A stretch of DNA of 64,000 bases from Candidatus Nitrosoglobus terrae (GTDB lineage: Bacteria; Pseudomonadota; Gammaproteobacteria; Nitrosococcales; Nitrosococcaceae). The DNA lies in assembly GCF_002356115.1 (NCBI RefSeq), contig NZ_AP014836.1:310001-374000 (forward strand), in the 5' to 3' direction. The notes below the pieces were generated by a model, which searched no databases, was not told the origin of the DNA, and was given only the letters and a program-made list of their open reading frames with translations. Positions 1 to 64,000 of the stretch are shown here, one piece after another. The position numbers and the translations under genes were made by a program. Numbering within the stretch: the stretch's first letter is position 1; each line of letters starts with the position of its first letter.

Positions 1-57
1 GGTTATTCGTATTGAGCGCATTTGTTGCGGCTGTAATTCTTGAAAACCGGTGGATCG

Positions 58-186
58 TTATTGAAAGCTCAGTTCTGCAATTTCATCCGCCCAAGCCTTC
101 TTTCCATCACCACGTAGGTATTCAATAGCTGCCTTTTTGGATGGAGAGATATAGTCAACCGTATTTTGCCCAAAAGTGCTATATTT
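58..186 (-). pseudogene. orphan C-terminal coding fragment, unidentified
   Basis: The minus strand is open for about 42 codons before a TAA stop, with an in-frame TAG just upstream and no usable start codon. The peptide contains the stretch VDYISPSKKAAIEYLRGDG and reads like the tail of a real protein. It lies just downstream of the PLP decarboxylase that ends the putative operon. I do not recognise the family. It may be the decayed end of a former ninth gene or chance coding potential. Confidence 0.25.
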
Positions 187-207
187 CTATAGAAGAAGTG
201 AATAGAG

Positions 208-1737
208 TCAACCTCTACCATTATGTTTACTCAGTAAAGCTATAGCAGTATTTCTGATTTCATCAAGCAGCATAGAAAAATGCTGAATTTCGATTAAATG
301 ATTCATAAACACCACACGTAAAGCGGCTACTCCATCTATATCCACCTTTGAAATAAAAAATTTCCCCTCTTCGCAGATGCGATTTCTGATGGCTACCTGA
401 AATTCTGACAGTGTTAAATCTTTCGGTATGATGGCTGGACAGTAGCGGAAACAGAGGATGTTTAATTCAGGCTCATGAATTATTTCAAACTCTTTCTGCT
501 CGCTCAGTATTTGAAAGGCCTCTCTGGCTAGGCTGCATAGATATTCTATTTTTTCAACAAATAATTTTTCGCCATATAGACTCCATGTAGTCCATAAATT
601 CATAATTAACGGCCTTTTTGTACACTCGAAATTCTGCTTAGCGCTATCGAATTGAGTATAAATGCTCGGCTGTTTTTCAAATACATAACTTGCATCTTGG
701 CTTTCAGTCTGCTGAAAAGCACTGAAGCTTTTATGTTTATCCTTATAAAAAAGGAGTGTACACACTGCTGGCATGAACATCGTTTTATGTGCATCCCAAC
801 AGAAAGAATCACATTTTTCGATCCCTTTTAATTTATGACGAAGTAGACTGGAAACTAACAAGCCGCCACCATGCGCGGCATCGACGTGTAACCAGCAATC
901 TCGTTCCTGTGCAATATCGGCCAGTTCGTCGAGTGGATCGAAGGCACCAACTGACGTTGTGCCTGACGACGCGACAATACAGAATACTTTGCATCCGCGC
1001 TGCTCAGCGTCATCAAGTATAGGGCGTACTTTGTCAATATGAATTCGATATTTTTTGTCAAGTGGCAAACGCACAACCTGCTGTTCACCAATGCCGAGTA
1101 TTCCCGCGGCTCGCAATACGCTGTAATGCACATCTTCACTAACTGCGAGTACGGGTCGAGTTTGCTGGCCGACTCCAGTTATGCCTGCACGCCAGAACTG
1201 TGGAAATTTATCATTGCGCGCAGCAAGAATTGCGGTCAGATTGGCTAAAGAGCCTCCAGAGGTGGTTATCATCGCAAATTTTTCTGGCGAGTACCCGATA
1301 AAACGATTTAACACATCAGCCATGATCTGTTCAGCGACATTAGGTAATTGTCCCGCTTCATAAAAGGATGATGGCTGGCTTACGATCGAGCTAACTAAAT
1401 CGATTACTCCAGCCAAGAAAGGGGCACCTGAAAATTGTCGCCCCATATAGCCAGGGGAATGTACCTGAATTCCAGTGCTTATATACAAATCAATAATTTT
1501 TGCTAGATTTTCTTCGATTGCTACCGGTGAAGTTTGCACAAGAGGGGCCATAAATAATTCCTTCGCCAACCGTAACAAATCGTTCGGATCGCGCAAAGAA
1601 AGCCCCCTGATGGATGAGTCTGAAAGGTAATGCTCCAATTTGGACACAGCAATTTCAACACCTTTTCGTAATGAGGCAGGGTCGAAAGCCGCCATCTGCA
1701 AGCCCTTTTTTACAGCAATTTTTTGGGTCATTTCCAT
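208..1737 (-). CDS. PLP-dependent group II amino acid decarboxylase
   Basis: The 509-residue protein belongs to the PLP-dependent group II decarboxylases (glutamate, aromatic amino acid, diaminobutyrate and cysteine-sulfinate decarboxylases), which remove CO2 from an amino acid to give an amine. Family signs are TSGGSLANL near residue 159, the cofactor-stacking His204 in EDVHYS, HVDAAHGG at 284-291 and the PLP-binding Lys318 in DAHK. The usual length is 470-520. The substrate cannot be read from sequence. It is the last gene of a minus-strand series and starts 43 bp after the hydrolase stop. The start is ATG at 1737 with a second ATG two codons in, and the ribosome site is weak. The neighbours (aminotransferase, adenylating ligase, hydrolase) suggest a biosynthetic role rather than acid resistance, which is inference. 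Confidence 0.9.
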   Translation of the reverse strand: MEMTQKIAVKKGLQMAAFDPASLRKGVEIAVSKLEHYLSDSSIRGLSLRDPNDLLRLAKELFMAPLVQTSPVAIEENLAKIIDLYISTGIQVHSPGYMGRQFSGAPFLAGVIDLVSSIVSQPSSFYEAGQLPNVAEQIMADVLNRFIGYSPEKFAMITTSGGSLANLTAILAARNDKFPQFWRAGITGVGQQTRPVLAVSEDVHYSVLRAAGILGIGEQQVVRLPLDKKYRIHIDKVRPILDDAEQRGCKVFCIVASSGTTSVGAFDPLDELADIAQERDCWLHVDAAHGGGLLVSSLLRHKLKGIEKCDSFCWDAHKTMFMPAVCTLLFYKDKHKSFSAFQQTESQDASYVFEKQPSIYTQFDSAKQNFECTKRPLIMNLWTTWSLYGEKLFVEKIEYLCSLAREAFQILSEQKEFEIIHEPELNILCFRYCPAIIPKDLTLSEFQVAIRNRICEEGKFFISKVDIDGVAALRVVFMNHLIEIQHFSMLLDEIRNTAIALLSKHNGRG

Positions 1738-1780
1738 TCTAGCCTAGGTTATTTATTCTGCGTTTTATCGAACAGAGATG

Positions 1781-2296
1781 TCACAAAATATCTTGAAGGG
1801 TCACTAAGGATACGCGCGTTGATAAGGCAAACAACGCAATATTATGTAATATTTCACTAACGGTACTGCAGCAATCAGTCAAAACCGATATTTCATATTT
1901 TTCTGCCGATTTAGAGATTGCAGTATGCGTCACGCAGTTCTGGGTCATCATGCCGCAGATAAACAGCTTCCTCACTTGGAACTTGCTTAATAAATCTGCA
2001 AGCGTGGTTTTTTCAAAGCCATCTGTAAATTCTTTTACTACAACTAGGGCATTTGGAGCTGCAGCTAGGATGTGTGGGTGAATTTCAGCACCCCATGTAT
2101 TTTTATTAAAAAAAGGCGAAATCCCGAGTTCGCTGTTGGCGACGTGTTGAATAAGAATGACCGGAATACTTTGCTCCCTAGCCCGAGTGATCGCCTGTAC
2201 AATGTTTGCGAGCACAACATTCGCATTCCAAATTGGAAATAATCCACCTGGAAAATAATCATTTTGTAAATCGATGACTAATAGTGCTTTATTCAT
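1781..2296 (-). CDS. isochorismatase-like cysteine hydrolase
   Basis: The 171-residue cytoplasmic protein is of the isochorismatase/nicotinamidase superfamily. The catalytic triad is visible: Asp9 in VIDLQND, Lys88 in VVKEF and Cys121 in TQNCV, followed by the family's cis-peptide region MMTQN. Members cleave amides, ureas or vinyl ethers, so isochorismate, nicotinamide, carbamate or streptothricin-type substrates are all possible. It sits between the PixA-like array and the decarboxylase, all on the minus strand. A 111-bp gap with a GC-rich hairpin separates it from the upstream pixA-like gene. The length is normal and the start at 2296 agrees with the family N-terminus. Confidence 0.88.
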   Translation of the reverse strand: MNKALLVIDLQNDYFPGGLFPIWNANVVLANIVQAITRAREQSIPVILIQHVANSELGISPFFNKNTWGAEIHPHILAAAPNALVVVKEFTDGFEKTTLADLLSKFQVRKLFICGMMTQNCVTHTAISKSAEKYEISVLTDCCSTVSEILHNIALFALSTRVSLVTLQDIL

Positions 2297-2329
2297 TAGA
2301 TCGGCCTGCCTTGATTAATTGTCGGAAGC

Positions 2330-2347
2330 GCCCCCTCTATAGGGGGC
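2330..2347 (-). promoter_or_regulatory. GC-rich hairpin between pixA-like gene 4 and hydrolase
   Basis: A perfect 7-bp GC-rich stem (GCCCCCT/AGGGGGC) with a 4-nt loop stands out in AT-rich surroundings, in the 111-bp gap inside the operon. No T-run follows on the minus strand. It could be a processing or attenuation hairpin that lowers expression of the two downstream enzymes relative to the PixA-like genes. The role is inferred. Confidence 0.4.
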
Positions 2348-2407
2348 TACACATGATCGACCTGCTTTTCAAAAAAATAGATTCAATAAAGATTGATTAA
2401 CTCTTCT

Positions 2408-2956
2408 TCAGGATATTGGTAACACCTTCAAGGAAGGTTTTTCCACTGTGTTTAGATAAACTTTCTCTTTTTTTTCTTCCTGCTCGAGTTCAAGTATGAA
2501 TCGATAAGGGTATACCCCAGGAGGCAAATCACTTAATACGATTCCAGCCCAATAATAATAGACTGGGGTATAGGGCGAGCGTATGAGATCAACTCCACCG
2601 TAATATTTAAGCTCAATCATGATCTTGCGCTCGGCATAACAATCTTCGTCGCCTCGCTCGGTATCAAGAAATACGATATTGTTGATTTTTGGCATTGGCG
2701 GCCAGTTTCCGTCGGGTCGTTTTTCCATTTCCATAGGGTAAATGATCCAATTGATCACTTGGCCTTGCTTACAATGGGTTTGTAGATGAGCTGTTCCTTG
2801 GCCATCCCCGCCGACACTATTATCCACCATATATAAGCAGTCTTTCAGGCTCTTGCTTTGGACAGCTCGGTGTAGATCGATCACAGTGACCACATTAAGT
2901 TGTACGGAGTTTAGTTGTCCTGGATTGCGTTTCTTTATTTCTGGTTGGTTTAGCAT
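2408..2956 (-). CDS. AidA/PixA inclusion-body family protein, paralogue 4
   Basis: The 182-residue protein shows the AidA/PixA signature: an N-terminal strand with VVTVIDLHRA, then YMVDNSVGGDGQGTAHL and QVINWIIYPM, and a C-terminal half ending in a PYRFILELE strand. PixA forms cytoplasmic inclusions in Xenorhabdus, and AidA homologues in Burkholderia and Ralstonia are quorum-regulated, but the molecular function of the family is unknown. It has an extended N-terminus of about 20 residues compared with paralogues 1 and 3. A strong ribosome site (GAGGAG) lies six bases before the ATG, which supports high expression. It is the fourth and last of four tandem copies. Confidence 0.85.
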   Translation of the reverse strand: MLNQPEIKKRNPGQLNSVQLNVVTVIDLHRAVQSKSLKDCLYMVDNSVGGDGQGTAHLQTHCKQGQVINWIIYPMEMEKRPDGNWPPMPKINNIVFLDTERGDEDCYAERKIMIELKYYGGVDLIRSPYTPVYYYWAGIVLSDLPPGVYPYRFILELEQEEKKEKVYLNTVEKPSLKVLPIS

Positions 2957-3067
2957 AGTATTCTCCTCTGATTAATCCTAATCGGAGTAGTCATTAATTG
3001 ATCGGAATAAAGATAATTAGGTTAAAAAGCTGACTTATCGCCGAACTTCAATTGGCTTGGATTGGGT

Positions 3068-3475
3068 TCAAATCTTCTTACCTACTAGTGCAAGATTCGA
3101 TGTTGTTGTTATCGGCTCATGGCGTGTACCCGCTTTAAATTTGATACTGTAAGGTACCTCTACGTCTACAATGGGCTTTTTAACCGTCCCAACCCAATAA
3201 CTGATGTCTGTTCCTGGATATATCTTCTTTTCTGGCTCGCAGAATTCCTTATTGATGTCGACACTATCAATTGCGCTATAGGCCTCACATTCCAAACATA
3301 TGACAGTCCAAACCAAACGATCGCCTTGCTCGACGACAGTGCGTAAATTTTCAGTTCCTTGCCCGATCGAACCACCAGCTTTATTGTTATCCATAAAATA
3401 GACAGAGCCGCTTATATCATCGTTCGCAAGACTACCCACCACATCAATTACAGAGGATATAGTTATTGTTTTCAT
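3068..3475 (-). CDS. AidA/PixA inclusion-body family protein, paralogue 3
   Basis: This 135-residue protein is the most compact of the four paralogues. It carries VYFMDNNKAGGSIGQGTENL followed by GDRLVWTVICLE, the characteristic core of AidA/PixA proteins, and an SYWVGTVKK strand near the C-terminus. No signal peptide or membrane segment is seen, so it is probably cytoplasmic. The start ATG at 3475 is only 29 bp after the stop of paralogue 2, so the two are almost certainly cotranscribed. Its ribosome site (GGAAG) is weaker than those of its neighbours. The function is unknown for the family. Confidence 0.85.
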   Translation of the reverse strand: MKTITISSVIDVVGSLANDDISGSVYFMDNNKAGGSIGQGTENLRTVVEQGDRLVWTVICLECEAYSAIDSVDINKEFCEPEKKIYPGTDISYWVGTVKKPIVDVEVPYSIKFKAGTRHEPITTTSNLALVGKKI

Positions 3476-3504
3476 AATCTAATCTTCCAAAAGGTCGAAA
3501 TTAT

Positions 3505-4293
3505 TTATAACATTGGTAGAAACCCGATGCCGGCTCCAGTAAATCCATTGATTTTCGGTTCGTCGGAGACCCGGATATAGGCATCGTGAGTTAAGTTAAT
3601 CGGAGTCCAAGTATGCTGCTCTTTATCAAAATCATGCAATTGAATATGCATCGTATAGGCGTATATTCCCTGTTTAGACGAATCAACTGAAGCCGCCCAA
3701 TACCAACCGTCCGTAACCGTGTCTGGAGAGCCGTAGGCCGCCGGATAGATAACGTTTTTTTCCACTGCCTCCCCCGTAATATCCGTGATAATTGGGGTCA
3801 TTGAGCTGATCTTAGCCGTTTGATCCGATAAGTCAGTAATCAGCTCACCGGTTATATCCATTAGCTTGATTTTGCCAAACCGGCTGTTAGTCTTGTGCCC
3901 CTTGGTCGATATGCCGAATATTTTTTTTGCTTTTTCTAGTTTTTCGCTTGTACTCTCTGTACCGTTGACTTTTCCATTATTAATGATCAAGTTCTGTAAT
4001 TTTTCGATTCCTTGGGCATCAGTATGTTTGGCTCGATCTGATAAATAAGATTTCGGGACACTTGGGGGAAGTGAGTCTAGGCCGTAGGCCAACCAATTCA
4101 ATATTTGCTCGTCGGCTTGAGAGCCATCGCAAAAATGAGTGCCATTAATTGCTGAAACCAATTTTCCGGTACCTTGGCCTTCAGAACCCTGTAATTTCAT
4201 GTTGTCGAAAAAATAGATATTGCCCTGCAGAGACTTCTCTTTTATGGCGCATTCGATATCAACCATTGCAATAATGCCAAGCTGCTGACTCAT
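3505..4293 (-). CDS. AidA/PixA family protein with large central insertion, paralogue 2
   Basis: At 262 residues this copy is nearly twice the length of paralogues 1 and 3. The family core is present at both ends: IYFFDNMKLQGSEGQGTGKL at the N-terminus and GWYWAASVDS plus AYTMHIQLHDFD near the C-terminus. Between them lies an extra stretch of about 100 residues. It is rich in Lys, Ser and Thr and holds two DITGE motifs about 26 residues apart (MDITGELITD, IITDITGEAV). An AGAGGA ribosome site precedes the ATG. The insertion could change assembly or ligand specificity. No known domain is recognised in it. Confidence 0.82.
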   Translation of the reverse strand: MSQQLGIIAMVDIECAIKEKSLQGNIYFFDNMKLQGSEGQGTGKLVSAINGTHFCDGSQADEQILNWLAYGLDSLPPSVPKSYLSDRAKHTDAQGIEKLQNLIINNGKVNGTESTSEKLEKAKKIFGISTKGHKTNSRFGKIKLMDITGELITDLSDQTAKISSMTPIITDITGEAVEKNVIYPAAYGSPDTVTDGWYWAASVDSSKQGIYAYTMHIQLHDFDKEQHTWTPINLTHDAYIRVSDEPKINGFTGAGIGFLPML

Positions 4294-4380
4294 AACTTTT
4301 CCTCTTTAATAGTTATTAATCTAATTGAAAACCATGGACCAAACATGACGAGTACTGATTCGGTTGGGCTTACATGAGGA

Positions 4381-4821
4381 TTAAACGCATCGCAAGGCCG
4401 GGGTATCGATATGTAGCAGAGAGTTTTTTCCCTCATACATCTGAAGCTCTAATCGATATTTGTATTCAACTCCGTAATCTATGCAATACGGTACAATTCC
4501 TTCCCATACATTCAAATATAATTTGGTACTACTCGGATTGGTTTGATTAATTGGCGCATTATCATCCGGATTAGGTTTCAAAAAAGTGATACTGCGGATT
4601 TCCACTGGAGTTTGTAAATCCACAGCCACGATGTGCCAGTGAATCGTTTGTCCAGGTTGGCACAAGGTAATCAAATTAAGGGTGCCCTGATTCAGGCTTC
4701 CGAAAGGGCTATTATCCATCATGCATATCATGCCTTTGTCGGCATCGCTACTGCTAGGTGCGCCGATTGAAAGCAGTTCAATCACATCCACCATACAAAA
4801 TATGTTGATTTTCGATTTCAT
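4381..4821 (-). CDS. AidA/PixA inclusion-body family protein, paralogue 1
   Basis: The 146-residue protein has the family layout: MVDVIELL at the N-terminus, MICMMDNSPFGSLNQGTLNL in the middle, then GQTIHWHIVAVD and a C-terminal YKYRLELQMYEG strand. It is the first pixA-like gene after the aminotransferase, whose stop lies 109 bp upstream across a gap that contains a small hairpin (TTCTCG/CGAGAA near 4892-4906). An AGGAG ribosome site is placed well before the ATG at 4821. No export signal is visible. The family function is unknown. Inclusion formation or small-molecule binding is possible. Confidence 0.85.
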   Translation of the reverse strand: MKSKINIFCMVDVIELLSIGAPSSSDADKGMICMMDNSPFGSLNQGTLNLITLCQPGQTIHWHIVAVDLQTPVEIRSITFLKPNPDDNAPINQTNPSSTKLYLNVWEGIVPYCIDYGVEYKYRLELQMYEGKNSLLHIDTPALRCV

Positions 4822-4930
4822 ACTCCGCTCCTGTTCGTTTTAAAGGCCATTTCAACAAGCACTATAAATAGATGCGCTCCCGATAGGCTTATTCTCGTGC
4901 CGAGAAAATAGGTAGAATCACGTCGCGTAA

Positions 4931-6112
4931 TTAGGCTGCCGATCTTTGTCTAGTTTTATCCAAAAACCCTTGAATACGCGCTAACGCAATTTGCAGATTC
5001 TTATAATGATTGGTGTAAGAAACACGAATGTGCTTGCTGTCCCATGGCACTACTGCGACGCGTGTGTGCTCCAACAATTCCTCTGCCAATTGATAGGCGC
5101 TTTCAGAAATATTCGAGACATCGACATACACATACAGGGCACCCTGCGGGTAAATAAAGGAAATTTCGGGAATTTCTTGCAGGAGATTAACCACTAATCT
5201 GCGACGTTGATCAAATTCCGAGACCATGCATGCGACGTTGGTCTGTGGGCCATCCAATGCTGCAACAGCGCCCCATTGTGCAACTGAGTTTGCGCAAACT
5301 ACTGAATACTGATGGACCCTAACTATTGCCTGAATCAGTTCGGCAGGGGCAGCGACATAACCCAAGCGCCATCCAGTCATCGCATAGCTTTTTGAAAATC
5401 CGTTTAGGATCACAGTTCGATCACGCATGCCGGGCAAGCTCGCGATGCTGATGTGTGAGTAATCTTCGTAGACTAGTTTTTCGTAAATTTCATCAGACAT
5501 CACGATCAAATCGTGTTTGATTGAGAAACTGGCCAATTCTTGCAATTGAGTTTTACTTAGAATCGCTCCGGTTGGATTAGTCGGTGTTGTAATTACTAAC
5601 ATACGCGTTTTCGCATTTAACAGCGGCTCTAAATCAGATTGAAGCGGCTGATAAGCGTTTTCAAGGAGAGTGGGTACCGTAACTGGGATTGCGCCAGCCA
5701 TACGAGCCGCCATCACATAGCTTGGAAACAATGGCTCTGAAATCAATACTTCATCTCCTGGATTGAGTAAAGCCATCATAGTGGTCATGATACCGCTGGA
5801 AACACCAGCAGTTACAATTATTTCATTTACAGGATCGAAGGTTAGCCGATTTTCGCGCTCAAGCTTTTGTGCAATCGCTTGGCGCAGCGGAATAATGCCG
5901 TAATTCGACGTGTAATGATTTTTTCCATCATACATGGCGTTACGCGCTGCTTCCTTGATATGGTTGGGCGTATCAAAATCCGGTTGTCCAACATCAAGAT
6001 GAATCACTGATTCACCTTGCCGCTCCAAACTATTGGCTCGTTCGAAAATCCGTCTAACACTAGAAAACGGAATTTCATTCATGCGCTGAGCAATTTTATG
6101 TGTTGCTATCAT
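4931..6112 (-). CDS. class I/II PLP aminotransferase
   Basis: The 393-residue protein is a fold-type I aminotransferase of the aspartate/aromatic subgroup. It transfers an amino group between an amino acid and a keto acid. Visible features are HYTSNYG near 66, the substrate-domain TPTNPTG at 176-182, SDEIYE at 206-211, the PLP lysine Lys241 in NGFSKSYAMTGWRLGY and the downstream arginine motif HIRVSY near the C-terminus. Length and start fit the family. Its start lies 11 bp after the stop of the adenylating ligase, so the two are translationally close. The context suggests that it supplies or modifies an amino acid building block for the pathway. The substrate is unknown. Confidence 0.9.
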   Translation of the reverse strand: MIATHKIAQRMNEIPFSSVRRIFERANSLERQGESVIHLDVGQPDFDTPNHIKEAARNAMYDGKNHYTSNYGIIPLRQAIAQKLERENRLTFDPVNEIIVTAGVSSGIMTTMMALLNPGDEVLISEPLFPSYVMAARMAGAIPVTVPTLLENAYQPLQSDLEPLLNAKTRMLVITTPTNPTGAILSKTQLQELASFSIKHDLIVMSDEIYEKLVYEDYSHISIASLPGMRDRTVILNGFSKSYAMTGWRLGYVAAPAELIQAIVRVHQYSVVCANSVAQWGAVAALDGPQTNVACMVSEFDQRRRLVVNLLQEIPEISFIYPQGALYVYVDVSNISESAYQLAEELLEHTRVAVVPWDSKHIRVSYTNHYKNLQIALARIQGFLDKTRQRSAA

Positions 6113-6123
6113 AATGTGTCTCT

Positions 6124-7662
6124 CTAAAAAGTATCCCGCAATAAAGGGGTTTTTCCGAGTGAGGTGCGATAAATCTCTGGTGACAGATGGTTAACAAGGC
6201 GAATTTCGAATTGATAGCCAGTTTTTTCTAAGTAATGAACGTTAGCTTCGCCACGGTTAAACATTGATAATGAACTGATTAACGCCTCCATAAACAAACG
6301 TTTGACTCCTTCGGTGCCAAGCCGGTATTCGATTTGGGTGCGTAAATCTGAAATCTCATCAACCACAGCGATAAATGTTAGACGTTGAGCGCGACGATCA
6401 TTGAAGAATTGGATTTCATGGGCAGCAGCCTCTAAATCGAAAATCCCGAATTTATTCAGCTCTCGGCATAGCGACTCATAGGCTCGTATCGCCATATATT
6501 GTGTGTCGCCTAGATGGATTATGTCGCCGGAGCGGCCAGAAAATTCGAACTGCTGAGTCTTCAATCTAGGCTCATCTAAATTTGGCCGGCGAATCATCCG
6601 ATCGCCAAGCTTAAATCGCAGAACAGGTGCTTCGTGCGCATGCAATCGAGTAACTACAAGCTCGCCTTCTTGGCCTTCGTCAACCCATTTACCATTATCG
6701 TCAACGATTTCAATGAAATGTAACCCAGGAACGGCAGCCAAATACGAAACTGGGCTTAATTGCACCCCAATAGTTTCAGCCTCTGTTGCGGCGAAATAAC
6801 TCATAATGGCTAAGTTTGGGTAAAGAGACTTGAGCTCTTCGCGTTTACGTTGCGGTAATACTCCACTGCCGTACAGCGCAACACGGAAAGTGTTTCTGGC
6901 TTCATCGCTCATATCAAAACCCAAATCGGTCAATATCGCAATTCCACGCGATATCCCCATGAAAGCCTTTGGCCCGCGATAAGACATCACATGCTGAAAG
7001 ACTTCCTTCATGATCGGGCCGGCAGCGATGTAGTTAATACCCGGAATATGCTGCAATACGCCTCCAACCATGGTTCCGCTACTCCACATCTGGTAATCAG
7101 CCAAACTCGTGATCATCCATTTTGGCTCAATTCCTTTCAGGTAATCGGTCAGTACATAGCGACCCATGAAATCACCAGCGATTTTGTAGGTATCCCATAA
7201 CTCCCGGAGCGAATAAACCGTTTCAGCAGGTGTACCGCTGCTGGTTCCACCGCTCGCAATGATTTCAAAACCACCGTGACTCAAAGGTACAATCATCCCC
7301 GGCCGCTGACCTGTGAAATAATTGCTGACCAAGGTTTTATCGGAAAGCGGCAATTGTTGCCATTCCTCGAAATTACGCGGGGCTTTATCAAGCCCCGATT
7401 GACCGATTCGGTCCTTCCAAGACGAATTCAGTGTTAAAGTATTAACTATTTGCTGTAAACGACGCATGATCAGCGTGTCTCTAGATTCTTGGGCGATCTC
7501 TCCGAATGGAGTTTCAAGAATCTTTTCGAATGCCAATATTTTTTCATAAAAAGAGGGCAGATTTATAACCTCTGTGACAGAGGTGGGTCGCAACTCCGAC
7601 TCAGGAATTAATTGGGTCGCAATATTTTCAGCATTTTTTTTATTTATTTTATCTATGTCCAT
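6124..7662 (-). CDS. PaaK-like adenylate-forming ligase
   Basis: The 512-residue protein resembles phenylacetate-CoA ligase and coenzyme F390 synthetase-type adenylate-forming enzymes, which activate a carboxylic acid with ATP. The ATP-binding P-loop SGGTSSGTP lies at 137-145, followed by the SYFAATEAE motif that contacts AMP. RLHAHEAPVLRFKLGD matches the hinge region preceding the C-terminal domain. The protein is slightly longer than classic PaaK (about 430) because of an N-terminal extension of about 60 residues. It is the first gene of the eight-gene minus-strand series, with a 560-bp upstream gap likely to hold the promoter. No carrier protein gene is seen nearby, so the product may be a CoA thioester or an amide. 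This is inference. Confidence 0.85.
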   Translation of the reverse strand: MDIDKINKKNAENIATQLIPESELRPTSVTEVINLPSFYEKILAFEKILETPFGEIAQESRDTLIMRRLQQIVNTLTLNSSWKDRIGQSGLDKAPRNFEEWQQLPLSDKTLVSNYFTGQRPGMIVPLSHGGFEIIASGGTSSGTPAETVYSLRELWDTYKIAGDFMGRYVLTDYLKGIEPKWMITSLADYQMWSSGTMVGGVLQHIPGINYIAAGPIMKEVFQHVMSYRGPKAFMGISRGIAILTDLGFDMSDEARNTFRVALYGSGVLPQRKREELKSLYPNLAIMSYFAATEAETIGVQLSPVSYLAAVPGLHFIEIVDDNGKWVDEGQEGELVVTRLHAHEAPVLRFKLGDRMIRRPNLDEPRLKTQQFEFSGRSGDIIHLGDTQYMAIRAYESLCRELNKFGIFDLEAAAHEIQFFNDRRAQRLTFIAVVDEISDLRTQIEYRLGTEGVKRLFMEALISSLSMFNRGEANVHYLEKTGYQFEIRLVNHLSPEIYRTSLGKTPLLRDTF

Positions 7663-8223
7663 TTTCCTACAGTAACCTTTTTGTAAGACACAATAAGCGC
7701 TAAAGGTGATTTTGTTTTATTTTATAAAGAAATAGGGCTCACGTTACTATGGAAAGGAAAAAAGATCCGTGATCCGCTTCACATAATTATGTAATAGAAT
7801 CAACTGTTAGCTGGTAACTTCTATTTTCACCTTCACTACTGAGCATTAGGCGTAGTTGTCATTGCAACTAAATATCTAAAGCAATTATAAAAATAATATA
7901 TTTATATACTAAATACAATAAGTATTTACTTATAATTACAAATAGATATGATTTTCCTTGAGTATTCAGTGCGGTGGGAATTGTAAAAAATAATGACAGT
8001 AGCAATATAAAAACCCTGAGGATATCAGGGCTTAAGGGTGTCTTTCTTAAGGGAGTTTAGTACTAATATTTCTATTAGTTTCAAATATTTATGAGTTGTG
8101 GAGCCATAACAGATTTAATATCTATTTTCAAGATCCAGAAATGTTAAAAATATTGACAGATTAGATGTCATTTTATTTTACAGATTGTTTTAGCGGTGGG
8201 TGATGAAGCAGGCTACTTAAGTT
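7663..8223. other. gene-free gap upstream of the ligase operon
   Basis: This AT-rich gap of 561 bp separates the MscS gene stop (8224) from the start of the ligase operon (7662). Both units read on the minus strand, so the gap should hold the operon promoter. I see one terminator-like hairpin at 8009-8030 and no open reading frame with a credible start. No clear sigma-70 promoter stood out. Confidence 0.6.
8009..8030 (-). terminator. rho-independent terminator downstream of the MscS gene
   Basis: Read on the minus strand, a 6-bp stem (CCCTGA/TCAGGG) with a 5-nt loop is followed at once by five T. It lies about 195 bp beyond the MscS-family stop and ahead of the ligase operon, so it would insulate the two units. 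The stem is short but the arrangement is canonical. Confidence 0.55.
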
Positions 8224-9984
8224 TTATGACATTTCAATATTCAGTTCTTCGAAACGATTTTTCACTCGCCGTCGATATTCCCGCGCTACTATCCATTGCT
8301 TATGGGAAGCGGTTTTAAAGCGACAGCGGATAATAATTTCTGATTTTTTAAGGCTCTCTACCCCAAGTATTTCAAAGCTCTTAATGAATCGCTCATATTT
8401 GGGTACTTGCCGCATTTCTTTCATGATTTCTTCCATCACTTCCATGACCTGATCGATGTTCTCTTTGAAGGGTACCCCAATATCCACCATAGCGCGTCCA
8501 TACCCTTTAGTGAAATTAATGACGGTTTTAATTTCCCCATTAGGGATATAGATAGCTCGGCCTTGAACATCACGTAATTGAGTACGGCGTAAATTGATGC
8601 TTTCTACGAATCCGGAAAAATCGCCAATCTGAATGACATCATTAATGTTGTATTGCCCTTCTATGAGAATAAAAACGCCATTGATGATATCTCGAATGAG
8701 ATACTGACCGCCAAAACTTAGGGCAAGACCTGCAATTCCTAAGCTGGCAAAAACAGGGGCCATATTAATGCCAAACTCAGCAAGCATAAGATAAAAAGCG
8801 GTCATCACAATTAAAATAGTGCCCAGCCAATTGAGCAATAGCACTAAGGTTCTGAGCCGAGAACTTCCTTCTTCTACTTCATCCTTTTCCGCTGTGGTGC
8901 GCTCAAATTTCTTGACTGCCATCCGTTTCAGAAACCAAACAATGAAGCCAGCTAAAATAATCCAAGTGATATCAGTAAGCTTTTCAATAAGCGTGCGTTT
9001 CTCAGCCCTTCGTTTTTTTAGCTCAGACAGCTCTTTTCGAAGTGCTTCAATTTCAGCTTTATTAGTAACAGATCTTTTTTGTGCTTCTTGCTCCCTTTTT
9101 TCAGCAGCTTCTAGGTTTTTTCTTTCTGTAGCCACGGATTCTTCAAGCTGTTTGGCTTTATTGGCTAATTTTTGGGCCTTTTCTTCAGCAGATTTATCGC
9201 CCGTGGTTTGAGCCACGGCTTTGGCAACTTCTACCTGTATTTTAGCGGCCTTGGCTTCTTGCTCTTTCTTTTCTATTTCTTTTTGGGCTGTTGTTTTTTC
9301 ATTAGCGGCTTTTTCTGCTTCTAGTTTTGATTCTTCGGCGATTTTTTGAGCTTGGGTTATTTTTTCATTGGTCTCCTCTGCTTTTTTATCTAGGATCGCT
9401 GCTTCAGTTTTTCGTTCTTGCTCCTTTAGTTTTTCCTGTTGTTCTTTTTTTTCCGTCTCTCGTTTTGATCCTTCAGCAGTGGCTTGGGTTATGTGTTCAT
9501 TAACCTCCGCCACTTTTTTATCTAAGATTACTACTTCAGTTTTGCGATCCTGTTCTTGTGGTTTTTCTTGGTTTTGTTGAATGTTTGCCTCTAAATCTGG
9601 AGAGATCACCTTAAAGCTAAATTTTTTGGAAGCCTGTTCTCTGTGGTTAATGACCTGTGCTGTCCATGTAGAAGACCTCACAGAGACATTAGCGTAGATG
9701 CTAAGCTCTTTATTGCTTATAAATTGAGTACGTTCGGTAGGTATTGGAAAAGTACGCGATTTAAGATAAAGAATAACGCTAGAATCAGGCGCAAAGTTTG
9801 ACCCTAGGATTGCTATCCACTGCCGTTCACGTGCACCTATAATGGGATGAGGTTTAATCTCGGTAATTTCTGGGGTAGTAGACTCTTTAGCTGTAGTTTC
9901 TTGTAGATCTGCGCTCTCTTTTGCCTGGCCATTTCCAGCCATTAAAGTAGTGGTCAGCAATAATAGGATGTACGATTTTTTCAT
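8224..9984 (-). CDS. MscS-family mechanosensitive channel with TIG-like and coiled-coil N-terminus
   Basis: The 586-residue protein has a signal peptide (residues 1-21, cut near NGQA-KE). An IPT/TIG-like beta domain follows at about 38-127 (EIKPHPIIGAR, WIAILGSNF). A long charged helical region rich in Glu, Lys and Ala spans about 130-335 and includes a degenerate internal repeat (EQDRKTEVVILDKK and EQERKTEAAILDKK). Membrane helices lie near 338-354, 379-402 and 408-433, then the MscS beta domain (YNINDVIQIGDFSGFVESI) and C-terminal domain. The pore helix region ASLGIAGLALSFGGQ matches the family. It should gate on membrane tension and release solutes. The extracytoplasmic coiled coil may contact peptidoglycan. 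It is followed by the hairpin at 8009-8030. Confidence 0.88.
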   Translation of the reverse strand: MKKSYILLLLTTTLMAGNGQAKESADLQETTAKESTTPEITEIKPHPIIGARERQWIAILGSNFAPDSSVILYLKSRTFPIPTERTQFISNKELSIYANVSVRSSTWTAQVINHREQASKKFSFKVISPDLEANIQQNQEKPQEQDRKTEVVILDKKVAEVNEHITQATAEGSKRETEKKEQQEKLKEQERKTEAAILDKKAEETNEKITQAQKIAEESKLEAEKAANEKTTAQKEIEKKEQEAKAAKIQVEVAKAVAQTTGDKSAEEKAQKLANKAKQLEESVATERKNLEAAEKREQEAQKRSVTNKAEIEALRKELSELKKRRAEKRTLIEKLTDITWIILAGFIVWFLKRMAVKKFERTTAEKDEVEEGSSRLRTLVLLLNWLGTILIVMTAFYLMLAEFGINMAPVFASLGIAGLALSFGGQYLIRDIINGVFILIEGQYNINDVIQIGDFSGFVESINLRRTQLRDVQGRAIYIPNGEIKTVINFTKGYGRAMVDIGVPFKENIDQVMEVMEEIMKEMRQVPKYERFIKSFEILGVESLKKSEIIIRCRFKTASHKQWIVAREYRRRVKNRFEELNIEMS

Positions 9985-10018
9985 AGGCCGTAGCTGATTA
10001 AAAAAATGCTAACTTGAC

Positions 10019-10882
10019 TCAGTGCAGATAGCGAAACATTTGCCGGCGGTAGCGAGTAACTAGCTCGTGTTCAGCGCCGAGCAGGTTGAAAATGGCTAGC
10101 AATGCTTTACGGGCGCTATCATCTTTATATTTTCGGTCGCGCTTAAGTAGCTCGATAAACTGATCTAACGCATTTGGGTAGTCTTCAGACAGAACTTGTA
10201 AGGCGCCAAGCAGGTAACGGGTCTCTGAGTCTTCAGGATTTATCTCAATACGCTGTGTTAACTGAGGGATGCTTGGAGCGTTTTCGGTAATGGTAATAAA
10301 TTTAATTTTTGCCAACATACCATTAGCAAGTGCTGTTTCTCGCACTTCTAAGGGCAATGCCTTTAGAATTTGTTCAGCTTCAAGGGTTTTTTCTTGTTTA
10401 ATGAAAGTTTCGGCTAATGCTAACGAGGCGCGATAATTCCCTGATTCTATTTTTATGGCTTGATGCAATAAATCGAGGCTTTGCTCTTGTTGCCCAGATT
10501 CCCAAGCGACTTGGGCTTGCGCTATGAGTAGATCGGATTTGTGAATGATATATCGATCGATAACCGCGCGAAGTACGGACTGTGGCTGTAAACCTACAAG
10601 TTCTTCAGCAATTTTGCCTTTATGAAATAATTTTAAGGTGGGTAAGCTACGTACTTTATATTGTAGGGCTAAGGTCTGCTCCTTATCGGTATTAACTTTA
10701 GCGAGCCAAAATTTTCCTTGGTATATCTCAGCTAATTGTTGTAGGAGTGGCATCAGCATTTGGCAAGGCTGGCACCAAGCTGCCCAGAAATCCACTAAAA
10801 CAGGGATTTGATGGGATTTTTCTAAAACTTTATCAATGAAATTGGGTTCAGTAACCTCAATAATATAACTATTCTCGTTCAT
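10019..10882 (-). CDS. cnoX: thioredoxin-domain TPR co-chaperone, CnoX/YbbN-like
   Basis: The 287-residue protein has an N-terminal thioredoxin fold (about 8-110) with the active site CQPC at 37-40, then tetratricopeptide helices typical of YbbN/CnoX, whose E. coli homologue is 284 residues. CnoX protects substrates under oxidative stress and hands them to DnaK or GroEL. Here both active-site cysteines are present, so redox activity is likely. I chose the ATG at 10882 because the open frame upstream runs back into thiE and encodes no thioredoxin sequence. The stop of thiE lies 22 bp upstream, so the pair may be cotranscribed. Confidence 0.87.
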   Translation of the reverse strand: MNENSYIIEVTEPNFIDKVLEKSHQIPVLVDFWAAWCQPCQMLMPLLQQLAEIYQGKFWLAKVNTDKEQTLALQYKVRSLPTLKLFHKGKIAEELVGLQPQSVLRAVIDRYIIHKSDLLIAQAQVAWESGQQEQSLDLLHQAIKIESGNYRASLALAETFIKQEKTLEAEQILKALPLEVRETALANGMLAKIKFITITENAPSIPQLTQRIEINPEDSETRYLLGALQVLSEDYPNALDQFIELLKRDRKYKDDSARKALLAIFNLLGAEHELVTRYRRQMFRYLH

Positions 10883-10904
10883 GGTATGGCTAAAGATGAA
10901 GCTG

Positions 10905-11546
10905 TTATCTAGGTAAGTATTGGCTTGAGAATAATCGCTTGTAGGCTGTAGCTGCCGCCCGAATATTTGGACTTCTAAAGAGGCCACCAATAACAGCAAT
11001 AGCATCGGCTCCAGCCTCAATAATAGGAAGGGCGTTCTGCGGTGTAATGCCGCCAATAGCTACAATAGGTGTATGTAAAATTTTACGCGCTTGTTGTAGT
11101 AAATCAATGGAAGCGTAAATGGGCTCTGGCTTGGTTTTAGAAGGAAAAAATCGACCAAAAGCGATATAGTCAGCGCCTTTTTGCTCAGCTATAATTGCCC
11201 GTGATAGCTCATTATAACAAGATACGCCAATAATAGCCTTGTCCCCTAATATCTGTCGAGCTAAAACAAGCGAAGGGTCGTCTGCTCCCAGATGGATACC
11301 ATCGGCACCAATCTTGGCTGCTAGAGTGATATCATCATTAATAATTAAGGGGACACCGTGTTGACGGCAGATCTGTTGTAAGGAGGTAGCCTCTTGGTAG
11401 CGTCGATGAGTTTCTTGGCTTTTATCTCGATATTGAATTAGATTAGCACCGCCGAGTAGAGCCAAGGAAACGGCACTGCCTAAATCCTTAGAAGATAAGA
11501 GGGTAGTGTCAGCAATAGCATAAAGACCAGATATTGAATACTTCAT
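10905..11546 (-). CDS. thiE: thiamine-phosphate synthase ThiE
   Basis: ThiE joins HMP-pyrophosphate and HET-phosphate to form thiamine phosphate in the cytoplasm. The protein, about 213 residues from the chosen start, shows the TIM-barrel signatures LIQYRDKS, LIINDDITLAAKIGADGIHLG, DYIAFGRFFPSKTK and VAIGGITPQNA. I prefer the ATG at 11546 (MKYSISGLYAI) over the ATG 45 bp upstream because family proteins begin just before the first barrel strand. It is oriented with cnoX downstream. No other thiamine gene is nearby and no TPP riboswitch was seen. Confidence 0.92.
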   Translation of the reverse strand: MKYSISGLYAIADTTLLSSKDLGSAVSLALLGGANLIQYRDKSQETHRRYQEATSLQQICRQHGVPLIINDDITLAAKIGADGIHLGADDPSLVLARQILGDKAIIGVSCYNELSRAIIAEQKGADYIAFGRFFPSKTKPEPIYASIDLLQQARKILHTPIVAIGGITPQNALPIIEAGADAIAVIGGLFRSPNIRAAATAYKRLFSSQYLPR

Positions 11547-11673
11547 AATCTTTGGCAGATTATATAATAGGTTAGTTTCAAAATTAACCAATACCTTTGG
11601 CTAGGATCTGATTTTCAAATATTAAAAACCGTACAATAAGTTTATATTTTTCAAGAATTACAGAGAATAATCT

Positions 11674-11838
11674 ATGAAACGTTATATGTGTATTATTTGT
11701 GGCTTTATTTATGATGAAGCTGAGGGTTGGCCTGAAGATGGTATTGCTCCAGGTACTAAATGGGAAGATGTTCCTGAAACTTGGATTTGCCCCGAGTGTG
11801 GTACTAGAAAGGATGATTTTGAGATGATTGAGATGTAA
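11674..11838 (+). CDS. rubredoxin
   Basis: This 54-residue protein is a complete small rubredoxin, an iron electron carrier. The four iron ligands are Cys6 and Cys9 (CIICG) and Cys39 and Cys42 (CPECG). The aromatic core [17 protein letters not shown] and [13 protein letters not shown] is intact. It diverges from thiE on the minus strand with a 127-bp shared upstream region. It is expected to be cytoplasmic, passing electrons to an oxygenase, a peroxidase or a diiron protein. No obvious redox partner lies next to it. Confidence 0.95.
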
Positions 11839-12082
11839 AGTGCAGGCGAGCGTTTGAATAGTAGGGGTACGTATGGGTTTTATTAGAAAAGATGAAAGTC
11901 TAAGGCGAAAATGAGGGAGTTATTCTGTTTACTGGTGAAAAAAGTTATTTAAATAGCTTTAATACGAGGTTTATCATTTATTTACTGGATAAGGCTTAAG
12001 GCGGCTTTAATCCTTATCTACTCTTCTGCCTAGATTTACGACTTCTTTTAAATGGATTTTAAATTTTGAGATAAGGAGTCAC

Positions 12083-12322
12083 AATAAAATTATACTAGGA
12101 TTATTAGGTTTTATTTTTTCTATTAATAACGCTGCTTATGGCTTAACATCGGAAAATGGTTAGTAGTGAGATCCTCAAAACTCAGGTAATGTATTAAGTA
12201 TTGAAACTTAAAATGGCACGGTATTCATGGGTACGTTTACCCATGATGAGCAAGGCAAACCCATTTGGTACTTTGGTTCGTGCCAACTTGAGAAGTTTAC
12301 GGGCTATGGAGTAAGCAGCTAG
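12083..12322 (+). pseudogene. decayed secreted-protein fragment with Trp codons turned into stops
   Basis: One reading frame gives a signal-peptide-like start (NKIILGLLGFIFS, NNAAYG). After SENG come three consecutive stops (TAG TAG TGA), then DPQNSGNVLSIET, a TAA, and NGTVFMGTFTHDEQGKPIWYFG. In related proteins I recall, this place reads GWWW...ES/NSG...SIE-Q-NGTVFMG, so the four stops sit where Trp, Trp, Trp and Gln are expected. Each stop is one G-to-A or C-to-T change away. The start codon is also lost (CAC AAT AAA). It is a recent pseudogene of a family that often carries a GWWWNP motif. Family identification is from memory. Confidence 0.6.
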
Positions 12323-12324
12323 AT

Positions 12325-12357
12325 CTCTCTACCTTACTAACTGCTTTAGGTAGAGAG
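12325..12357 (+). repeat. 10-bp perfect inverted repeat after the pseudogene
   Basis: CTCTCTACCT and AGGTAGAGAG flank a 13-nt loop just after the pseudogene stop. A T-run comes only about 18 bases later, so this may be the decayed terminator of the dead gene. Confidence 0.4.
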
Positions 12358-12579
12358 TAGGCCATATAGCTAAGTTTTTTGTATAAAGTTAATAGGGACT
12401 AACATAGTGATTGCGAATTATTAATATTTACATTAGACTGATAAGAATGTTGATTACTAAGCCATACTTATCCCATCTATATATTTTATTTTAGTAATGG
12501 CAACGATAATGTTAGCTTCCATCTTTTAGATAGGGTAGAGAAAATGCATTTTAAGTTGAGAGGTTAAAAAAGAAGGCTT

Positions 12580-13359
12580 ATGCCTCATGAGATAGTGAAG
12601 ATAAGCTTTTATGTATTGTTAGCCTTCAGCGCTGGGGTTGCTGTTAGGGTCGTGGGGGCACCCTTAGATGAAGCTATCAATATTCAGATTAAAACCGATC
12701 AGGCCGCAACCAAATCGCAGCATAAGATTGATATCCTATCTGGAGAGACCACTAAGCTTTTGGGAGAATACCGCCAGGTCACGGCTCAGCTTGATAGTCT
12801 CCAAACCTATAACCGGCAGCTTGAGAAGTTAATTCGCTCTCAAAAAGAAGAGTTTACTTCCCTTCAGCAACAGCTTACCGATGTTGAAATCACTCAGCGA
12901 GAGATTGTGCCGTTAATGCTGCGCATGGTTTCCTCTTTGGACCAGTTTGTGGCATTAGATATCCCTTTCCTCCCAAAAGAGCGACAAGATCGCATTGAGC
13001 AGCTTAAATTGCTCATGGATCGCGCTGATGTACCTCTCTCGGAGAAATATCGACGTCTTATAGAAGCCTATCAAGTGGAAGTAGAATATGGACAGACTAT
13101 TGAAGCGTACCCAGGTACGTTAACAATGAATGAAGAGCCTAGAACAGTGGATTTTCTTCGAATTGGGCGAGCCGCTCTGTTCTTTCATACTCTTGATGAT
13201 AAGGCTTGTGGTAGCTGGGATGCCCATACTCGGGGTTGGATAGTTTTACCAGATCGCTATCGAGCAACCATAGCCAAGGGGCTTCTGATTGCACGTAAGC
13301 AGACCCCGCCAGATCTGCTGCTATTGCCTATACAGGGACCGACTGTGAGAGAGCAATGA
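12580..13359 (+). CDS. DUF3450 periplasmic coiled-coil protein of TonB energiser cluster
   Basis: The 259-residue protein has a signal peptide (about 1-27), an extended helical region (about 30-120) and a globular C-terminus (about 150-250) with GRAALFFHTLDD, typical of DUF3450. Such proteins are encoded at the head of TonB2-like clusters beside MotA/TolQ/ExbB channel genes. The exact role is not known, but it probably acts in the periplasm with the long ExbB-like subunit. Its stop overlaps the next start (13356) by 4 bp, which indicates translational coupling. Confidence 0.85.
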   Translation: MPHEIVKISFYVLLAFSAGVAVRVVGAPLDEAINIQIKTDQAATKSQHKIDILSGETTKLLGEYRQVTAQLDSLQTYNRQLEKLIRSQKEEFTSLQQQLTDVEITQREIVPLMLRMVSSLDQFVALDIPFLPKERQDRIEQLKLLMDRADVPLSEKYRRLIEAYQVEVEYGQTIEAYPGTLTMNEEPRTVDFLRIGRAALFFHTLDDKACGSWDAHTRGWIVLPDRYRATIAKGLLIARKQTPPDLLLLPIQGPTVREQ

Positions 13360-14771
13360 CAAAGAAGAACAGGAATATGTTTTGGTGGGTCTTATCAACC
13401 TTCGGAGTTACCCTATTCCTATTAGGGACTCCAGTAAGCTCTTGGGGAATTGGATCGCCAGAAACTTTAGATCAGCTTTTAGAGCAGGTTCGTCAGGATA
13501 GTGTTCAAGAGCAGCGTTTGAATGCTGATCGAGAAGCTAATTTTCTTGCGGCTAGAGATAAGCAGAAGGAGCTATTGAGAAAGGCAAATGCAGATCTCCA
13601 AGCAGAAGAGCAGCGCTCAAAGGTACTAAAAGGAACCTTTGAGAAAAATGAAAAGGTGTTAGCAGAAAAGCAAACAGAGCTTAAAGATCTATCTGGATCC
13701 TTAGGAGAGCTTTTTAGCGTAGCTCGGCAAACAGCTCACGATTTACTGCCTACGGTGAGTAACTCTTTGGTATTGGCAGAGTTCCCAGATCGGGTTGCTG
13801 TACTTTCTACCATTGCAGAAAGTAATAAACTACCTAATATCGAAGATCTACAGCGCTTATGGTTAAGTTTACAGGAGCAAATGACAGAATCGGGAAAAAT
13901 AGAGACTTTTTCAGCCTCTGTAATTACGGTAGGAGGGGAAGTTAAAAAACAGCAGGTTTCCCGAGTCGGTACTTTTACGGCCATTTCTGAAGGAAAGTAT
14001 TTACGTTATCTTTCTGAGCCTGTTGCTGGGCTAGTGGAGCTTAATCGACAGCCTGCTTCTCGGTTTCTAAAAGCAGCAGCTGAATTCGAAAAAGCGGGGA
14101 GTGGGGCAATTGTCTCCATGGCAATAGATCCAAGCCGTGGCGCTATTCTTTCTTTACTGGTACAAAGTCCTAGTTTACGAGAGCGAATTGACCAGGGAGG
14201 ATGGATAGGCTATTTCACTATAGCCTTGGGGGTGGTTGCGCTACTGATTGCATTGCAGCGGTTTATCTATCTCTTTACTATAGGTCGACGTATTGATGCC
14301 CAGCGCCATGAGGAGATTCCAAACGAAGATAACCCACTAGGTCGAGTATTAAGCGTCTATACAGGTAATAAGGAAGAGGACATAGAGGCTTTAAATCTTA
14401 AGCTAGATGAGGCGATTTTAAAGGAAATGCCTCAGCTTGAGCGAGGATTACCCACTTTGGCAATCTTAGCGGATGTTGCACCATTACTCGGTCTTTTGGG
14501 AACAGTAACTGGTATGATCAAGACTTTCCAAGCGATCACAATGTTTGGAACGAGTGATCCTAAGCTGATGTCTGCAGGTATTTCTGAGGCTTTAGTCACC
14601 ACAGTAATAGGATTAATGGTCGCTATTCCTATCCTGCTAATTCATAGCGCCCTTTCTGGTAAGAGTAATCGTTTAATTCAAATACTGGATGAGGAGAGCG
14701 CGGCTATCGTAGCTTGGTTAGCGGAAAAGAAACAAGGACTGTTAGAGAAGCGAGAAGCGGATGTTTTCTGA
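13356..14771 (+). CDS. large MotA/TolQ/ExbB proton channel protein (TtpC-like)
   Basis: The 471-residue protein has a signal peptide (about 1-30), a periplasmic helical domain of about 240 residues and then a C-terminal ExbB-like channel domain with membrane helices near 285-305, 370-395 and 405-430. The motif LGLLGTVTGMIKTFQAI is the ExbB/TolQ signature. The layout matches TtpC of Vibrio TonB2 systems, which is needed there for iron uptake energised by TonB2. It overlaps DUF3450 upstream by 4 bp and exbB downstream by 11 bp. The large size compared with ExbB (about 170-240) is normal for this subfamily. Confidence 0.87.
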   Translation: MTKKNRNMFWWVLSTFGVTLFLLGTPVSSWGIGSPETLDQLLEQVRQDSVQEQRLNADREANFLAARDKQKELLRKANADLQAEEQRSKVLKGTFEKNEKVLAEKQTELKDLSGSLGELFSVARQTAHDLLPTVSNSLVLAEFPDRVAVLSTIAESNKLPNIEDLQRLWLSLQEQMTESGKIETFSASVITVGGEVKKQQVSRVGTFTAISEGKYLRYLSEPVAGLVELNRQPASRFLKAAAEFEKAGSGAIVSMAIDPSRGAILSLLVQSPSLRERIDQGGWIGYFTIALGVVALLIALQRFIYLFTIGRRIDAQRHEEIPNEDNPLGRVLSVYTGNKEEDIEALNLKLDEAILKEMPQLERGLPTLAILADVAPLLGLLGTVTGMIKTFQAITMFGTSDPKLMSAGISEALVTTVIGLMVAIPILLIHSALSGKSNRLIQILDEESAAIVAWLAEKKQGLLEKREADVF

Positions 14772-15273
14772 TGGGTTATTTCGCATTGAATGGTTATTAG
14801 AGCAAGGGGGAGAAATTCTCTGGTTTATTCTCATTGCCTCTTTTTTCATGTGGATGCTAATTATTGAACGGTATTATTTTTTATTTGTACTTCATCCTAT
14901 TCGTATGCAGCAATTGATAGCGATGTGGCAGCAACGAACAGAGCATCGATCTTGGTATGCTCATCGTATTCGAGAAGGGATGATAGCAGAGATTTCTAGC
15001 CATTTGCGCCAATTTTTATTACTAATCAAAGCCTTAACCGCCACACTTCCTATGCTGGGTTTACTCGGTACGGTTATTGGAATGATTCAAGTATTTGATT
15101 CAATGTCAGTATCTGGTGCTGGTAATACTCGTGGTTTTGCTGGAGGTATTTCTGTTGCGTTAATTACCACTATGGCTGGGTTAGTAACGGCTCTATCTGG
15201 ACTTTATTTTAGCGCTAACTTGGATCATCAGGTGAAGCGAGCTATTGAGCAAGCCATGGATTTATTACGGTAA
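14761..15273 (+). CDS. exbB: ExbB-type proton channel subunit
   Basis: The 170-residue inner-membrane protein has three predicted helices (about 15-38, 95-120 and 138-160) and the ExbB/TolQ/MotA signature MLGLLGTVIGMIQVFDSM. With ExbD it forms a proton-driven motor that energises TonB. It starts inside the 3' end of the large ExbB-like gene and exbD follows after 13 bp. The short form without a long N-terminus is typical of ExbB2 proteins. Confidence 0.9.
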   Translation: MFSDGLFRIEWLLEQGGEILWFILIASFFMWMLIIERYYFLFVLHPIRMQQLIAMWQQRTEHRSWYAHRIREGMIAEISSHLRQFLLLIKALTATLPMLGLLGTVIGMIQVFDSMSVSGAGNTRGFAGGISVALITTMAGLVTALSGLYFSANLDHQVKRAIEQAMDLLR

Positions 15274-15286
15274 GTGAGTAGAGCTA

Positions 15287-15694
15287 ATGAGACGGCGACG
15301 ACATAGTCAGCATCAAAGTGGAGTAAGTATTAATCTTACTCCTATGATTGATATGGTGTTTATTCTATTAATTTTTTTTATTGCTACAACTTCCTTTACT
15401 AAGGAATCTGGGGTTGAAGTTAATCGCCCCTCGGCAAAAACAGCCGTAAGCAAGGAGCGAAGCAATACTTTTATTGTTGTCCGCGCCAATAACGAAATTT
15501 GGATAGATAAACGTCAGGTTGATATTCGTACGATACGAGCTAATGTGGAACGTATAGAAGCTGAGAACCCGGAAGGATCAGTTGTTATTGTGGCTGATAA
15601 GGATTCGAAAACGGGGTTAGTCATTGAAATTATGGATCAAGTGCGATTAGCAGGAGTGAGTGATGTCTCTATTGCTGCAACTCCACAGCAGTAG
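15287..15694 (+). CDS. exbD: ExbD/TolR biopolymer transport protein
   Basis: The 135-residue protein has a short basic cytoplasmic N-terminus, one membrane helix (about 17-38) and a periplasmic domain. The key aspartate of the proton path is in INLTPMIDMVFILLIFF. It works with ExbB to energise TonB. Its 3' end overlaps the tonB start by 32-35 bp. Length and order are normal for this cluster type. Confidence 0.92.
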   Translation: MRRRRHSQHQSGVSINLTPMIDMVFILLIFFIATTSFTKESGVEVNRPSAKTAVSKERSNTFIVVRANNEIWIDKRQVDIRTIRANVERIEAENPEGSVVIVADKDSKTGLVIEIMDQVRLAGVSDVSIAATPQQ

Positions 15695-16346
15695 GTATGC
15701 AGTTGCTTTTATTGCGGCTGGGCTGGTTAATCTAGGGCTATTTTTGCTGATGGCGTTTATGGTAGCTGGACAGCAAGGTGGAGCAAAGAAAATTAGGCCT
15801 ATTACAGTAGTGGATTTTGTACGCTTAAAACATGAACAGGATCCACCCCGCTTGAAAGAGCGTCAGCTACCTAAAAAAATTATTCCACCGAAGCAGCCCC
15901 CCTCTATGGTAGCAAATCAGATCCAGCCTTCTCCGCCTAAATCATTAAATCCATCTCCTAAGATGATGCCTAACATTGATCTTCCTCTCGATTTTAAGAG
16001 CACGGGGCCTTATTTAGGGAATTATGGGGAGATGGCCGGAGTTAATTCAGGATCTAATATAATCTCAGTAGGAGAAGGAGATTTGATACCTTTGATGCGC
16101 GTTCCTCCCCAATACCCAAGCCAAGCTGCGCACCGTGGTCTTGAAGGAGTAGTGACAGTAGCGTTTATTGTTACTAAAGAGGGTTCAGTTCGCGATCCAG
16201 AGATAATTGATTCCCGTCCTCTAGGAGTTTTTGATGCAGCTGCATTGCAAGCTGTTAGGCGCTGGAAGTTTAAATCTAAACAGGTGGATGGGCAAATGGT
16301 AGAGCAGCGAGCAACGCAGAAGATTGAATTTAAGCTAGAGAGGTGA
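15660..16346 (+). CDS. tonB: TonB family energy transducer
   Basis: The protein (228 residues from GTG, 227 from the adjacent ATG at 15663) has an N-terminal membrane anchor (about 12-35), a Pro-rich periplasmic linker (KKIIPPKQPPS, IQPSPPKS) and a C-terminal TonB domain. The domain contains PPQYPSQAAHRGLEGVVTVAFIVTKEG and AALQAVRRWKFKS. It transmits energy to outer-membrane TonB-dependent receptors, none of which lies in this window. The start lies inside exbD, and the following TPR gene begins at the tonB stop with a GTGA overlap. Confidence 0.92.
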   Translation: MMSLLLQLHSSRYAVAFIAAGLVNLGLFLLMAFMVAGQQGGAKKIRPITVVDFVRLKHEQDPPRLKERQLPKKIIPPKQPPSMVANQIQPSPPKSLNPSPKMMPNIDLPLDFKSTGPYLGNYGEMAGVNSGSNIISVGEGDLIPLMRVPPQYPSQAAHRGLEGVVTVAFIVTKEGSVRDPEIIDSRPLGVFDAAALQAVRRWKFKSKQVDGQMVEQRATQKIEFKLER

Positions 16347-17665
16347 GGAAGTTGCAAATGGTATATTATATGATAACCCATCAGCTAGGGCGGTTTAAAA
16401 ATTCTTCGGTAGCACAGGACAATTTCTTTTTTACCGCTGTATTGAGAAGTGCGTTTCTCTTAATTTTAGGAGGAGCACTAGCGGTAAATGCTAAAGCTAG
16501 CGATCAATATCTGTTAACTCCCTCTACGTATAAAACTTTAAGCGCAGTCCATGAGCTTTTAGATAAGCAACAGTATGTTTCTGCTATTGTACAGCTTAAA
16601 GCGCTACAAGAGCGAGTTAAAGGAACGAGTAAAACTAAAATTTATGAGCAGGCGGTAGTCCTACAGAATTCGGGATACGTTTATGCTTCTATGGAAGATT
16701 ATCCAAAAGCAATTCAGGCTTTTGAGGCTAGTCTTAATTTGAACTCTTTACCTGCACAGGTTATCCGTGATGTACGCTATAGTTTAGCGCAGCTTTACAT
16801 GGCTACAGAGCAGTATGCTAAAGCTGCTCGACTTTTAGAAGTCTGGCTTAAGGAAGTAGAAACTCCTCGGGCGGAGGCTCATGTATTGGCAGCCAGTGCT
16901 TATTACTATTTAGAGCAATATAATCAAACTGTACCTCACATTATAGCTGCTATTGATCTTGCTAAGGATCCTCAAGAATCTTGGTACCAACTGCATTTGG
17001 CTGCCCGTTTAGAGCTAAAGCAATATAATGATGCAGCTCAAGTGCTTGGGACTCTAATTGGTCTGTTTCCAGAAAAGGAGCAATACTGGCAGCAGCTAGC
17101 AACGATTTATATGGAAATGAGTAAAGAACAGCAAGCTTTAGCAGTGCAGGCATTAACAGCGCATGTGAAGCAACTTAAAGATAAAGAGTTAATTCGTTTA
17201 GCTGATTTTTACCGCTATCTTGATGTTCCCTATAAAGCAGCACAAATTTTGGATCAAGGTTTAAAGGCTCATACTATTGAAGTTAGCGCTAAAAACTGGG
17301 AGAACTTGGCTAATGCGTGGCTTTCTGCTCGCGAATGGAAGAAAGCAGCCGATGCTTTTAGTGAATCGGGGAAATTACGCAAGGATGGGACAATGGATAT
17401 AAGGCGTGGGCAACTTTTCATTCAATTGCAGCAATGGGATAAAGCGGGTGCAGCTTTTGAGCAAGCTTTAAGCAAAGGAGGATTAGATGATCTGGCACAG
17501 GCGCGCCTTCTTTTAGGGCAAATAAGATATGAGCAAGGGCGGTTTACTGATGCGGTTAAGGCGCTAGAGTTGGCTAAAGAATCACCGAACTATAGTAAAC
17601 AAGCCGCACAATGGTTAAAGCACTTGCAAATGGTACAAAAACAGAAAGCTATCGATAAAGGTTAA
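16343..17665 (+). CDS. TPR repeat protein of TonB cluster
   Basis: The 440-residue protein has a hydrophobic segment around 30-52 that reads like a signal peptide ending near ANAKA-SDQ. It is then almost wholly tetratricopeptide repeats (for example QNSGYVYASMEDYPKAIQAFEASLNL and YSLAQLYMATEQYAKAARLLEVWL). It is probably periplasmic and may scaffold the TonB complex, as proposed for TPR proteins in Vibrio TonB2 systems. The GTG start overlaps the tonB stop. Internal ATGs at codons 7 and 11 are alternatives that better fit the signal peptide. It is the last gene of the six-gene cluster. Confidence 0.85.
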   Translation: MRKLQMVYYMITHQLGRFKNSSVAQDNFFFTAVLRSAFLLILGGALAVNAKASDQYLLTPSTYKTLSAVHELLDKQQYVSAIVQLKALQERVKGTSKTKIYEQAVVLQNSGYVYASMEDYPKAIQAFEASLNLNSLPAQVIRDVRYSLAQLYMATEQYAKAARLLEVWLKEVETPRAEAHVLAASAYYYLEQYNQTVPHIIAAIDLAKDPQESWYQLHLAARLELKQYNDAAQVLGTLIGLFPEKEQYWQQLATIYMEMSKEQQALAVQALTAHVKQLKDKELIRLADFYRYLDVPYKAAQILDQGLKAHTIEVSAKNWENLANAWLSAREWKKAADAFSESGKLRKDGTMDIRRGQLFIQLQQWDKAGAAFEQALSKGGLDDLAQARLLLGQIRYEQGRFTDAVKALELAKESPNYSKQAAQWLKHLQMVQKQKAIDKG

Positions 17666-17748
17666 TTTAGCAGCAAGCTCCAATATAAGGCTGGTTCGCT
17701 TGACATTTTTGGTTTTCTAGCAAAATTTTCTCTTTATTTTACCAATTG

Positions 17749-17783
17749 CCTAAAGCCTCTTTCTTTAGGTGGGAGATGTAGGG
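17749..17783 (+). repeat. hairpin stretch resembling an IS200/IS605 right end
   Basis: A 7-bp inverted repeat (CCTAAAG/CTTTAGG) is followed by GTGGGAGATGTAGGG. The order AAGCCTC, TTTAGG, GGGAG, ATGT resembles from memory the transposon right end downstream of tnpB genes, which is also the 3' part of the omega RNA. No tnpB gene lies upstream of it, so it would be a solo relic. Uncertain. Confidence 0.3.
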
Positions 17784-17973
17784 TAGTTTTGTAGTTCAAT
17801 ATCGTGCTTGATTAAGTCTTTGATGTACTCGGAAGCGAAATATCTTTTTTCTTGGCTTCTTGCTCTGTAGCATCTTTCAGCCATTGCAGGATAACCATTT
17901 GGTATCTGACTTGCATTAATATAATAAATAGCCTTGTTGTCAATACACGTTATATTGTGTAGTTATATCAGTC

Positions 17974-18650
17974 ATGACATTGAAAGTCAGAGTCAAGGAT
18001 AAACACCAACCAATCCTTGAGCCTATAGCTTTTGAAGTCAATCAGGTTTGGAACGCGGAATGATTATCCATGTCTGCCACTGCTCAAGAAGTGATTACCA
18101 TTTTATTTTACCGGATACTACTTTCAGGTGTGGGATTCCTACGACTTATCAAACTACAAGTTCAGATCTGGATCTTTCTCTCAAAATATCCGTGATTGAT
18201 AGTATTTCAATATGGTGGTTGAGGCCTCTATAAACTCTTCGCTTGCTACTGGACAAATTGGTATTGATTTAGGATATTGCAGTAATGGCGATAAATAAGC
18301 GCAAGGATGCTATTCACAAATTCGCCACCAAAATAGTTAAAAATAATACTTTAATTGTTATCGGCAATGTCAGCAGTTCTCACCTTATGAAAACTAAAAT
18401 AGCGTAGTCTGTTTTGGATTCAGGTTGGTTATGCAGCTTGATTATAAATTGAAAGTGATGCAAGCCGCGTTTGTAGAGGTCAACGAAGCCTATACTACTC
18501 AGTCCTGTCCGCGCTGTGGTTGTATTAACGACGGTAATAGGGCTCGGAATACTCGGAATAAGAGAATGCGCATGCGCTGAGTGTGGCGCGCATCACGACA
18601 GAGACCTTGCCGCTATGAACATTCTTACGGTGGGAAGGATGTCAACTTAG
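17974..18650 (+). pseudogene. TnpB (OrfB, IS200/IS605) pseudogene
   Basis: The start MTLKVRVKDKHQPILEP and NQVWNAE matches the TnpB N-terminus but is followed by an in-frame stop, after which LSMSATAQEV continues. Later pieces in several frames are IGIDLGYCSNG (RuvC-I region), IVIGNVSSSHLMKTKIA and FVEVNEAYTTQSCPRCGC with CAECGAHHDRDLAAMNIL. The last two form the zinc ribbon and RuvC-III end. At least two stops and one or more frameshifts break it, and a central part is missing. TnpB is an RNA-guided nuclease of IS200/IS605 elements. No tnpA is visible. Confidence 0.85.
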
Positions 18651-18717
18651 CTTGAGTCTAGTAACCTGTATAATGACCTCGCTCTGACCAAGCTAATTTC
18701 CTAGCTGTAAATATAAA

Positions 18718-18741
18718 TTAGTATTACTCGGCTAATACTAA
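18718..18741 (+). repeat. 9-bp perfect inverted repeat upstream of norS
   Basis: TTAGTATTA and TAATACTAA flank a 6-nt loop (CTCGGC). A run of eight T follows about 15 bases later. It could be a weak terminator for read-through from the left or a protein-binding palindrome. Nothing in the sequence decides between these. Confidence 0.35.
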
Positions 18742-18922
18742 CTTAGAGTTTATAATTTTTTTTGCTAATCTTTATTAGATAGCTAGATTAGTGTTTACTT
18801 TAAGGGGTTTTGTAGGTTTTTGCTAATTAATAATTAATAAATTAAGAGGCAATATTTATAGTAATTATTAAGTTAAACTATGAAACTTCAGGGGAGTGCA
18901 TTAGAATGTTCTCCTGCTTTTG

Positions 18923-18951
18923 TTGACAAAGAATTATTTAAAATATATGTT
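18923..18951 (+). promoter_or_regulatory. norS promoter with candidate NsrR box
   Basis: A perfect -35 box TTGACA (18923-18928) is followed after 17 bp by TATGTT (18946-18951) as a -10. Across the spacer and -10, positions 18929-18951 form an 11-1-11 inverted repeat. Its halves, AAGAATTATTT and AAATATATGTT, each match the known NsrR consensus half site (AAGATGYATTT and complement) at 9 of 11 bases. NsrR bound there would block RNA polymerase until nitric oxide damages its iron-sulfur cluster. nsrR itself lies 3.5 kb downstream. Translation starts at 18998, about 40 nt after the expected transcription start. Confidence 0.65.
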
Positions 18952-18997
18952 TTAAGTTCTATACTTTTAGTAAGTCTATGAGAAAAGGATAAATACA

Positions 18998-19525
18998 ATG
19001 CAGTCAGCCGCGTGGTATATAACACTCATTAGCGTAATATCACTCATTGGGGTGTTTTATTTTGTTATCAGCAACTCTAAGGTAAAGGAGGAATATTCAT
19101 CTTTTAGTAAAGCATGGTATGGGGTTCGTGGTAAGTGGTTTATTTTCCTAATAATTTTATGGGTTACATTACTCATAATAACGTTAAAGCCATTTCCTCT
19201 TCCTTCCCAGACTGAAAATTATAGCGATAAGGGCGATCAGATAATCGATGTTAGTGGCCATCAGTGGTACTGGGTCATGAGTTCTGATACCGTTGTTATA
19301 GATAAGCCTGTAGTGTTTCAAGTAACTACCGGCGATGTCAACCATGGCTTTGGTGTCTATAATGAGAAGCTGGAGCTAGTTGCTCAAGTTCAAGCGATGC
19401 CAGGTTACACTAATAAATTGGTTTATACATTTACTCAACCGGGTAAATACCGCATTCTCTGCTTGGAGTATTGCGGAGTAGCACACCATGGCATGATAGG
19501 CGAGTTGAACGTAAAAGAGAGCTAA
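18998..19525 (+). CDS. norS: NorS, CuA-bearing subunit of heme-copper NO reductase
   Basis: The 175-residue protein resembles cytochrome c oxidase subunit II. It has two N-terminal membrane helices (about 6-25 and 45-64) and a periplasmic cupredoxin domain with a full CuA site: His116, Cys155, Glu157, Cys159, His163 and Met166 (CLEYCGVAHHGM). It would accept electrons from a cytochrome c and pass them to NorY. In ammonia oxidisers the norSY-senC-orf1 cluster encodes sNOR, which reduces nitric oxide to nitrous oxide. It is the first gene of that cluster here. Oxidase function cannot be fully excluded from this subunit alone. Confidence 0.85.
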   Translation: MQSAAWYITLISVISLIGVFYFVISNSKVKEEYSSFSKAWYGVRGKWFIFLIILWVTLLIITLKPFPLPSQTENYSDKGDQIIDVSGHQWYWVMSSDTVVIDKPVVFQVTTGDVNHGFGVYNEKLELVAQVQAMPGYTNKLVYTFTQPGKYRILCLEYCGVAHHGMIGELNVKES

Positions 19526-19561
19526 GCTTATGGAGTATAAGGAGAGAACAGTGAGGCAGTT

Positions 19562-21052
19562 ATGAGTAAAGCAACAGTGGACAAAATTCATTATAGTGAC
19601 GCAGAGAATCGGGGTGCTTTGATCGCAGTAAAAGCTCATTTAATTACTGGTTTTCTGGTTTTTTTATTAATGATGTTAGGGGGTGCCGTGATGCGCGCCG
19701 CTCAGGGTGCCCTAATGCCATCGGTAGGAGCAGATTTGTTCTACCAGATTATGACAGTACATGGAGTTGGTGTAGTTGGTACATCAGCGATTGCTTCAAC
19801 AGGCATACTATGGTATTTCCTACGTCAATATGTACAATTAAGCACTAAGATATTTTGGCTTAATTTTTTTATTTTCCTGACTGGCGTAGTCATAATTTTA
19901 GGATCTATTTTCCTTGGAGGATATGCGGGCGCTTGGACTTTTCTATATCCCTTACCAGGTATTTCTCTTGGTGTTTGGTCTACAGGGGCTGCTGCGGGAT
20001 TTCTAATTGGCTTGCTCCTTATTGGTACTGGATTTCTAATTCTCTATTTGGACTGGGGTCGTGCTATTCTTTCTCGTTATGGAAGTTTTGGGCAAGCATT
20101 AGGATTACCACAGTTATTTGGTAAGGAGCCTTTAAACCCTTATCATCCAACAACCGTAGTCGTTGGGACTATGGTACTTATCGTTGATTTCCTTGGCATT
20201 GCCGCTGGGGCTGTAGCGTTGGTGATAATGCTAATAAATCTTTACAACCCAGAATTCAAGCCTGATGCGTTACTAGTCAAAAATCTAATTTATTTCTTTG
20301 GCCACGTAATTATCAATGCAGCTATGTACGCTTCGGTATCAGCAGTTTATGAGCTATTACCCCAGTACACGGGTCGACCCTATAAAACTTCAAAGGTCTT
20401 CTATGCTGCTTGGTTTGCTATCGTTTTTATGGTGATGGCAGTTTACCCGCATCATCTATATATGGATTTCCCCTTGCCTAAATGGATAATGATCGTTGGT
20501 CAAGTACTTTCCTATGGTAGTGGTATTCCGTTGATGGTAGTTACGGGTTATGGTGCTTTAATGCTTGTGTACCGTTCTGGGATTCAATGGAATACTTCTG
20601 CTAAATTATTGATACTTTCTATGTTTGGCTGGGCAGCAGGGGGTATCCCAGCAGTTCTTGATTCCATGATAACGTTCAACAAGGTTTTACATAATACCTT
20701 ATGGGTACCTGGCCATTTCCATTTTTATCTACTGCTAGGTTTATTACCCATGATTTTAGGATTTACTCTCTATCTCTTTAACATCCCGCAGGAAAAAGAG
20801 CCTCCTTTAGTTGAAAAACTTGGTTTTTATAGCTATGCAGGAGGTGCTTTACTGTTATCCCTAGTTTTCTTGAATAGTGGATCTAATGGTATTCCTCGTC
20901 GTTGGGCTGTTCATTTGGATGAGTGGATTCCCTATGCTCAGCTGGGTGCTGTAGCTGCAGTATTAGTAGTATTTGGATTTTTACTATTTACTGTACGCGT
21001 TCTTATCGTACTACCAAAAGCAGCAGAACCTGTACCTGCAGCTGTTCATTAA
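19562..21052 (+). CDS. norY: NorY, catalytic heme-copper subunit of NO reductase
   Basis: The 496-residue inner-membrane protein, with about twelve helices, belongs to the heme-copper oxidase superfamily. Probable metal ligands are all present: His67 and His387 for the low-spin heme, His385 for the high-spin heme, and His248, His297 and His298 for CuB. In oxygen reductases of the A type the CuB histidine is followed at +4 by a crosslinked tyrosine (HPEVY). Here that position is Asn252 (HVIIN), as expected for sNOR rather than an aa3 oxidase. It follows norS by 36 bp. A strong stem-loop lies after its stop. Confidence 0.85.
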   Translation: MSKATVDKIHYSDAENRGALIAVKAHLITGFLVFLLMMLGGAVMRAAQGALMPSVGADLFYQIMTVHGVGVVGTSAIASTGILWYFLRQYVQLSTKIFWLNFFIFLTGVVIILGSIFLGGYAGAWTFLYPLPGISLGVWSTGAAAGFLIGLLLIGTGFLILYLDWGRAILSRYGSFGQALGLPQLFGKEPLNPYHPTTVVVGTMVLIVDFLGIAAGAVALVIMLINLYNPEFKPDALLVKNLIYFFGHVIINAAMYASVSAVYELLPQYTGRPYKTSKVFYAAWFAIVFMVMAVYPHHLYMDFPLPKWIMIVGQVLSYGSGIPLMVVTGYGALMLVYRSGIQWNTSAKLLILSMFGWAAGGIPAVLDSMITFNKVLHNTLWVPGHFHFYLLLGLLPMILGFTLYLFNIPQEKEPPLVEKLGFYSYAGGALLLSLVFLNSGSNGIPRRWAVHLDEWIPYAQLGAVAAVLVVFGFLLFTVRVLIVLPKAAEPVPAAVH

Positions 21053-21068
21053 TTAAGGTTAGGAAAAT

Positions 21069-21107
21069 CCAAGCCTCGTTCTTAATTAGTTAAGAGCGAG
21101 TGCTTGG
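21069..21107 (+). promoter_or_regulatory. long stem-loop between norY and senC
   Basis: A 17-bp stem (6 bp CCAAGC/GCTTGG, a one-base bulge, then CTCG/CGAG, a G-T pair and TCTTAA/TTAAGA) closes on a TTAG tetraloop. There is no T-run after it, so it is unlikely to be a full terminator. It may stabilise the norSY message or reduce read-through into senC. Confidence 0.55.
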
Positions 21108-21232
21108 AGAATCTTCAAGTATTAAAATGATTTTCTTCCTATGTAGCATAGGTTATTTTGAGGTAGATTAGAGATAAATATTATTTAGAATTGCGAAATA
21201 GACTCAATAGGCTCAATTAAGAGGGTTAAGCG

Positions 21233-21859
21233 ATGAAGACCTTGTTTTTGAGTACTTTCTTAGGAATATCAGGTTTAATGATATTGTGGGTAGGCACGGA
21301 TGGTGGCCGTGCCTTCACTGCAGAGACGGCACGCCGTTTAGAAGTGCAGGAACGTCCAAAGCTAGTTCCAATTTGGCACCTAGAGGATCAAAATTCTAAA
21401 ATATTGACATTAAGCGATTGGGCCAATCATTATACAGTAGTAGACTTTATTTATACTAGCTGCACCAGTGCCTGCTTAGTGTTAGGTAGTGAATTGCAAA
21501 GCCTTCAGAAAAAATTTGAATTGGCGCTTAATGATAACAAACTGCGTCTATTAAGTATTAGCTTTGATCCAGAGCATGATACTCCAGAGCGGCTTCGTAC
21601 CCATCTCTCCCATTTCTCAGGTGATGGTGAACATTGGGTTGCTGCACGCCCAACTAGTCTCGCTGAAAGGAAAGAAATTCTAGATTTTTTTAAGGTGACA
21701 GTAATACCGGATAAAATGGGGGGTTATACACACTCTGCAGGCTATCATGTTATTAATCCCCATGGCCAGCTAGTGGCCATTTTTGGAGTAGAGGAGTACT
21801 CCATGCTACAAGATTACTTATCTCTAGCGCTTTCAAAGGAGGGGATTGATGAAAGTTAA
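21233..21859 (+). CDS. senC: SenC/Sco family copper chaperone
   Basis: The 208-residue protein has an N-terminal membrane anchor or signal segment (about 4-22) and a thioredoxin-like Sco domain. The copper-binding cysteines are in YTSCTSAC, and the distal histidine is in the GGYTHSAGYH region. ISFDPEHDTPERLRTH is the typical Sco motif. It delivers copper to the CuA or CuB site of heme-copper enzymes, here most likely NorSY. The coding end overlaps the next gene by 14 bp. The gene lies 180 bp after norY, past the stem-loop. Confidence 0.9.
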   Translation: MKTLFLSTFLGISGLMILWVGTDGGRAFTAETARRLEVQERPKLVPIWHLEDQNSKILTLSDWANHYTVVDFIYTSCTSACLVLGSELQSLQKKFELALNDNKLRLLSISFDPEHDTPERLRTHLSHFSGDGEHWVAARPTSLAERKEILDFFKVTVIPDKMGGYTHSAGYHVINPHGQLVAIFGVEEYSMLQDYLSLALSKEGIDES

Positions 21860-22418
21860 ATACCAGCGGTATTTTCCTTCTTTTGCTTGGGGACTATTAG
21901 CTCTACCACCTTTAAGGCACATTTTAGAGTCCAGTATGGTAACCCATATGCTAATACAGCTACCGGCCTTAGCGTTTGTGGGATGGTGGTTTGGTCAAGG
22001 TTTTTCCAAAGATCTTACGCGTAAAATCGCACTTTGGAATCAGTGGGGTATTACCGGCATGGTTTTAGTAGTTATAACTATGTTTTATTGGATGTTACCT
22101 CGAGCATTGGATGCTGCTATTTCAGAGCCAGTTTTTGAAGCTGCTAAGTTTTTTGTTATCCCGTTATTTATTGGTACTGCATTTAATCTAAGCTGGTCTT
22201 CGCTTCCTCCTATAGCCCAAGGCGTATTGAAATTAGAGTTCTGGGCTACATTTATGCGTCTGGGCTGGCTTTATATAGTACTTCCAGATCGTTTGTGCGC
22301 AAACTATTTATTAGGGGATCAAAGGATCCTCGGTTATATCTTATTAATTTTAGGTAGTGTTTGGGCAGTTAGTTGGGCTCTCAAGATTTTATTTGGAATA
22401 AGATGGCGTTGGGCATAA
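21846..22418 (+). CDS. membrane protein of the norSY-senC cluster (orf1)
   Basis: The 190-residue protein is largely hydrophobic, with about five predicted helices (about 15-28, 36-50, 70-88, 100-115 and 155-180). It resembles the orf1 product that accompanies norSY-senC in ammonia oxidisers and some cytochrome-oxidase-associated membrane proteins. It contains several His residues (HILESSMVTHML) that could bind metal. The start overlaps the senC end, so translation is coupled. No function is established. A role in assembling NorSY is inferred from position. Confidence 0.7.
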   Translation: MMKVKYQRYFPSFAWGLLALPPLRHILESSMVTHMLIQLPALAFVGWWFGQGFSKDLTRKIALWNQWGITGMVLVVITMFYWMLPRALDAAISEPVFEAAKFFVIPLFIGTAFNLSWSSLPPIAQGVLKLEFWATFMRLGWLYIVLPDRLCANYLLGDQRILGYILLILGSVWAVSWALKILFGIRWRWA

Positions 22419-22467
22419 TGCCTCTTATTATTAGATTAATATTTGTTAGGCCATATACATTTTATAG

Positions 22468-22929
22468 CTAGCTGTTCGCAGCTCGTGATGGAAACCACGC
22501 AATCCGCAGGGAAGAATAGAGATCATCTTTATTTTTAGTGATGTCAGCTAGCGTATAACGATCTAATACTGCAATAAATGCACGTTGGGCTTCCCAGAAA
22601 ACGTTTTTTAATTGACAACAAGACGCAGTAGGACAGGTATTATGGCTATTATTAAAACACTCAGCAAGTTCAAACCGTCCTTCTGTATTGCGTACTACCT
22701 CTCCTAGGTTAATTTTCTCTGGCGGCAACGCTAAGCATATACCCCCTCCTTTACCACGAGTGGTGCTAATATACTTTAGATTTGCTAGATTATGCACTAT
22801 CTTTCCAAGATGGTTTCGAGAGATACCATAACTATTTGCTATCTCATTAATTGTAGTGAGTTGTTTATCATGAAGGCTAACGTAAATTAAAACTCGGAGT
22901 GAATAGTCTGTATATTGTGTAAGCTGCAT
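22468..22929 (-). CDS. nsrR: NsrR, Rrf2-family nitric oxide-sensing repressor
   Basis: The 153-residue protein is an Rrf2-type regulator with an N-terminal winged helix (MQLTQYTDYSLRVLIYVSLH, ITEIANSYG-like INEIANSYGISRNHLGKIVHNL). Iron-sulfur cysteines are Cys91, Cys99 and Cys104/105. The sequence ECFNNSHNTCPTASC matches NsrR better than IscR. NsrR represses nitrosative-stress genes until nitric oxide reacts with its cluster. It converges on the nor cluster. A candidate NsrR box overlaps the norS promoter at 18929-18951, consistent with direct control. Confidence 0.9.
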   Translation of the reverse strand: MQLTQYTDYSLRVLIYVSLHDKQLTTINEIANSYGISRNHLGKIVHNLANLKYISTTRGKGGGICLALPPEKINLGEVVRNTEGRFELAECFNNSHNTCPTASCCQLKNVFWEAQRAFIAVLDRYTLADITKNKDDLYSSLRIAWFPSRAANS

Positions 22930-23368
22930 TGTATCCCCCTAAAAATAATGGATTTCAGTTGTTCTAATTAAATAATAGATAAAAATATAGTTTTGTGCTT
23001 GTATATTTTAAACCGCAATCGATCCATGATTTACCTAAGTAATATTATTGATATTCTATAATTTTACGGTGCACTTTCGTAGAGGTATATTTCAAAGGAG
23101 GTGGATAAGTATTATTGTCAGTAGATTAAAATTAGAGTCTATTATATCGCTAACATAGCTAGACTTCTTATTTATTGCCTATGTAGATGATATTTGAGGT
23201 ACTCTGTTAAAAACGGAAGATATTATTTTAAAAGCAGCTCAGGGTTGGAGAAGGTTAGCTTTACCCTTAAAAATAATATATAAGCAAATTTATTTTAGCG
23301 TTGACCGATCTCGTATTCACAATTTTCTGGAAAATAAGCACTATTAAATCGCTAGGAGCGCATCCTTT
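22930..23368. other. gene-free gap between nsrR and hupB
   Basis: This AT-rich intergenic region of 439 bp separates divergent nsrR and the HU gene and should hold both promoters. A perfect anti-SD complement (AAAGGAGGTG, 23094-23103) occurs with no ATG behind it. No other feature is recognisable. Confidence 0.6.
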
Positions 23369-23653
23369 ATGAATAAGACAGAGCTAGTTAATTTTGTTGT
23401 TTCAGGGGCTAATCTCACCCAAGCTGATGCTCAGCACGCTGTAAACGCATTACTTCAAACAATTACAGAGACCTTAAAGAAAAAAGGAACAGTTAATCTA
23501 ATAGGATTCGGTTCTTTTTCTGTACAAAAGCGGGCATCTCGTTCAGGCCGGCACCCTCGAACTGGAGAAGCAATTACTATACCAGCAACGAATATGCCTG
23601 TCTTCAAACCGGGTAAGACTCTTAAAGAGGCCGTACAGCAGCAAAAGCGATAA
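23369..23653 (+). CDS. DNA-binding protein HU
   Basis: The 94-residue protein is an HU/IHF-family nucleoid protein. It begins MNKTELVNFV and carries VNLIGFGSFSVQKRASRSGRHPRTGEAI, the conserved DNA-binding arm including the proline turn (TIPATNMPVFKPGKTLK). It acts as a dimer that bends and compacts DNA. An AGGAG-like site precedes the ATG. Terminator-like hairpins follow at 23666-23722. It is closer to HU than to IHF because of the FGSF motif and length. The subtype (alpha or beta) cannot be assigned. Confidence 0.93.
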   Translation: MNKTELVNFVVSGANLTQADAQHAVNALLQTITETLKKKGTVNLIGFGSFSVQKRASRSGRHPRTGEAITIPATNMPVFKPGKTLKEAVQQQKR

Positions 23654-23665
23654 TAATAATTACTT

Positions 23666-23722
23666 GGGTGTGGTTTAAAAAGTGCTTTTATTTTTTTATG
23701 CCCTCAGTTTAGAACCACACCC
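23666..23722 (+). terminator. terminator-like hairpins after the HU gene
   Basis: An outer 10-bp inverted repeat (GGGTGTGGTT/AACCACACCC) encloses a small AAAAG-TG-CTTTT hairpin followed by ATTTTTTT. The inner hairpin is weak but the T-run is good. The outer repeat would also form in the transcript. It lies 12 bp after the HU stop. Confidence 0.5.
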
Positions 23723-23751
23723 TTAGTTTTACGATTGCTTGATTTATCATT

Positions 23752-24648
23752 ATGTATTCAGTATCTGATAAGAACATCAATTACTTAATGCGAAATTGGT
23801 CGGATTCTCAGTCGGGCAGGATTCAACTGGGATCTGATGCTCATAAGCAAATGTTCTGCCGTTTCCTTTTGGAAACCCATCATCCCTATAAACCGGAAGA
23901 GATCAAGTGGCCTAAGCTGTCTCCTGAGGTTATGGAGCAGGTAGCTAAAATTCCAATTTGGGATATTGCTATACAGACTGAAGGACGTGCCTCAATTCGA
24001 GTAGCCACTTATGCTAAGACTATAACTGATAAGCTGTTACGGGCGGCGCTAGATATGGACGCTAGCGAGGAGGCTCGGCATAAGATAGCGTTAGGGCAGC
24101 TGGTTGTAGCTTATAATATTCTTATAGCGCCTGAGCCTGATTATCTTGCGCCAAAGGATGCTGAATGGGCTTGGTTGGTTACGGGTTATAGTGAGTGCAT
24201 TGATAGCTTCTTTGCCTTTGGTTTATTCGAATCTGCTAAGCGTTTTGGCTTTTTCCCAGCCGAGCTAGTGGAGATTTTTGAGCCAGTGGTGCAAGAAGAA
24301 GCGCGTCATATTCTATTCTTCGTTAACTGGGTTGCTTGGCATCGGCATAACTTGCGGTGGTGGAAACGCCCTTTATTTTTTATCCGAACTTTCGCGGTAT
24401 GGGTATTTTTAATTTGGGAGCGAATTAGTATTGTCCGTGGCCTAGATGATCAAGGTGAGATGCAAGATGCTAATTTTGCTGTCACTGGCAGCAAACAGAT
24501 GGGTATCAATATCCAACCAAAGGAGCTATTTGAGCTGTGCCTAATAGAGAATAAGCGGCGCATGGAAGGTTATGATTATCGGCTGCTGAGACCAGCAATA
24601 GTGCCATTTATTGTGCAGCTAGCCTGTAAATTTATGAAGGGCACATAA
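23752..24648 (+). CDS. ferritin-like superfamily protein of unknown function
   Basis: The 298-residue soluble protein is mostly helical and carries metal-binding pairs typical of the ferritin-like fold: an ECIDSFFAFG helix around 145-155 and VQEEARHILFFVNWVAWH around 183-200, that is an EEARH motif. A diiron centre is likely. Such proteins include oxygenases and oxidases, but I do not recognise a named subfamily. It has a hydrophobic stretch (FFIRTFAVWVFLIW) near 217-230 that may touch the membrane. It stands alone after the HU gene. The nearest other redox protein is the rubredoxin gene about 12 kb away. Confidence 0.65.
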   Translation: MYSVSDKNINYLMRNWSDSQSGRIQLGSDAHKQMFCRFLLETHHPYKPEEIKWPKLSPEVMEQVAKIPIWDIAIQTEGRASIRVATYAKTITDKLLRAALDMDASEEARHKIALGQLVVAYNILIAPEPDYLAPKDAEWAWLVTGYSECIDSFFAFGLFESAKRFGFFPAELVEIFEPVVQEEARHILFFVNWVAWHRHNLRWWKRPLFFIRTFAVWVFLIWERISIVRGLDDQGEMQDANFAVTGSKQMGINIQPKELFELCLIENKRRMEGYDYRLLRPAIVPFIVQLACKFMKGT

Positions 24649-24775
24649 AAGCCATAATAAATGCTGAATTAACCGCTAGAAAGTATTTGATTATAAAATT
24701 TTATTTATCTATATTTTTTAAATAAAGCCTATCAAAGAGGATAGATTTATTAACTGCTCGCATGTCGCAATTACC

Positions 24776-24885
24776 GGCTTATATGCATTCACCAACTTGG
24801 CTTCTGTCAAGTATGCTTATTGCGCTTTTCCTGCTTCATCAGAGCCTCTATTGATTGCTTGGACTTATCAAGCTATCGTTGAGTA
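24776..24885. repeat. diverged dispersed repeat, copy 1
   Basis: This stretch resembles 60504-60617 in the same orientation. It shares the blocks TGCATTCACC, CTTATTGC, TTTCTGCTTCA-like, GAGC-TCT, TGCTTGGA and CAAGCTATC, in the same order with similar spacing. Identity by eye is about 70-75 percent. The two copies lie in gene-poor gaps, so they are likely relics of an element. Its nature is unknown. Confidence 0.4.
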
Positions 24886-25190
24886 GCAAGGCTGTCTTGT
24901 TGTGGCTACATCCTAGCTTGATAGAAACGATACCCAATGTTAACAATCTATCTTCTCCGCCCTCATGCTCCGTGCACCATTACATTGCGCATCGTCGGGA
25001 GTGTCGCGTGGGCCTTTGTATTTCTTCAATGCTGATTGTTTCTAGGGTTAACTTGCTTTAATTACTCGTTAAGATGGTATGCAAGTACTAATTTAGGCTA
25101 ATTATAGATATTTTCGTGGGACTTATTCTTAAAAGGCGGGCAATAAGTCAGTGATATTGTTTTGTTGCACCAGAATCTATTCTTGGTTAA

Positions 25191-25210
25191 GATAATTTTT
25201 GGTGCCGAGG
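25191..25210. repeat. attachment-site copy of tRNA-Leu 3' end (20-bp direct repeat)
   Basis: This 20-bp sequence is identical to 27173-27192, which spans the 3' acceptor half and CCA of tRNA-Leu plus 9 bp beyond it. An orphan tRNA end about 2 kb from the intact tRNA is the standard footprint of integration by a tyrosine recombinase. It marks the distal boundary of a small integrated element. Confidence 0.75.
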
Positions 25211-25379
25211 GGAAGCCCTAAACTATTCTTTCAATCCTTCCCATATCCTTCCAAGACCCCTTAATATTCCGAGCTTCTCCAGCTTCACAGTTCCCAAGCG
25301 TTCCCATATACTTCCATTATTGCCCTTAATTTTGGGGTATAGAGGTATTTAAACGGGAGGCATTTACTAACGTAAAGCC

Positions 25380-25514
25380 CAGGAGAAAGCGCAATGGCTC
25401 ACCTTTAAAACAGTAGCTGAACGCTGGTATCGAGGCCGTGCAGAATTAGCTAAAAAGCCTTGGGCAGTATCCACCGCTAAAAATGAATGCAAACAATATA
25501 ACCATATTCAGTAA
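25380..25514 (+). pseudogene. tyrosine integrase N-terminal relic
   Basis: The frame reads QEKAQWLTFKTVAERWYRGR, then ELAKKPWAVSTAKNECKQY, and stops at TAA. It matches the core-binding (SAM-like) part of P4-type phage integrases (F-x-VAE-x-W, later a W and a helix). Neither the catalytic domain nor a start codon remains. Its place just inside the left att copy is where an integrase gene is expected. Confidence 0.6.
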
Positions 25515-25546
25515 ACAGTATAGCAATGGATACATCTAACACAACT

Positions 25547-25615
25547 AAAAAATGATGTGTTTCGGCATGATGCTCGATGAATATTGGCTTGTACACCTGA
25601 AACACCTGAAACACC
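25547..25615. repeat. left arm of about 65-bp inverted repeat
   Basis: This arm is the reverse complement of 26384-26452 with roughly six to eight mismatches over 65 bp. It contains a perfectly conserved core with CATGATGCTCGATGAATATTG, apart from flanking changes, and an outer A-run. The two arms enclose two small genes. The arms could be ends of a mobile cassette or large regulatory hairpins. Confidence 0.75.
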
Positions 25616-25662
25616 AAAGAATAAACAGAAAATAAAAGAGTAGATAACAAGCAAAGTGAGAA

Positions 25663-25944
25663 TTGAAACGAATGAGGAAGATGAAGAAGCCGAAAACTAT
25701 TAACTGGGCAATACCTATAGAAATGCTGATGGATGATAGGAAATTGCAGCGAGCAAAGGAAAGCAAAGATGCTATCGATACAGCGTTATTAGAACTTGGA
25801 CTACCGAGGGTTGGAACTGGAGCATTAGAGAATAATAGATCGATATTCAAGGGTATCGAACATCTTCTAGATGAACCCCCCATGAATTTCGGTACTGGCT
25901 TCCCCGATCGAGCAAGGAGAAAAAAATATAAAGATGCTGATTAA
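25663..25944 (+). CDS. small basic hypothetical protein in satellite element
   Basis: The 93-residue protein is highly charged, with a Lys/Arg-rich start (MKRMRKMKKPKTINWAIPIEML), a helical centre and a basic tail (RARRKKYKDAD). I do not recognise a family. ATGs at 25663 and 25672 are both possible starts. The stop overlaps the next gene start by 11 bp, so the two are coupled. It lies between the inverted-repeat arms inside the tRNA-Leu element. A DNA-binding or regulatory role for the basic protein is possible but not shown. Confidence 0.55.
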   Translation: MKRMRKMKKPKTINWAIPIEMLMDDRKLQRAKESKDAIDTALLELGLPRVGTGALENNRSIFKGIEHLLDEPPMNFGTGFPDRARRKKYKDAD

Positions 25945-26356
25945 AAGGATTAACACCATAATTAGCCGTGAGCTAATGGCCTTAACATCTCAACTGGAAG
26001 AAACAGGCGATGAGGAGCCTAGGCAGGTGCTCAATAGCTTAGTTGATTTTATTGATAAGCATGAAGTTAGCCGGTTAGTAGCCATAGGTAATTCAGCCTC
26101 ACAAATCCCTGTAAAGAACTTAGCAGGTTACACCAGAATAGATCCTGAAGGTGCCAAGCAGTATCTATTTAGCTCCCCTGGACTAAGAGAGGCATTAAAG
26201 GGCTTGGATTTTAAGCGGGCTATTGAGGTGCTGATTGAGAAGGGGATATTACCACCTGCTAGAGCTGATGGGAAAACATCCAGACTAGAACGAATAAACG
26301 GCAAGATGACTAGAGTTTATATCATCAACTATGATGCCTTGATAGAAAATATTTAA
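25934..26356 (+). CDS. hypothetical protein of satellite element, replication-protein-like C-terminus
   Basis: The 140-residue soluble protein has a helical first half and a winged-helix-like end with FKRAIEVLIEKGILPPARADGKTSRLERINGKMTRVYIINYDAL. That end resembles the C-terminal domain of DUF927/TOPRIM-type replication proteins of integrated satellites, from memory. If so, the catalytic part is missing and this is a stand-alone or truncated piece. It overlaps the upstream small gene by 11 bp and sits within the inverted-repeat cassette. The function is unknown. Confidence 0.55.
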   Translation: MLIKRINTIISRELMALTSQLEETGDEEPRQVLNSLVDFIDKHEVSRLVAIGNSASQIPVKNLAGYTRIDPEGAKQYLFSSPGLREALKGLDFKRAIEVLIEKGILPPARADGKTSRLERINGKMTRVYIINYDALIENI

Positions 26357-26383
26357 TTTTTATCTGGAGTATATTAAAAACAG

Positions 26384-26452
26384 GTGTATCAGGTGTGTTA
26401 AGTGCACAAGTCAATATTCATCGAGCATCATGCCGAAGCACATCATTTTTTT
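26384..26452. repeat. right arm of about 65-bp inverted repeat
   Basis: This is the partner of 25547-25615 on the opposite strand. The outer end is a T-run, as expected for an inverted copy of the left A-run. Read on the plus strand the arm begins 28 bp after the stop of the second cassette gene. Confidence 0.75.
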
Positions 26453-26516
26453 AAGGTGCTTCAGGTATTTAAGTAGGAAATAACCATGAATATACAAACA
26501 AAAGAGGTATTAACCC

Positions 26517-26954
26517 ATGAGTACCTATGAAACTGATTTTTATGGCTGGACACAGGAAACCGCTGAGTTGCTTAAGCAAGGCCGATTTAGTGAGGTAGAT
26601 ATGGAGGCACTGATTGAAGAAGTTGAAGATATGGGAACCAATAAAATTGGACAGCTAGAAAATAGATTGATCGTGCTGATAGCTCACCTACTTAAATGGC
26701 AATATCAGCCTGAACATCGTAGTAATAGCTGGAGGGCAACTATTGAAGACCAGCGGATTAGAATACATCGGTTAATTATGAAAAACCCAAGCCTTAAGCC
26801 TCGTTTTATAGAATCAATTTTAGAGGCTTATCCGATTGCCGTATTGCGAGCGGTACAAGAAACCAACTTAGCCAAGAGTACGTTCCCCGCTAGCTTTGAA
26901 CGAACCGGTTGGCGTATAGAGCAAGTATTGGATGAGGGGTTTTACCCTGGTTAA
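26517..26954 (+). CDS. DUF29 family protein
   Basis: The 145-residue protein matches DUF29: it begins YETDFYGWTQETAELLKQGRFSEVDMEALIEEVEDMG and continues with LIAHLLKWQYQPEHRSNSWRATIEDQR, LKPRFIESILEAYP and a C-terminal CPYSLEQ-like WRIEQVLDEGFYPG. DUF29 genes are frequent on mobile or accessory DNA in cyanobacteria and proteobacteria, and the function is unknown. It is intact, with an AAGAGG site nine bases before the ATG. It lies inside the tRNA-Leu element, outside the inverted-repeat cassette. Confidence 0.88.
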   Translation: MSTYETDFYGWTQETAELLKQGRFSEVDMEALIEEVEDMGTNKIGQLENRLIVLIAHLLKWQYQPEHRSNSWRATIEDQRIRIHRLIMKNPSLKPRFIESILEAYPIAVLRAVQETNLAKSTFPASFERTGWRIEQVLDEGFYPG

Positions 26955-27172
26955 GATCGGGCTTATTTTTCTTTTGGTTTAAATAAAGAGGCTTTACCTA
27001 TTACCGAAAAGATAAAGGGCTTAACGCGTAGTTACAATGTTATTTAAACAACGTATACTGCTGGACATTGGTTATTGAATACAATTAGGGAACAAAAAAT
27101 AATTTAGGGGTATATCTGGGGGTATTTTTTTACATTAAGTATGAAAAACCTAGTTAATATCAAATATTTAAT

Positions 27173-27192
27173 GATAATTTTTGGTGCCGAGG
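27173..27192. repeat. tRNA-Leu proximal attachment site (20-bp direct repeat)
   Basis: Identical to 25191-25210. It covers the last bases of tRNA-Leu including CCA and the following 9 bp. It is the tRNA-side junction of the integrated element. Confidence 0.75.
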
Positions 27193-27268
27193 AGAGGACT
27201 TGAACCTCCACAGGGTTTCCCCTACATGGACCTGAACCATGCGCGTCTACCAATTCCGCCACCTCGGC
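27182..27268 (-). tRNA. tRNA-Leu (anticodon CAG)
   Basis: The minus strand folds as a class II tRNA with acceptor stem GCCGAGG/CCTCGGC, an encoded CCA end, a T arm with GGTTCAAGTCC and a long variable arm typical of leucine. The anticodon stem is CATGG/CCATG with loop TTCAGGT, so the anticodon is CAG and reads CUG. Its 3' end is duplicated at 25191-25210, which shows use as an integration site. Divergent rnr starts about 80 bp away. Confidence 0.96.
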
Positions 27269-27349
27269 ATGTATTTATAGATGTCAATATTTAAAATATA
27301 GATATCCTTGAGAGAGCAGAAACTTTACCGGCCTGAAAATTACTTGTCA

Positions 27350-29515
27350 ATGCATAATTGGAAAAAAAAGGATCCCTACTTTACTCGTGAAGCCCAGAAG
27401 TATGGGCAGGCTATCCCAAGCCGAGAGTACATTATGCAATGCCTAGAGCAGTGGGGCAAGCCAATGACTCGTAAAGAGTTATTAAAGGAGTTGGAGCTTA
27501 GTGATGAGCTGCGAGTGGCTTTCTATCGACGCTTACGGGCTATGGAGCGTGAGGGGCAATTAATGTGTAATCGCCGCCACGCATATGGGTTAATTCATAA
27601 AATGGATTTAGTGCGCGGCCGGGTAATAGGTCATCGAGAAGGGTATGGTTTCCTCGTCCCTGACTCAGGAGGAGAAGATCTTTACCTTTCTGCTCGAGAA
27701 ATGCGCCCTGTGTTACATGGCGATCGGGTTGTAGCTCGAATTATTGGTGTTGATCGGCGTGGACGTCGGGAAGGTGCTATTGTTGAGATTTTAGAGCGTA
27801 ATAATCATCGGGTTGTCGGTCGTTTTATTGTTGAGGATAATTTAGGGTTTCTAGTACCAAGCAATCGGCGTCTTAACCAAGATATCCTCATTTCACTGGA
27901 GCATCAGCAGGGCGCTAAAGATAATCAAATCATTATAGCTGAGATTATAGAACAGCCTACTTCTAGGCACCAGCCGGTGGGTAGGGTTGTAGAGTTACTA
28001 GGTGATAATATGGCTCCAGGGATGGAGGTAGATATTGCTATCCAGACCTATGAGCTACCTTATATCTGGCCTGAGGAAGTGTTGGCTGAAGCTAAAACTT
28101 TCAATCAGAAAGTGACTAAAGAAGCTAGGGTAGGGCGATTAGATTTGCGGGAGTTACCTTTAGTCACGATTGATGGTGAAGATGCGCAGGATTTTGATGA
28201 TGCTGTATATGCGGAGCGCAATGGCCAAGGTTGGCGTTTGTGGGTAGCTATTGCGGATGTTTCTTGGTATGTACGGCCTTACTCTGCTTTAGATGTTGAG
28301 GCGCAAAAGCGAGGTAACTCAGTGTATTTTCCTAACCGAGTGATACCTATGCTGCCGGAGGTGCTTTCTAATGAACTATGTTCGCTTAACCCTAAAGTAG
28401 ATCGCTTGTGTTTGGTCTGTGAGATGGAGATCGGCTCACGAGGTGGATTGAATAGTTTTCGCTTTTATCCTGGGGTGATGCGATCAGCTGCTCGATTAAC
28501 TTATAATCAGGTTGCAGCTATGCTCTTAGATAGGGATCAAAAGCTACAAAAGTGTTATCAAGCAGTACTTCCAGGGCTTGAGAGCATGTATAGCCTATAT
28601 CAGTTGCTGCGCAAAGGACGATCTCGGCGAGGCGCTATTGATTTTGAGGTCGCTGAGACCAAAATTATTTTTGATAAACTTCAAAAAATTAAAGATATTC
28701 AGCTTGCGGTACGTAATGATATTCATCGGCTGATTGAAGAGTTTATGATTTTAGCTAATGTTGCTGCTGCTCGCTTCTTGGCCAAACGCAAGATTCTAAG
28801 TCTTTTTCGTGTTCATGAGCAGCCAGCAGAAGATAAGCTGGTTGATTTACGGAGCTTTTTGGCGGAGCTAGGATTAGAATTACGAGGGGGAGATTCCCCT
28901 AAATCTAAGGATTTTTCACACCTTCTGCAGCAGATTCAAGGGCGATCAGATGCTCACCTTATTCAGACCATTATGCTGCGTAGTCTTAAACAAGCCATCT
29001 ATAGCCCAGAAAACAATGGACATTTTGGGTTGGCATTAACTGCCTATACCCATTTTACTTCCCCTATACGGCGCTATCCTGATTTATTGGTTCATCGGGC
29101 TATTTATCACATACTAGCGCAGCAGCCCGCAAAAATCTTAAATTACACTCAAGATGAAATGGTAAGTTTAGGAGAGCATTGCTCTATGACGGAACGTCGC
29201 GCTGATGAGTCCACTAGAGATGCTGTAGATTGGCTTAAATGCGAGTACATGATGGATAAGATAGGAGAGTGTTTTGATGGCCTAATTACCGGAGTGACTG
29301 CCTTTGGGTTATTTGTAGAGCTATGCAATGTTTATGTTGAAGGGTTAATTCATGTTACTGCCTTAGGTAGTGATTATTTTCATTTTGATCCAGTGAAGCA
29401 TCGTCTTACAGGGGAGCGTACCCATAAAACTTACCGTTTAGCTGATAAGATTCGGGTCGCGGTTGTCCGCGTAGATCTGGATGAGAAAAAGATTGATTTA
29501 GAGCTAAGCAAGTAA
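27350..29515 (+). CDS. rnr: ribonuclease R
   Basis: RNase R is a processive 3' to 5' exoribonuclease that degrades structured RNA. The protein (721 residues from the chosen start) has an N-terminal winged helix (ECLEQWGKPMTRKELL-like), cold-shock domains with VRGRVIGHREGYGFLVP, the RNB catalytic domain with TIDGEDAQDFDDAVYAE (metal-binding aspartates) and HFTSPIRRYPDLLVHR, and a C-terminal S1 domain (GLITGVTAFGLFVEL). I chose ATG 27350 because homologues begin close to WKKKDPYF. A TTG at 27308 would add 14 residues. Neither start has a strong ribosome site. Confidence 0.95.
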   Translation: MHNWKKKDPYFTREAQKYGQAIPSREYIMQCLEQWGKPMTRKELLKELELSDELRVAFYRRLRAMEREGQLMCNRRHAYGLIHKMDLVRGRVIGHREGYGFLVPDSGGEDLYLSAREMRPVLHGDRVVARIIGVDRRGRREGAIVEILERNNHRVVGRFIVEDNLGFLVPSNRRLNQDILISLEHQQGAKDNQIIIAEIIEQPTSRHQPVGRVVELLGDNMAPGMEVDIAIQTYELPYIWPEEVLAEAKTFNQKVTKEARVGRLDLRELPLVTIDGEDAQDFDDAVYAERNGQGWRLWVAIADVSWYVRPYSALDVEAQKRGNSVYFPNRVIPMLPEVLSNELCSLNPKVDRLCLVCEMEIGSRGGLNSFRFYPGVMRSAARLTYNQVAAMLLDRDQKLQKCYQAVLPGLESMYSLYQLLRKGRSRRGAIDFEVAETKIIFDKLQKIKDIQLAVRNDIHRLIEEFMILANVAAARFLAKRKILSLFRVHEQPAEDKLVDLRSFLAELGLELRGGDSPKSKDFSHLLQQIQGRSDAHLIQTIMLRSLKQAIYSPENNGHFGLALTAYTHFTSPIRRYPDLLVHRAIYHILAQQPAKILNYTQDEMVSLGEHCSMTERRADESTRDAVDWLKCEYMMDKIGECFDGLITGVTAFGLFVELCNVYVEGLIHVTALGSDYFHFDPVKHRLTGERTHKTYRLADKIRVAVVRVDLDEKKIDLELSK

Positions 29516-29573
29516 CGGTTAGATAACCAAAAATAGCGAGAAGCTATTATAAAGCGCGTTACTAACTCAGCTG

Positions 29574-29595
29574 TCGCCTAATGAAGATTAGGCGA
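29574..29595. repeat. 9-bp perfect hairpin after rnr
   Basis: TCGCCTAAT and ATTAGGCGA pair around a GAAG loop. On the plus strand it is followed by A, not T, so it is not a normal terminator for rnr. It may stabilise the 3' end of the rnr message. Confidence 0.4.
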
Positions 29596-29766
29596 AAAAA
29601 CACTACAATTAACCCCATGTTATTTACCCTTGTGTTCTGTGCTTTCCACTACGCCGCGCAACATCGCTGGGGGGCCGTTATGCGTCCTTGTGCTCTTTCA
29701 ATGTAATCATTATGGTTTTTTAGCCGCCCTAAATGCTTATTACTTTACTTAAGATATTTTTGATTC

Positions 29767-30660
29767 TTATTGAGTTGTATTTATCCACTGACCTATAGTT
29801 TGCCCCATAATGACCCGAGATCTAGGCTGCAAACTAGGCTGCCAGCTAATTGTGTTGGAGGGAAAAATTAAAATTACGGTAGAACCCATATTAAAACGCC
29901 CCATTTCTTGGCCTTTATCTAGCTTAGGTATTTTATCTCCTTTGTATGACCAACGGCGTGGGTGGCGCTGATAAGGAGGAGTAATCTGGCCAGCCCATGC
30001 CATTTCAATACTACCTACAAAGATAGCCCCCACTAATACCACGGCTAGAGGGCCTATTTCAGTTTCAAACAAATTAACGACTCGTTCATTACGCGCAAAG
30101 AGATTGGGAACTCCATTAACAGTTTTAGGACTCACTGAAAATAATCGGCCAGGTAAATAGATCATCTCCTGTAAGTAGCCTGTTAATGGCATATGAACAC
30201 GATGATAATCTTGTGGGGAAAGATAAATGGTTGCAAATTGGCCCTGATAAAGCGCGGTTACATAGGTTTCGGAGCCACCTAGTAAGCTAGCCAGATCATA
30301 ACTCCAACCCTTAGCTTGTATTAGCCGCCCATGGGTAAACGATCCTATTTGACTGACATATCCGTCCACTGGGCAGGCCAATTCATGGGCTATTTTTGTG
30401 ACCGGCCTTGCACTTTTACGCAGCGCTCGGGCAAAGAAGGTATTAAAATTAGGATAATCTTTAACACTAGTACTTTCTGCCTCCTCCATGTTTACCTTAA
30501 AGATTGAGATAAACAAGCGAATTTGTAGCCGTGTTAGCCAAGAAATCCGATGTCGAGTTAAGCGATACATCAACCGAGATAGAAGATGTTGAGGTAGTAG
30601 ATATTGATATAAACTAAAAAACCAGTCTCTGAGTCGGTGTTGATGAGCATTACTCGCCAT
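29767..30660 (-). CDS. psd: phosphatidylserine decarboxylase proenzyme
   Basis: Psd converts phosphatidylserine to phosphatidylethanolamine at the inner membrane and cleaves itself to create a pyruvoyl group. The 297-residue protein has FNTFFARALRKSARP, the catalytic-site region YLSPQDYHRVHMP and the self-cleavage site FNMGSTVIL, where most homologues have LGST. Length is normal. It is divergent from gspE with 178 bp between the starts. Confidence 0.95.
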   Translation of the reverse strand: MASNAHQHRLRDWFFSLYQYLLPQHLLSRLMYRLTRHRISWLTRLQIRLFISIFKVNMEEAESTSVKDYPNFNTFFARALRKSARPVTKIAHELACPVDGYVSQIGSFTHGRLIQAKGWSYDLASLLGGSETYVTALYQGQFATIYLSPQDYHRVHMPLTGYLQEMIYLPGRLFSVSPKTVNGVPNLFARNERVVNLFETEIGPLAVVLVGAIFVGSIEMAWAGQITPPYQRHPRRWSYKGDKIPKLDKGQEMGRFNMGSTVILIFPSNTISWQPSLQPRSRVIMGQTIGQWINTTQ

Positions 30661-30838
30661 GATTAATCCTTATAAATGAGGCTATTTATTTGTTAAATCT
30701 TAATATTTCGGTGCTTTGAGGGAAAAAGTTAGCTAATTGTAAAAGGGATAAGTATAGTATTTTATGATTATTTACTAAAGTAATAGAGAAGTATTAATTA
30801 TTATTAAGTATCATTATCAATAGAGAATAAATTGTATT

Positions 30839-32584
30839 TTGATGACTCAATTAGCAGTTGATCGTGTTTTTGCTATGATTCCACATCCAGAAGAAGTTAC
30901 TCCTCAAAGCTTAGATAAGCGGTTTGGTCAGTATTTAGTTGAGCACGGTAAGTTACGGGCAGCGGAATTCCAGCACGCACAACGCTTAGCAACAGAAGAA
31001 GGTATACGGCTTTCAATTATGCTAATAAGATTGGGGTTAGTCTCTGAGCGGGATATTGCCGATTCTTTCTCCGCTCTACTTAGTGTACCCCTATGGGTAG
31101 GGAGTGAGTATGATGAGATAGCAAATAATCAAGTCTCCCTGCGTTTTCTTAAAGAATCGCGGGCAATACCCATATTAGAAGAAGAAGATTCGGTAGTGCT
31201 TGCTGTAGCTGATCCAGGTGATAGCTATGTGCAAGATGCCATTGCGCTAGCTTATGGTAAATCTGTACGCCTTAAAATTGCTTTACCTTCAGAGATTGAA
31301 GCAGCCCTTGAACGCTTGGCTGGGGGTAACAAGTCCGCCATGGGGCAGATCGTAGAGCATCTGGGGTCAGAAGAAGATACTGAAGCGGATGTTCAGCATC
31401 TGAAAGATATGGCCAGTGAGGCACCGGTAGTCCGCTTAGTGAATCTATTGATTCAGCGGGCGGTGGAATCTCGGGCTTCAGATATTCATATCGAGCCTTT
31501 TGAGAGCCGTCTTCGGGTTCGTTATCGAATTGATGGAGTACTACAAGACGTGGAAGCTCCTCCAGCCCGATCCACAGCAGCTGTAATTTCTCGCTTTAAG
31601 ATTATGGCAAAGCTTAATATTGCTGAACGGCGGCTACCTCAGGATGGGCGAATTCAGCTACGTATTCAAGGCCGAGAGCTTGATTTGCGAGTTTCGACAG
31701 TGCCCACCCTGTATGGCGAAAGTGTGGTGCTTCGACTGTTGGATAAAGGGAATGTAGTTTTAAATTTTGAAGCGCTAGGCTTCCAAGATAGCACTTTAGA
31801 GCGATTTCTGCGCATACTAGAGCTACCCCATGGCATCATTGTAGTAACAGGTCCTACGGGTAGTGGTAAGAGTACTACTCTTTATACGGCATTAAATAAG
31901 CTCAATACTCCAGACCGGAAGATTGTAACGGTGGAAGATCCGGTAGAATATCAGCTTGAGGGGATTAACCAGATTCAAGTGAAAGCTCAGATTGGGCTAA
32001 CGTTTGCCAGTGCATTGCGATCTATTGTTCGCCAAGATCCAGACGTGATTATGATTGGTGAGATGCGAGATCGGGAAACTGCAGGTATTGCAGTTCAATC
32101 AGCGTTAACGGGTCATTTAGTGCTTTCTACCCTCCATACGAATGATGCTGCTGGTGGTGTAACTCGGCTATTAGATATGGGTGTTGAGGATTATTTGCTC
32201 ACCTCTACAGTCAGCGGTATTTTAGCGCAGCGTTTAGTACGTACCCTCTGTAAACACTGCGCTGAGTCTTATGAGGCGATGCCCGAGCTAGTGGAAGAAA
32301 TGGGATTACATCGGTTTAGCCAAGATAAACCCATTACTCTCTATCGCCCTGTGGGTTGCGAGCAATGTAATGGCATTGGCTATTATGGTCGAGCTGCTAT
32401 TATGGAATTTTTGGTAATGAGTGAACCTATTCGTCGCCTTGTGCTCCAACATGCTGATTCTGGCAATATCCAAGCACAAGCCCAGAAAGAAGGTATGCGT
32501 ATTATGTACGAAGATGGCCTGATTAAAGCCTTATCTGGATTTACTACCCTAGAGGAAGTAATCCGCGTGAGTCAGGAAAGTTAA
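30839..32584 (+). CDS. gspE: type II secretion ATPase GspE
   Basis: GspE is the cytoplasmic ATPase that powers the type II secretion pseudopilus. The 581-residue protein has an N-terminal MshEN-type domain, then the secretion ATPase domain with RASDIHIEPFESRLRVRYRIDG, Walker A GPTGSGKST, Asp box DPVEYQLEGINQIQV, Walker B IMIGEMRD and HTNDAAGG. The C-terminal tetracysteine zinc site is CKHC...CEQCNGIGYYGR. It is the first gene of gspEFGHI, and 22 bp separate it from gspF. Type IV pilus PilB is excluded by gene order. Confidence 0.93.
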   Translation: MMTQLAVDRVFAMIPHPEEVTPQSLDKRFGQYLVEHGKLRAAEFQHAQRLATEEGIRLSIMLIRLGLVSERDIADSFSALLSVPLWVGSEYDEIANNQVSLRFLKESRAIPILEEEDSVVLAVADPGDSYVQDAIALAYGKSVRLKIALPSEIEAALERLAGGNKSAMGQIVEHLGSEEDTEADVQHLKDMASEAPVVRLVNLLIQRAVESRASDIHIEPFESRLRVRYRIDGVLQDVEAPPARSTAAVISRFKIMAKLNIAERRLPQDGRIQLRIQGRELDLRVSTVPTLYGESVVLRLLDKGNVVLNFEALGFQDSTLERFLRILELPHGIIVVTGPTGSGKSTTLYTALNKLNTPDRKIVTVEDPVEYQLEGINQIQVKAQIGLTFASALRSIVRQDPDVIMIGEMRDRETAGIAVQSALTGHLVLSTLHTNDAAGGVTRLLDMGVEDYLLTSTVSGILAQRLVRTLCKHCAESYEAMPELVEEMGLHRFSQDKPITLYRPVGCEQCNGIGYYGRAAIMEFLVMSEPIRRLVLQHADSGNIQAQAQKEGMRIMYEDGLIKALSGFTTLEEVIRVSQES

Positions 32585-32606
32585 GGAGCTAAGCGAGCTA
32601 TTAGCT

Positions 32607-33839
32607 ATGGGGGCTTTTCATTACAAGGCGGCTAATTCAGCTGGAGAGATTATAGAGGGAGAGCATAGAGCAGATCACGAAGCTGGAGTGGTTGAGTGGC
32701 TGCATTCTCAGAACTATATTCCAATTCGGATTGAAGAGGCTAAACTTGGAGCGAGAGGCCGATCAAGGCAGCCTCTTAGCAAAAGTTTATTTAGAGATAA
32801 AAAAAGAGTTCGCCAGAACGAAGTGGCAATATTGACCGGAGAATTGGCTGCTTTACTGCGAGCAGGGTTACCTTTAGATAGAGCTTTTAGCATTTTAATG
32901 GAGATTGCAGACGAAGGACCTGTGAGCCAGCTTTTATCCCGTATCCAAGAGCAAGTGCGAGGAGGATCTTCGTTAGCAGAGGCAATGGAGTCCCAAGGAG
33001 AAACCTTTTCTCCACTTTATATCAGCATGATTAGAGCAGGTGAAGCGGGGGGTGCTGTAGATGTCATTCTCGGTCGACTGGCTGAGTTTATGGAACGATC
33101 CAAGGCTTTAAAAGATTTAGTTACCTCTGCCTTAATCTATCCTACTATTTTAGTAGGCGTTGCTGGGCTTTCAGTGATTATTCTATTAGCGTTTGTCGTT
33201 CCTCAATTTGAGCAACTATTTGAAAGTGCAGGTAAGGCGTTACCCGTAGCAACGCAAATCGTAATTGCTGCTGGTGAGCTTCTGCAAAATTATTGGTGGG
33301 CGTTATTACTAGGTTTTTTAGGAATTGTATCACTGGCACGCCATCAGCTACAGATTCCAGAGCGTCGGTACTGGTGGGATGGTTGGCTCTTACAACTCCC
33401 CCTAGCAGGGGATTTAATCGCTAAATTAGAGACGGCAAGATTTTCTCGAACTCTAAGTACTTTATTGCTTAATGGAGTGCCTTTGCTTTCGGCGTTGGAG
33501 ATTGTAAAAGATACCTTGAGCAATATGGTCATGGCGGAATCTCTTGCTGAGGTTGCTGATGATTTACGCCATGGTCATGGAATGTCTGGCCCTTTGCTAG
33601 AAACTGGGCTATTTCCAAAAATGGCGGTACAAATGATTAAAGTGGGTGAGGAGACAGGCCAATTGGAGGAGATGTTAGCTCAGGTGGCTACGACTTATGA
33701 TGTAGAAGTAGAGTCCGCTATTAAGCGTTTATTGGCTTTGTTAGAGCCTGTACTGATACTTAGCTTAGGCGTAGTGATTGCTGGGATTATTATGTCTATA
33801 TTGGTCGCTATTTTAAGTGTTAATGAATTAGCATTTTAG
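32607..33839 (+). CDS. gspF: type II secretion inner-membrane platform protein GspF
   Basis: The 410-residue polytopic protein has two GspF/PilC domains, each with a cytoplasmic helical bundle, and membrane helices near 172-195, 222-240 and 378-405. Signatures are AILTGELAALLRAGLPLDRAF and MIRAGEAGGAVDVILGRLAEF, repeated later as MIKVGEETGQLEEMLAQVA. It anchors the GspE ATPase and assembles the pseudopilus. The length is normal and it is followed by gspG after 13 bp. Confidence 0.93.
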   Translation: MGAFHYKAANSAGEIIEGEHRADHEAGVVEWLHSQNYIPIRIEEAKLGARGRSRQPLSKSLFRDKKRVRQNEVAILTGELAALLRAGLPLDRAFSILMEIADEGPVSQLLSRIQEQVRGGSSLAEAMESQGETFSPLYISMIRAGEAGGAVDVILGRLAEFMERSKALKDLVTSALIYPTILVGVAGLSVIILLAFVVPQFEQLFESAGKALPVATQIVIAAGELLQNYWWALLLGFLGIVSLARHQLQIPERRYWWDGWLLQLPLAGDLIAKLETARFSRTLSTLLLNGVPLLSALEIVKDTLSNMVMAESLAEVADDLRHGHGMSGPLLETGLFPKMAVQMIKVGEETGQLEEMLAQVATTYDVEVESAIKRLLALLEPVLILSLGVVIAGIIMSILVAILSVNELAF

Positions 33840-33852
33840 AAGAGGAAATATA

Positions 33853-34296
33853 ATGCAGCTAATCAGATTAAAGAAATTAAGATATACAAGCAGCTTTGGT
33901 TTTACTTTAATTGAGCTGCTAGTAGTATTAGTTATTCTAGGTTTACTTGCTGGATTAGTAGGTCCTCAGGTGATGAAATATTTAGGAGGGGCGAAGACGG
34001 ATTCAGCTCGGCTTCAGATTGAAAATATAGCCTCTAGCCTTGAGCTTTATCGCCTAGATGTGGGACATTACCCTAACAGTAGTGAAGGACTACAGGCGTT
34101 AATCGAAGCACCTCCCGGAGCCTCTAGCTGGAATGGTCCCTATTTCAAGAAAAAACAAGTGCCTAAAGATCCTTGGGGAAATGACTACCATTACCGTTCA
34201 CCAGGGGAGTATGGCCCTTTTGATATCTATACCTTGGGTGCGGATAATGCTGATGGGGGCGAAAGTGAAAACCGAGATGTTGTAAGCTGGCAATAG
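33853..34296 (+). CDS. gspG: major pseudopilin GspG
   Basis: The 147-residue prepilin has a basic leader and cleavage site G-FTLIELLVVLVILGLLAGLVGPQ, recognised by prepilin peptidase. The GspG-specific globular part has YRLDVGHYPNSSEGLQALIEAP, the calcium-site region PKDPWGNDYHYRSPGEYGPFDIYTLGADNADGGE and a C-terminal W. It is the main pseudopilus subunit of type II secretion. The leader of about 15 residues is slightly long. Spacing to gspH is 55 bp. Confidence 0.95.
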   Translation: MQLIRLKKLRYTSSFGFTLIELLVVLVILGLLAGLVGPQVMKYLGGAKTDSARLQIENIASSLELYRLDVGHYPNSSEGLQALIEAPPGASSWNGPYFKKKQVPKDPWGNDYHYRSPGEYGPFDIYTLGADNADGGESENRDVVSWQ

Positions 34297-34351
34297 CTAT
34301 AAATACTTCAATTGCTAGAAATGAGAGGAAGCAGTTTAACAGTGGTATGAG

Positions 34352-34870
34352 TTGGCCATGTTGGAGATTCTGCTTTCTCCTGCTCTTTTAGTAAGAAAAA
34401 GAGCTTCTTTGAGGATCGCTCTAGGTAAATCTCAAACAGGGTTTACGTTAGTGGAGCTACTTGTTGTTTTAGCCCTAGCTGGGCTGCTAATGTCATTAAT
34501 CCCTCCACTGTTAGAAAGGGGTGCCTCTAGCGCTGAGATGAAAGGAGCGGCTCGGCGAGTAGTGGCGGGGCTAAAATATGCCCGCAGCCAAGCTATTACC
34601 GGGCACAAAGAAGCTGTTTTAACCCTAGATTTAGAACGTCATCAATTTATGGTGACCGGAAAAAAACACCAGTATCCACTGCCAAGTAATATGGAAATCG
34701 GGCTTATGACTGCAAGCTCTCAGGTTGATTCAAAGACTATAGGTAAAATCCGGTTTTTTCCTGATGGTACATCCACCGGAGGGCAGATTACCTTGAGTCG
34801 AGGAGATCGTAAATACCTGATTGATATTAATTGGTTAACCGGCCGAGTAGCTATTCTTGACGAGGAATGA
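34352..34870 (+). CDS. gspH: minor pseudopilin GspH
   Basis: The open frame of 172 residues carries the prepilin motif QTG-FTLVELLVVLALAGLLMSLIPP and a GspH-like globular domain (AARRVVAGLKYARSQAI, IRFFPDGTSTGGQITL). The leader before the cleavage site is about 30 residues, longer than usual. The true start may therefore be the ATG at 34358 or a later TTG near 34409. GspH caps the pseudopilus with GspI, J and K. It overlaps gspI by 14 bp. Confidence 0.88.
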   Translation: MAMLEILLSPALLVRKRASLRIALGKSQTGFTLVELLVVLALAGLLMSLIPPLLERGASSAEMKGAARRVVAGLKYARSQAITGHKEAVLTLDLERHQFMVTGKKHQYPLPSNMEIGLMTASSQVDSKTIGKIRFFPDGTSTGGQITLSRGDRKYLIDINWLTGRVAILDEE

Positions 34871-35264
34871 GCAAGGTTTTTCCTTGCTAGAGGTATTAGT
34901 TGCGTTTGCTATCCTTAGTATTTCCCTCGGGGTTTTGCTGAGAATTTTCTCAACGGGAATGGAAGCCAGTATTTTATCGGAAGAATACACCTATGCCACT
35001 TCATTAGCTGAATCCAAGCTTGCAGTGGTAGGGGTGGAAACACCTTATGTAACAGGAACTGAAGAAGGAAAGTTCGGAAAATATAATTGGCGTACGAGTG
35101 TTTCCCCTGACCAAGCCTTTAATAATGAGGGCTTAGGCCAAGGGCTTGATAATCCCGCCAGTCGAGCTGTCATGCTTTATAACGTTAAGGTTGAAGTGTT
35201 TTGGCGATCGGCAGGTAAGCTACGAACTGTTACCCTTGAAACATTACGTTTAGCTCCGCAATGA
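34857..35264 (+). CDS. gspI: minor pseudopilin GspI
   Basis: The 135-residue prepilin begins with a short leader and cleavage site QG-FSLLEVLVAFAILSISLGVLLRIF, then ATSLAESKLAVVGVE, the conserved GspI region. It should initiate the pseudopilus tip with GspJ and GspK. The gene overlaps gspH, so translation is coupled. In most type II secretion operons gspJ and gspK follow at once. Here the sequence after the stop is a relic of a restriction system, so the operon ends early or was split. Confidence 0.92.
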   Translation: MTRNEQGFSLLEVLVAFAILSISLGVLLRIFSTGMEASILSEEYTYATSLAESKLAVVGVETPYVTGTEEGKFGKYNWRTSVSPDQAFNNEGLGQGLDNPASRAVMLYNVKVEVFWRSAGKLRTVTLETLRLAPQ

Positions 35265-35318
35265 AAAACTCATGCATAAATTGCGTAAATCAATATTTTC
35301 CCCTTTTCTCAGTTTAAG

Positions 35319-35700
35319 CGGGAGAAGGTTTGCACCACTTCAACCTCATTACCCATGATTTTATCCACGTATAGTATTATAGGGCGCAGGGCGAAGGCAG
35401 TACGTAAATCAGCGTTTGGCAAGCCTTCATACATGTTAGCTCTAGTAAATTCCCACGCTTCATCTATATTAAACACCTTGCCACTGGAATACTGCCATCC
35501 TCTTCATGGCGGATTTACTGGCTGGTGAGTTTTCCTGAAAAAGCCATCAATACCCGATAATCACTGTATTCTGGGTTATCATCTTTAACGTATTGTTCCA
35601 ACGCCAGTTTATAGCGGGCTGCTGCGGGGCACGAGCTAGTCACGATCATAGCCTTAGTCCGTCCATTAAGCAGCTTGGCCTTTATCATCACAATTAATAA
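35319..35700 (-). pseudogene. type I restriction HsdR relic
   Basis: On the minus strand one frame reads KLLNGRTKAMIVTSSC, ARYKLALEQYVKDDNPEYSDYRVLMAFSGK and a stop. It then picks up, after frame changes, as DEAWEFTRANMYEGLP and YVDKIMGNEVEVVQTFSRLN. These match the HsdR helicase part (KAMIVT-SR--AVRY, LVAFSG, VQTLSRLN) with deletions, stops and frameshifts. It is the remnant of a restriction endonuclease subunit and cannot function. Confidence 0.7.
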
Positions 35701-35706
35701 TCGCGA

Positions 35707-35949
35707 TTAATCCCTGTTGATGGTCAAGCTGTTGCACCGCTTCCTAGAGTTGTGTACCCAGTTGGAGATCAGCCAAATATAAGTGCTAATTCCGGTACGG
35801 AAATATCGATGGAGAGTGATAATAGCTTCCAGTAAACCGGGTTCTAAAATAAAGCACTTAATTTCAGACTTACCCCAACTGGTCGGTATCACTATTAAAT
35901 AAAAGGGATCTGGATAACATAATGACTCCCCATTCGCTGCCTTACTCAA
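35707..35949 (-). pseudogene. probable type I DNA methylase (HsdM) relic
   Basis: The 80-codon minus-strand frame contains LHRYFRTGISTYIWLISNWVH. This resembles the HsdM region FYNTGI-TYIW-L-NRK from memory. Upstream catalytic motifs are not present. It lies just before the HsdR relic in the same orientation, the usual hsdM-hsdR order. It is a fragment, not a gene. Confidence 0.5.
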
Positions 35950-36106
35950 GGCGTTCTAAAATTCAGTCTGATATTTGCGCTATCGACTATTGAAGCAACG
36001 CCTTTAGCTATACAGTTATTATTAGTTTTTCTCTTAGTAGCCTAGGATTAGAGTTTTAGGGTAATAAATACTGTATTATCTCTTCGTCATTATTGGAAGC
36101 TGAATT

Positions 36107-36526
36107 ATGTGGACCTGGTTAATTATTGCTGGGGTACTGATAGTACTGGAAATGTTGACCGGTACTTTTGCGATGTTGTTTGCTGGCGGTGGAGCATTAC
36201 TAGCGGCCTTATTGGTTTTTTTAGGAATTGATAGCCTTACCCTTGAAGTGGGAGTATTTGCCATGGGTAGCTTGCTGGGGATGGCAGTAGCGGCAAAGCA
36301 TCTTGGAAAGAAAAATAAATTACCTCCTGCTTTAGCACCAGAAAGCCAAGGACAAACAGTGGTGGTCGTAGGGTTGCCTAATATTCATGGAGATCTACGA
36401 GTGAGATATCGAGGCTCTGAATGGTCGGGGCGGCTGTTACATCGAGATATACCGGTAAAGGAGGGCGATCTATTGGTGATCGTAGGACAGGAAGGATCAA
36501 TCTTAATACTAGATCAAGTAGACTGA
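36107..36526 (+). CDS. NfeD-like membrane protein
   Basis: The 139-residue protein has two or three N-terminal membrane helices (about 3-50, then 52-66) and a C-terminal OB-fold domain with GDLRVRYRGSEWSGRL and EGDLLVIVGQEGSILIL. It is a short NfeD of the type encoded beside SPFH/stomatin proteins. The pair is thought to act in membrane quality control or microdomains. The SPFH gene follows after 28 bp, so the two form an operon. Confidence 0.9.
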   Translation: MWTWLIIAGVLIVLEMLTGTFAMLFAGGGALLAALLVFLGIDSLTLEVGVFAMGSLLGMAVAAKHLGKKNKLPPALAPESQGQTVVVVGLPNIHGDLRVRYRGSEWSGRLLHRDIPVKEGDLLVIVGQEGSILILDQVD

Positions 36527-36554
36527 TTTATTTTAAAAAAGAGAGGAATAATTA

Positions 36555-37487
36555 ATGATCATAACTGGCGGGCTTATATTTTCTGCTGTATTGGCGGTGT
36601 TTGTGATTATCCTGTTAGTCCTTTCTATACGGGTGGTGCCCCAACAGGCCGTATTTGTAGTGGAACGTTTAGGACGTTATCGTGATAGCTTGTTGGCCGG
36701 CTTGCATATTTTGATTCCGTTTGTTGATCGGATTGCTTATCGACATACGTTAAAAGAAATCCCCTATGACGTGAGGCCGCAGACGTGTATTACCCAGGAC
36801 AATACTCAGGTAAAGATTGACGGCATTTTATATTTTCAGGTAACAGATCCTAGGCAAGCCTCTTATGGCACTTCTAATTTAGAGCAAGCTATTGAGCAGC
36901 TAGCAAAAACTACTTTACGCTCTGAGGTAGGAAAACGAGCATTGGATCGGTTACTAGAAGATCGAGAGACGATCAATCGATCTGTAGTAGCGGTGTTGGA
37001 TGAGGCGTGCGTGACTTGGGGGGTCAAGGTACTTCGTTATGAAATTAAAGATATTCTGCCTCCTGAATCGGTGTTACGTTCTATGCAATTGCAGATTACA
37101 GCTGAACGAGAGAAACGGGCGAAAATCGCTGAGTCGGAAGGAGAGCGCCAGAAGGAAATTAATCTAGCAGAAGGCGGAAAACAGGCCGCTATCGCAGCCT
37201 CTGAAGGATCTATGACCGCAGCGATTAATCAGGCAAAAGGACAAGCTGAGTCTATGCGAATGGTGGCTCAGGCGACTGCTCAAGCTATTGAGATGGTGGC
37301 TAAGGCAATTTCGGCTCCTGGCGGGATAGAAGCGGTCAATCTAAAAGTTGCTGAGCAGTATGTAGCCGCTTTTGCTAATATGGCTAAACAAGGGAATACC
37401 CTAATCGTACCGGGAAATATGGCCGATATATCTTCTTTAGTAGCCTCTGCCTTAAAAGTAGTACAGGCGACTAACCCTAAAAATTAG
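36555..37487 (+). CDS. SPFH/stomatin family membrane protein (slipin/QmcA-like)
   Basis: The 310-residue protein has one N-terminal membrane helix (about 5-24), an SPFH domain (VPQQAVFVVERLGRYRDSLLAGLHILIPFVDRI) and a coiled-coil C-terminal part (EREKRAKIAESEGERQKEI, ASEGSMTAAINQAKGQAESM). It resembles paraslipin/QmcA. It would form oligomeric rings in the inner membrane and work with the NfeD-like partner upstream. HflC is less likely, as no hflK lies beside it. Confidence 0.92.
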   Translation: MIITGGLIFSAVLAVFVIILLVLSIRVVPQQAVFVVERLGRYRDSLLAGLHILIPFVDRIAYRHTLKEIPYDVRPQTCITQDNTQVKIDGILYFQVTDPRQASYGTSNLEQAIEQLAKTTLRSEVGKRALDRLLEDRETINRSVVAVLDEACVTWGVKVLRYEIKDILPPESVLRSMQLQITAEREKRAKIAESEGERQKEINLAEGGKQAAIAASEGSMTAAINQAKGQAESMRMVAQATAQAIEMVAKAISAPGGIEAVNLKVAEQYVAAFANMAKQGNTLIVPGNMADISSLVASALKVVQATNPKN

Positions 37488-37577
37488 TAATATAGGTAAC
37501 GAATTTTAGGCTCTATTCATAGATTGTATCCCAAAGTATAATCCTCGCACTTTAATTTATTCATTTTAAAACCAGAA

Positions 37578-37967
37578 ATGAAAACTTTTATCCGTATTTT
37601 AGCTGTAATGGGTGTTATTGCGGGTTTAGCCGGTTGCCCTCAAATTGATAGCTATAAATATATGGCTTTTGATGAGAAAGGCGAGGCAGCACCTCGGACA
37701 ATAGAAGCTGCAAAAGCTCGATTTAAAGATAAAACACTGGTAGTTGGACAAACTACAAAGGATGATTTGCGCAAATTACTAGGTACTCCAGAGACGCTAA
37801 GAGCAGACGAAAAAGGCCGCCAAATATACGTCTACGTTAAAAATGTTAGGACTAAGGGATTTAGTGAACAGATGGGGACAACTTACATCGCCCGCTATAC
37901 CCTTGATGCAGAAGGTATACTTTTTGATAAGCAATACTGGGCACAACCTATGGCTGTTGACGATTAA
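37578..37967 (+). CDS. SmpA/BamE-like lipoprotein
   Basis: The 129-residue protein has a lipoprotein signal peptide with lipobox LAGC (Cys about 20). A small domain follows with LVVGQTTKDDLRKLLGTPETLRADEKGRQIYVY, which resembles the SmpA/OmlA (BamE) fold. It would be anchored in the inner or outer membrane, facing the periplasm. It is not clearly BamE itself, since BamE proteins are usually shorter and have a different core motif. It stands alone between the SPFH pair and a methyltransferase gene. Confidence 0.75.
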   Translation: MKTFIRILAVMGVIAGLAGCPQIDSYKYMAFDEKGEAAPRTIEAAKARFKDKTLVVGQTTKDDLRKLLGTPETLRADEKGRQIYVYVKNVRTKGFSEQMGTTYIARYTLDAEGILFDKQYWAQPMAVDD

Positions 37968-38103
37968 TAAAAACCTAGATTAGTTATGGCTGGGATCACT
38001 AAGATTCCCATTAGTGGGTTGAGCAATTGATTGCGTTATATTTTGTTTCTATAGTTTAGAAAGAGGCTAGATGAACGCTAGGGAGTAAAAAATAGAGGTC
38101 TTC

Positions 38104-38886
38104 ATGCAGAAAACGCCATTAATGCACAACCAAACGATCATTGATCAGTTTTCACAGCAAGCTATCCCTTTTGCTGAATTACCTGGGCATTCTCAGGCTA
38201 TGCAAATACTGATTGAAATGTCGGATGTATCAGGTGCGGATACTGTTCTTGACGTTGCCTGTGGTCCTGGGCTTGTTGCCTGCGAATTTGCCCTCTATGC
38301 AGATCATGTTACGGGTATTGACATTACCTCGCAAATGATCGAGCAGGCTAAAAAACGCCAGCAAGAAAAAAGTCTAACCAATCTTACATGGCAGATTGGG
38401 GATGTTTTACCGTTGCCGTTTCCAGATTCGCAATTCTCTATTGTGTTAACGCGCTATACGTTCCATCATTTTCTTAACCCAAGAGCCGTTCTAAATGAAA
38501 TGATTCGGGTATGCCAGCCGGGTGGTAGGGTTATTATTGTTGATGTGGTGCAGCGCCCGGAAAATGTTGAGGCTTTTGATCAACTAGAGAAACTTCGAGA
38601 TCCTTCCCATGTCCATGCCCTCACATTCCATGAGATAAATGCTATTATCGCCGATTCTGGGCTTGTAAATATTAAAACTACTCGATATAAATTTGAAGAA
38701 GGGCTTGAACAGCTATTAAAAGCTTCGTTTCCAAATCTAGGCGACGAGGAAAAAATTCGTGAAATATTCAGGTTAGATCTTGAGCTTAATCGCAGGGGAA
38801 TTAATGCGCATCTGCGAGGTAGTGAAATCCATTTTGCTTTTCCTATTTTAGCCATAGCCGGTAGCAAAACTGTAAGAGATGGCTAA
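38104..38886 (+). CDS. SAM-dependent methyltransferase (UbiE-like)
   Basis: The 260-residue protein has a class I methyltransferase fold: motif I VLDVACGPGLVACEFA, motif II ITSQMIEQAKKR, DVLPLPFPDSQFSIVLTRYTFHHF and the post motif PGGRVIIVDVVQRPE. It is related to UbiE-type and general small-molecule methyltransferases. The substrate is unknown. No ubiquinone genes are nearby. It converges on a glutaredoxin-like gene with 21 bp between the stops. Confidence 0.85.
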   Translation: MQKTPLMHNQTIIDQFSQQAIPFAELPGHSQAMQILIEMSDVSGADTVLDVACGPGLVACEFALYADHVTGIDITSQMIEQAKKRQQEKSLTNLTWQIGDVLPLPFPDSQFSIVLTRYTFHHFLNPRAVLNEMIRVCQPGGRVIIVDVVQRPENVEAFDQLEKLRDPSHVHALTFHEINAIIADSGLVNIKTTRYKFEEGLEQLLKASFPNLGDEEKIREIFRLDLELNRRGINAHLRGSEIHFAFPILAIAGSKTVRDG

Positions 38887-38907
38887 GGTTTTCAGGGCGT
38901 AGTGTTT

Positions 38908-39150
38908 TTAGTAACGGTTGATCCATTGGGTAACGGTATCAACCGTAAAAGGCCAATCTAGCACTGATCCTAAATCTGGTTGCATGAGCACTGGAATGCG
39001 AGTCCCGTAATGCTTGATAAGTTCAGAATCGTCCCCAATTTCCACCTCTTCAACAGTAATTTTAGGAACTTGGGCTATAATTTCCCGCGCCTCATCACAT
39101 AAATGACAACCGGCAGTGTGGTAGAGAATAAGCTGCAGATTAGTATCCAT
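38908..39150 (-). CDS. glutaredoxin family protein
   Basis: The 80-residue protein belongs to the small DUF836 glutaredoxin-like family. It begins LQLILYHTAGCHLCDEAREII, with CHLC at about 15-18 as the redox site, and has a cis-proline segment RIPVLMQ. Such proteins reduce disulfides or take part in thiol redox control. It converges with the methyltransferase gene. The partners are unknown. Confidence 0.88.
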   Translation of the reverse strand: MDTNLQLILYHTAGCHLCDEAREIIAQVPKITVEEVEIGDDSELIKHYGTRIPVLMQPDLGSVLDWPFTVDTVTQWINRY

Positions 39151-39297
39151 ATAATAAAATAATTTATTTGTGAATTTTTTATTCTATCGGTATTGAGCAG
39201 CTGGCGCTATTCTGATTCTGGATGAGTAGTCATAAATTATTGATAAATTTATGATTTATTTTTAAAAAACTGGATGTAGCGATCAACAGAGAGAGTA

Positions 39298-39972
39298 ATG
39301 AGTAAACAATTAAACTATTGCAATTCTCACCCTTGGAATCTTTCTCCCAGTGAGGCTATAGCTTTGCAGCGGAAACTGTCAGCTCAAGTCATTACAGAAG
39401 ATCGTTTGGATCCCGTACAAACTGTTGCTGGGGTTGATGTTGGTTTTGAGGATCGAGATAGTATCACCCGAGCTGCGGTAGTAGTGTTACGTTTTGATGA
39501 TCTAAGCTTCATTGAACAGACGGTTGCCAGACAGCCTACGTGTTCTCGTTATATTCCCGGTTTGTTATCTTTTCGTGAGTGCCCAGCGATATTAGCAGCT
39601 TTGGCGCAATTAACGGTGACTCCAGATCTCATATTCTGCGATGGGCAGGGAATAGCCCATCCTCGTCGCTTTGGTATTGCTTGCCATCTGGGAGTATTGA
39701 CTAATTTACCCAGTATTGGCGTAGGTAAGTCTCGTTTGGTGGGTCGACATGAGCCAGTGCCAGAGATGAGGGGAAGTTGGGTACCGTTAATCGATAAGGA
39801 GGAAACTATTGGTGCAGTATTACGGACTCGATCTGGAGTAAGTCCAATTTTTGTCTCACCAGGTCATAGGATTAGTTTGACTACCGCCATTGATTATGTG
39901 ATGGCTTGTACCACCCGCTATCGGTTGCCGGAAACTACCCGTAACGCTGATAAATTAGCCAGTAGTAAATAA
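39298..39972 (+). CDS. nfi: endonuclease V
   Basis: Endonuclease V cuts DNA near deaminated bases such as hypoxanthine. The 224-residue protein has [11 protein letters not shown] (catalytic Asp), [16 protein letters not shown] (YIPG wedge) and [19 protein letters not shown] with catalytic Asp and His, then GVGKSRLVG. Length is normal. Its 3' end overlaps an ABC ATPase relic on the other strand by about 55 bp. Confidence 0.95.
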
Positions 39973-40187
39973 AAATATCTTACTCTCCAACGCTGACGTA
40001 ACATATTCTCGCCTAGTAGATGGATATCGCCATGGCTGGGCAATAATAATCCTAGCATCATAGCCAGCGTTGTAGTTTTCCCTGCACCATTACCGCCTAA
40101 CAAAGCCGCTATAGATCCAGCGCGGATCGGGAAACTGAGATCCTTAACTGCCTCTATTTTGCCAAAATATTTGCTAAGATGGGTCAC
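39918..40187 (-). pseudogene. truncated ABC transporter ATPase
   Basis: The 89-codon GTG-started frame reads MTHLSKYFGKIEAVKDLSF and then AALLGGNGAGKTTTLAMMLGLLLPSHGDIHLLGENM, the N-terminal quarter of an ABC-2-type ATPase with Walker A. It loses similarity at about residue 66. The signature motif, Walker B and H-loop are absent, since the frame runs into the end of nfi. It is a truncated relic and not functional on its own. It may be a partial copy of an ABC-2 exporter ATPase of the kind that would pair with the permease at 63253-64000. Confidence 0.75.
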
Positions 40188-40300
40188 CTGAATAGAAAAG
40201 GAGTCTATATGAAATAAATTGATACTGGGATATAAGTAGACAGTAATATGAATTATTATAAGGGTTTAATAAATGGATATTCACTCTCGGGTAGTTAGCG

Positions 40301-41113
40301 GTGCGCAGGAAACGTAAATTTGAAAATCCTCAGCAATTTTCTCCTCATGTAGATGAAGATCAGTTTGATGGTGAACTACGATATGGGCTACATGTAGTTC
40401 GTGCTGTTTTGGAACAACCCGCAACCCAGATTATAGCCCTTTGGCTAGATAAAAGCCGAATAAATAAGGGGCTACAAGAGATTGCTGATCTTGCCCATAA
40501 ACGGGATCTTGCTCCGCTGCTAGTAAATCGAGAGGATTTAGATATTTTAGCCCCTGGTGCTTGCCATCAAGGTGTGATTATCCGCTGCTTAATGCAGCCA
40601 GCGTTTACCGAAAGAGGATTATTTACCCTTTTAGCTAACCTGAAAGCGCCTCCTTTTTTACTTATCTTAGATGGGGTTGAAGATCCTCACAACTTGGGGG
40701 CTTGTTTACGTACGGCAGAAGCAGCCGGGGTCCATGCAGTAATTGCACCTAAAGATCGAGCAGTAGGTTTAACCCCTGTAGTGCGTAAAGTGTCCAGCGG
40801 CGCTGCAGAGCGAATCCCTTTTATAGAGGTTACTAATTTAGCTCGATTAATAGATCAGTTACGTACTCAGGGATTATGGCTAGTAGGGGCAGTGATTGAT
40901 GAAGGAGAAAGCCTCTATAAGATAGATCTTCATGGCCCGTTAGGTTTGGTGTTAGGTGCTGAAGATCGGGGTCTGCGACGACTAACACGAGAATATTGCG
41001 ATCATTTAGCCCATATCCCCATGTATGGAACAGTAGGTAGCTTAAATGTTTCCGTTGCCGCTGGTGTATGCCTTTTTGAAGCACAGCGTCAACGCATTTT
41101 TAGCCTTAGCTAG
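40301..41113 (+). CDS. rlmB: 23S rRNA 2'-O-methyltransferase RlmB
   Basis: RlmB methylates G2251 of 23S rRNA in the peptidyl-transferase region. The 270-residue SpoU-family protein has an N-terminal substrate-binding part (YGLHVVRAVLEQPATQI) and the knotted SPOUT domain with LILDGVEDPHNLGACLRTAEAAG, LVLGAEDRGLRRLTREYCD and IPMYGTVGSLNVSVAAGVCLFEAQRQR. The GTG start at 40301 gives MRRKRKFENP. The N-terminus is slightly longer than in E. coli. It precedes rpsF, a common order in gammaproteobacteria. Confidence 0.95.
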   Translation: MRRKRKFENPQQFSPHVDEDQFDGELRYGLHVVRAVLEQPATQIIALWLDKSRINKGLQEIADLAHKRDLAPLLVNREDLDILAPGACHQGVIIRCLMQPAFTERGLFTLLANLKAPPFLLILDGVEDPHNLGACLRTAEAAGVHAVIAPKDRAVGLTPVVRKVSSGAAERIPFIEVTNLARLIDQLRTQGLWLVGAVIDEGESLYKIDLHGPLGLVLGAEDRGLRRLTREYCDHLAHIPMYGTVGSLNVSVAAGVCLFEAQRQRIFSLS

Positions 41114-41268
41114 AGATTTAATTTTTGTGATTTATAGATAGGTAGCATATAATTTCATACCCTTAATTAAGTTATTGATTTTAGTTAGGGATATTGATTA
41201 TATATTTTATTAACCTCCTTGTCGCCTTTAATTAGGGTGACTGCCCAAACCATGAGGAGTTATGATTA

Positions 41269-41703
41269 GTGCGACATTATGAAGTTGTATTTTTAGTTCA
41301 CCCAGATCAAAGCGAGCAGCTCCCTGCAATGATAGAGCGCTACCGGCAAATGATTGAGGGTGATGGCGGCCATATTCACCGATTGGAAGACTGGGGGCGG
41401 CGCCAACTGGCTTACCCAATACAAAAGATTCACAAAGCCCATTATGTCTTGATGAATATCGAGTGTACATCAGCCGCACTTGAGGAGCTTACTAGCGCTT
41501 TCCGCTTCAATGACGCGGTACTGCGAGATATGGTCATTCGACGAGAGGAGGCTATTACTGAACTTTCTCTAATCAAAAAAGATGAGTCAGGGGGGCGTCC
41601 TTATGATAGCTCACGATCCGATCGTCATAGGTATAGAGATGAGACAGATTCAGCGGCTGAGGAAGAAGGTGATAATCAGGATAGAGGTACTCATGTAGCG
41701 TAA
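41269..41703 (+). CDS. rpsF: 30S ribosomal protein S6
   Basis: The 144-residue protein begins [25 protein letters not shown] and continues with [23 protein letters not shown], the S6 core. It has a charged C-terminal tail ([33 protein letters not shown]) like the polyglutamylated tail of E. coli S6. The start is GTG with GAGGAG nine bases upstream. It heads the rpsF-rpsR-rplI-dnaB order. An intact ssb or priB between rpsF and rpsR is not present here. Confidence 0.97.
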
Positions 41704-41844
41704 ATGTTCCCTAGTTCTCTAATTAAAGAGATTTAGAATAAATTTTATGATCATCTATTGTTGGTAGACTAGCGTATCAGAATGGCTATACCTTGGCTGC
41801 TAGTTAAATCCTAATTATTAATTATTAATTATTGAAGGTGAATT

Positions 41845-42069
41845 ATGGCGCAATATTTTCGGCGTAAAAAGTTTTGTCGCTTTACTGCCGATGGAGTTAA
41901 AGAAATTGATTATAAAGATCTTGTCACTCTTAGAGAGTATATTACTGAGACAGGTAGGATTGTTCCAAGCCGAATTATTGGTACTAAAGCTAAATATCAG
42001 CGGCAGTTATCTCGGGCGATCAAGCGAGCTCGCTATTTAGCATTACTCCCTTATTGTGATCGTCATTAA
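41845..42069 (+). CDS. rpsR: 30S ribosomal protein S18
   Basis: The 74-residue protein is S18, which binds next to S6 on the 30S platform. It starts [13 protein letters not shown] and ends [15 protein letters not shown], with [32 protein letters not shown]-like text in between. The cysteine in KKFCRF suggests a zinc-dependent or neutral variant that cannot be judged further. It lies between rpsF (141 bp upstream) and rplI (109 bp downstream). Confidence 0.97.
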
Positions 42070-42178
42070 TAAATGGCTTTAGAGATTATTGATTGAAAGT
42101 GATTATCTTAATAGGAAAGCTACTATATTTAAATTAAGCGACTGATCCTGTCTGATAATAAATGTGGGAATATAGAAA

Positions 42179-42631
42179 ATGGAAGTAATATTATTAGAGC
42201 AAATGCCAAATCTGGGAAAATTAGGGGAGAAGGTAGCAGTAAAAGCTGGCTACGCTCGGAATTACCTTATACCGCGTAGGAAAGCAGTGATCGCCACTAA
42301 GGATAATGATCTTTATTTTGAGTCCCGTAGGGCGGAGCTGGAAAAAGCAGCAGCAGAATCAGTCATGGCAGCAGAAAAACGCAAGCAGGCGCTGATAGCC
42401 CTAGGTAGTGTGACGATTACGGCAAAGGTTGGTGTTGAAGGAAAACTGTTTGGATCAGTTGGGGCAGCAGATATTACAAACGCTTTAACTAGGGCTGGAT
42501 TTGAAATAGATAAAAAGGAAATACGATTGCCCTATGGATCTTTACGGCAAATTGGTGAGTATGAGCTAGAGGTTCATTTGTACTCGGGTATAATAGCCCC
42601 TATTAAAGTGGTAGTGGCAGGCGAAGAATAA
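42179..42631 (+). CDS. rplI: 50S ribosomal protein L9
   Basis: The 150-residue protein begins MEVILLEQMPNLGKLGEKVAVKAGYARNYLIPR, the N-terminal L9 domain that binds 23S rRNA. A long helix follows, and a C-terminal domain with LFGSVGAADITNAL and IRLPYGSLRQIGEYELEVHL. Length is normal. It precedes dnaB by 62 bp. Confidence 0.97.
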   Translation: MEVILLEQMPNLGKLGEKVAVKAGYARNYLIPRRKAVIATKDNDLYFESRRAELEKAAAESVMAAEKRKQALIALGSVTITAKVGVEGKLFGSVGAADITNALTRAGFEIDKKEIRLPYGSLRQIGEYELEVHLYSGIIAPIKVVVAGEE

Positions 42632-42693
42632 TTCCTGCTCTTAGCGTTTTACCGGGTATAAAACTTGGAAATTAAGCTATCGGGAGAGGAGAG

Positions 42694-44079
42694 ATGCCAG
42701 AGTTCTCCTATCGGGAGAAGGAAGCTGAGTTTAGCGAGCTGAAGGTTCCTCCTCACTCAGTAGAAGCCGAGCAGTCAGTATTAGGTGGGTTATTATTAGA
42801 TAATAAGGCGTGGGATCAGATTGGTGATCTTCTCAGGCCCGATGATTTTTACCGCCAAGATCACCGCCTTTTATTTCAATCCATTAGTGAGCTGATTGAA
42901 CAATCGCAGCCCTGTGATGTCATCACTCTCTCAGAGCAGCTTAAGAATAAGCAATTATTGGAAGGGGCGGGTAACTTAGCTTATATCACAAGCTTAGCTC
43001 GCAATACTCCTACAGCAGCCAATATCAAAGCCTATGCAGATGTGGTACGCGAGCGTTCTATATTACGTCAATTGATTCGTGTAGGTACTGATATTGCTAA
43101 TAGTGCTTACCAGCCAGAAGGGCGAAATAGCCGCGAACTGCTAGATGAGGCTGAGAAACGGGTATTTGAAATTGCTGATCAAGGGACTCGCAGTCAACGG
43201 AATTTCGTTGATATGAAAAATCTGCTAAGCAAAGTAGTGGATCGGATTGACCAGCTATTTGAAAAAGACAGCCCAATTACCGGGCTTTCATCTGGGTTTG
43301 CTGATTTTGATGAGCTTACTTCAGGTTTACAACAAGCCGATTTGGTGATAGCCGCAGGTAGACCATCAATGGGTAAAACCGCCTTTGCAATGAATATCGC
43401 TGAGCACGTGGCTATTAAGCGTCGGATACCGGTGGCTGTATTTAGTATGGAAATGCCTGGGGAACAATTGGCGATGCGTATGATGTCCTCTCTGGGGCAT
43501 ATTGATCAGCATCGGGTAAGAACGGGACGCTTAGAGGAAGATGATTGGCCACGGCTAACGTCGGCAGTAAGCTTGTTAAGCGAAGCGCCTATTTTTATCG
43601 ACGATACTCCGGCCCTTTCACCCACTGAGCTTCGAGCGCGGGCACGGAGATTGATGCGAGAGCAAGGGGGGTTAGGTTTGATCCTAATTGATTATCTACA
43701 GCTAATGCAGGTTCCTGGTCATCGAGAAAATCGGGTTACTGAGATTTCTGAAATCTCACGTAATCTTAAAACGCTTGCTAAAGAACTTAATATACCGGTA
43801 CTAGCCCTATCTCAATTAAACCGCAGTCTAGAGCAGCGACCTAACAAGCGTCCAGTAATGTCGGATTTACGGGAATCAGGGGCTATTGAGCAGGATGCAG
43901 ATGTTATCGTATTTATTTATCGAGACGAAGTATACCATGAAGATAGCCCTGATAAAGGGACGGCTGAGATTATCGTTAGTAAGCAGCGTAATGGTCCTAT
44001 TGGGACTGTGCGTTTAACTTTCCGAGGTCAATACACCCGCTTTGAAAATTATGCCCGAGATATTTATGAAACGAGATAA
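42694..44079 (+). CDS. dnaB: replicative DNA helicase DnaB
   Basis: DnaB unwinds DNA at the replication fork as a hexamer. The 461-residue protein has the N-terminal domain (PPHSVEAEQSVLGGLLLDNKAWD), a linker and the RecA-like domain with Walker A AAGRPSMGKTAFAMNIA, Walker B LILIDYLQLMQ, and the motifs LSQLNRSLEQRPNKRPVMSDLRESGAIEQDAD and RNGPIGTV. Length is normal. alr follows after 11 bp from a TTG start. Confidence 0.97.
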   Translation: MPEFSYREKEAEFSELKVPPHSVEAEQSVLGGLLLDNKAWDQIGDLLRPDDFYRQDHRLLFQSISELIEQSQPCDVITLSEQLKNKQLLEGAGNLAYITSLARNTPTAANIKAYADVVRERSILRQLIRVGTDIANSAYQPEGRNSRELLDEAEKRVFEIADQGTRSQRNFVDMKNLLSKVVDRIDQLFEKDSPITGLSSGFADFDELTSGLQQADLVIAAGRPSMGKTAFAMNIAEHVAIKRRIPVAVFSMEMPGEQLAMRMMSSLGHIDQHRVRTGRLEEDDWPRLTSAVSLLSEAPIFIDDTPALSPTELRARARRLMREQGGLGLILIDYLQLMQVPGHRENRVTEISEISRNLKTLAKELNIPVLALSQLNRSLEQRPNKRPVMSDLRESGAIEQDADVIVFIYRDEVYHEDSPDKGTAEIIVSKQRNGPIGTVRLTFRGQYTRFENYARDIYETR

Positions 44080-44090
44080 TTATTGGTAAA

Positions 44091-45191
44091 TTGAATAATC
44101 AACCCACAGCCTTCTTGAACTATCCTCAAGCTATTATTGATATTGGTGGGCTACGGCATAATTTGCAGCAAGTTCGTAAATTAGCACCCTATAGTCAGAT
44201 AATGGCGGTTGTTAAAGCAGATGGCTATGCCCATGGATTAGAAGGCGTAGTGAGATCACTGTCAACAGAGGCGGATGCTTTCGCTGTATCCAGATTAGAG
44301 GAAGCGTTGATGCTACGCCAAGCTGGGCATCGATACCCCATTGTATTGCTTACAGGCGTTGGTAATAAAGAAGAATTACAGCTTGCGGCCGCGTATCATC
44401 TTACGCCCGTTATCCATGACGTTATCCAATTAGATTTACTGAGACAATCCCTCGTTACAACACCACTTGCAGTCTGGATTAAAGTAGATACGGGCATGCA
44501 TCGCTTAGGTTTTCCGCCAGAAAGAGTGACTGAGGTAATCGCTAGTTTGCGTTGTTGCCAACCGGTAGCTTCTATTATGGGTCTAATGAGTCATTTAGCC
44601 AATGCCGATCAAGTTGAAGATTCTTATACTAGGCAACAATTAGAAGTTTTTAATAATATATCCGCACCGGGGCTAGCCCGTAGTATCGCCAACTCTGCGG
44701 CTATTATGACTTACCCTCAAGCTCATCTTAACTGGGTACGACCCGGTATTATGCTCTATGGTGTTTCACCTTTTACTCATTGCACGGGTATGGATATGGG
44801 ACTTAAGCCTGTAATGACTCTAAAAAGCTGCCTGATTGCTATTCACCGCTTGTGCGCAGGAGATAAAGTCGGTTATGGCATAACTTGGACTTGTTCCAAG
44901 CCAACGATTGTTGGTGTAGCTGCAATTGGTTATGGTGATGGTTATCCTCGTCATGCTGTTTCAGGAACCCCGGTTTTAGTTAATGGTTATCCTGTACCTC
45001 TAATAGGGCGGGTTTCTATGGATATGATTACCTTGGATTTGGATCATCAGCCAACGGCTAAAGTAGGGGATCCAGTGGTTGTTTGGGGAGAGAGACTACC
45101 AGTAGAGGAAATTGCCCATCATGCAGCGACTATCCCTTATGAGCTGCTATGTCAGGTAACTGCACGGGTTCCTAGGATATGGAACAAATAA
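44091..45191 (+). CDS. alr: alanine racemase
   Basis: Alanine racemase makes D-alanine for peptidoglycan. The 366-residue PLP protein has the PLP lysine in MAVVKADGYAHG, WIKVDTGMHRLGFPP, LMSHLANADQ, the pyridine-contacting region WVRPGIMLYGVSPF and the catalytic tyrosine in VGYGITWT. The start is TTG at 44091 (MNNQPTAFLNYPQAIIDIGGLRHN). The order dnaB-alr-radA is common in gammaproteobacteria. Confidence 0.95.
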   Translation: MNNQPTAFLNYPQAIIDIGGLRHNLQQVRKLAPYSQIMAVVKADGYAHGLEGVVRSLSTEADAFAVSRLEEALMLRQAGHRYPIVLLTGVGNKEELQLAAAYHLTPVIHDVIQLDLLRQSLVTTPLAVWIKVDTGMHRLGFPPERVTEVIASLRCCQPVASIMGLMSHLANADQVEDSYTRQQLEVFNNISAPGLARSIANSAAIMTYPQAHLNWVRPGIMLYGVSPFTHCTGMDMGLKPVMTLKSCLIAIHRLCAGDKVGYGITWTCSKPTIVGVAAIGYGDGYPRHAVSGTPVLVNGYPVPLIGRVSMDMITLDLDHQPTAKVGDPVVVWGERLPVEEIAHHAATIPYELLCQVTARVPRIWNK

Positions 45192-45198
45192 ATCACTC

Positions 45199-46569
45199 AT
45201 GGGAAAAACTATCACTGCCTTTCAGTGTAACCAATGCGGTACTGAGGCTGCTCGTTGGGTGGGACAATGTCCAGGCTGTGGTGCTTGGAATACCTTAGAA
45301 GAGTTAGTTAAACGCTCATTAGATAAAAAGGCGGATAGATATGCTAACTATGCGGGTGTATTAAGCCTAGTACAATCTTTAGCGGCAGTTAAGATCGGAG
45401 GAGAAGTACGTCTATCCTCAGGATTATCTGAGCTGGATCGAGTCTTAGGCGGTGGTTTAGTGGCTGGTTCTGTGGTACTGATTGGAGGTAATCCGGGGAT
45501 TGGCAAATCTACCTTGCTTTTGCAAGCTTTGGCGGCTATGGGAGCAGCGCAGCAAGGACGGGTATTATATGTTACAGGTGAGGAGTCCTTAGAACAGATT
45601 AGCTTAAGGGCACAGCGTTTAGATTTAAAGGCCGCCCAAGTGCGCTTACTAGCCGACACTTTAGTAGAAAGAGCCTTAGCTGTTGCGCAGCAAGAGCGGC
45701 CTCAAGTGATGGTTGTTGACTCCATTCAAACGCTTTACTCAGAACAATTACAATCTGCACCGGGAACGGTCACTCAAGTGCGAGAAAGTGCTGCACAATT
45801 ACTACGCTATGCTAAACAAAGCGGTGTTGCAGTTATTCTAGTGGGTCACGTAACCAAGGAAGGAGCTTTAGCGGGACCTAGAGTTCTTGAGCATATGGTA
45901 GATACAGTGCTGTATTTTGAAGGAGATGGCGGAGAGCGGTTACGGGTGTTACGGGCAGTCAAAAATCGTTTTGGGGCGGTCAATGAGCTGGGTGTATTTG
46001 CCATGACAGAGCGAGGGTTACGAGAAGTCAGCAACCCTTCAGCCATCTTCCTTTCCCGAGGTAAAGAAGCCGTTCCAGGCAGTGCTGTGACTGTGATTCG
46101 GGAAGGTAGCCGTCCCTTATTAGTAGAAGTTCAGGCGCTTGTGGATGATAGTCATTTGACTAACCCTCGTCGTGTTACCGTAGGCTTAGAGCCAAACCGG
46201 CTTGCCATGCTCTTAGCTATTCTCCATCGCCATGGAGCGGTAATGCCAGGGGCGCAAGATGTTTTTGTCAACGTGGTAGGAGGGGTGCGAGTCAATGAAA
46301 CGGGGGCTGATCTAGCCATCTTAGCCGCCATAGTTTCCAGTTTACGGGATCGCCCTTTAGACCAAGATTTAGTGTTATTTGGTGAGGTAGGTTTAACAGG
46401 GGAGATTCGTCCAGTGCCTAGTGGCGAAGAACGTCTTGCTGCTGCGGTAAAACATGGGTTTAAAAAAGCGATTCTGCCTGAAGCCAATAGACCTAGGCGT
46501 TCGTTGAAAGAGCTTAATATTATTCCGGTAAACCGCTTAACTGAGGTATTAGCAGCGCTTAAGGGATGA
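45199..46569 (+). CDS. radA: DNA repair protein RadA
   Basis: RadA (Sms) is a DnaB-like helicase that acts in recombination branch migration. The 456-residue protein has the N-terminal zinc finger CNQCG...CPGCGAWN, Walker A GGNPGIGKSTLL, the RadA-specific KNRFG motif (KNRFGAVNELGVF) and a Lon-like C-terminal domain (DVFVNVVGGVRVNETGADLAILAAIVSSL). Length is normal. It lies 7 bp after alr and is probably in the same operon. Confidence 0.96.
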   Translation: MGKTITAFQCNQCGTEAARWVGQCPGCGAWNTLEELVKRSLDKKADRYANYAGVLSLVQSLAAVKIGGEVRLSSGLSELDRVLGGGLVAGSVVLIGGNPGIGKSTLLLQALAAMGAAQQGRVLYVTGEESLEQISLRAQRLDLKAAQVRLLADTLVERALAVAQQERPQVMVVDSIQTLYSEQLQSAPGTVTQVRESAAQLLRYAKQSGVAVILVGHVTKEGALAGPRVLEHMVDTVLYFEGDGGERLRVLRAVKNRFGAVNELGVFAMTERGLREVSNPSAIFLSRGKEAVPGSAVTVIREGSRPLLVEVQALVDDSHLTNPRRVTVGLEPNRLAMLLAILHRHGAVMPGAQDVFVNVVGGVRVNETGADLAILAAIVSSLRDRPLDQDLVLFGEVGLTGEIRPVPSGEERLAAAVKHGFKKAILPEANRPRRSLKELNIIPVNRLTEVLAALKG

Positions 46570-46884
46570 GGCTTTTCTAACTAGTAAAAACTTTTACCAT
46601 AAAATTAATTTAGGTATTCATAAAATTTAAAAATATCTCAACTCAGAATGATCCGATTTTCCCCATTAATTTCAGCTATCAGCGAGATTTAAGGGTTGTT
46701 AAAATTTATAAATCTCAAGGAAGAACTCTTTACCATCCATTCTATTATTTTTTCTGTAAATACTAGGGATCTAAAGAGTATTATTACTAATAATGAATAA
46801 GATTATTCTAGGAGGGGATGATTGTTAGTTGCTAAGTTCAGTTATTATTGAATAATCATAGTTTTACTTGGAGTTATTGATAAA
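46570..46884. other. gene-free gap between radA and hemJ
   Basis: This AT-rich gap of 315 bp shows no open frame of note, no repeat and no clear hairpin terminator. It probably holds the hemJ promoter. Confidence 0.5.
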
Positions 46885-47304
46885 ATGCTTTGGATTAAAG
46901 CTTTTCATATTATTTCGGCAGTAGCTTGGTTTGCTGGACTGTTTTATTTACCTCGCTTATTTGTTTATCATGCTCAATGTGAAGACACCTTAGGGCGAGA
47001 GCGCTTTAAAGTCATGGAGCGTAAATTATACCGGGGTATCATGCATCCAAGCGCTACTTTAACCGTGATCTTAGGGCTGATTCTAGTGTATTTAACCCCA
47101 ATATGGCTCAGCGCCGGGTGGTTTCATACTAAGATTTTCTTAGTTTTATTGTTGATTGGCTATCATCTTTATTGTGGACGGTTACTTGTCGCTTTTCGTG
47201 AGGATCGAAATCGTTACAGTCATGTGTTTTATCGCTGGTTTAATGAGCTTCCAGTTTTAATCTTGGTTGGCGTAGTTATTTTGGTGGTGGTAAAGCCGTT
47301 TTAA
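46885..47304 (+). CDS. hemJ: HemJ-like protoporphyrinogen oxidase
   Basis: HemJ oxidises protoporphyrinogen IX to protoporphyrin IX in heme synthesis at the inner membrane. The 139-residue protein has four predicted helices and the signatures MLWIKAFHIISAVAWFAGLFYLPRLFVYH and IMHPSATLTVILGLIL, with the conserved His and heme-binding region. CopD-type proteins are related, but this short form is the HemJ form. It precedes lpxD by 68 bp. Confidence 0.9.
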   Translation: MLWIKAFHIISAVAWFAGLFYLPRLFVYHAQCEDTLGRERFKVMERKLYRGIMHPSATLTVILGLILVYLTPIWLSAGWFHTKIFLVLLLIGYHLYCGRLLVAFREDRNRYSHVFYRWFNELPVLILVGVVILVVVKPF

Positions 47305-47372
47305 GTTTGAGCTAAGCAAGCAAAAGCGCATCGTTATAGCTAGATTTGGAAATAAGTAGATAGCAGGGAAAC

Positions 47373-48428
47373 ATGGTAGAAATTCGCCTTTTGGAAATTG
47401 CTCAGTTTTTAGGTTGCACGGTTGAGGGTAATAAGGAGGCGTTAATCCGGGGAGTTGCTCCGTTAGATCAAGCCCAAGTAGATGATTTAAGTTTTTATAC
47501 AAATTCTAAATACGCTACTAGAGCTAAATTATCAAAGGCTGCCGCCCTTGTAGTAGGGCTTCATGATCGGGAACGATTTGCTGGACGTTCTCTTCTGATC
47601 TCGGATAATCCATACCGTGATTTTGCTAGAGTAGTAGCCAAGTGGTTTAATTGTGCTTTTCTCCCCAAAGCAGGTGTTCATCCAACCGCTATCATAGGAG
47701 AAAATGTACAAATTGCCGAAGGTTGTAGTGTGGGAGCTTACTGTGTGATTGAAAGAGGGGCTGAAATTCGTGCCCATACTACTTTATTCCCCTTTTGCTA
47801 TATTGGCTCTAAAGTGACTCTGGGGGAGCATTGCCTACTTTATCCGCAGGTTACGTTATTAGATCGGGTGATTATAGGTAATCGAGTAATACTTCATTCT
47901 GGCGTGGTTATAGGGGGAGATGGCTTTGGTTTTGCGCCTGATCCCAATCGAGGCCATATTGATAAAGTACCTCAGGTGGGATGGGTAGAAATTGCTGATG
48001 ATGTAGAAATACAGTGTAATACTACTATTGATCGAGGAGCATTGGGGGCTACTAAAATTGGCCGAGGGACTAAAATCGATAATTTAGTGCAAGTCGGCCA
48101 TAATGTAGAGATTGGAGAGCACAGTATTATTGTTAGCCAAGCGGGTATTTCCGGAAGCACTAAAATTGGCAATTGGGTGACTTTAGCAGGTCAAGTAGGG
48201 CTAGTGGGTCACATTCAAGTAGGTAATGGTGCCATTGTAACAGCTCAGTCGGGAGTGGCAAAAGATGTACCTCCTAAGTCTGTTGTAACGGGTAGCCCTG
48301 CTCAACCAATGATTGAAAATCGACGAGCACTAGCGGGGATGAGTCGACTCTCAGAGCTACGGAAAAAGGTTCGCGATCTAGAGTATCGTCTTCGGGAATT
48401 AGAGCAAGGTAAGATTGATAGTGGATGA
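47373..48428 (+). CDS. lpxD: UDP-3-O-acyl-glucosamine N-acyltransferase LpxD
   Basis: LpxD adds the second acyl chain in lipid A synthesis. The 351-residue protein has an N-terminal uridine-binding domain (LSFYTNSKYATRAKLSKAAALVV), a left-handed beta helix of hexapeptide repeats (ENVQIAEGCSVGAYCVIERGAEI) and the catalytic histidine region VQVGHNVEIGEHSII, then a C-terminal helix (LSELRKKVRDLEYRLREL). Length is normal. It stands apart from the bam-skp-fabZ-lpxA block, which is not in the window. Confidence 0.95.
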   Translation: MVEIRLLEIAQFLGCTVEGNKEALIRGVAPLDQAQVDDLSFYTNSKYATRAKLSKAAALVVGLHDRERFAGRSLLISDNPYRDFARVVAKWFNCAFLPKAGVHPTAIIGENVQIAEGCSVGAYCVIERGAEIRAHTTLFPFCYIGSKVTLGEHCLLYPQVTLLDRVIIGNRVILHSGVVIGGDGFGFAPDPNRGHIDKVPQVGWVEIADDVEIQCNTTIDRGALGATKIGRGTKIDNLVQVGHNVEIGEHSIIVSQAGISGSTKIGNWVTLAGQVGLVGHIQVGNGAIVTAQSGVAKDVPPKSVVTGSPAQPMIENRRALAGMSRLSELRKKVRDLEYRLRELEQGKIDSG

Positions 48429-48473
48429 AATTTAGCGGCAATCCCTAAATATTGAAAGGAAGGGGCTAAAAAA

Positions 48474-48677
48474 ATGGAAATTGAAGCAAAAAATTTTTTT
48501 TACTTATTACCATTATTGGTTATTAATATTTGGGCAATCTTAGATATTGCTAAAAGTACTATGTCTACCGGTGGAAAAATAGCGTGGGTTGTGCTGATAT
48601 GTATACTACCATTATTTGGTTTTATATTATGGTTTACTTTAGGCTCACGCTCATCTTCTGCTAACTCAAGATCGTAA
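48474..48677 (+). CDS. small membrane protein with PLDc_N domain
   Basis: The 67-residue protein has two membrane helices, FYLLPLLVINIWAILDIA and KIAWVVLICILPLFGFILWFTLG, matching the phospholipase D nuclease N-terminal (PLDc_N) domain. Here it stands alone without the nuclease. Stand-alone proteins of this type are widespread and of unknown function. An AAAGGAAGGGG-like site precedes the ATG. It may be cotranscribed with lpxD (45 bp upstream). Confidence 0.85.
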   Translation: MEIEAKNFFYLLPLLVINIWAILDIAKSTMSTGGKIAWVVLICILPLFGFILWFTLGSRSSSANSRS

Positions 48678-48739
48678 ACTGGGATAGGAGTTGGTTGAAG
48701 AGATATCGGAGTATCGCAATTTGAATTATAAATTCTGTA

Positions 48740-50209
48740 TTAAGAATTTTTCTTACCAGTGGCTTCTGTTTGTAGCTGACGCAAACGGGCTTCAATTTTG
48801 GATCGTTCATAAAAGTTGCTGCCTACTGCCTTATTTGCCAACTGTAATTGTTTAATTGCCATACCGATTTGTCCGATGTAATAGTAGTATTCAGCTAGCC
48901 AACGATGGGATTCTGCTCGGTTACCCATCTCTTCCTCCGCTTTCGCGAGTAAATGATAAATTCGTACTGTTCCTCTTCCAGGCTGAGCTTGTTTTTTTAG
49001 CAAATCACGGGCTTTATGAGGCTGATGGCCTTGCAGCAAAGCACTAGCGTAGTTGATAATCACAGTATAATTGTTTGGATATAGCGCTAGCGTTTTTTGA
49101 TAAATTTCAAATGCGGTTTCAAAATATCCAGCCGCTGTTTCTATTTGAGCAAGTACTAATAGATAGGCAAGGTTATCGGTATCTTTTTTAAGCAATTGTA
49201 AAATTTGCTGCCGTGCCTCATTTTGATTACCTGCTCTCGTAAGTGCCAAAGCATAACCGTAGCGAGCGGATTCTTCATTTAAATAACGCCCCGTTTTTAG
49301 TGCTTGGCTGAACTGTTCGACTGTTTGTTTTTTATCATCGCTAGTCAGCACTTGGAGTTTAGACCGCATTAGATAGAATTGAAGTTGATTTCTAGCGGTC
49401 AGTTGTGGAGTAGTCACCAAGGCTTCAGCGCGACCTGTGGCATCAGCAATACGATTCCTAGTGACTGGATGCGTACTTAGAAACTCTGGTGGTTCAGGTC
49501 CATAATAGCGGCTTACTTGTTCGAGCCGCTCGAAAAAAGCAGGCATGGCAAAAGGATCAAAACCGGCTCGGATTAGAGTTTGCATACCAATCCGATCTGC
49601 TTCTTCTTCGTTAGATCGGGTAAAATTGATTTGAAGTTGTGCAGCGCCAGCTTGAGCGGCCATCATTCCGGCAAATCCTGCATCAGGGTTTTGAGTGCCC
49701 ATTCCTAAGAGAATGGCAGCTACTATAGCAGCTGCCATGGGTAAACTTAAGCGGCTACCTTGTTCAAAAGCGCGTGCTAGGTGATGCTGTGTTACATGCG
49801 CAATTTCATGGGCCATGACTGCCGCTAGCTCACTCTCAGTACGGGTATTTTTTATAAGCTCTGAATGGACTCCAACATATCCTCCTGGGGCGGCAAAAGC
49901 GTTGATGGTGGAATCTTGAACAATAAAAAAAGTAAACTCTTGGCCTCGATTATCGCTATTTGCTACTAATTGATATCCTAGCGATTGGAGGTAGGTTGCT
50001 ATTTCTGGATCATCGATAATAGTTACCGAATTATGTAACTGGCGCATAAACTCCCGCCCAATATCACGTTCCTGTTCTGGTGATATGGTAGCTCCTGAGC
50101 GATCTCCGATCTCAGGGAGCTCAATTTCATTTGCCTTTATGAGTGAAATTGCGAATAGGGCGATGCCTCCAGCTAGGATACTGATTAATTGTGCTCGCAA
50201 GTTCCGCAT
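48740..50209 (-). CDS. bepA: BepA-like periplasmic M48 metalloprotease with TPR
   Basis: BepA is a periplasmic protease and chaperone that guards outer-membrane protein assembly, including LptD. The 489-residue protein has a signal peptide or anchor (about 7-25), the zinc site HEIAH at 134-138 with downstream Glu in FTRSNEEEADRIGMQTLIRAGFDP, and C-terminal tetratricopeptide repeats. Length is close to E. coli BepA (487). It is divergent from tusA. Confidence 0.92.
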   Translation of the reverse strand: MRNLRAQLISILAGGIALFAISLIKANEIELPEIGDRSGATISPEQERDIGREFMRQLHNSVTIIDDPEIATYLQSLGYQLVANSDNRGQEFTFFIVQDSTINAFAAPGGYVGVHSELIKNTRTESELAAVMAHEIAHVTQHHLARAFEQGSRLSLPMAAAIVAAILLGMGTQNPDAGFAGMMAAQAGAAQLQINFTRSNEEEADRIGMQTLIRAGFDPFAMPAFFERLEQVSRYYGPEPPEFLSTHPVTRNRIADATGRAEALVTTPQLTARNQLQFYLMRSKLQVLTSDDKKQTVEQFSQALKTGRYLNEESARYGYALALTRAGNQNEARQQILQLLKKDTDNLAYLLVLAQIETAAGYFETAFEIYQKTLALYPNNYTVIINYASALLQGHQPHKARDLLKKQAQPGRGTVRIYHLLAKAEEEMGNRAESHRWLAEYYYYIGQIGMAIKQLQLANKAVGSNFYERSKIEARLRQLQTEATGKKNS

Positions 50210-50469
50210 ATTTAGATGCCGTTATTAAGTATTAAGCTTGCTTAATAATAATTAACTAAATTTAACTGTCCTTAGTTCAATTAAAGTGCTAATTTTTTAA
50301 ACGTAATCTTATTGCATTAATTTAGAATTTAAGAGTAAATTACTTTAAATATTAGCTTATAATTTAAACTAATAGTTGATTTGGATTTCTGTTTTCTTTA
50401 TGCTGCTGGCGACTAGAGGTATAGCTAACTTAATAGTGTTCGTTGGTATTACTTTAGAGGCAAGCTATT

Positions 50470-50715
50470 ATGCCTAGTAATTATGATGCCGAGCTTGATG
50501 CAATGGGTCTTGCTTGTCCTCTGCCTGTGTTACGTATCCGTAAGGCGCTAGCGGTTTTGAGCGAGAATCAGATTTTATATGTAATAGCAACAGATCCTGG
50601 ATCTTTAAAGGATATTCAAGCTTTTTCTAGGATAACTAAAAATGAGCTTTTAGAAGCTTATGAAACAGAAGGTAAATACCATTTTATTATCCGTAAACGA
50701 GTTAGTACTAACTGA
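50470..50715 (+). CDS. tusA: sulfur carrier protein TusA
   Basis: The 81-residue protein has the TusA/SirA signature LDAMGLACPLPVLRIRKAL, where the cysteine of CPxP carries persulfide sulfur. TusA relays sulfur for tRNA 2-thiouridine synthesis and other pathways. Length and start are normal. The 260-bp upstream region to bepA is AT-rich and holds both promoters. Confidence 0.93.
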   Translation: MPSNYDAELDAMGLACPLPVLRIRKALAVLSENQILYVIATDPGSLKDIQAFSRITKNELLEAYETEGKYHFIIRKRVSTN

Positions 50716-50924
50716 ATTAGTTAATGTTTATTAATTATAATAGCAAAAATTTTTATTTTAACTAATTTTATGTTAGCCGATATAATAGGACACAATTGGG
50801 ATAATTGTCGGTGTGGGTGCGATGTTGAAAGGTACAAGCGGTAAGTTTGTATAGGTTGCAAAGACTCCATTACTTAGGTTAGTGGTGGGTGTCAATTCTT
50901 TTATAGTTAGAAATTGAGGCACTA

Positions 50925-51563
50925 ATGAGTCTAGAACAAGCACGTTCTAATATGATAAAACGGCAAATTCGGCCTTGGGAGGTATTCGATCAGCGTGTAT
51001 TAGATCGGCTTACTGAAATCTCTAGGGAAGATTTTACTCCGCCAGAGTTTAGAAATTTAGCTTATGCTGATATTCAGATACCTATTGGACATGGGCAAGT
51101 TATGTTATCGCCTGGCATTGAAGGCCGTTTATTGCAAGCATTAGCCCTTAGAGGGGAAGAATCTGTTTTGGAAATAGGTACGGGAACAGGTTACTTAACC
51201 ACGGTGCTAGCGGGTTTGGCTAATCGTATCGTTAGTGTTGATATTTTTCCTGATTTGCAGCGATTTAACGAGCATCGGCCAGAGAATATATTTTTACAAG
51301 TAGGTGATGCCGCTTATGGTTGGTCTAAAGATAGCTGCTTTGATGCGATTGTAATATCGGGTTCTCTTCCAAGTCTACCCAAGATATTTTTAGAGACACT
51401 TAACTTAAATGGACGTTTATTTGCAGTGCTGGGGCAGGCCCCAGTGATGAAAGCGGTGCTTATTACACGGATAACAGAACAAGAATGGTCTCGTGAAAAA
51501 TTATTTGAGACTGTAATCCCGCCTCTTCTAAATAGTGAACTAAAACCTAAATTTATCTTCTAA
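50925..51563 (+). CDS. Pcm-like methyltransferase
   Basis: The 212-residue protein resembles protein-L-isoaspartate O-methyltransferase: MIKRQIRPWEVFDQRVLDRL, FTPPEFRNLAYADIQIPIGHGQVMLSPGIEGRLLQAL and the SAM-binding LEIGTGTGYLTTVLAGLA. A Pcm-like gene next to tolC is a common gammaproteobacterial arrangement. Many such proteins lack proven repair activity, so the substrate is open. The start ATG at 50925 fits the family. tolC begins 111 bp downstream. Confidence 0.85.
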   Translation: MSLEQARSNMIKRQIRPWEVFDQRVLDRLTEISREDFTPPEFRNLAYADIQIPIGHGQVMLSPGIEGRLLQALALRGEESVLEIGTGTGYLTTVLAGLANRIVSVDIFPDLQRFNEHRPENIFLQVGDAAYGWSKDSCFDAIVISGSLPSLPKIFLETLNLNGRLFAVLGQAPVMKAVLITRITEQEWSREKLFETVIPPLLNSELKPKFIF

Positions 51564-51660
51564 CGAATTTAAACAACGTAAGAAATTAAATTTCTTCACT
51601 TATAGCTTTTTTTTGTAATGGCGATATCAAATGGCTGGACAGGTTAGTTTTTTTTATGTA

Positions 51661-51678
51661 ACATACATTCACGTATGT
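51661..51678. promoter_or_regulatory. inverted repeat across the tolC start codon
   Basis: ACATAC and GTATGT form a 6-bp inverted repeat around a 6-nt centre, and its right half covers the tolC ATG (51675). The sequence ACATACATT... resembles AcrR/TetR-type operators of multidrug-efflux genes from memory. If real it would sit on the translation start, an unusual place. It may be the operator of a local repressor or a chance palindrome in AT-rich DNA. Confidence 0.35.
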
Positions 51679-53051
51679 ATATTTATATAGATATACTGTA
51701 CATTACGTATTTAGGTAAAAATTTCGGCTCTAATCAAAGCGCAATTTTTTTATTAGCTCTTAACCTGATTATTTTCCTTCCTGCTCAGGGAGCAGATTTA
51801 TTAGAGGTCTATCAATTAGCTAGAGATAGTAATCCTCAGGTACAAGGGCAAATAGCTGCACTGCAAGCAGCCTATGAAGCCAAGCCCCAAGCTAGAGCTT
51901 TATTTCTTCCTACTATTGGGATATCTTCTAACTTCAACTGGAATCGGCAAACTATTAGCTTATTTGAGCACTCAGTTGTTCCGGGTTTTAGTGGATCATT
52001 TGAAACCTATGGTTATACGCTGAATTTAACTCAGCCAATATATCATCGAGATAGTTTTATTCAGCTCAAACAAGCGGATGCGACTATCGCTCAGGCTCAG
52101 GCGAATTTAGTCGTTCAAGAGCAAGCACTACTAGTGCAGGTGGCGCAGGTGTATTTCACAGTTCTGGCGGCTCAGAATGACCTAAAGTTCGCACGGGCAG
52201 AGAAAAAATCTATCGGTGAGCAGCTTGAACAGGCAAAGGAGCGTTTTAAAGTAGGATTAGCCACCATTGTGGACGCGAATGAAGCTCAAGCCGCTTATGA
52301 TTTAGCAGTTTCAAGGGAAATTGTTGCTGAGACTGCCCTTGCCAGCGCTCATGAAGGGCTACGGGAGGTTATTGGGGAGTATGTGGATAGCTTAGCCGCT
52401 TTAGAGAAAGACCCCCCTTTGCTTCAACCTGAGCCGGTAGATATTAATAAATGGACTGAAACCGCACTCCTACAAAACCCACAAATTGATGCTTCAGAGG
52501 CGGCAGTGGATAACGCTCGGCAAGAGATAAAATTACAGAAATCTGGGCATTATCCTACCTTAGATATTGTAGGTTCTAACTCGCAGGCGATAACCGGAGG
52601 AGGCCGTTTTGGTGGTTTTGACACCTCTCAAGATATTATCGGATTGCAGCTTAACGTGCCAATCTTCCAGGGAGGTGCTGTAGTTTCTCGAACTCGCCAA
52701 GCTCGCCACCAGCTAGATCAGGCTTTACAGCAACTAGAACAGGTGCGAAGGGCGGTTTCCCGTCAAACCCGCGAAGCTTACCTAGGTGTTATGTCCCAGC
52801 TAAATCAAATCAAAGCCTTAGAGCAGGCTATAGTTTCTAATAAAACCTCTTTAGAATCAGCTCAGGCTGGGAGTCAAGTGGGAACTCGTATCACAGTGGA
52901 CGTACTAAACTCACGGAGCCTCTTGTTTAGTGCCTTTCGTACTCATGCTAGGGCCCAATATGATTATATTCTTAGTACCCTACAGCTCAAGCAAGGCGCG
53001 GGGATTATTACCCCAGAGGATTTAGTCCAAGTCAACAAATGGCTACACTAA
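51675..53051 (+). CDS. tolC: TolC-family outer-membrane efflux protein
   Basis: TolC forms the outer-membrane and periplasmic tunnel for type I secretion and RND efflux. The 458-residue frame has a signal-like segment SAIFLLALNLIIFLPAQGA before DLLEVYQLARDSNPQ, then two OEP repeats with SNFNWNRQ, YTLNLTQPIYHRDSFIQLKQADATIAQAQANL, KERFKVGLATIVDANEAQAAYDLAVSREI and, in the second half, IGLQLNVPIFQGGAVVSRTRQA. The only start in this frame after the upstream stop is ATG 51675, without a visible ribosome site. The leader is about 20 residues longer than usual. Confidence 0.93.
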   Translation: MYIYIDILYITYLGKNFGSNQSAIFLLALNLIIFLPAQGADLLEVYQLARDSNPQVQGQIAALQAAYEAKPQARALFLPTIGISSNFNWNRQTISLFEHSVVPGFSGSFETYGYTLNLTQPIYHRDSFIQLKQADATIAQAQANLVVQEQALLVQVAQVYFTVLAAQNDLKFARAEKKSIGEQLEQAKERFKVGLATIVDANEAQAAYDLAVSREIVAETALASAHEGLREVIGEYVDSLAALEKDPPLLQPEPVDINKWTETALLQNPQIDASEAAVDNARQEIKLQKSGHYPTLDIVGSNSQAITGGGRFGGFDTSQDIIGLQLNVPIFQGGAVVSRTRQARHQLDQALQQLEQVRRAVSRQTREAYLGVMSQLNQIKALEQAIVSNKTSLESAQAGSQVGTRITVDVLNSRSLLFSAFRTHARAQYDYILSTLQLKQGAGIITPEDLVQVNKWLH

Positions 53052-54305
53052 CAGCGGGGTAATGAGCTGCATTAATTTTTTAGAGGCTCCTTGGTTTTGG
53101 GCTATGACCTGCTGCCCAGCTTCACCTGATTTGGTAAGGAGAGAGGGATTATTTAAGTAATGTAGGATAGCTTGGGTTAGATCTCGGTGAGTCTGGATTT
53201 GGATAGCTGCCCCTGCTTGTAACAGTTGCTTGATAATCTCAGTAAAATTGAACATATGAGGCCCTAGGATAATAGCACGGCCTAGGGCTGCTGGCTCTAG
53301 GGGATTATGCCCGCCGACTGGAATTAGGCTACCACCGATAAAAGCCACATCCGATGCAGCAAAAAATAGCGGAAGTTCGCCCATACTATCTCCAATAAAA
53401 ACCTCAGCTGCTGAGTTAAAAGCTTTCAATTCACTACGACGATGGATAATAAAACCTCGTTGTTGACATAAATGATAGACTGAGTTGAAGCGTTCTGGAT
53501 GCCGTGGTACTAGAACGAGTAGGGCATTAGGATAGGATTGTTGTAGCTGTTTAAAGCTGAAGAGTATGTATTTTTCTTCCCCTTCATGGGTACTAGCCGC
53601 AATCCAAGTCGGACGTTGTTTTCCCCATTGATCTCTTAAGGTAGCCCCTTGAGTTTTTAAATCAGCTGGAAGTTTAATTTCAAACTTGAGATTACCGGTG
53701 ATATGAACTCGTTCAGGTAAAGCTCCGAGGGCAATAAACCGTTCAGCATCAGCGGCTCCTTGGGCAGCAATAAGTGTGAAGCTAGAGATCATATTACGAG
53801 AGAGCGTTCCTAAATATGAATAGCCTCGAGCTGATCGTGCTGAAAGACGAGCATTGGCGAGTATCACTGGGATTCCCCGGTATTGACATTGATATAGGAG
53901 GTTAGGCCAAAGCTCTGTTTCTAGAATAATGCCAAGCTGGGGCTGAGTTTGTTGTAAAAAGTGGTAAATAGCGTGAGGTAAATCGTAGGGTAAATAGCAG
54001 TGAATCACCTGATTTCCTAGGTTCTTCTGTGCTTGCGTTGATCCTGTCGGAGTCATAGTGGTCAGTAATATCGTATGATCTGGGTAGTAAGCAGATAGCT
54101 CTTTTATCAGTGGTAGGCTGGCCTGCACCTCACCTACAGAAACAGCATGAACCCAGATGATTGCTTTTTCAGCTAAAAAAGGGGTAAAACCAAACCGCTC
54201 TGACCAGCGATGAAGATAAGCTGGATTATGGTAGCCTCGCCATAGTAGGCGGATCACTATTAGGGGGATAAATAGATAAAATAAGAAGCTATAAAATTTC
54301 CGCAA
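53043..54305 (-). CDS. waaA: Kdo transferase WaaA
   Basis: WaaA adds the Kdo residues to lipid A. The 420-residue protein has a short N-terminal anchor (about 4-20), the motifs WVHAVSVGEVQASLPLI and LETELWPNLLYQC, and the GT-B C-terminal half with ASTHEGEE, FIGGSLIPVGGHNPLEPAALGRAIILGP. Length is normal. It follows hldD by 43 bp on the same strand, and the 3' ends of waaA and tolC overlap tail to tail by 9 bp. Confidence 0.94.
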   Translation of the reverse strand: MRKFYSFLFYLFIPLIVIRLLWRGYHNPAYLHRWSERFGFTPFLAEKAIIWVHAVSVGEVQASLPLIKELSAYYPDHTILLTTMTPTGSTQAQKNLGNQVIHCYLPYDLPHAIYHFLQQTQPQLGIILETELWPNLLYQCQYRGIPVILANARLSARSARGYSYLGTLSRNMISSFTLIAAQGAADAERFIALGALPERVHITGNLKFEIKLPADLKTQGATLRDQWGKQRPTWIAASTHEGEEKYILFSFKQLQQSYPNALLVLVPRHPERFNSVYHLCQQRGFIIHRRSELKAFNSAAEVFIGDSMGELPLFFAASDVAFIGGSLIPVGGHNPLEPAALGRAIILGPHMFNFTEIIKQLLQAGAAIQIQTHRDLTQAILHYLNNPSLLTKSGEAGQQVIAQNQGASKKLMQLITPLLV

Positions 54306-54348
54306 GATTAAAAGCCAGATGAATATTAAAAATGGGTATAATCAGTTG

Positions 54349-55308
54349 CTAATCTGCAGATTTATGTTTACTTAACCAGTGCATATAAGCCGTTACTCCT
54401 TCTTTAACCGAAATAAAAGGCTTAATGTACCCCTTTTCCCGAAGAGCGGTGATGTCAGCTTGAGTAAAACTCTGATAATGCCCTCGTAGGTGATCGGGAA
54501 AGGGGATGTACTCAATTTCTCCACTCCCGTGATGAGTAATCACTGCTTTGGCTATAGCATTAAAAGTTTGAGTTTTACCGGTGCCTACATTAAAAATCCC
54601 TGAGCAATGCGGGCGTTCTAAAAACCAAAGATTAACAGCGACGACATCATCAATATAGATAAAATCACGTTGCTGTTCTCCATGAAGGTAGCCATCGCAG
54701 CCTTCAAACAGTTTGATTTTCCCTGTTTTTTGAAGCTGGTGGCAGGCATGATAAGCAACACTGGCCATAGCGCCCTTATGAGTTTCCCGAGGGCCATACA
54801 CATTGAAATAGCGAAAGCCTGCAATTTGACTAGATGCTGTGGGTAAGTAACGCCGAACATATTGATCGAATAAAAACTTAGAGTAACCGTATATATTACA
54901 TGGTCTTTCAAACTCACGGCGTTCGTTAAATTTAACTCCATTGCCATAGACCGCAGCGCTTGAGGCATAAAGAAAAGGGATGCAGTGTTTCAGGCAATTG
55001 TGCAGAAGAGATTTAGAATACTGGAAATTATTCTCCATCATATAACGTCCATTCCATTCCGTAGTCGAACTACAAGCGCCTTGATGTATAACTGATTCGG
55101 TAGATCTCGGAAATCCTTTTCCAGTTTGTAACGCTTGCAAGAATTGATGCTTATCCCAATAGTCTAGAATCTCGCAATCAACTAAGTTATTAAATTTTTC
55201 TCCCCGTGTTAAATTATCAACCACCAGAATATCTTCTCGTCCACGCTGATTAAGCCCTTTGACAATATTACTGCCAATAAAACCAGCGCCACCAGTGACG
55301 ATAATCAC
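54349..55308 (-). CDS. hldD: ADP-L-glycero-D-manno-heptose 6-epimerase HldD
   Basis: HldD makes the ADP-L,D-heptose used in LPS inner core. The 319-residue short-chain dehydrogenase has the NAD motif [21 protein letters not shown], the catalytic [10 protein letters not shown] lysine and [12 protein letters not shown]. Length is slightly above E. coli (310). Its start overlaps the hldE end by 4 bp, and waaA follows, so the three form one heptose-Kdo operon. Confidence 0.95.
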
Positions 55309-56744
55309 GAAAAAATCTCCTTGCTGTTGCGAATAGTGTCAATAATTCGGGTGGTGGAATGCCCCTCTAGGTAATTTAGTACTACCACTTCTCCGCCGTT
55401 AGCCATGACCGTTTCAGCACCTGCGATTTGCGCTAATGTGTAGTCTCCACCCTTGACTAAAATATCAGGTAAAATTTTCTCAATTAATCGTGTTGGAGTA
55501 TCTTCTGAGAAAGGAATCACCCAGTCAACATCATAGAGAGAGGCAAGTACAGCCATACGTTGAATGAGGTTATTAATGGGTCGATCTTTACCTTTGAGAT
55601 GTTTGACTGAGTTGTCATCATTCACGGCAACAATTAAACGATCCCCTAATTTGCGTGCCTCAGCTAGATAGCGTACATGGCCAGCATGAAGAATATCAAA
55701 ACAACCATTAGTCATTACGATGCGCTCACCACGATCCCGGGCTAGAGTCATCAGGTGCCGTAGATCTTCTTCTTTAACTATCCCTCGGTGATCGGTAGCC
55801 GGAGGGTGCAGAGTCATTTGCAGCTCATCGATAGTTACATGCGTTGTGCCTAGTTTGCCGACCACGATCCCTGCCGCCAGATTAGCAAGAATTGTTGCCT
55901 CTTTAATGGTATTACCTGCGGCTAAAGCAGTAGCTAGTACTGAGATAACAGTATCTCCAGCTCCGGTCACATCAAATACTTCTCGTGCTTTTGCAGGTAG
56001 ATGTAAGGATGGAGATTCCTTTTGTAATAAAGTCATGCCTTGCTCGCCACGCGTAATGAGTAGAGATTCAAGAGCTAGTGTCTGTCTTAGTTTTTCTCCT
56101 TTTCTAATTAAAATATCCTCATCAGAGCAACGTCCTACTACGGCTTCAAACTCTGCTAAATTAGGTGTAAGGATACTAGCTCCATAATAGCGAGAAAAAT
56201 CGCTACCTTTAGGATCAATAAGAATAGGTATATTAGCTTTACGACCAAGGGCTATTAAAGATCTAGGATCGGATACTGTGCCTTTACCATAATCAGAGAT
56301 GATCACCACTGGCTTATTTTTTAGAATTGATTTATACGTAGACAGTAATTCTTCGCTATGAGAGGAGGTAAAATCGTCTTCAGAGTCTAAACGAATTAAT
56401 TGTTGGTGTTGGCTGATGATTCGTAATTTAGTAATGGTAGCAGTGTTAGCGACAGGTATTAAATGGCAGTTAATCTTATAGTTAGTCAGGAGAGACTCCA
56501 ATATAGTAGCTGCTTCATCATTGCCGGTTAACCCTAATAGAGTTACCGTTGCTCCTAATGATGCTGCATTTATCGCTACATTACCTGCCCCACCAGGCCG
56601 ATCATCTCGATGAGTCACATGCACTATAGGTACGGGTGCTTCTGGTGAAATACGTGAGGTGCGGCCGTACCAATACCGATCTAGCATTACATCTCCGACT
56701 ACCATTATTTGAGCAGCGGTAAAGTCAGGTAAACTATAAGTCAT
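55305..56744 (-). CDS. hldE: bifunctional heptose kinase/adenylyltransferase HldE
   Basis: HldE phosphorylates heptose 7-phosphate and adenylates heptose 1-phosphate. The 479-residue protein has an N-terminal ribokinase-like domain ([50 protein letters not shown] with catalytic Asp) and a C-terminal nucleotidyltransferase domain ([24 protein letters not shown]). Length matches E. coli (477). It is the first gene of hldE-hldD-waaA. Confidence 0.96.
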
Positions 56745-56893
56745 ATTATAGGGTTTTTTTAAAATCTATCCATAATATCATAGCGCTAGGAGTGTAGGCT
56801 TTAAATTTCCTAGGTTCATATTTGCAGTATCTTTATATATTTGGTAAATTTAATACGAACTGTTTGCATTATTATAATAATAAAGGAAATAAA

Positions 56894-57979
56894 ATGTTAT
56901 TTATAACAAGGGGATTAAAACAAGTCTTTTCGATTATTCTATTATTAGGCGCATCATCTGCTAGTAGTAACAATAATGATGCGCAATTTAGCGGATCGAC
57001 TGCCTCTACCGCCCCTATAACTGGGGTTATCCGGTACTATTATATTGCAGCAGAAGATACTACTTGGGATTTTGCGCCTAGTGGCCAGAGTCTTGTCCAT
57101 TGCATGGATCATCAGCCAGCTCCCTGTGCTATACCAGAACCATATGGCCATATCTTCTCTGCTGTACGCTACGTAGAATATACGGATGAAACTTTTACCA
57201 AACCTAAGCCACAGCTTAAATGGTTGGGTGTTCTGGGGCCTATTATTCGCGCTGAAGTGGGGGATACAGTTAAGGTTCATTTTTGTAATCATACGATGAC
57301 AGGTAGTGCTTATAGCATGCATCCTCATGGTTTGCGATATACTAAAGATAATGAGGGCGCTTTCTACTATGGGGTAAATTCATCCTCCCCCCCAGGTGCT
57401 GGCGCTGAGGTTCACCCAGGCCAGTGCTTTGATTATACTTGGCTTGCGGATAAAGTGAGCGGGCCTGCAAGAGGCGATCCTTCTTCCAAGGTGTGGTGGT
57501 ATCATTCCCACGTGGATTCAGCTAATGATATAAATTCAGGTCTTTTAGGGCCTATTATTATTACGCGCAAAGGTATGGCTAATGCAGATGGTAGTCCTAA
57601 AGACGTAGACCGTGAATTTGTTACCGCTTTCTTCATTTTCAATAGGTTATCAGATGCGGAAGCGGGGCTAATGCATAGCATCAATGGCTATATTTTTGGC
57701 AATTTAAAGGGATTAGTCGCAAAAAGGGGTGAACGGGTACGTTGGCATGTGCTTGGCATGGGTAATGAAAATGATCTCCATACACCGCATTGGCATGGTA
57801 AGACGGTACTGGTAGGGGCACCTCCAGCGCGCCGGCGGACGGATGTGCTGGAATTATTACCTGCTTCTATGGTTACGGCTGATATGAACGCCGATAATAT
57901 AGGAGAATGGCAATATCATTGCCATGTTGCAGATCATATGAATGCTGGAATGGTTACGACTTATCAAATATTACCTTAA
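56894..57979 (+). CDS. two-domain multicopper oxidase
   Basis: The 361-residue protein has a signal peptide (about 1-26) and two cupredoxin domains. Domain 1 has MHPHGLRY (His143, His145) and WWYHSHVDS (His204, His206), with no type 1 copper cysteine. Domain 2 has HTPHWHG (His296, 299, 301) and the full HCHVADHMNAGM (His342, Cys343, His344, His348, Met353), so it carries the type 1 site. The trinuclear site would form between chains, as in trimeric two-domain laccases. Sequence feel is ceruloplasmin/hephaestin-like. It could oxidise Cu(I), organic substrates or nitrogen oxides. ATG 56894 has AAAGGA upstream. It is divergent from hldE. Confidence 0.88.
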   Translation: MLFITRGLKQVFSIILLLGASSASSNNNDAQFSGSTASTAPITGVIRYYYIAAEDTTWDFAPSGQSLVHCMDHQPAPCAIPEPYGHIFSAVRYVEYTDETFTKPKPQLKWLGVLGPIIRAEVGDTVKVHFCNHTMTGSAYSMHPHGLRYTKDNEGAFYYGVNSSSPPGAGAEVHPGQCFDYTWLADKVSGPARGDPSSKVWWYHSHVDSANDINSGLLGPIIITRKGMANADGSPKDVDREFVTAFFIFNRLSDAEAGLMHSINGYIFGNLKGLVAKRGERVRWHVLGMGNENDLHTPHWHGKTVLVGAPPARRRTDVLELLPASMVTADMNADNIGEWQYHCHVADHMNAGMVTTYQILP

Positions 57980-58058
57980 TTAGTTATATTGCCGCGGACT
58001 TAATGCGGTCGAGTCTGCGGCACTACTATCCTTAGATTCTGAATATACTCTCTTTATC

Positions 58059-59585
58059 TTAAATACTAGGAACGGAGAGATGATTGTTCTTGCCCTTATT
58101 GAGAGAGAGCGTATGATAGTTTTTCTGTTTTTTCATTGTTTTCTGGTATGGTTTTTTTTGTTTGATTTCTTCCCTTTTCACAGATTTTAATGGTGCTAAT
58201 TTTTTACGCTTTGTAGGCGGCGAGCTACGAGTTACCTCATTATGGATAGCTGGCCGAGTTACCTGATGTTCTGGCAATAGACGTTCACCTTGCATAGAAT
58301 AAGTTAATGCTACTGCTATATCTAGAGCGGAGATATTATCTTCTTGAATCCATTGCTGAATTAAATTTCGGAGAGCTACAAGATTCTCCTTTTCTAAGGT
58401 AGCCATAATTTGCTGTTTAAACTGTTTAGTACGCCGATCTCTAACCTGTTGAAGGCTAGGTAACTGCGTTTCATGAATAGGATACCCAGTTACTTTTTTA
58501 ATAGCATTTAATATGCGTCGCTCCTGTGGAGAGACAAAGAGCGTTGCGGTACCGGGGCGGCCTGCGCGGCCAGTACGGCCAATACGATGAATGTAAGTTT
58601 CAATATCATAGGGGATATCGTAATTTACTACGTGGCTAATACGTTTTACATCCAATCCACGGGCGGCTACATCAGTCGCTACAATGATATCCAACAAATT
58701 TTTCTTTAATTGATCTACTACTTTTTCTCGAAATGACTGAGACATATCACCGTTAAGCGCCGCTGCAGCATACCCTCGTGTTTCCAGTTTTCTCGCTAAT
58801 TCTTCTGTTGCTATTTTGGTACGAACGAAAATGATAGTAGCATCAAAATCCTCAACCTCTAATATTCGGGTGAGAGCATCCAATTTGTGTAATCCGGATA
58901 CAAGCCAATAGCGTTGGTTAATAGGAGGGAGAGTGGCGGTCTTCTCTTTGATTTTGATATCGTGAGGAGTATTTAGATGACGGCTCGCAATGCTACGTAC
59001 AGAATCCGGCATAGTCGCGGAAAAGAGGGCAGTTTGGCGTTGAGCAGGTGCTTGTTTTAAAATCCACTCTACGTCTTCGATGAACCCCATTTTTAACATC
59101 TCGTCGGCCTCATCTAAAACTATAGTTGTGAGCTTATCTATTTGTAGACTTTTACGCCGTAGATGATCCATTATTCTGCCTGGAGTACCTACGATGACAT
59201 GGGCGCCGTGTTTAAGTTGACGTAGCTGATTCCCCATAGGTTGGCCGCCATAGAGAGGTAGGGAATAAAAACCTTCTAAATACTGCGCATAGTTTTGGAA
59301 TGCCTCTGAAACTTGGATCGCAAGCTCACGTGTTGGAACGAGTACTAGCGCCTGCGGCTCTCTCCGCGATAAATTTAGGTGGTGTAGGATTGGGACTGCA
59401 AAGGCTGCGGTTTTACCTGTTCCAGTTTGTGCCTGCCCAATTAAGTCATATCCTTTTAAAAAATAGGGGATTGTCTTAGCTTGAATCAGCGTAGGGGTCT
59501 GATAGCCGAGCTGCTTAATTGCTTGCAGAATAGGAGTATTAATAGCAAAATTATCAAAGGATAGAGCTTCTGTAGAGGACAGCAT
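58059..59585 (-). CDS. DEAD-box RNA helicase (DeaD/RhlE type)
   Basis: The 508-residue protein has all helicase motifs: Q motif with TPTLIQAKTIP, AQTGTGKT (52-59), PTRELAIQV, TPGRIMDHLR, DEAD, SAT, and HRIGRTGRAGRPG. The C-terminal extension of about 130 residues ends in a basic Lys-rich tail (KKPYQKTMKKQKNY), with no clear DbpA-type RRM. It unwinds RNA, probably in ribosome assembly or cold adaptation. It is co-oriented with an RRM gene and a cold-shock gene upstream. Confidence 0.93.
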   Translation of the reverse strand: MLSSTEALSFDNFAINTPILQAIKQLGYQTPTLIQAKTIPYFLKGYDLIGQAQTGTGKTAAFAVPILHHLNLSRREPQALVLVPTRELAIQVSEAFQNYAQYLEGFYSLPLYGGQPMGNQLRQLKHGAHVIVGTPGRIMDHLRRKSLQIDKLTTIVLDEADEMLKMGFIEDVEWILKQAPAQRQTALFSATMPDSVRSIASRHLNTPHDIKIKEKTATLPPINQRYWLVSGLHKLDALTRILEVEDFDATIIFVRTKIATEELARKLETRGYAAAALNGDMSQSFREKVVDQLKKNLLDIIVATDVAARGLDVKRISHVVNYDIPYDIETYIHRIGRTGRAGRPGTATLFVSPQERRILNAIKKVTGYPIHETQLPSLQQVRDRRTKQFKQQIMATLEKENLVALRNLIQQWIQEDNISALDIAVALTYSMQGERLLPEHQVTRPAIHNEVTRSSPPTKRKKLAPLKSVKREEIKQKKPYQKTMKKQKNYHTLSLNKGKNNHLSVPSI

Positions 59586-59686
59586 ATAATAATAAAATCC
59601 TAGCAGTTTAAATATTCAATAGAAAAAACACCACCTAGATTGCCGATGGTTTTGCTAAAATCCATTTAGGCTTTATAGCTATTACT

Positions 59687-59962
59687 TTAATGGCGTCGTT
59701 TGCCGCCGCGAAAACGTCGTTTTTCCTCTTTAGCTTGGCTTACGTAGAGGATATGGCCTTGGAATTGAGAGCCATCTAGGCCAGTAATAGCGGCGCGTGC
59801 CTCATGGCCTTCCATGTTGATTAAAGCAGTGCCACGTGCTTGGCTAGTGAATAAATCTTTGTGTAAGGTTAAAGAGCGCACAGTACCGTAATCAGAAAAT
59901 AAAGCGGTAAGGCTCTCCTCGGTTGTGCTTGCTGGCAAACCGCGTACAAAAAGTGTGATCAT
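59687..59962 (-). CDS. RNA recognition motif protein
   Basis: The 91-residue protein is a single RRM with RNP2 (LFVRGL) and an RNP1-like RGTALINM, followed by a basic tail GGKRRH. It resembles small glycine-rich RNA-binding proteins of proteobacteria and cyanobacteria that are often cold-induced. It binds single-stranded RNA. It lies between the helicase and the cold-shock protein genes, all on the minus strand with gaps of about 90-100 bp, so cotranscription is plausible. Confidence 0.9.
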   Translation of the reverse strand: MITLFVRGLPASTTEESLTALFSDYGTVRSLTLHKDLFTSQARGTALINMEGHEARAAITGLDGSQFQGHILYVSQAKEEKRRFRGGKRRH

Positions 59963-60051
59963 TGAGCCTCTCTGGGAAAAAGGAAAAGCAAAAACCAGAG
60001 GGGATACAAGCTTTTAAGGGCTCTCCCCTCCTCGTAGGGGTTATTTAATTA

Positions 60052-60261
60052 CTACAAAATGATAACATTATCGGCCTGTGGCCCTTTCTGGCCCTGAACC
60101 TCAATAAAGCTGACCTGCTGGCCTTCTTTAAGGGTTTTATGGCCGTTACCGGTAATAGATCGGTAGTGCACAAAGAGATCGCTGCCATTTTCGCGCTGTA
60201 TAAATCCATAACCCTTTGAATCGTTGAACCATTTTACGGTTCCTGTCTGTTGTTCTGACAT
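60052..60261 (-). CDS. cold-shock protein (CspA family)
   Basis: The 69-residue protein is one cold-shock domain: [30 protein letters not shown] holds RNP1 (KGYGFI) and RNP2 (LFVHY). It binds single-stranded nucleic acid and melts RNA structure. A long AT-rich upstream region (60262 onwards) may contain a structured 5' leader as in cspA. A helicase and an RRM protein follow on the same strand. Confidence 0.95.
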
Positions 60262-61232
60262 AAAAAACTCTCAAAAAAAAATAATATAACCACCTGGCAC
60301 CTTATATTAAGTGTAACCGAGTATTGGGGAGCGAACGAGTTGAAGCAGAAATAAATTTAGAAGGAGAAGCAGACATTACCACGCTAACGCGAAAACGCAA
60401 TCCTTAATACTCTAGCGTTCTATATCATAGGAGATTCGATATATAATTGCAAGCTTTAGAGGAGTTTAGATTTCAGGATAAACTAGTTACGTATTGTAAT
60501 CATTGGCTTATTTGCATTCACCGCCTCAGCACTTGATAAATTACTTATTGCATTTTTTCTGCTTCAACGGAGCTTCTCTGTTGCTGCTTGGATTCACCAA
60601 GCTATCCTATCGTTAAGCGGTTTTACTTTTCTACAGCCTACAGGTCTTATTTTACGCACTCTTTGCGGTAGCTAAAATGAAGGTGCCAGTCGAGTTTTAC
60701 CTCATAGCCGGTTTTCTGATCACAACCCCAAGACTACCTTATTGTGGCCATATCTTAGCCTGACGAGAGCTAGAAAATATTATCATTAACAATATATTAC
60801 TAGCCCCTATATTTAATGAGCTACCATGTTTTGTGCTCTTGCTAGGGGATGTCGTATATCCTTTAATATAAAAACCTCTTGACAGGCATGCTACGATTTT
60901 TTTTCGTGGTAAGATTTTAATAAATTCAGTCGTTTATTTTAGGAAGATATAAGCTTGATTAGATTTATCTTATGATAGCACATTGAATTTTTCTGGATAT
61001 CAAGAGATAAAATAACTAATTTTTATAGGAGTTTTCCAGTAGCTTGCCCTAAAACCGTAATGTAGTAGGCGGATCTTGGTAAATTAAACATGCTTAGATC
61101 CCAGATCTAGCTCAGGGGTAATATTTCCTTACTACCTATCTGGAAGGATCAGATGTGGCCGCCAGTATTTTTGTTTCCAGTATTGCTACCTTTCTACAAA
61201 ATCATAGCTTATAGCTGTGCGATTATATTTCT
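60262..61232. other. gene-free gap between cold-shock gene and tRNA-Gln
   Basis: This 971-bp gap contains no supportable gene. It holds the presumed promoter and leader of the cold-shock gene near 60262-60480 and copy 2 of the diverged repeat (60504-60617). The rest (60620-61230) is AT-rich with nothing I recognise. Confidence 0.55.
60504..60617. repeat. diverged dispersed repeat, copy 2
   Basis: This is the partner of 24776-24885 in the same orientation. It shares the ordered blocks TTGCATTCACC, CTTATTGC, CTGCTTCA, GAGC-TCT, GCTTGGA and CAAGCTATC. A further short match (near 60738-60765 and 24893-24920, TTGTGGC-A-ATC-TAGC-TGA) suggests a longer original element with an insertion in one copy. 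Confidence 0.4.
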
Positions 61233-61306
61233 TGGCTGGGGGACTAGGATTCGAACCTAGGTTAGCGGAGTCAGAGTCCGCTGTCCTACCGCTAGACGAT
61301 CCCCCA
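61233..61306 (-). tRNA. tRNA-Gln (anticodon CTG)
   Basis: The minus strand gives a complete 74-nt tRNA with acceptor stem TGGGGGA/TCCCCCA, discriminator G and encoded CCA, T arm GGTTCGAATCC, and anticodon arm GCGGA/TCCGC with loop CTCTGAC. The anticodon is CTG, reading CAG. The 5' U-A first pair is typical of glutamine tRNA. It lies 10 bp after the rpsI stop in the same orientation and is probably processed from that transcript. Confidence 0.95.
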
Positions 61307-61316
61307 AAAAGAGCCG

Positions 61317-61706
61317 TTAGCGCTTCGAGTATTGTGGCGCTTTACGGGCTTTGTGAAGGCCAACTTTTTTACGTTCTACAGACCTTGCGTCTCGAGTAAT
61401 GAAACCCGCTTTGCGTAGGATAGGCTTAAGTGTTTCATCATAAGCAACGAGAGCCCGAGCGATACCGTGGCGGATAGCCCCTGCTTGGCCACTACTGCCG
61501 CCACCTCTAACAAAGATTTGTGCGTTGAGCTGATGGTTTAGATCCACAAGCTCTAGAGGTTGACGGACAATCATTCGTGCAGTTTCCCTACCGAAGTATT
61601 CCTCTACGCTGCGATTATTAATAACAATATTGCCATTACCACTATTTAAGTAAACTCTAGCCGCGGCAGTTTTACGGCGGCCAGTAGCGTAATATTTATC
61701 TGACAT
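61317..61706 (-). CDS. rpsI: 30S ribosomal protein S9
   Basis: The 129-residue protein begins [21 protein letters not shown] and ends [16 protein letters not shown], typical of S9, whose C-terminal tail reaches the P-site tRNA. The middle has [19 protein letters not shown]. Length is normal. It follows rplM by 23 bp, and tRNA-Gln follows by 10 bp. Confidence 0.97.
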
Positions 61707-61729
61707 AATTAGTAATTAAATTAATGTAA

Positions 61730-62164
61730 TCAATTTAAAATTTCTAGAGGATGAGGTTGCTGCGCAGTATGAGGATGATCAACTCCCGCGTATATCTTAA
61801 GTTTTCGAAACATCGCTCGACCTAGAGGATTTTTGGGTAGCATTCCTTTAACCGCAATCTCAAGCACTCGTTCCGGTGTTTTTGCAAGAAGTTGTTCTAG
61901 GGTAAGAGATCTTATTCCCCCTGGATAGCCTGTATGCCGGTAGTAGCGTTTCTGAACTAATTTTCTGCCTGTAGTACGGACTTTTTCTGCATTTACTACA
62001 ATAATATAATCCCCGGTATCAATATGGGGCGTATAGATAGCTTTATGTTTACCGCGTAGACGGCGGGCAATTTCGCTAGCTAAGCGCCCTAAGGTTTTGC
62101 CATCAGCATCTATAAGATACCAGTCGCGCCGTACTTCTTTAGGCTTGGCACTGAAGGTTTTCAT
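61730..62164 (-). CDS. rplM: 50S ribosomal protein L13
   Basis: The 144-residue protein begins [39 protein letters not shown] and has the typical [10 protein letters not shown] and MLPKNPLGR motifs of L13, an early 50S assembly protein. Length is normal (E. coli 142). It forms the standard rplM-rpsI pair. Confidence 0.97.
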
Positions 62165-62271
62165 CCGTTATTGCTCCCGCAATTAGCTGGGTATCTAAAA
62201 AACCGTTAATATTATGGGTTATTGTATAAACTGTCAATATGACAGGTGAAATCCTGAGGATTTAGGGCATT

Positions 62272-63069
62272 TTATAAAAACCAGAGAAATAAAAAACTGC
62301 CTAATACTAATCGATATATCACAAAGGGAAGCATGCCGATATACTGAAGAAACTTAAGAAGATAATGAATACATATATAGGCGCAAAGCGCAGAAACTAA
62401 AACGCCTAAAATCAATGCTTTCCAATCTACAGGATCAATTCTACCAAAAAGATTAAAGGTCTCTAGTCCGCCAGCAAGAATAATAACTGGGATAGCCAAT
62501 AAAAAGGAAAACCTAGCAGCACTTTCACGGGTTAATCCTATCATTAAACCCGCTGTCATCGTAATACCAGAGCGAGAAGTTCCAGGAATCAGTGCTATAG
62601 CTTGAGCAAGGCCAATGAAAAGCACATCTCGCCAAGTTAAAGTATGCTCATCTCGGTGTTGTTTCCCCCTTATATCTGCATAACCTAGAAGTAGACCAAA
62701 AACAATAGTACTCCAAGCGATAATTAAGGGTGAGCGTAGTGCCTCTTCTGCCATCTCTTTTAGCGCTAGTCCAGCTAATCCTACCGGTATAGTACCAAAA
62801 AGAACTGCCCAAGCTAGGCGGCTTTCTCCTACAAGTTGCCGTGATATAATTGATTGTAGCCAATCCCGTATCATTTTTACTAGTGTTATTCGAAAATAGG
62901 CTATAACTGCTATTAGGGTGCCTAGATGTAACGCTACATCAAAGGCAATTCCTTGATCAGGCCAACCTGCAAGGGTAGGCAGCAAAATAAGATGGGCAGA
63001 GCTAGAAATAGGGAGAAATTCAGTAAGCCCTTGGAGAATAGCGAGCGCTAGAATATGAATAGATTCCAC
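62272..63069 (-). CDS. uppP: undecaprenyl-diphosphate phosphatase UppP
   Basis: UppP (BacA) dephosphorylates undecaprenyl diphosphate to recycle the lipid carrier for cell-wall and LPS synthesis. The 265-residue polytopic protein has the catalytic motifs LAILQGLTEFLPISSSAHL and PGTSRSGITMTAGLMIGL (PGxSRSxxT) and about eight helices. Length is normal. It lies about 100 bp upstream of rplM on the same strand. Confidence 0.95.
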   Translation of the reverse strand: MESIHILALAILQGLTEFLPISSSAHLILLPTLAGWPDQGIAFDVALHLGTLIAVIAYFRITLVKMIRDWLQSIISRQLVGESRLAWAVLFGTIPVGLAGLALKEMAEEALRSPLIIAWSTIVFGLLLGYADIRGKQHRDEHTLTWRDVLFIGLAQAIALIPGTSRSGITMTAGLMIGLTRESAARFSFLLAIPVIILAGGLETFNLFGRIDPVDWKALILGVLVSALCAYICIHYLLKFLQYIGMLPFVIYRLVLGSFLFLWFL

Positions 63070-63252
63070 TAGAGAGGCCTTTTATCTATAATTTAAGATT
63101 TAATGAGTATTAGGTAGGGGTAGAAGAAAAAAATTATTCAGGCTTAGACTCCCCAACGGGGCTTATGAGCTAAGCCTAATGACTGATAATATCATAGAAA
63201 GGGATTATAAACCGTAAGTTATGTCACGTTGGGTCGACTTATGAATATAGCT

Positions 63253-64000
63253 CTAGGCCCTGATCCCAACTCCTTTATTTAGTAGATAAAGGGCGATTCC
63301 AGTCATTCCTATTAAAAATATCAAGATAATTGCGAAAGCCATTCGGATGTCAATATCCGATATCCCTAGAGTGCCATAGCGAAAGGCATTAACCATATAG
63401 AAAATCGGATTAAAAAGAGAAGCCGTTTGAGCAACTTCTGGTATTAAGTTGATGGAGTAGAAAACGCCTCCTAAGTAAGTGAGAGGAGTGAGTATGAAAT
63501 TGGGAACAATAGAAATATCATCAAAGTCATTGGCAAAAATAGCATTAATAAACCCTCCTAGTGCAAATACGCAGGCGGTGAGTATTGCTACCATACAAGT
63601 CATTAAAGGGTGTTCTATTTTTAAATGGGTAAAAAAAATCGATATTATCAAAACGATTAATCCGGCCATTAGCCCCCGAATGACTCCTCCAGCTACGTAG
63701 CCCGCTAAGATAATGCCATTAGGAGTGGGGGAAACTAATAGCTCTTCTATATAGTGCTGGAATTTTGCACTAAAAAATGAGGCTACTACATTAGAGTAGG
63801 CGTGGGTAATAATAGCCATCATAATCAGCCCTGGGGCAATATAATCCATATAGCTAAACCCTTCCATAGGACCGATACGGGTACCAATAAGACTGCCGAA
63901 GATAACAAAATACAAAGTCATCGTAACTGCTGGGGGTAGTAAAGTCTGTATCCAGATACGAATGAAGCGCCGGATTTCTTTATGGGCTAGGGTTTTAAAA
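63253..64000 (-). CDS. ABC-2 type transporter permease (5' end beyond the window)
   Basis: The frame is open to the right edge, where it reads KTLAHKEIRRFIRIWIQTLLPPAVT before MTLYFVIFGSLIGTRIGPMEGFSYMDYIAPGLIMM. The ATG at 63921 is therefore internal and the true start lies past 64000. The protein has six helices and matches ABC-2 exporters of the YadH/NodJ kind, with TPLTYLGGVFYSINLIPE and LFNPIFYMVNAFRYG. The partner ATPase is expected just upstream, outside the window. The substrate is unknown. Confidence 0.88.
   Translation of the reverse strand, partial: FKTLAHKEIRRFIRIWIQTLLPPAVTMTLYFVIFGSLIGTRIGPMEGFSYMDYIAPGLIMMAIITHAYSNVVASFFSAKFQHYIEELLVSPTPNGIILAGYVAGGVIRGLMAGLIVLIISIFFTHLKIEHPLMTCMVAILTACVFALGGFINAIFANDFDDISIVPNFILTPLTYLGGVFYSINLIPEVAQTASLFNPIFYMVNAFRYGTLGISDIDIRMAFAIILIFLIGMTGIALYLLNKGVGIRA

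Follow-up and report, generated by a model that had tools for sequence, protein, structure and literature searches.

Does the NsrR-type regulator encoded beside the norSY-senC-orf1 cluster of Candidatus Nitrosoglobus terrae control that cluster, and if so, through which DNA? An earlier note on the 64,000-nucleotide stretch analysed here (the window) had pointed to an inverted repeat in the norS promoter as the operator. We followed this proposal from the genes themselves to the promoter, to related genomes, and to norS loci of distant bacteria.

The norSY-senC-orf1 cluster and its neighboring regulator

The cluster begins with norS (18998-19525, + strand), which encodes a COX2-type subunit (Pfam PF00116) and has orthologues in all six genomes of the family. 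It continues on the same strand with norY (19562-21052), encoding the COX1-type catalytic subunit (PF00115), senC (21233-21859; SCO1/SenC, PF02630), and orf1 (21846-22418), which has no family match and was assigned by position, the cluster order being as in PMC4940428. Both the norS-norY-senC-orf1 order described in a passage of that paper and the COX2, COX1, and SCO1/SenC domains, by which we recognize an sNOR, are present here. According to a passage of PMC6967387, the main role of sNOR may be that of a high-affinity O2 oxidase, its NO reductase activity is debated, and the N. europaea NorY is without the NorB glutamates; that NorSY removes NO is an assumption of the earlier note. For N. 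oceani, a section of PMC3772326 describes norS (Noc2971), norY, senC, and a nearby NsrR gene (Noc2967) in the same order, with norS following ammonium and hydroxylamine, a behavior that can be read as a response either to NO or to energy.

Just past the cluster, where it had been noted previously, nsrR follows orf1 on the opposite strand (22468-22929, - strand). The best NCBIfam model for its product is the NsrR equivalog NF008240, at 134.9 bits against a cut-off of 182, so that the threshold is not reached, and the RirA model is a near second at 128.1 bits. Streptomyces coelicolor NsrR (5n07, 7b0c) is the best solved relative. Asp8, Cys91, Cys99, and Cys105 align with the cluster ligands of this protein (ScNsrR) and are invariant in the six family genomes, each of which has a close nsrR orthologue. 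The Rrf2 domain, Asp8, and three cysteine ligands that we look for in an NsrR protein are thus all in place, and we call the product a predicted NsrR from its ligands, gene context, and motif rather than from the NF008240 threshold.

Anatomy of the norS promoter

The candidate operator (18929-18951, + strand) is an 11-1-11 inverted repeat, AAGAATTATTT-A-AAATATATGTT, whose arms share 8 of 11 positions and whose composition is AT-rich (21 of 23 bases). Upstream is a -35 hexamer, TTGACA (18923-18928, +), that is identical in four Nitrosococcus-like genomes; the conserved -10 hexamer, TATGTT (18946-18951, +), lies within the right half of the operator. Because the spacing between the hexamers is 17 bp, the repeat exactly spans the spacer and the -10, as the earlier note had described and as can be read directly from the sequence. 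Placed in this way within the promoter of an NO-related operon, it is well suited to repression. A probable norS ribosome-binding site, AAAGGA (18984-18989, +), follows in a segment (18984-19000) that is 85% conserved.

The two hexamers match the promoter consensus at 10 of 12 positions. By itself such a match means little in this AT-rich window, which holds 16 promoter-like matches where shuffles lead one to expect 15.4; a scan with the exact promoter consensus yielded nothing useful.

Immediately 5' of the -35 is a terminator-like hairpin with a T-rich tail (18889-18916), which probably insulates the norS operon. Further upstream, the neighborhood is unlike that of the relatives and includes an apparent remnant of a TnpB-like gene, a broken IS605-type zinc-ribbon sequence (18380-18660); the conserved promoter block starts directly after this rearranged region.

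Rarity of the norS site

Compared with AAGATGTATTT, each half of the repeat matches at 9 of 11 bases, the count that had been claimed for it. Against AANATGYATTT the halves match at 9 and 10 of 11 (3 mismatches of 23), and against AANATGCATTT at 8 and 9. The site accordingly has the two inverted 11-bp AAnATGyATTT half-sites, spaced by 1 bp, of an NsrR site. With up to three mismatches allowed, AANATGYATTTNAAATRCATNTT matches nowhere else in the window (0.05 matches expected), and the whole 2.02-Mb genome has five such matches, this one included; the reversed pattern, used as a control, gave two there. Both halves lack the G of the ATG core (position 6), which is T on the left and A on the right, and the left half lacks the T of ATG as well. 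This G is a common but not universal feature of NsrR half-sites: it was present in 16 of the 22 half-sites used to train our matrix, and it is replaced in Neisseria NsrR motifs according to a passage of PMC1274295.

That matrix, a symmetric one, was trained on eleven predicted NsrR-like sites in the family genomes, with the norS sites left out. The training sites came from multicopper-oxidase clusters (Nitrosococcus-like genomes), from the NorB-type NO reductase and nsrR (Nitrosacidococcus-like genome), and from nnrS (the Nitrosoglobus genome itself). The norS site scored 23.0, slightly under the training range of 24.7-30.1, versus 10.5 for the runner-up in the window. Simulated DNA modeled on the norS intergenic region (3 Mb under each of two Markov orders) and on the window (6 Mb) produced no equal score; the score is thus well clear of the background level that, as the earlier note had stated, would speak against an operator. 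Ranking across the genome came from the consensus scans and from a sequence-only model. The model placed the site third among distinct places, but because it scored only 150 of 1422 genome candidates and left out the coxB site described below, we did not use its ranks strictly.

Conservation in the family

In the four Nitrosococcus-like genomes the norS promoter reads TTGACAAAGAACTATATCAAATATAWGTTTT. Identity between these and Nitrosoglobus is 84% over the promoter block (18919-18955) and 85% over the operator, and drops to 43-52% in the sequence flanking the block on either side. In the Nitrosacidococcus-like genome, the sixth member, the promoter has diverged, and its best site, AAGGTGTATTATAAATATACATT, lies at the same distance from norS (-63). 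An NsrR-like site therefore occupies the same position before norS in six of six family genomes, although these are related and do not represent six independent events. The scores vary: two of the Nitrosococcus-like norS sites reach only 13.7, and the Nitrosoglobus site scores highest of the six.

The conservation bears on the chief alternative, which we regard as unlikely though the best of the rivals: that the block is conserved simply as a sigma-70 core promoter, its spacer being AT-rich and its likeness to an NsrR site fortuitous, and that norS is controlled in some other way by energy status or ammonium. The perfect and invariant -35, the AT-richness of the repeat, and the responsiveness of N. 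oceani norS to ammonium and hydroxylamine noted above would all suit it. Against it, the spacer alone is 82% identical, as well conserved as the entire operator and much better than the flanks, which a sigma-70 promoter alone would not readily explain; the simulated DNA that gave no equal score had the same AT-rich composition; and NsrR-like sites recur at nsrR-linked norS loci far outside the family.

NsrR-like sites at distant norS loci

This recurrence was seen among 80 norS loci from other bacteria, 12 with an nsrR-like gene inside the fetched flanks and 68 without. We called a locus significant if, in the 300 bp preceding norS, its top-scoring site had P < 0.01 versus simulated DNA of local composition. 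By this measure 8 of the 12 nsrR-linked loci have a significant NsrR-like site before norS, versus 6 of the 68 others (Fisher P = 4e-5), a comparison that counts loci, some of them related, and in which some of the 68 may have nsrR beyond the stretch that was fetched. In the eight linked loci, the norS site, at -38 to -80, is the highest-scoring of the entire 7-12.5 kb locus, and the linked sites include ones in GC-rich loci. Since the matrix was trained on other genes of another family, this result is independent evidence, and it points to regular targeting of norSY by NsrR.

Other NsrR-like sites and the predicted regulon

The best NsrR consensus site of the Nitrosoglobus genome (G000:C1:782345-782367) lies directly before a DUF59 (Fe-S assembly) gene, which is followed by nnrS, long predicted to be an NsrR target (a section of PMC1274295). 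NsrR-like sites also precede the nnrS operon in three Nitrosococcus-like genomes. Two further consensus matches in Nitrosoglobus were set aside as probably due to chance: one (G000:C1:1974195) overlaps the beginning of an rplY-like ORF, and the other (G000:C1 942109) is about 340 bp upstream of the next ORF.

The aa3 oxidase gene coxB has another NsrR-like palindrome (G000:C1:42877-42899; score 23.0) about 60 bp upstream, with similar sites at coxB in three of four relatives checked, and this oxidase is possibly an NsrR-controlled terminal oxidase. In the Nitrosacidococcus-like genome, the best site (G002:C1:865327-865349) precedes an Mrp/ApbC-type Fe-S carrier gene, hinting that Fe-S repair may fall within the NsrR regulon.

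Two Nitrosococcus-like genomes have three tandem NsrR-like sites ahead of a multicopper-oxidase cluster (G003:C2:1065758-1065848 and G004:C1:3781482-3781572). We dropped the label nirK for these targets and call them multicopper-oxidase genes, the G003 cluster being below the TIGR02376 cut-off; a passage of PMC4103548 cites an earlier report of no NsrR motif at N. oceani nirK, and NirK was not found in the Nitrosoglobus genome. The Nitrosacidococcus-like genome has an NsrR-like site before a NorB-type gene, and in 'Ca. Nitrosacidococcus tergens' norB expression is maximal at pH 4.0 and NO accumulates below pH 6 (PMC13170337); this fits NO-dependent derepression without proving it. Taken together, norSY, nnrS, and the other targets would form a coherent NsrR regulon.

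In Nitrosoglobus nsrR itself is apparently not a member: no NsrR site was found before it, the best matrix score there being -0.5, and autoregulation is not supported. The site before nsrR is weak in Nitrosococcus-like genomes and strong in the Nitrosacidococcus-like one, the latter being itself a training site. Of the closed NO-sensing circuit that had been proposed, the operator at norS is well supported, whereas NO removal by NorSY is a presumption.

Proposed control of norSY

Based on its rarity, its conservation in the family, its recurrence at distant nsrR-linked norS loci, and the ligand residues of the adjacent regulator, we consider it very probable that the repeat at 18929-18951 is the NsrR operator of the norSY-senC-orf1 operon, as the earlier note had read it. 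By analogy with characterized NsrR proteins in binding, cluster chemistry, repression, and NO induction, a dimer of holo-NsrR, its Fe-S cluster intact, would sit on the spacer and -10 and block RNA polymerase; NO would destroy the cluster, NsrR would leave, and norSY-senC-orf1 would be transcribed. Because the site is degenerate, with the position-6 G missing from both halves, repression may be incomplete, as would be fitting in an ammonia oxidizer, for which NO is an obligate intermediate.

The degeneracy could also mean that an ancestral operator has decayed here, NsrR acting mainly at nnrS and norS being nearly constitutive. The loss of the ATG core from both halves fits such decay, as do the Nitrosococcus-like norS sites, which score below those at the multicopper-oxidase clusters of the same genomes, but with the Nitrosoglobus site the strongest of the family's norS sites, and with most of its departures from consensus common to the Nitrosococcus-like genomes rather than random, we think this quite improbable. 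Least probable is another Rrf2- or FNR-type regulator on the repeat: the genome does encode a second, distant Rrf2 protein (24% identity), but the 11-1-11 AAnATGyATTT geometry is that of NsrR, of the two Rrf2 proteins it is the NsrR-like one whose gene is linked, and it is nsrR linkage that predicts a site in distant loci.

An NsrR operator at norSY, as predicted here, would be regulatory evidence for an NO-related role of sNOR, an enzyme whose function (NO versus O2) is debated, and it names an NsrR regulon (norSY, nnrS, and possibly coxB) in gammaproteobacterial ammonia oxidizers, a group whose release of NO and N2O is relevant to climate. It is about an even call whether the wider reading holds, in which norSY belongs to the NsrR regulon widely among distant bacteria, the debated sNOR/B-type oxidase is physiologically an NO-response enzyme, and the regulon of this family may extend to the aa3 operon (coxB) and to Fe-S cluster genes.

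Comparison with known NsrR systems

In Nitrosomonas europaea, NsrR controls the ncgABC-nirK operon. Nitrosoglobus is likewise an ammonia oxidizer with NsrR beside its target, and multicopper-oxidase genes are among the targets in its family; in N. europaea, however, nsrR is instead linked to nirK, norSY being at another locus (a passage of PMC4940428), whereas here nsrR follows norSY. The regulator resembles that of Streptomyces coelicolor as an Rrf2 protein with Asp8 and three cysteines in register, but ScNsrR controls three genes (according to a passage of PMC4432287), and the target here is norSY. In the passages of the literature on NsrR and sNOR that were covered, there was no proposal that NsrR controls norSY; a prior prediction is possible in subscription journals, which were outside the search.

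The NsrR regulons of gamma- and betaproteobacteria, as described in a section of PMC1274295, have the motif gATGyAT-N5-ATrCATc and include hmp, nnrS, norB, nirK, and hcp. The Nitrosoglobus norS motif is AT-richer and is without the core G in both halves, and its target is a heme-copper sNOR operon, norSY, that the NsrR section of that paper does not name. In the geometry of the motif, the proximity of nsrR, the involvement of the targets in NO metabolism, and the presence of nnrS as a co-target, the system predicted here is like those regulons.
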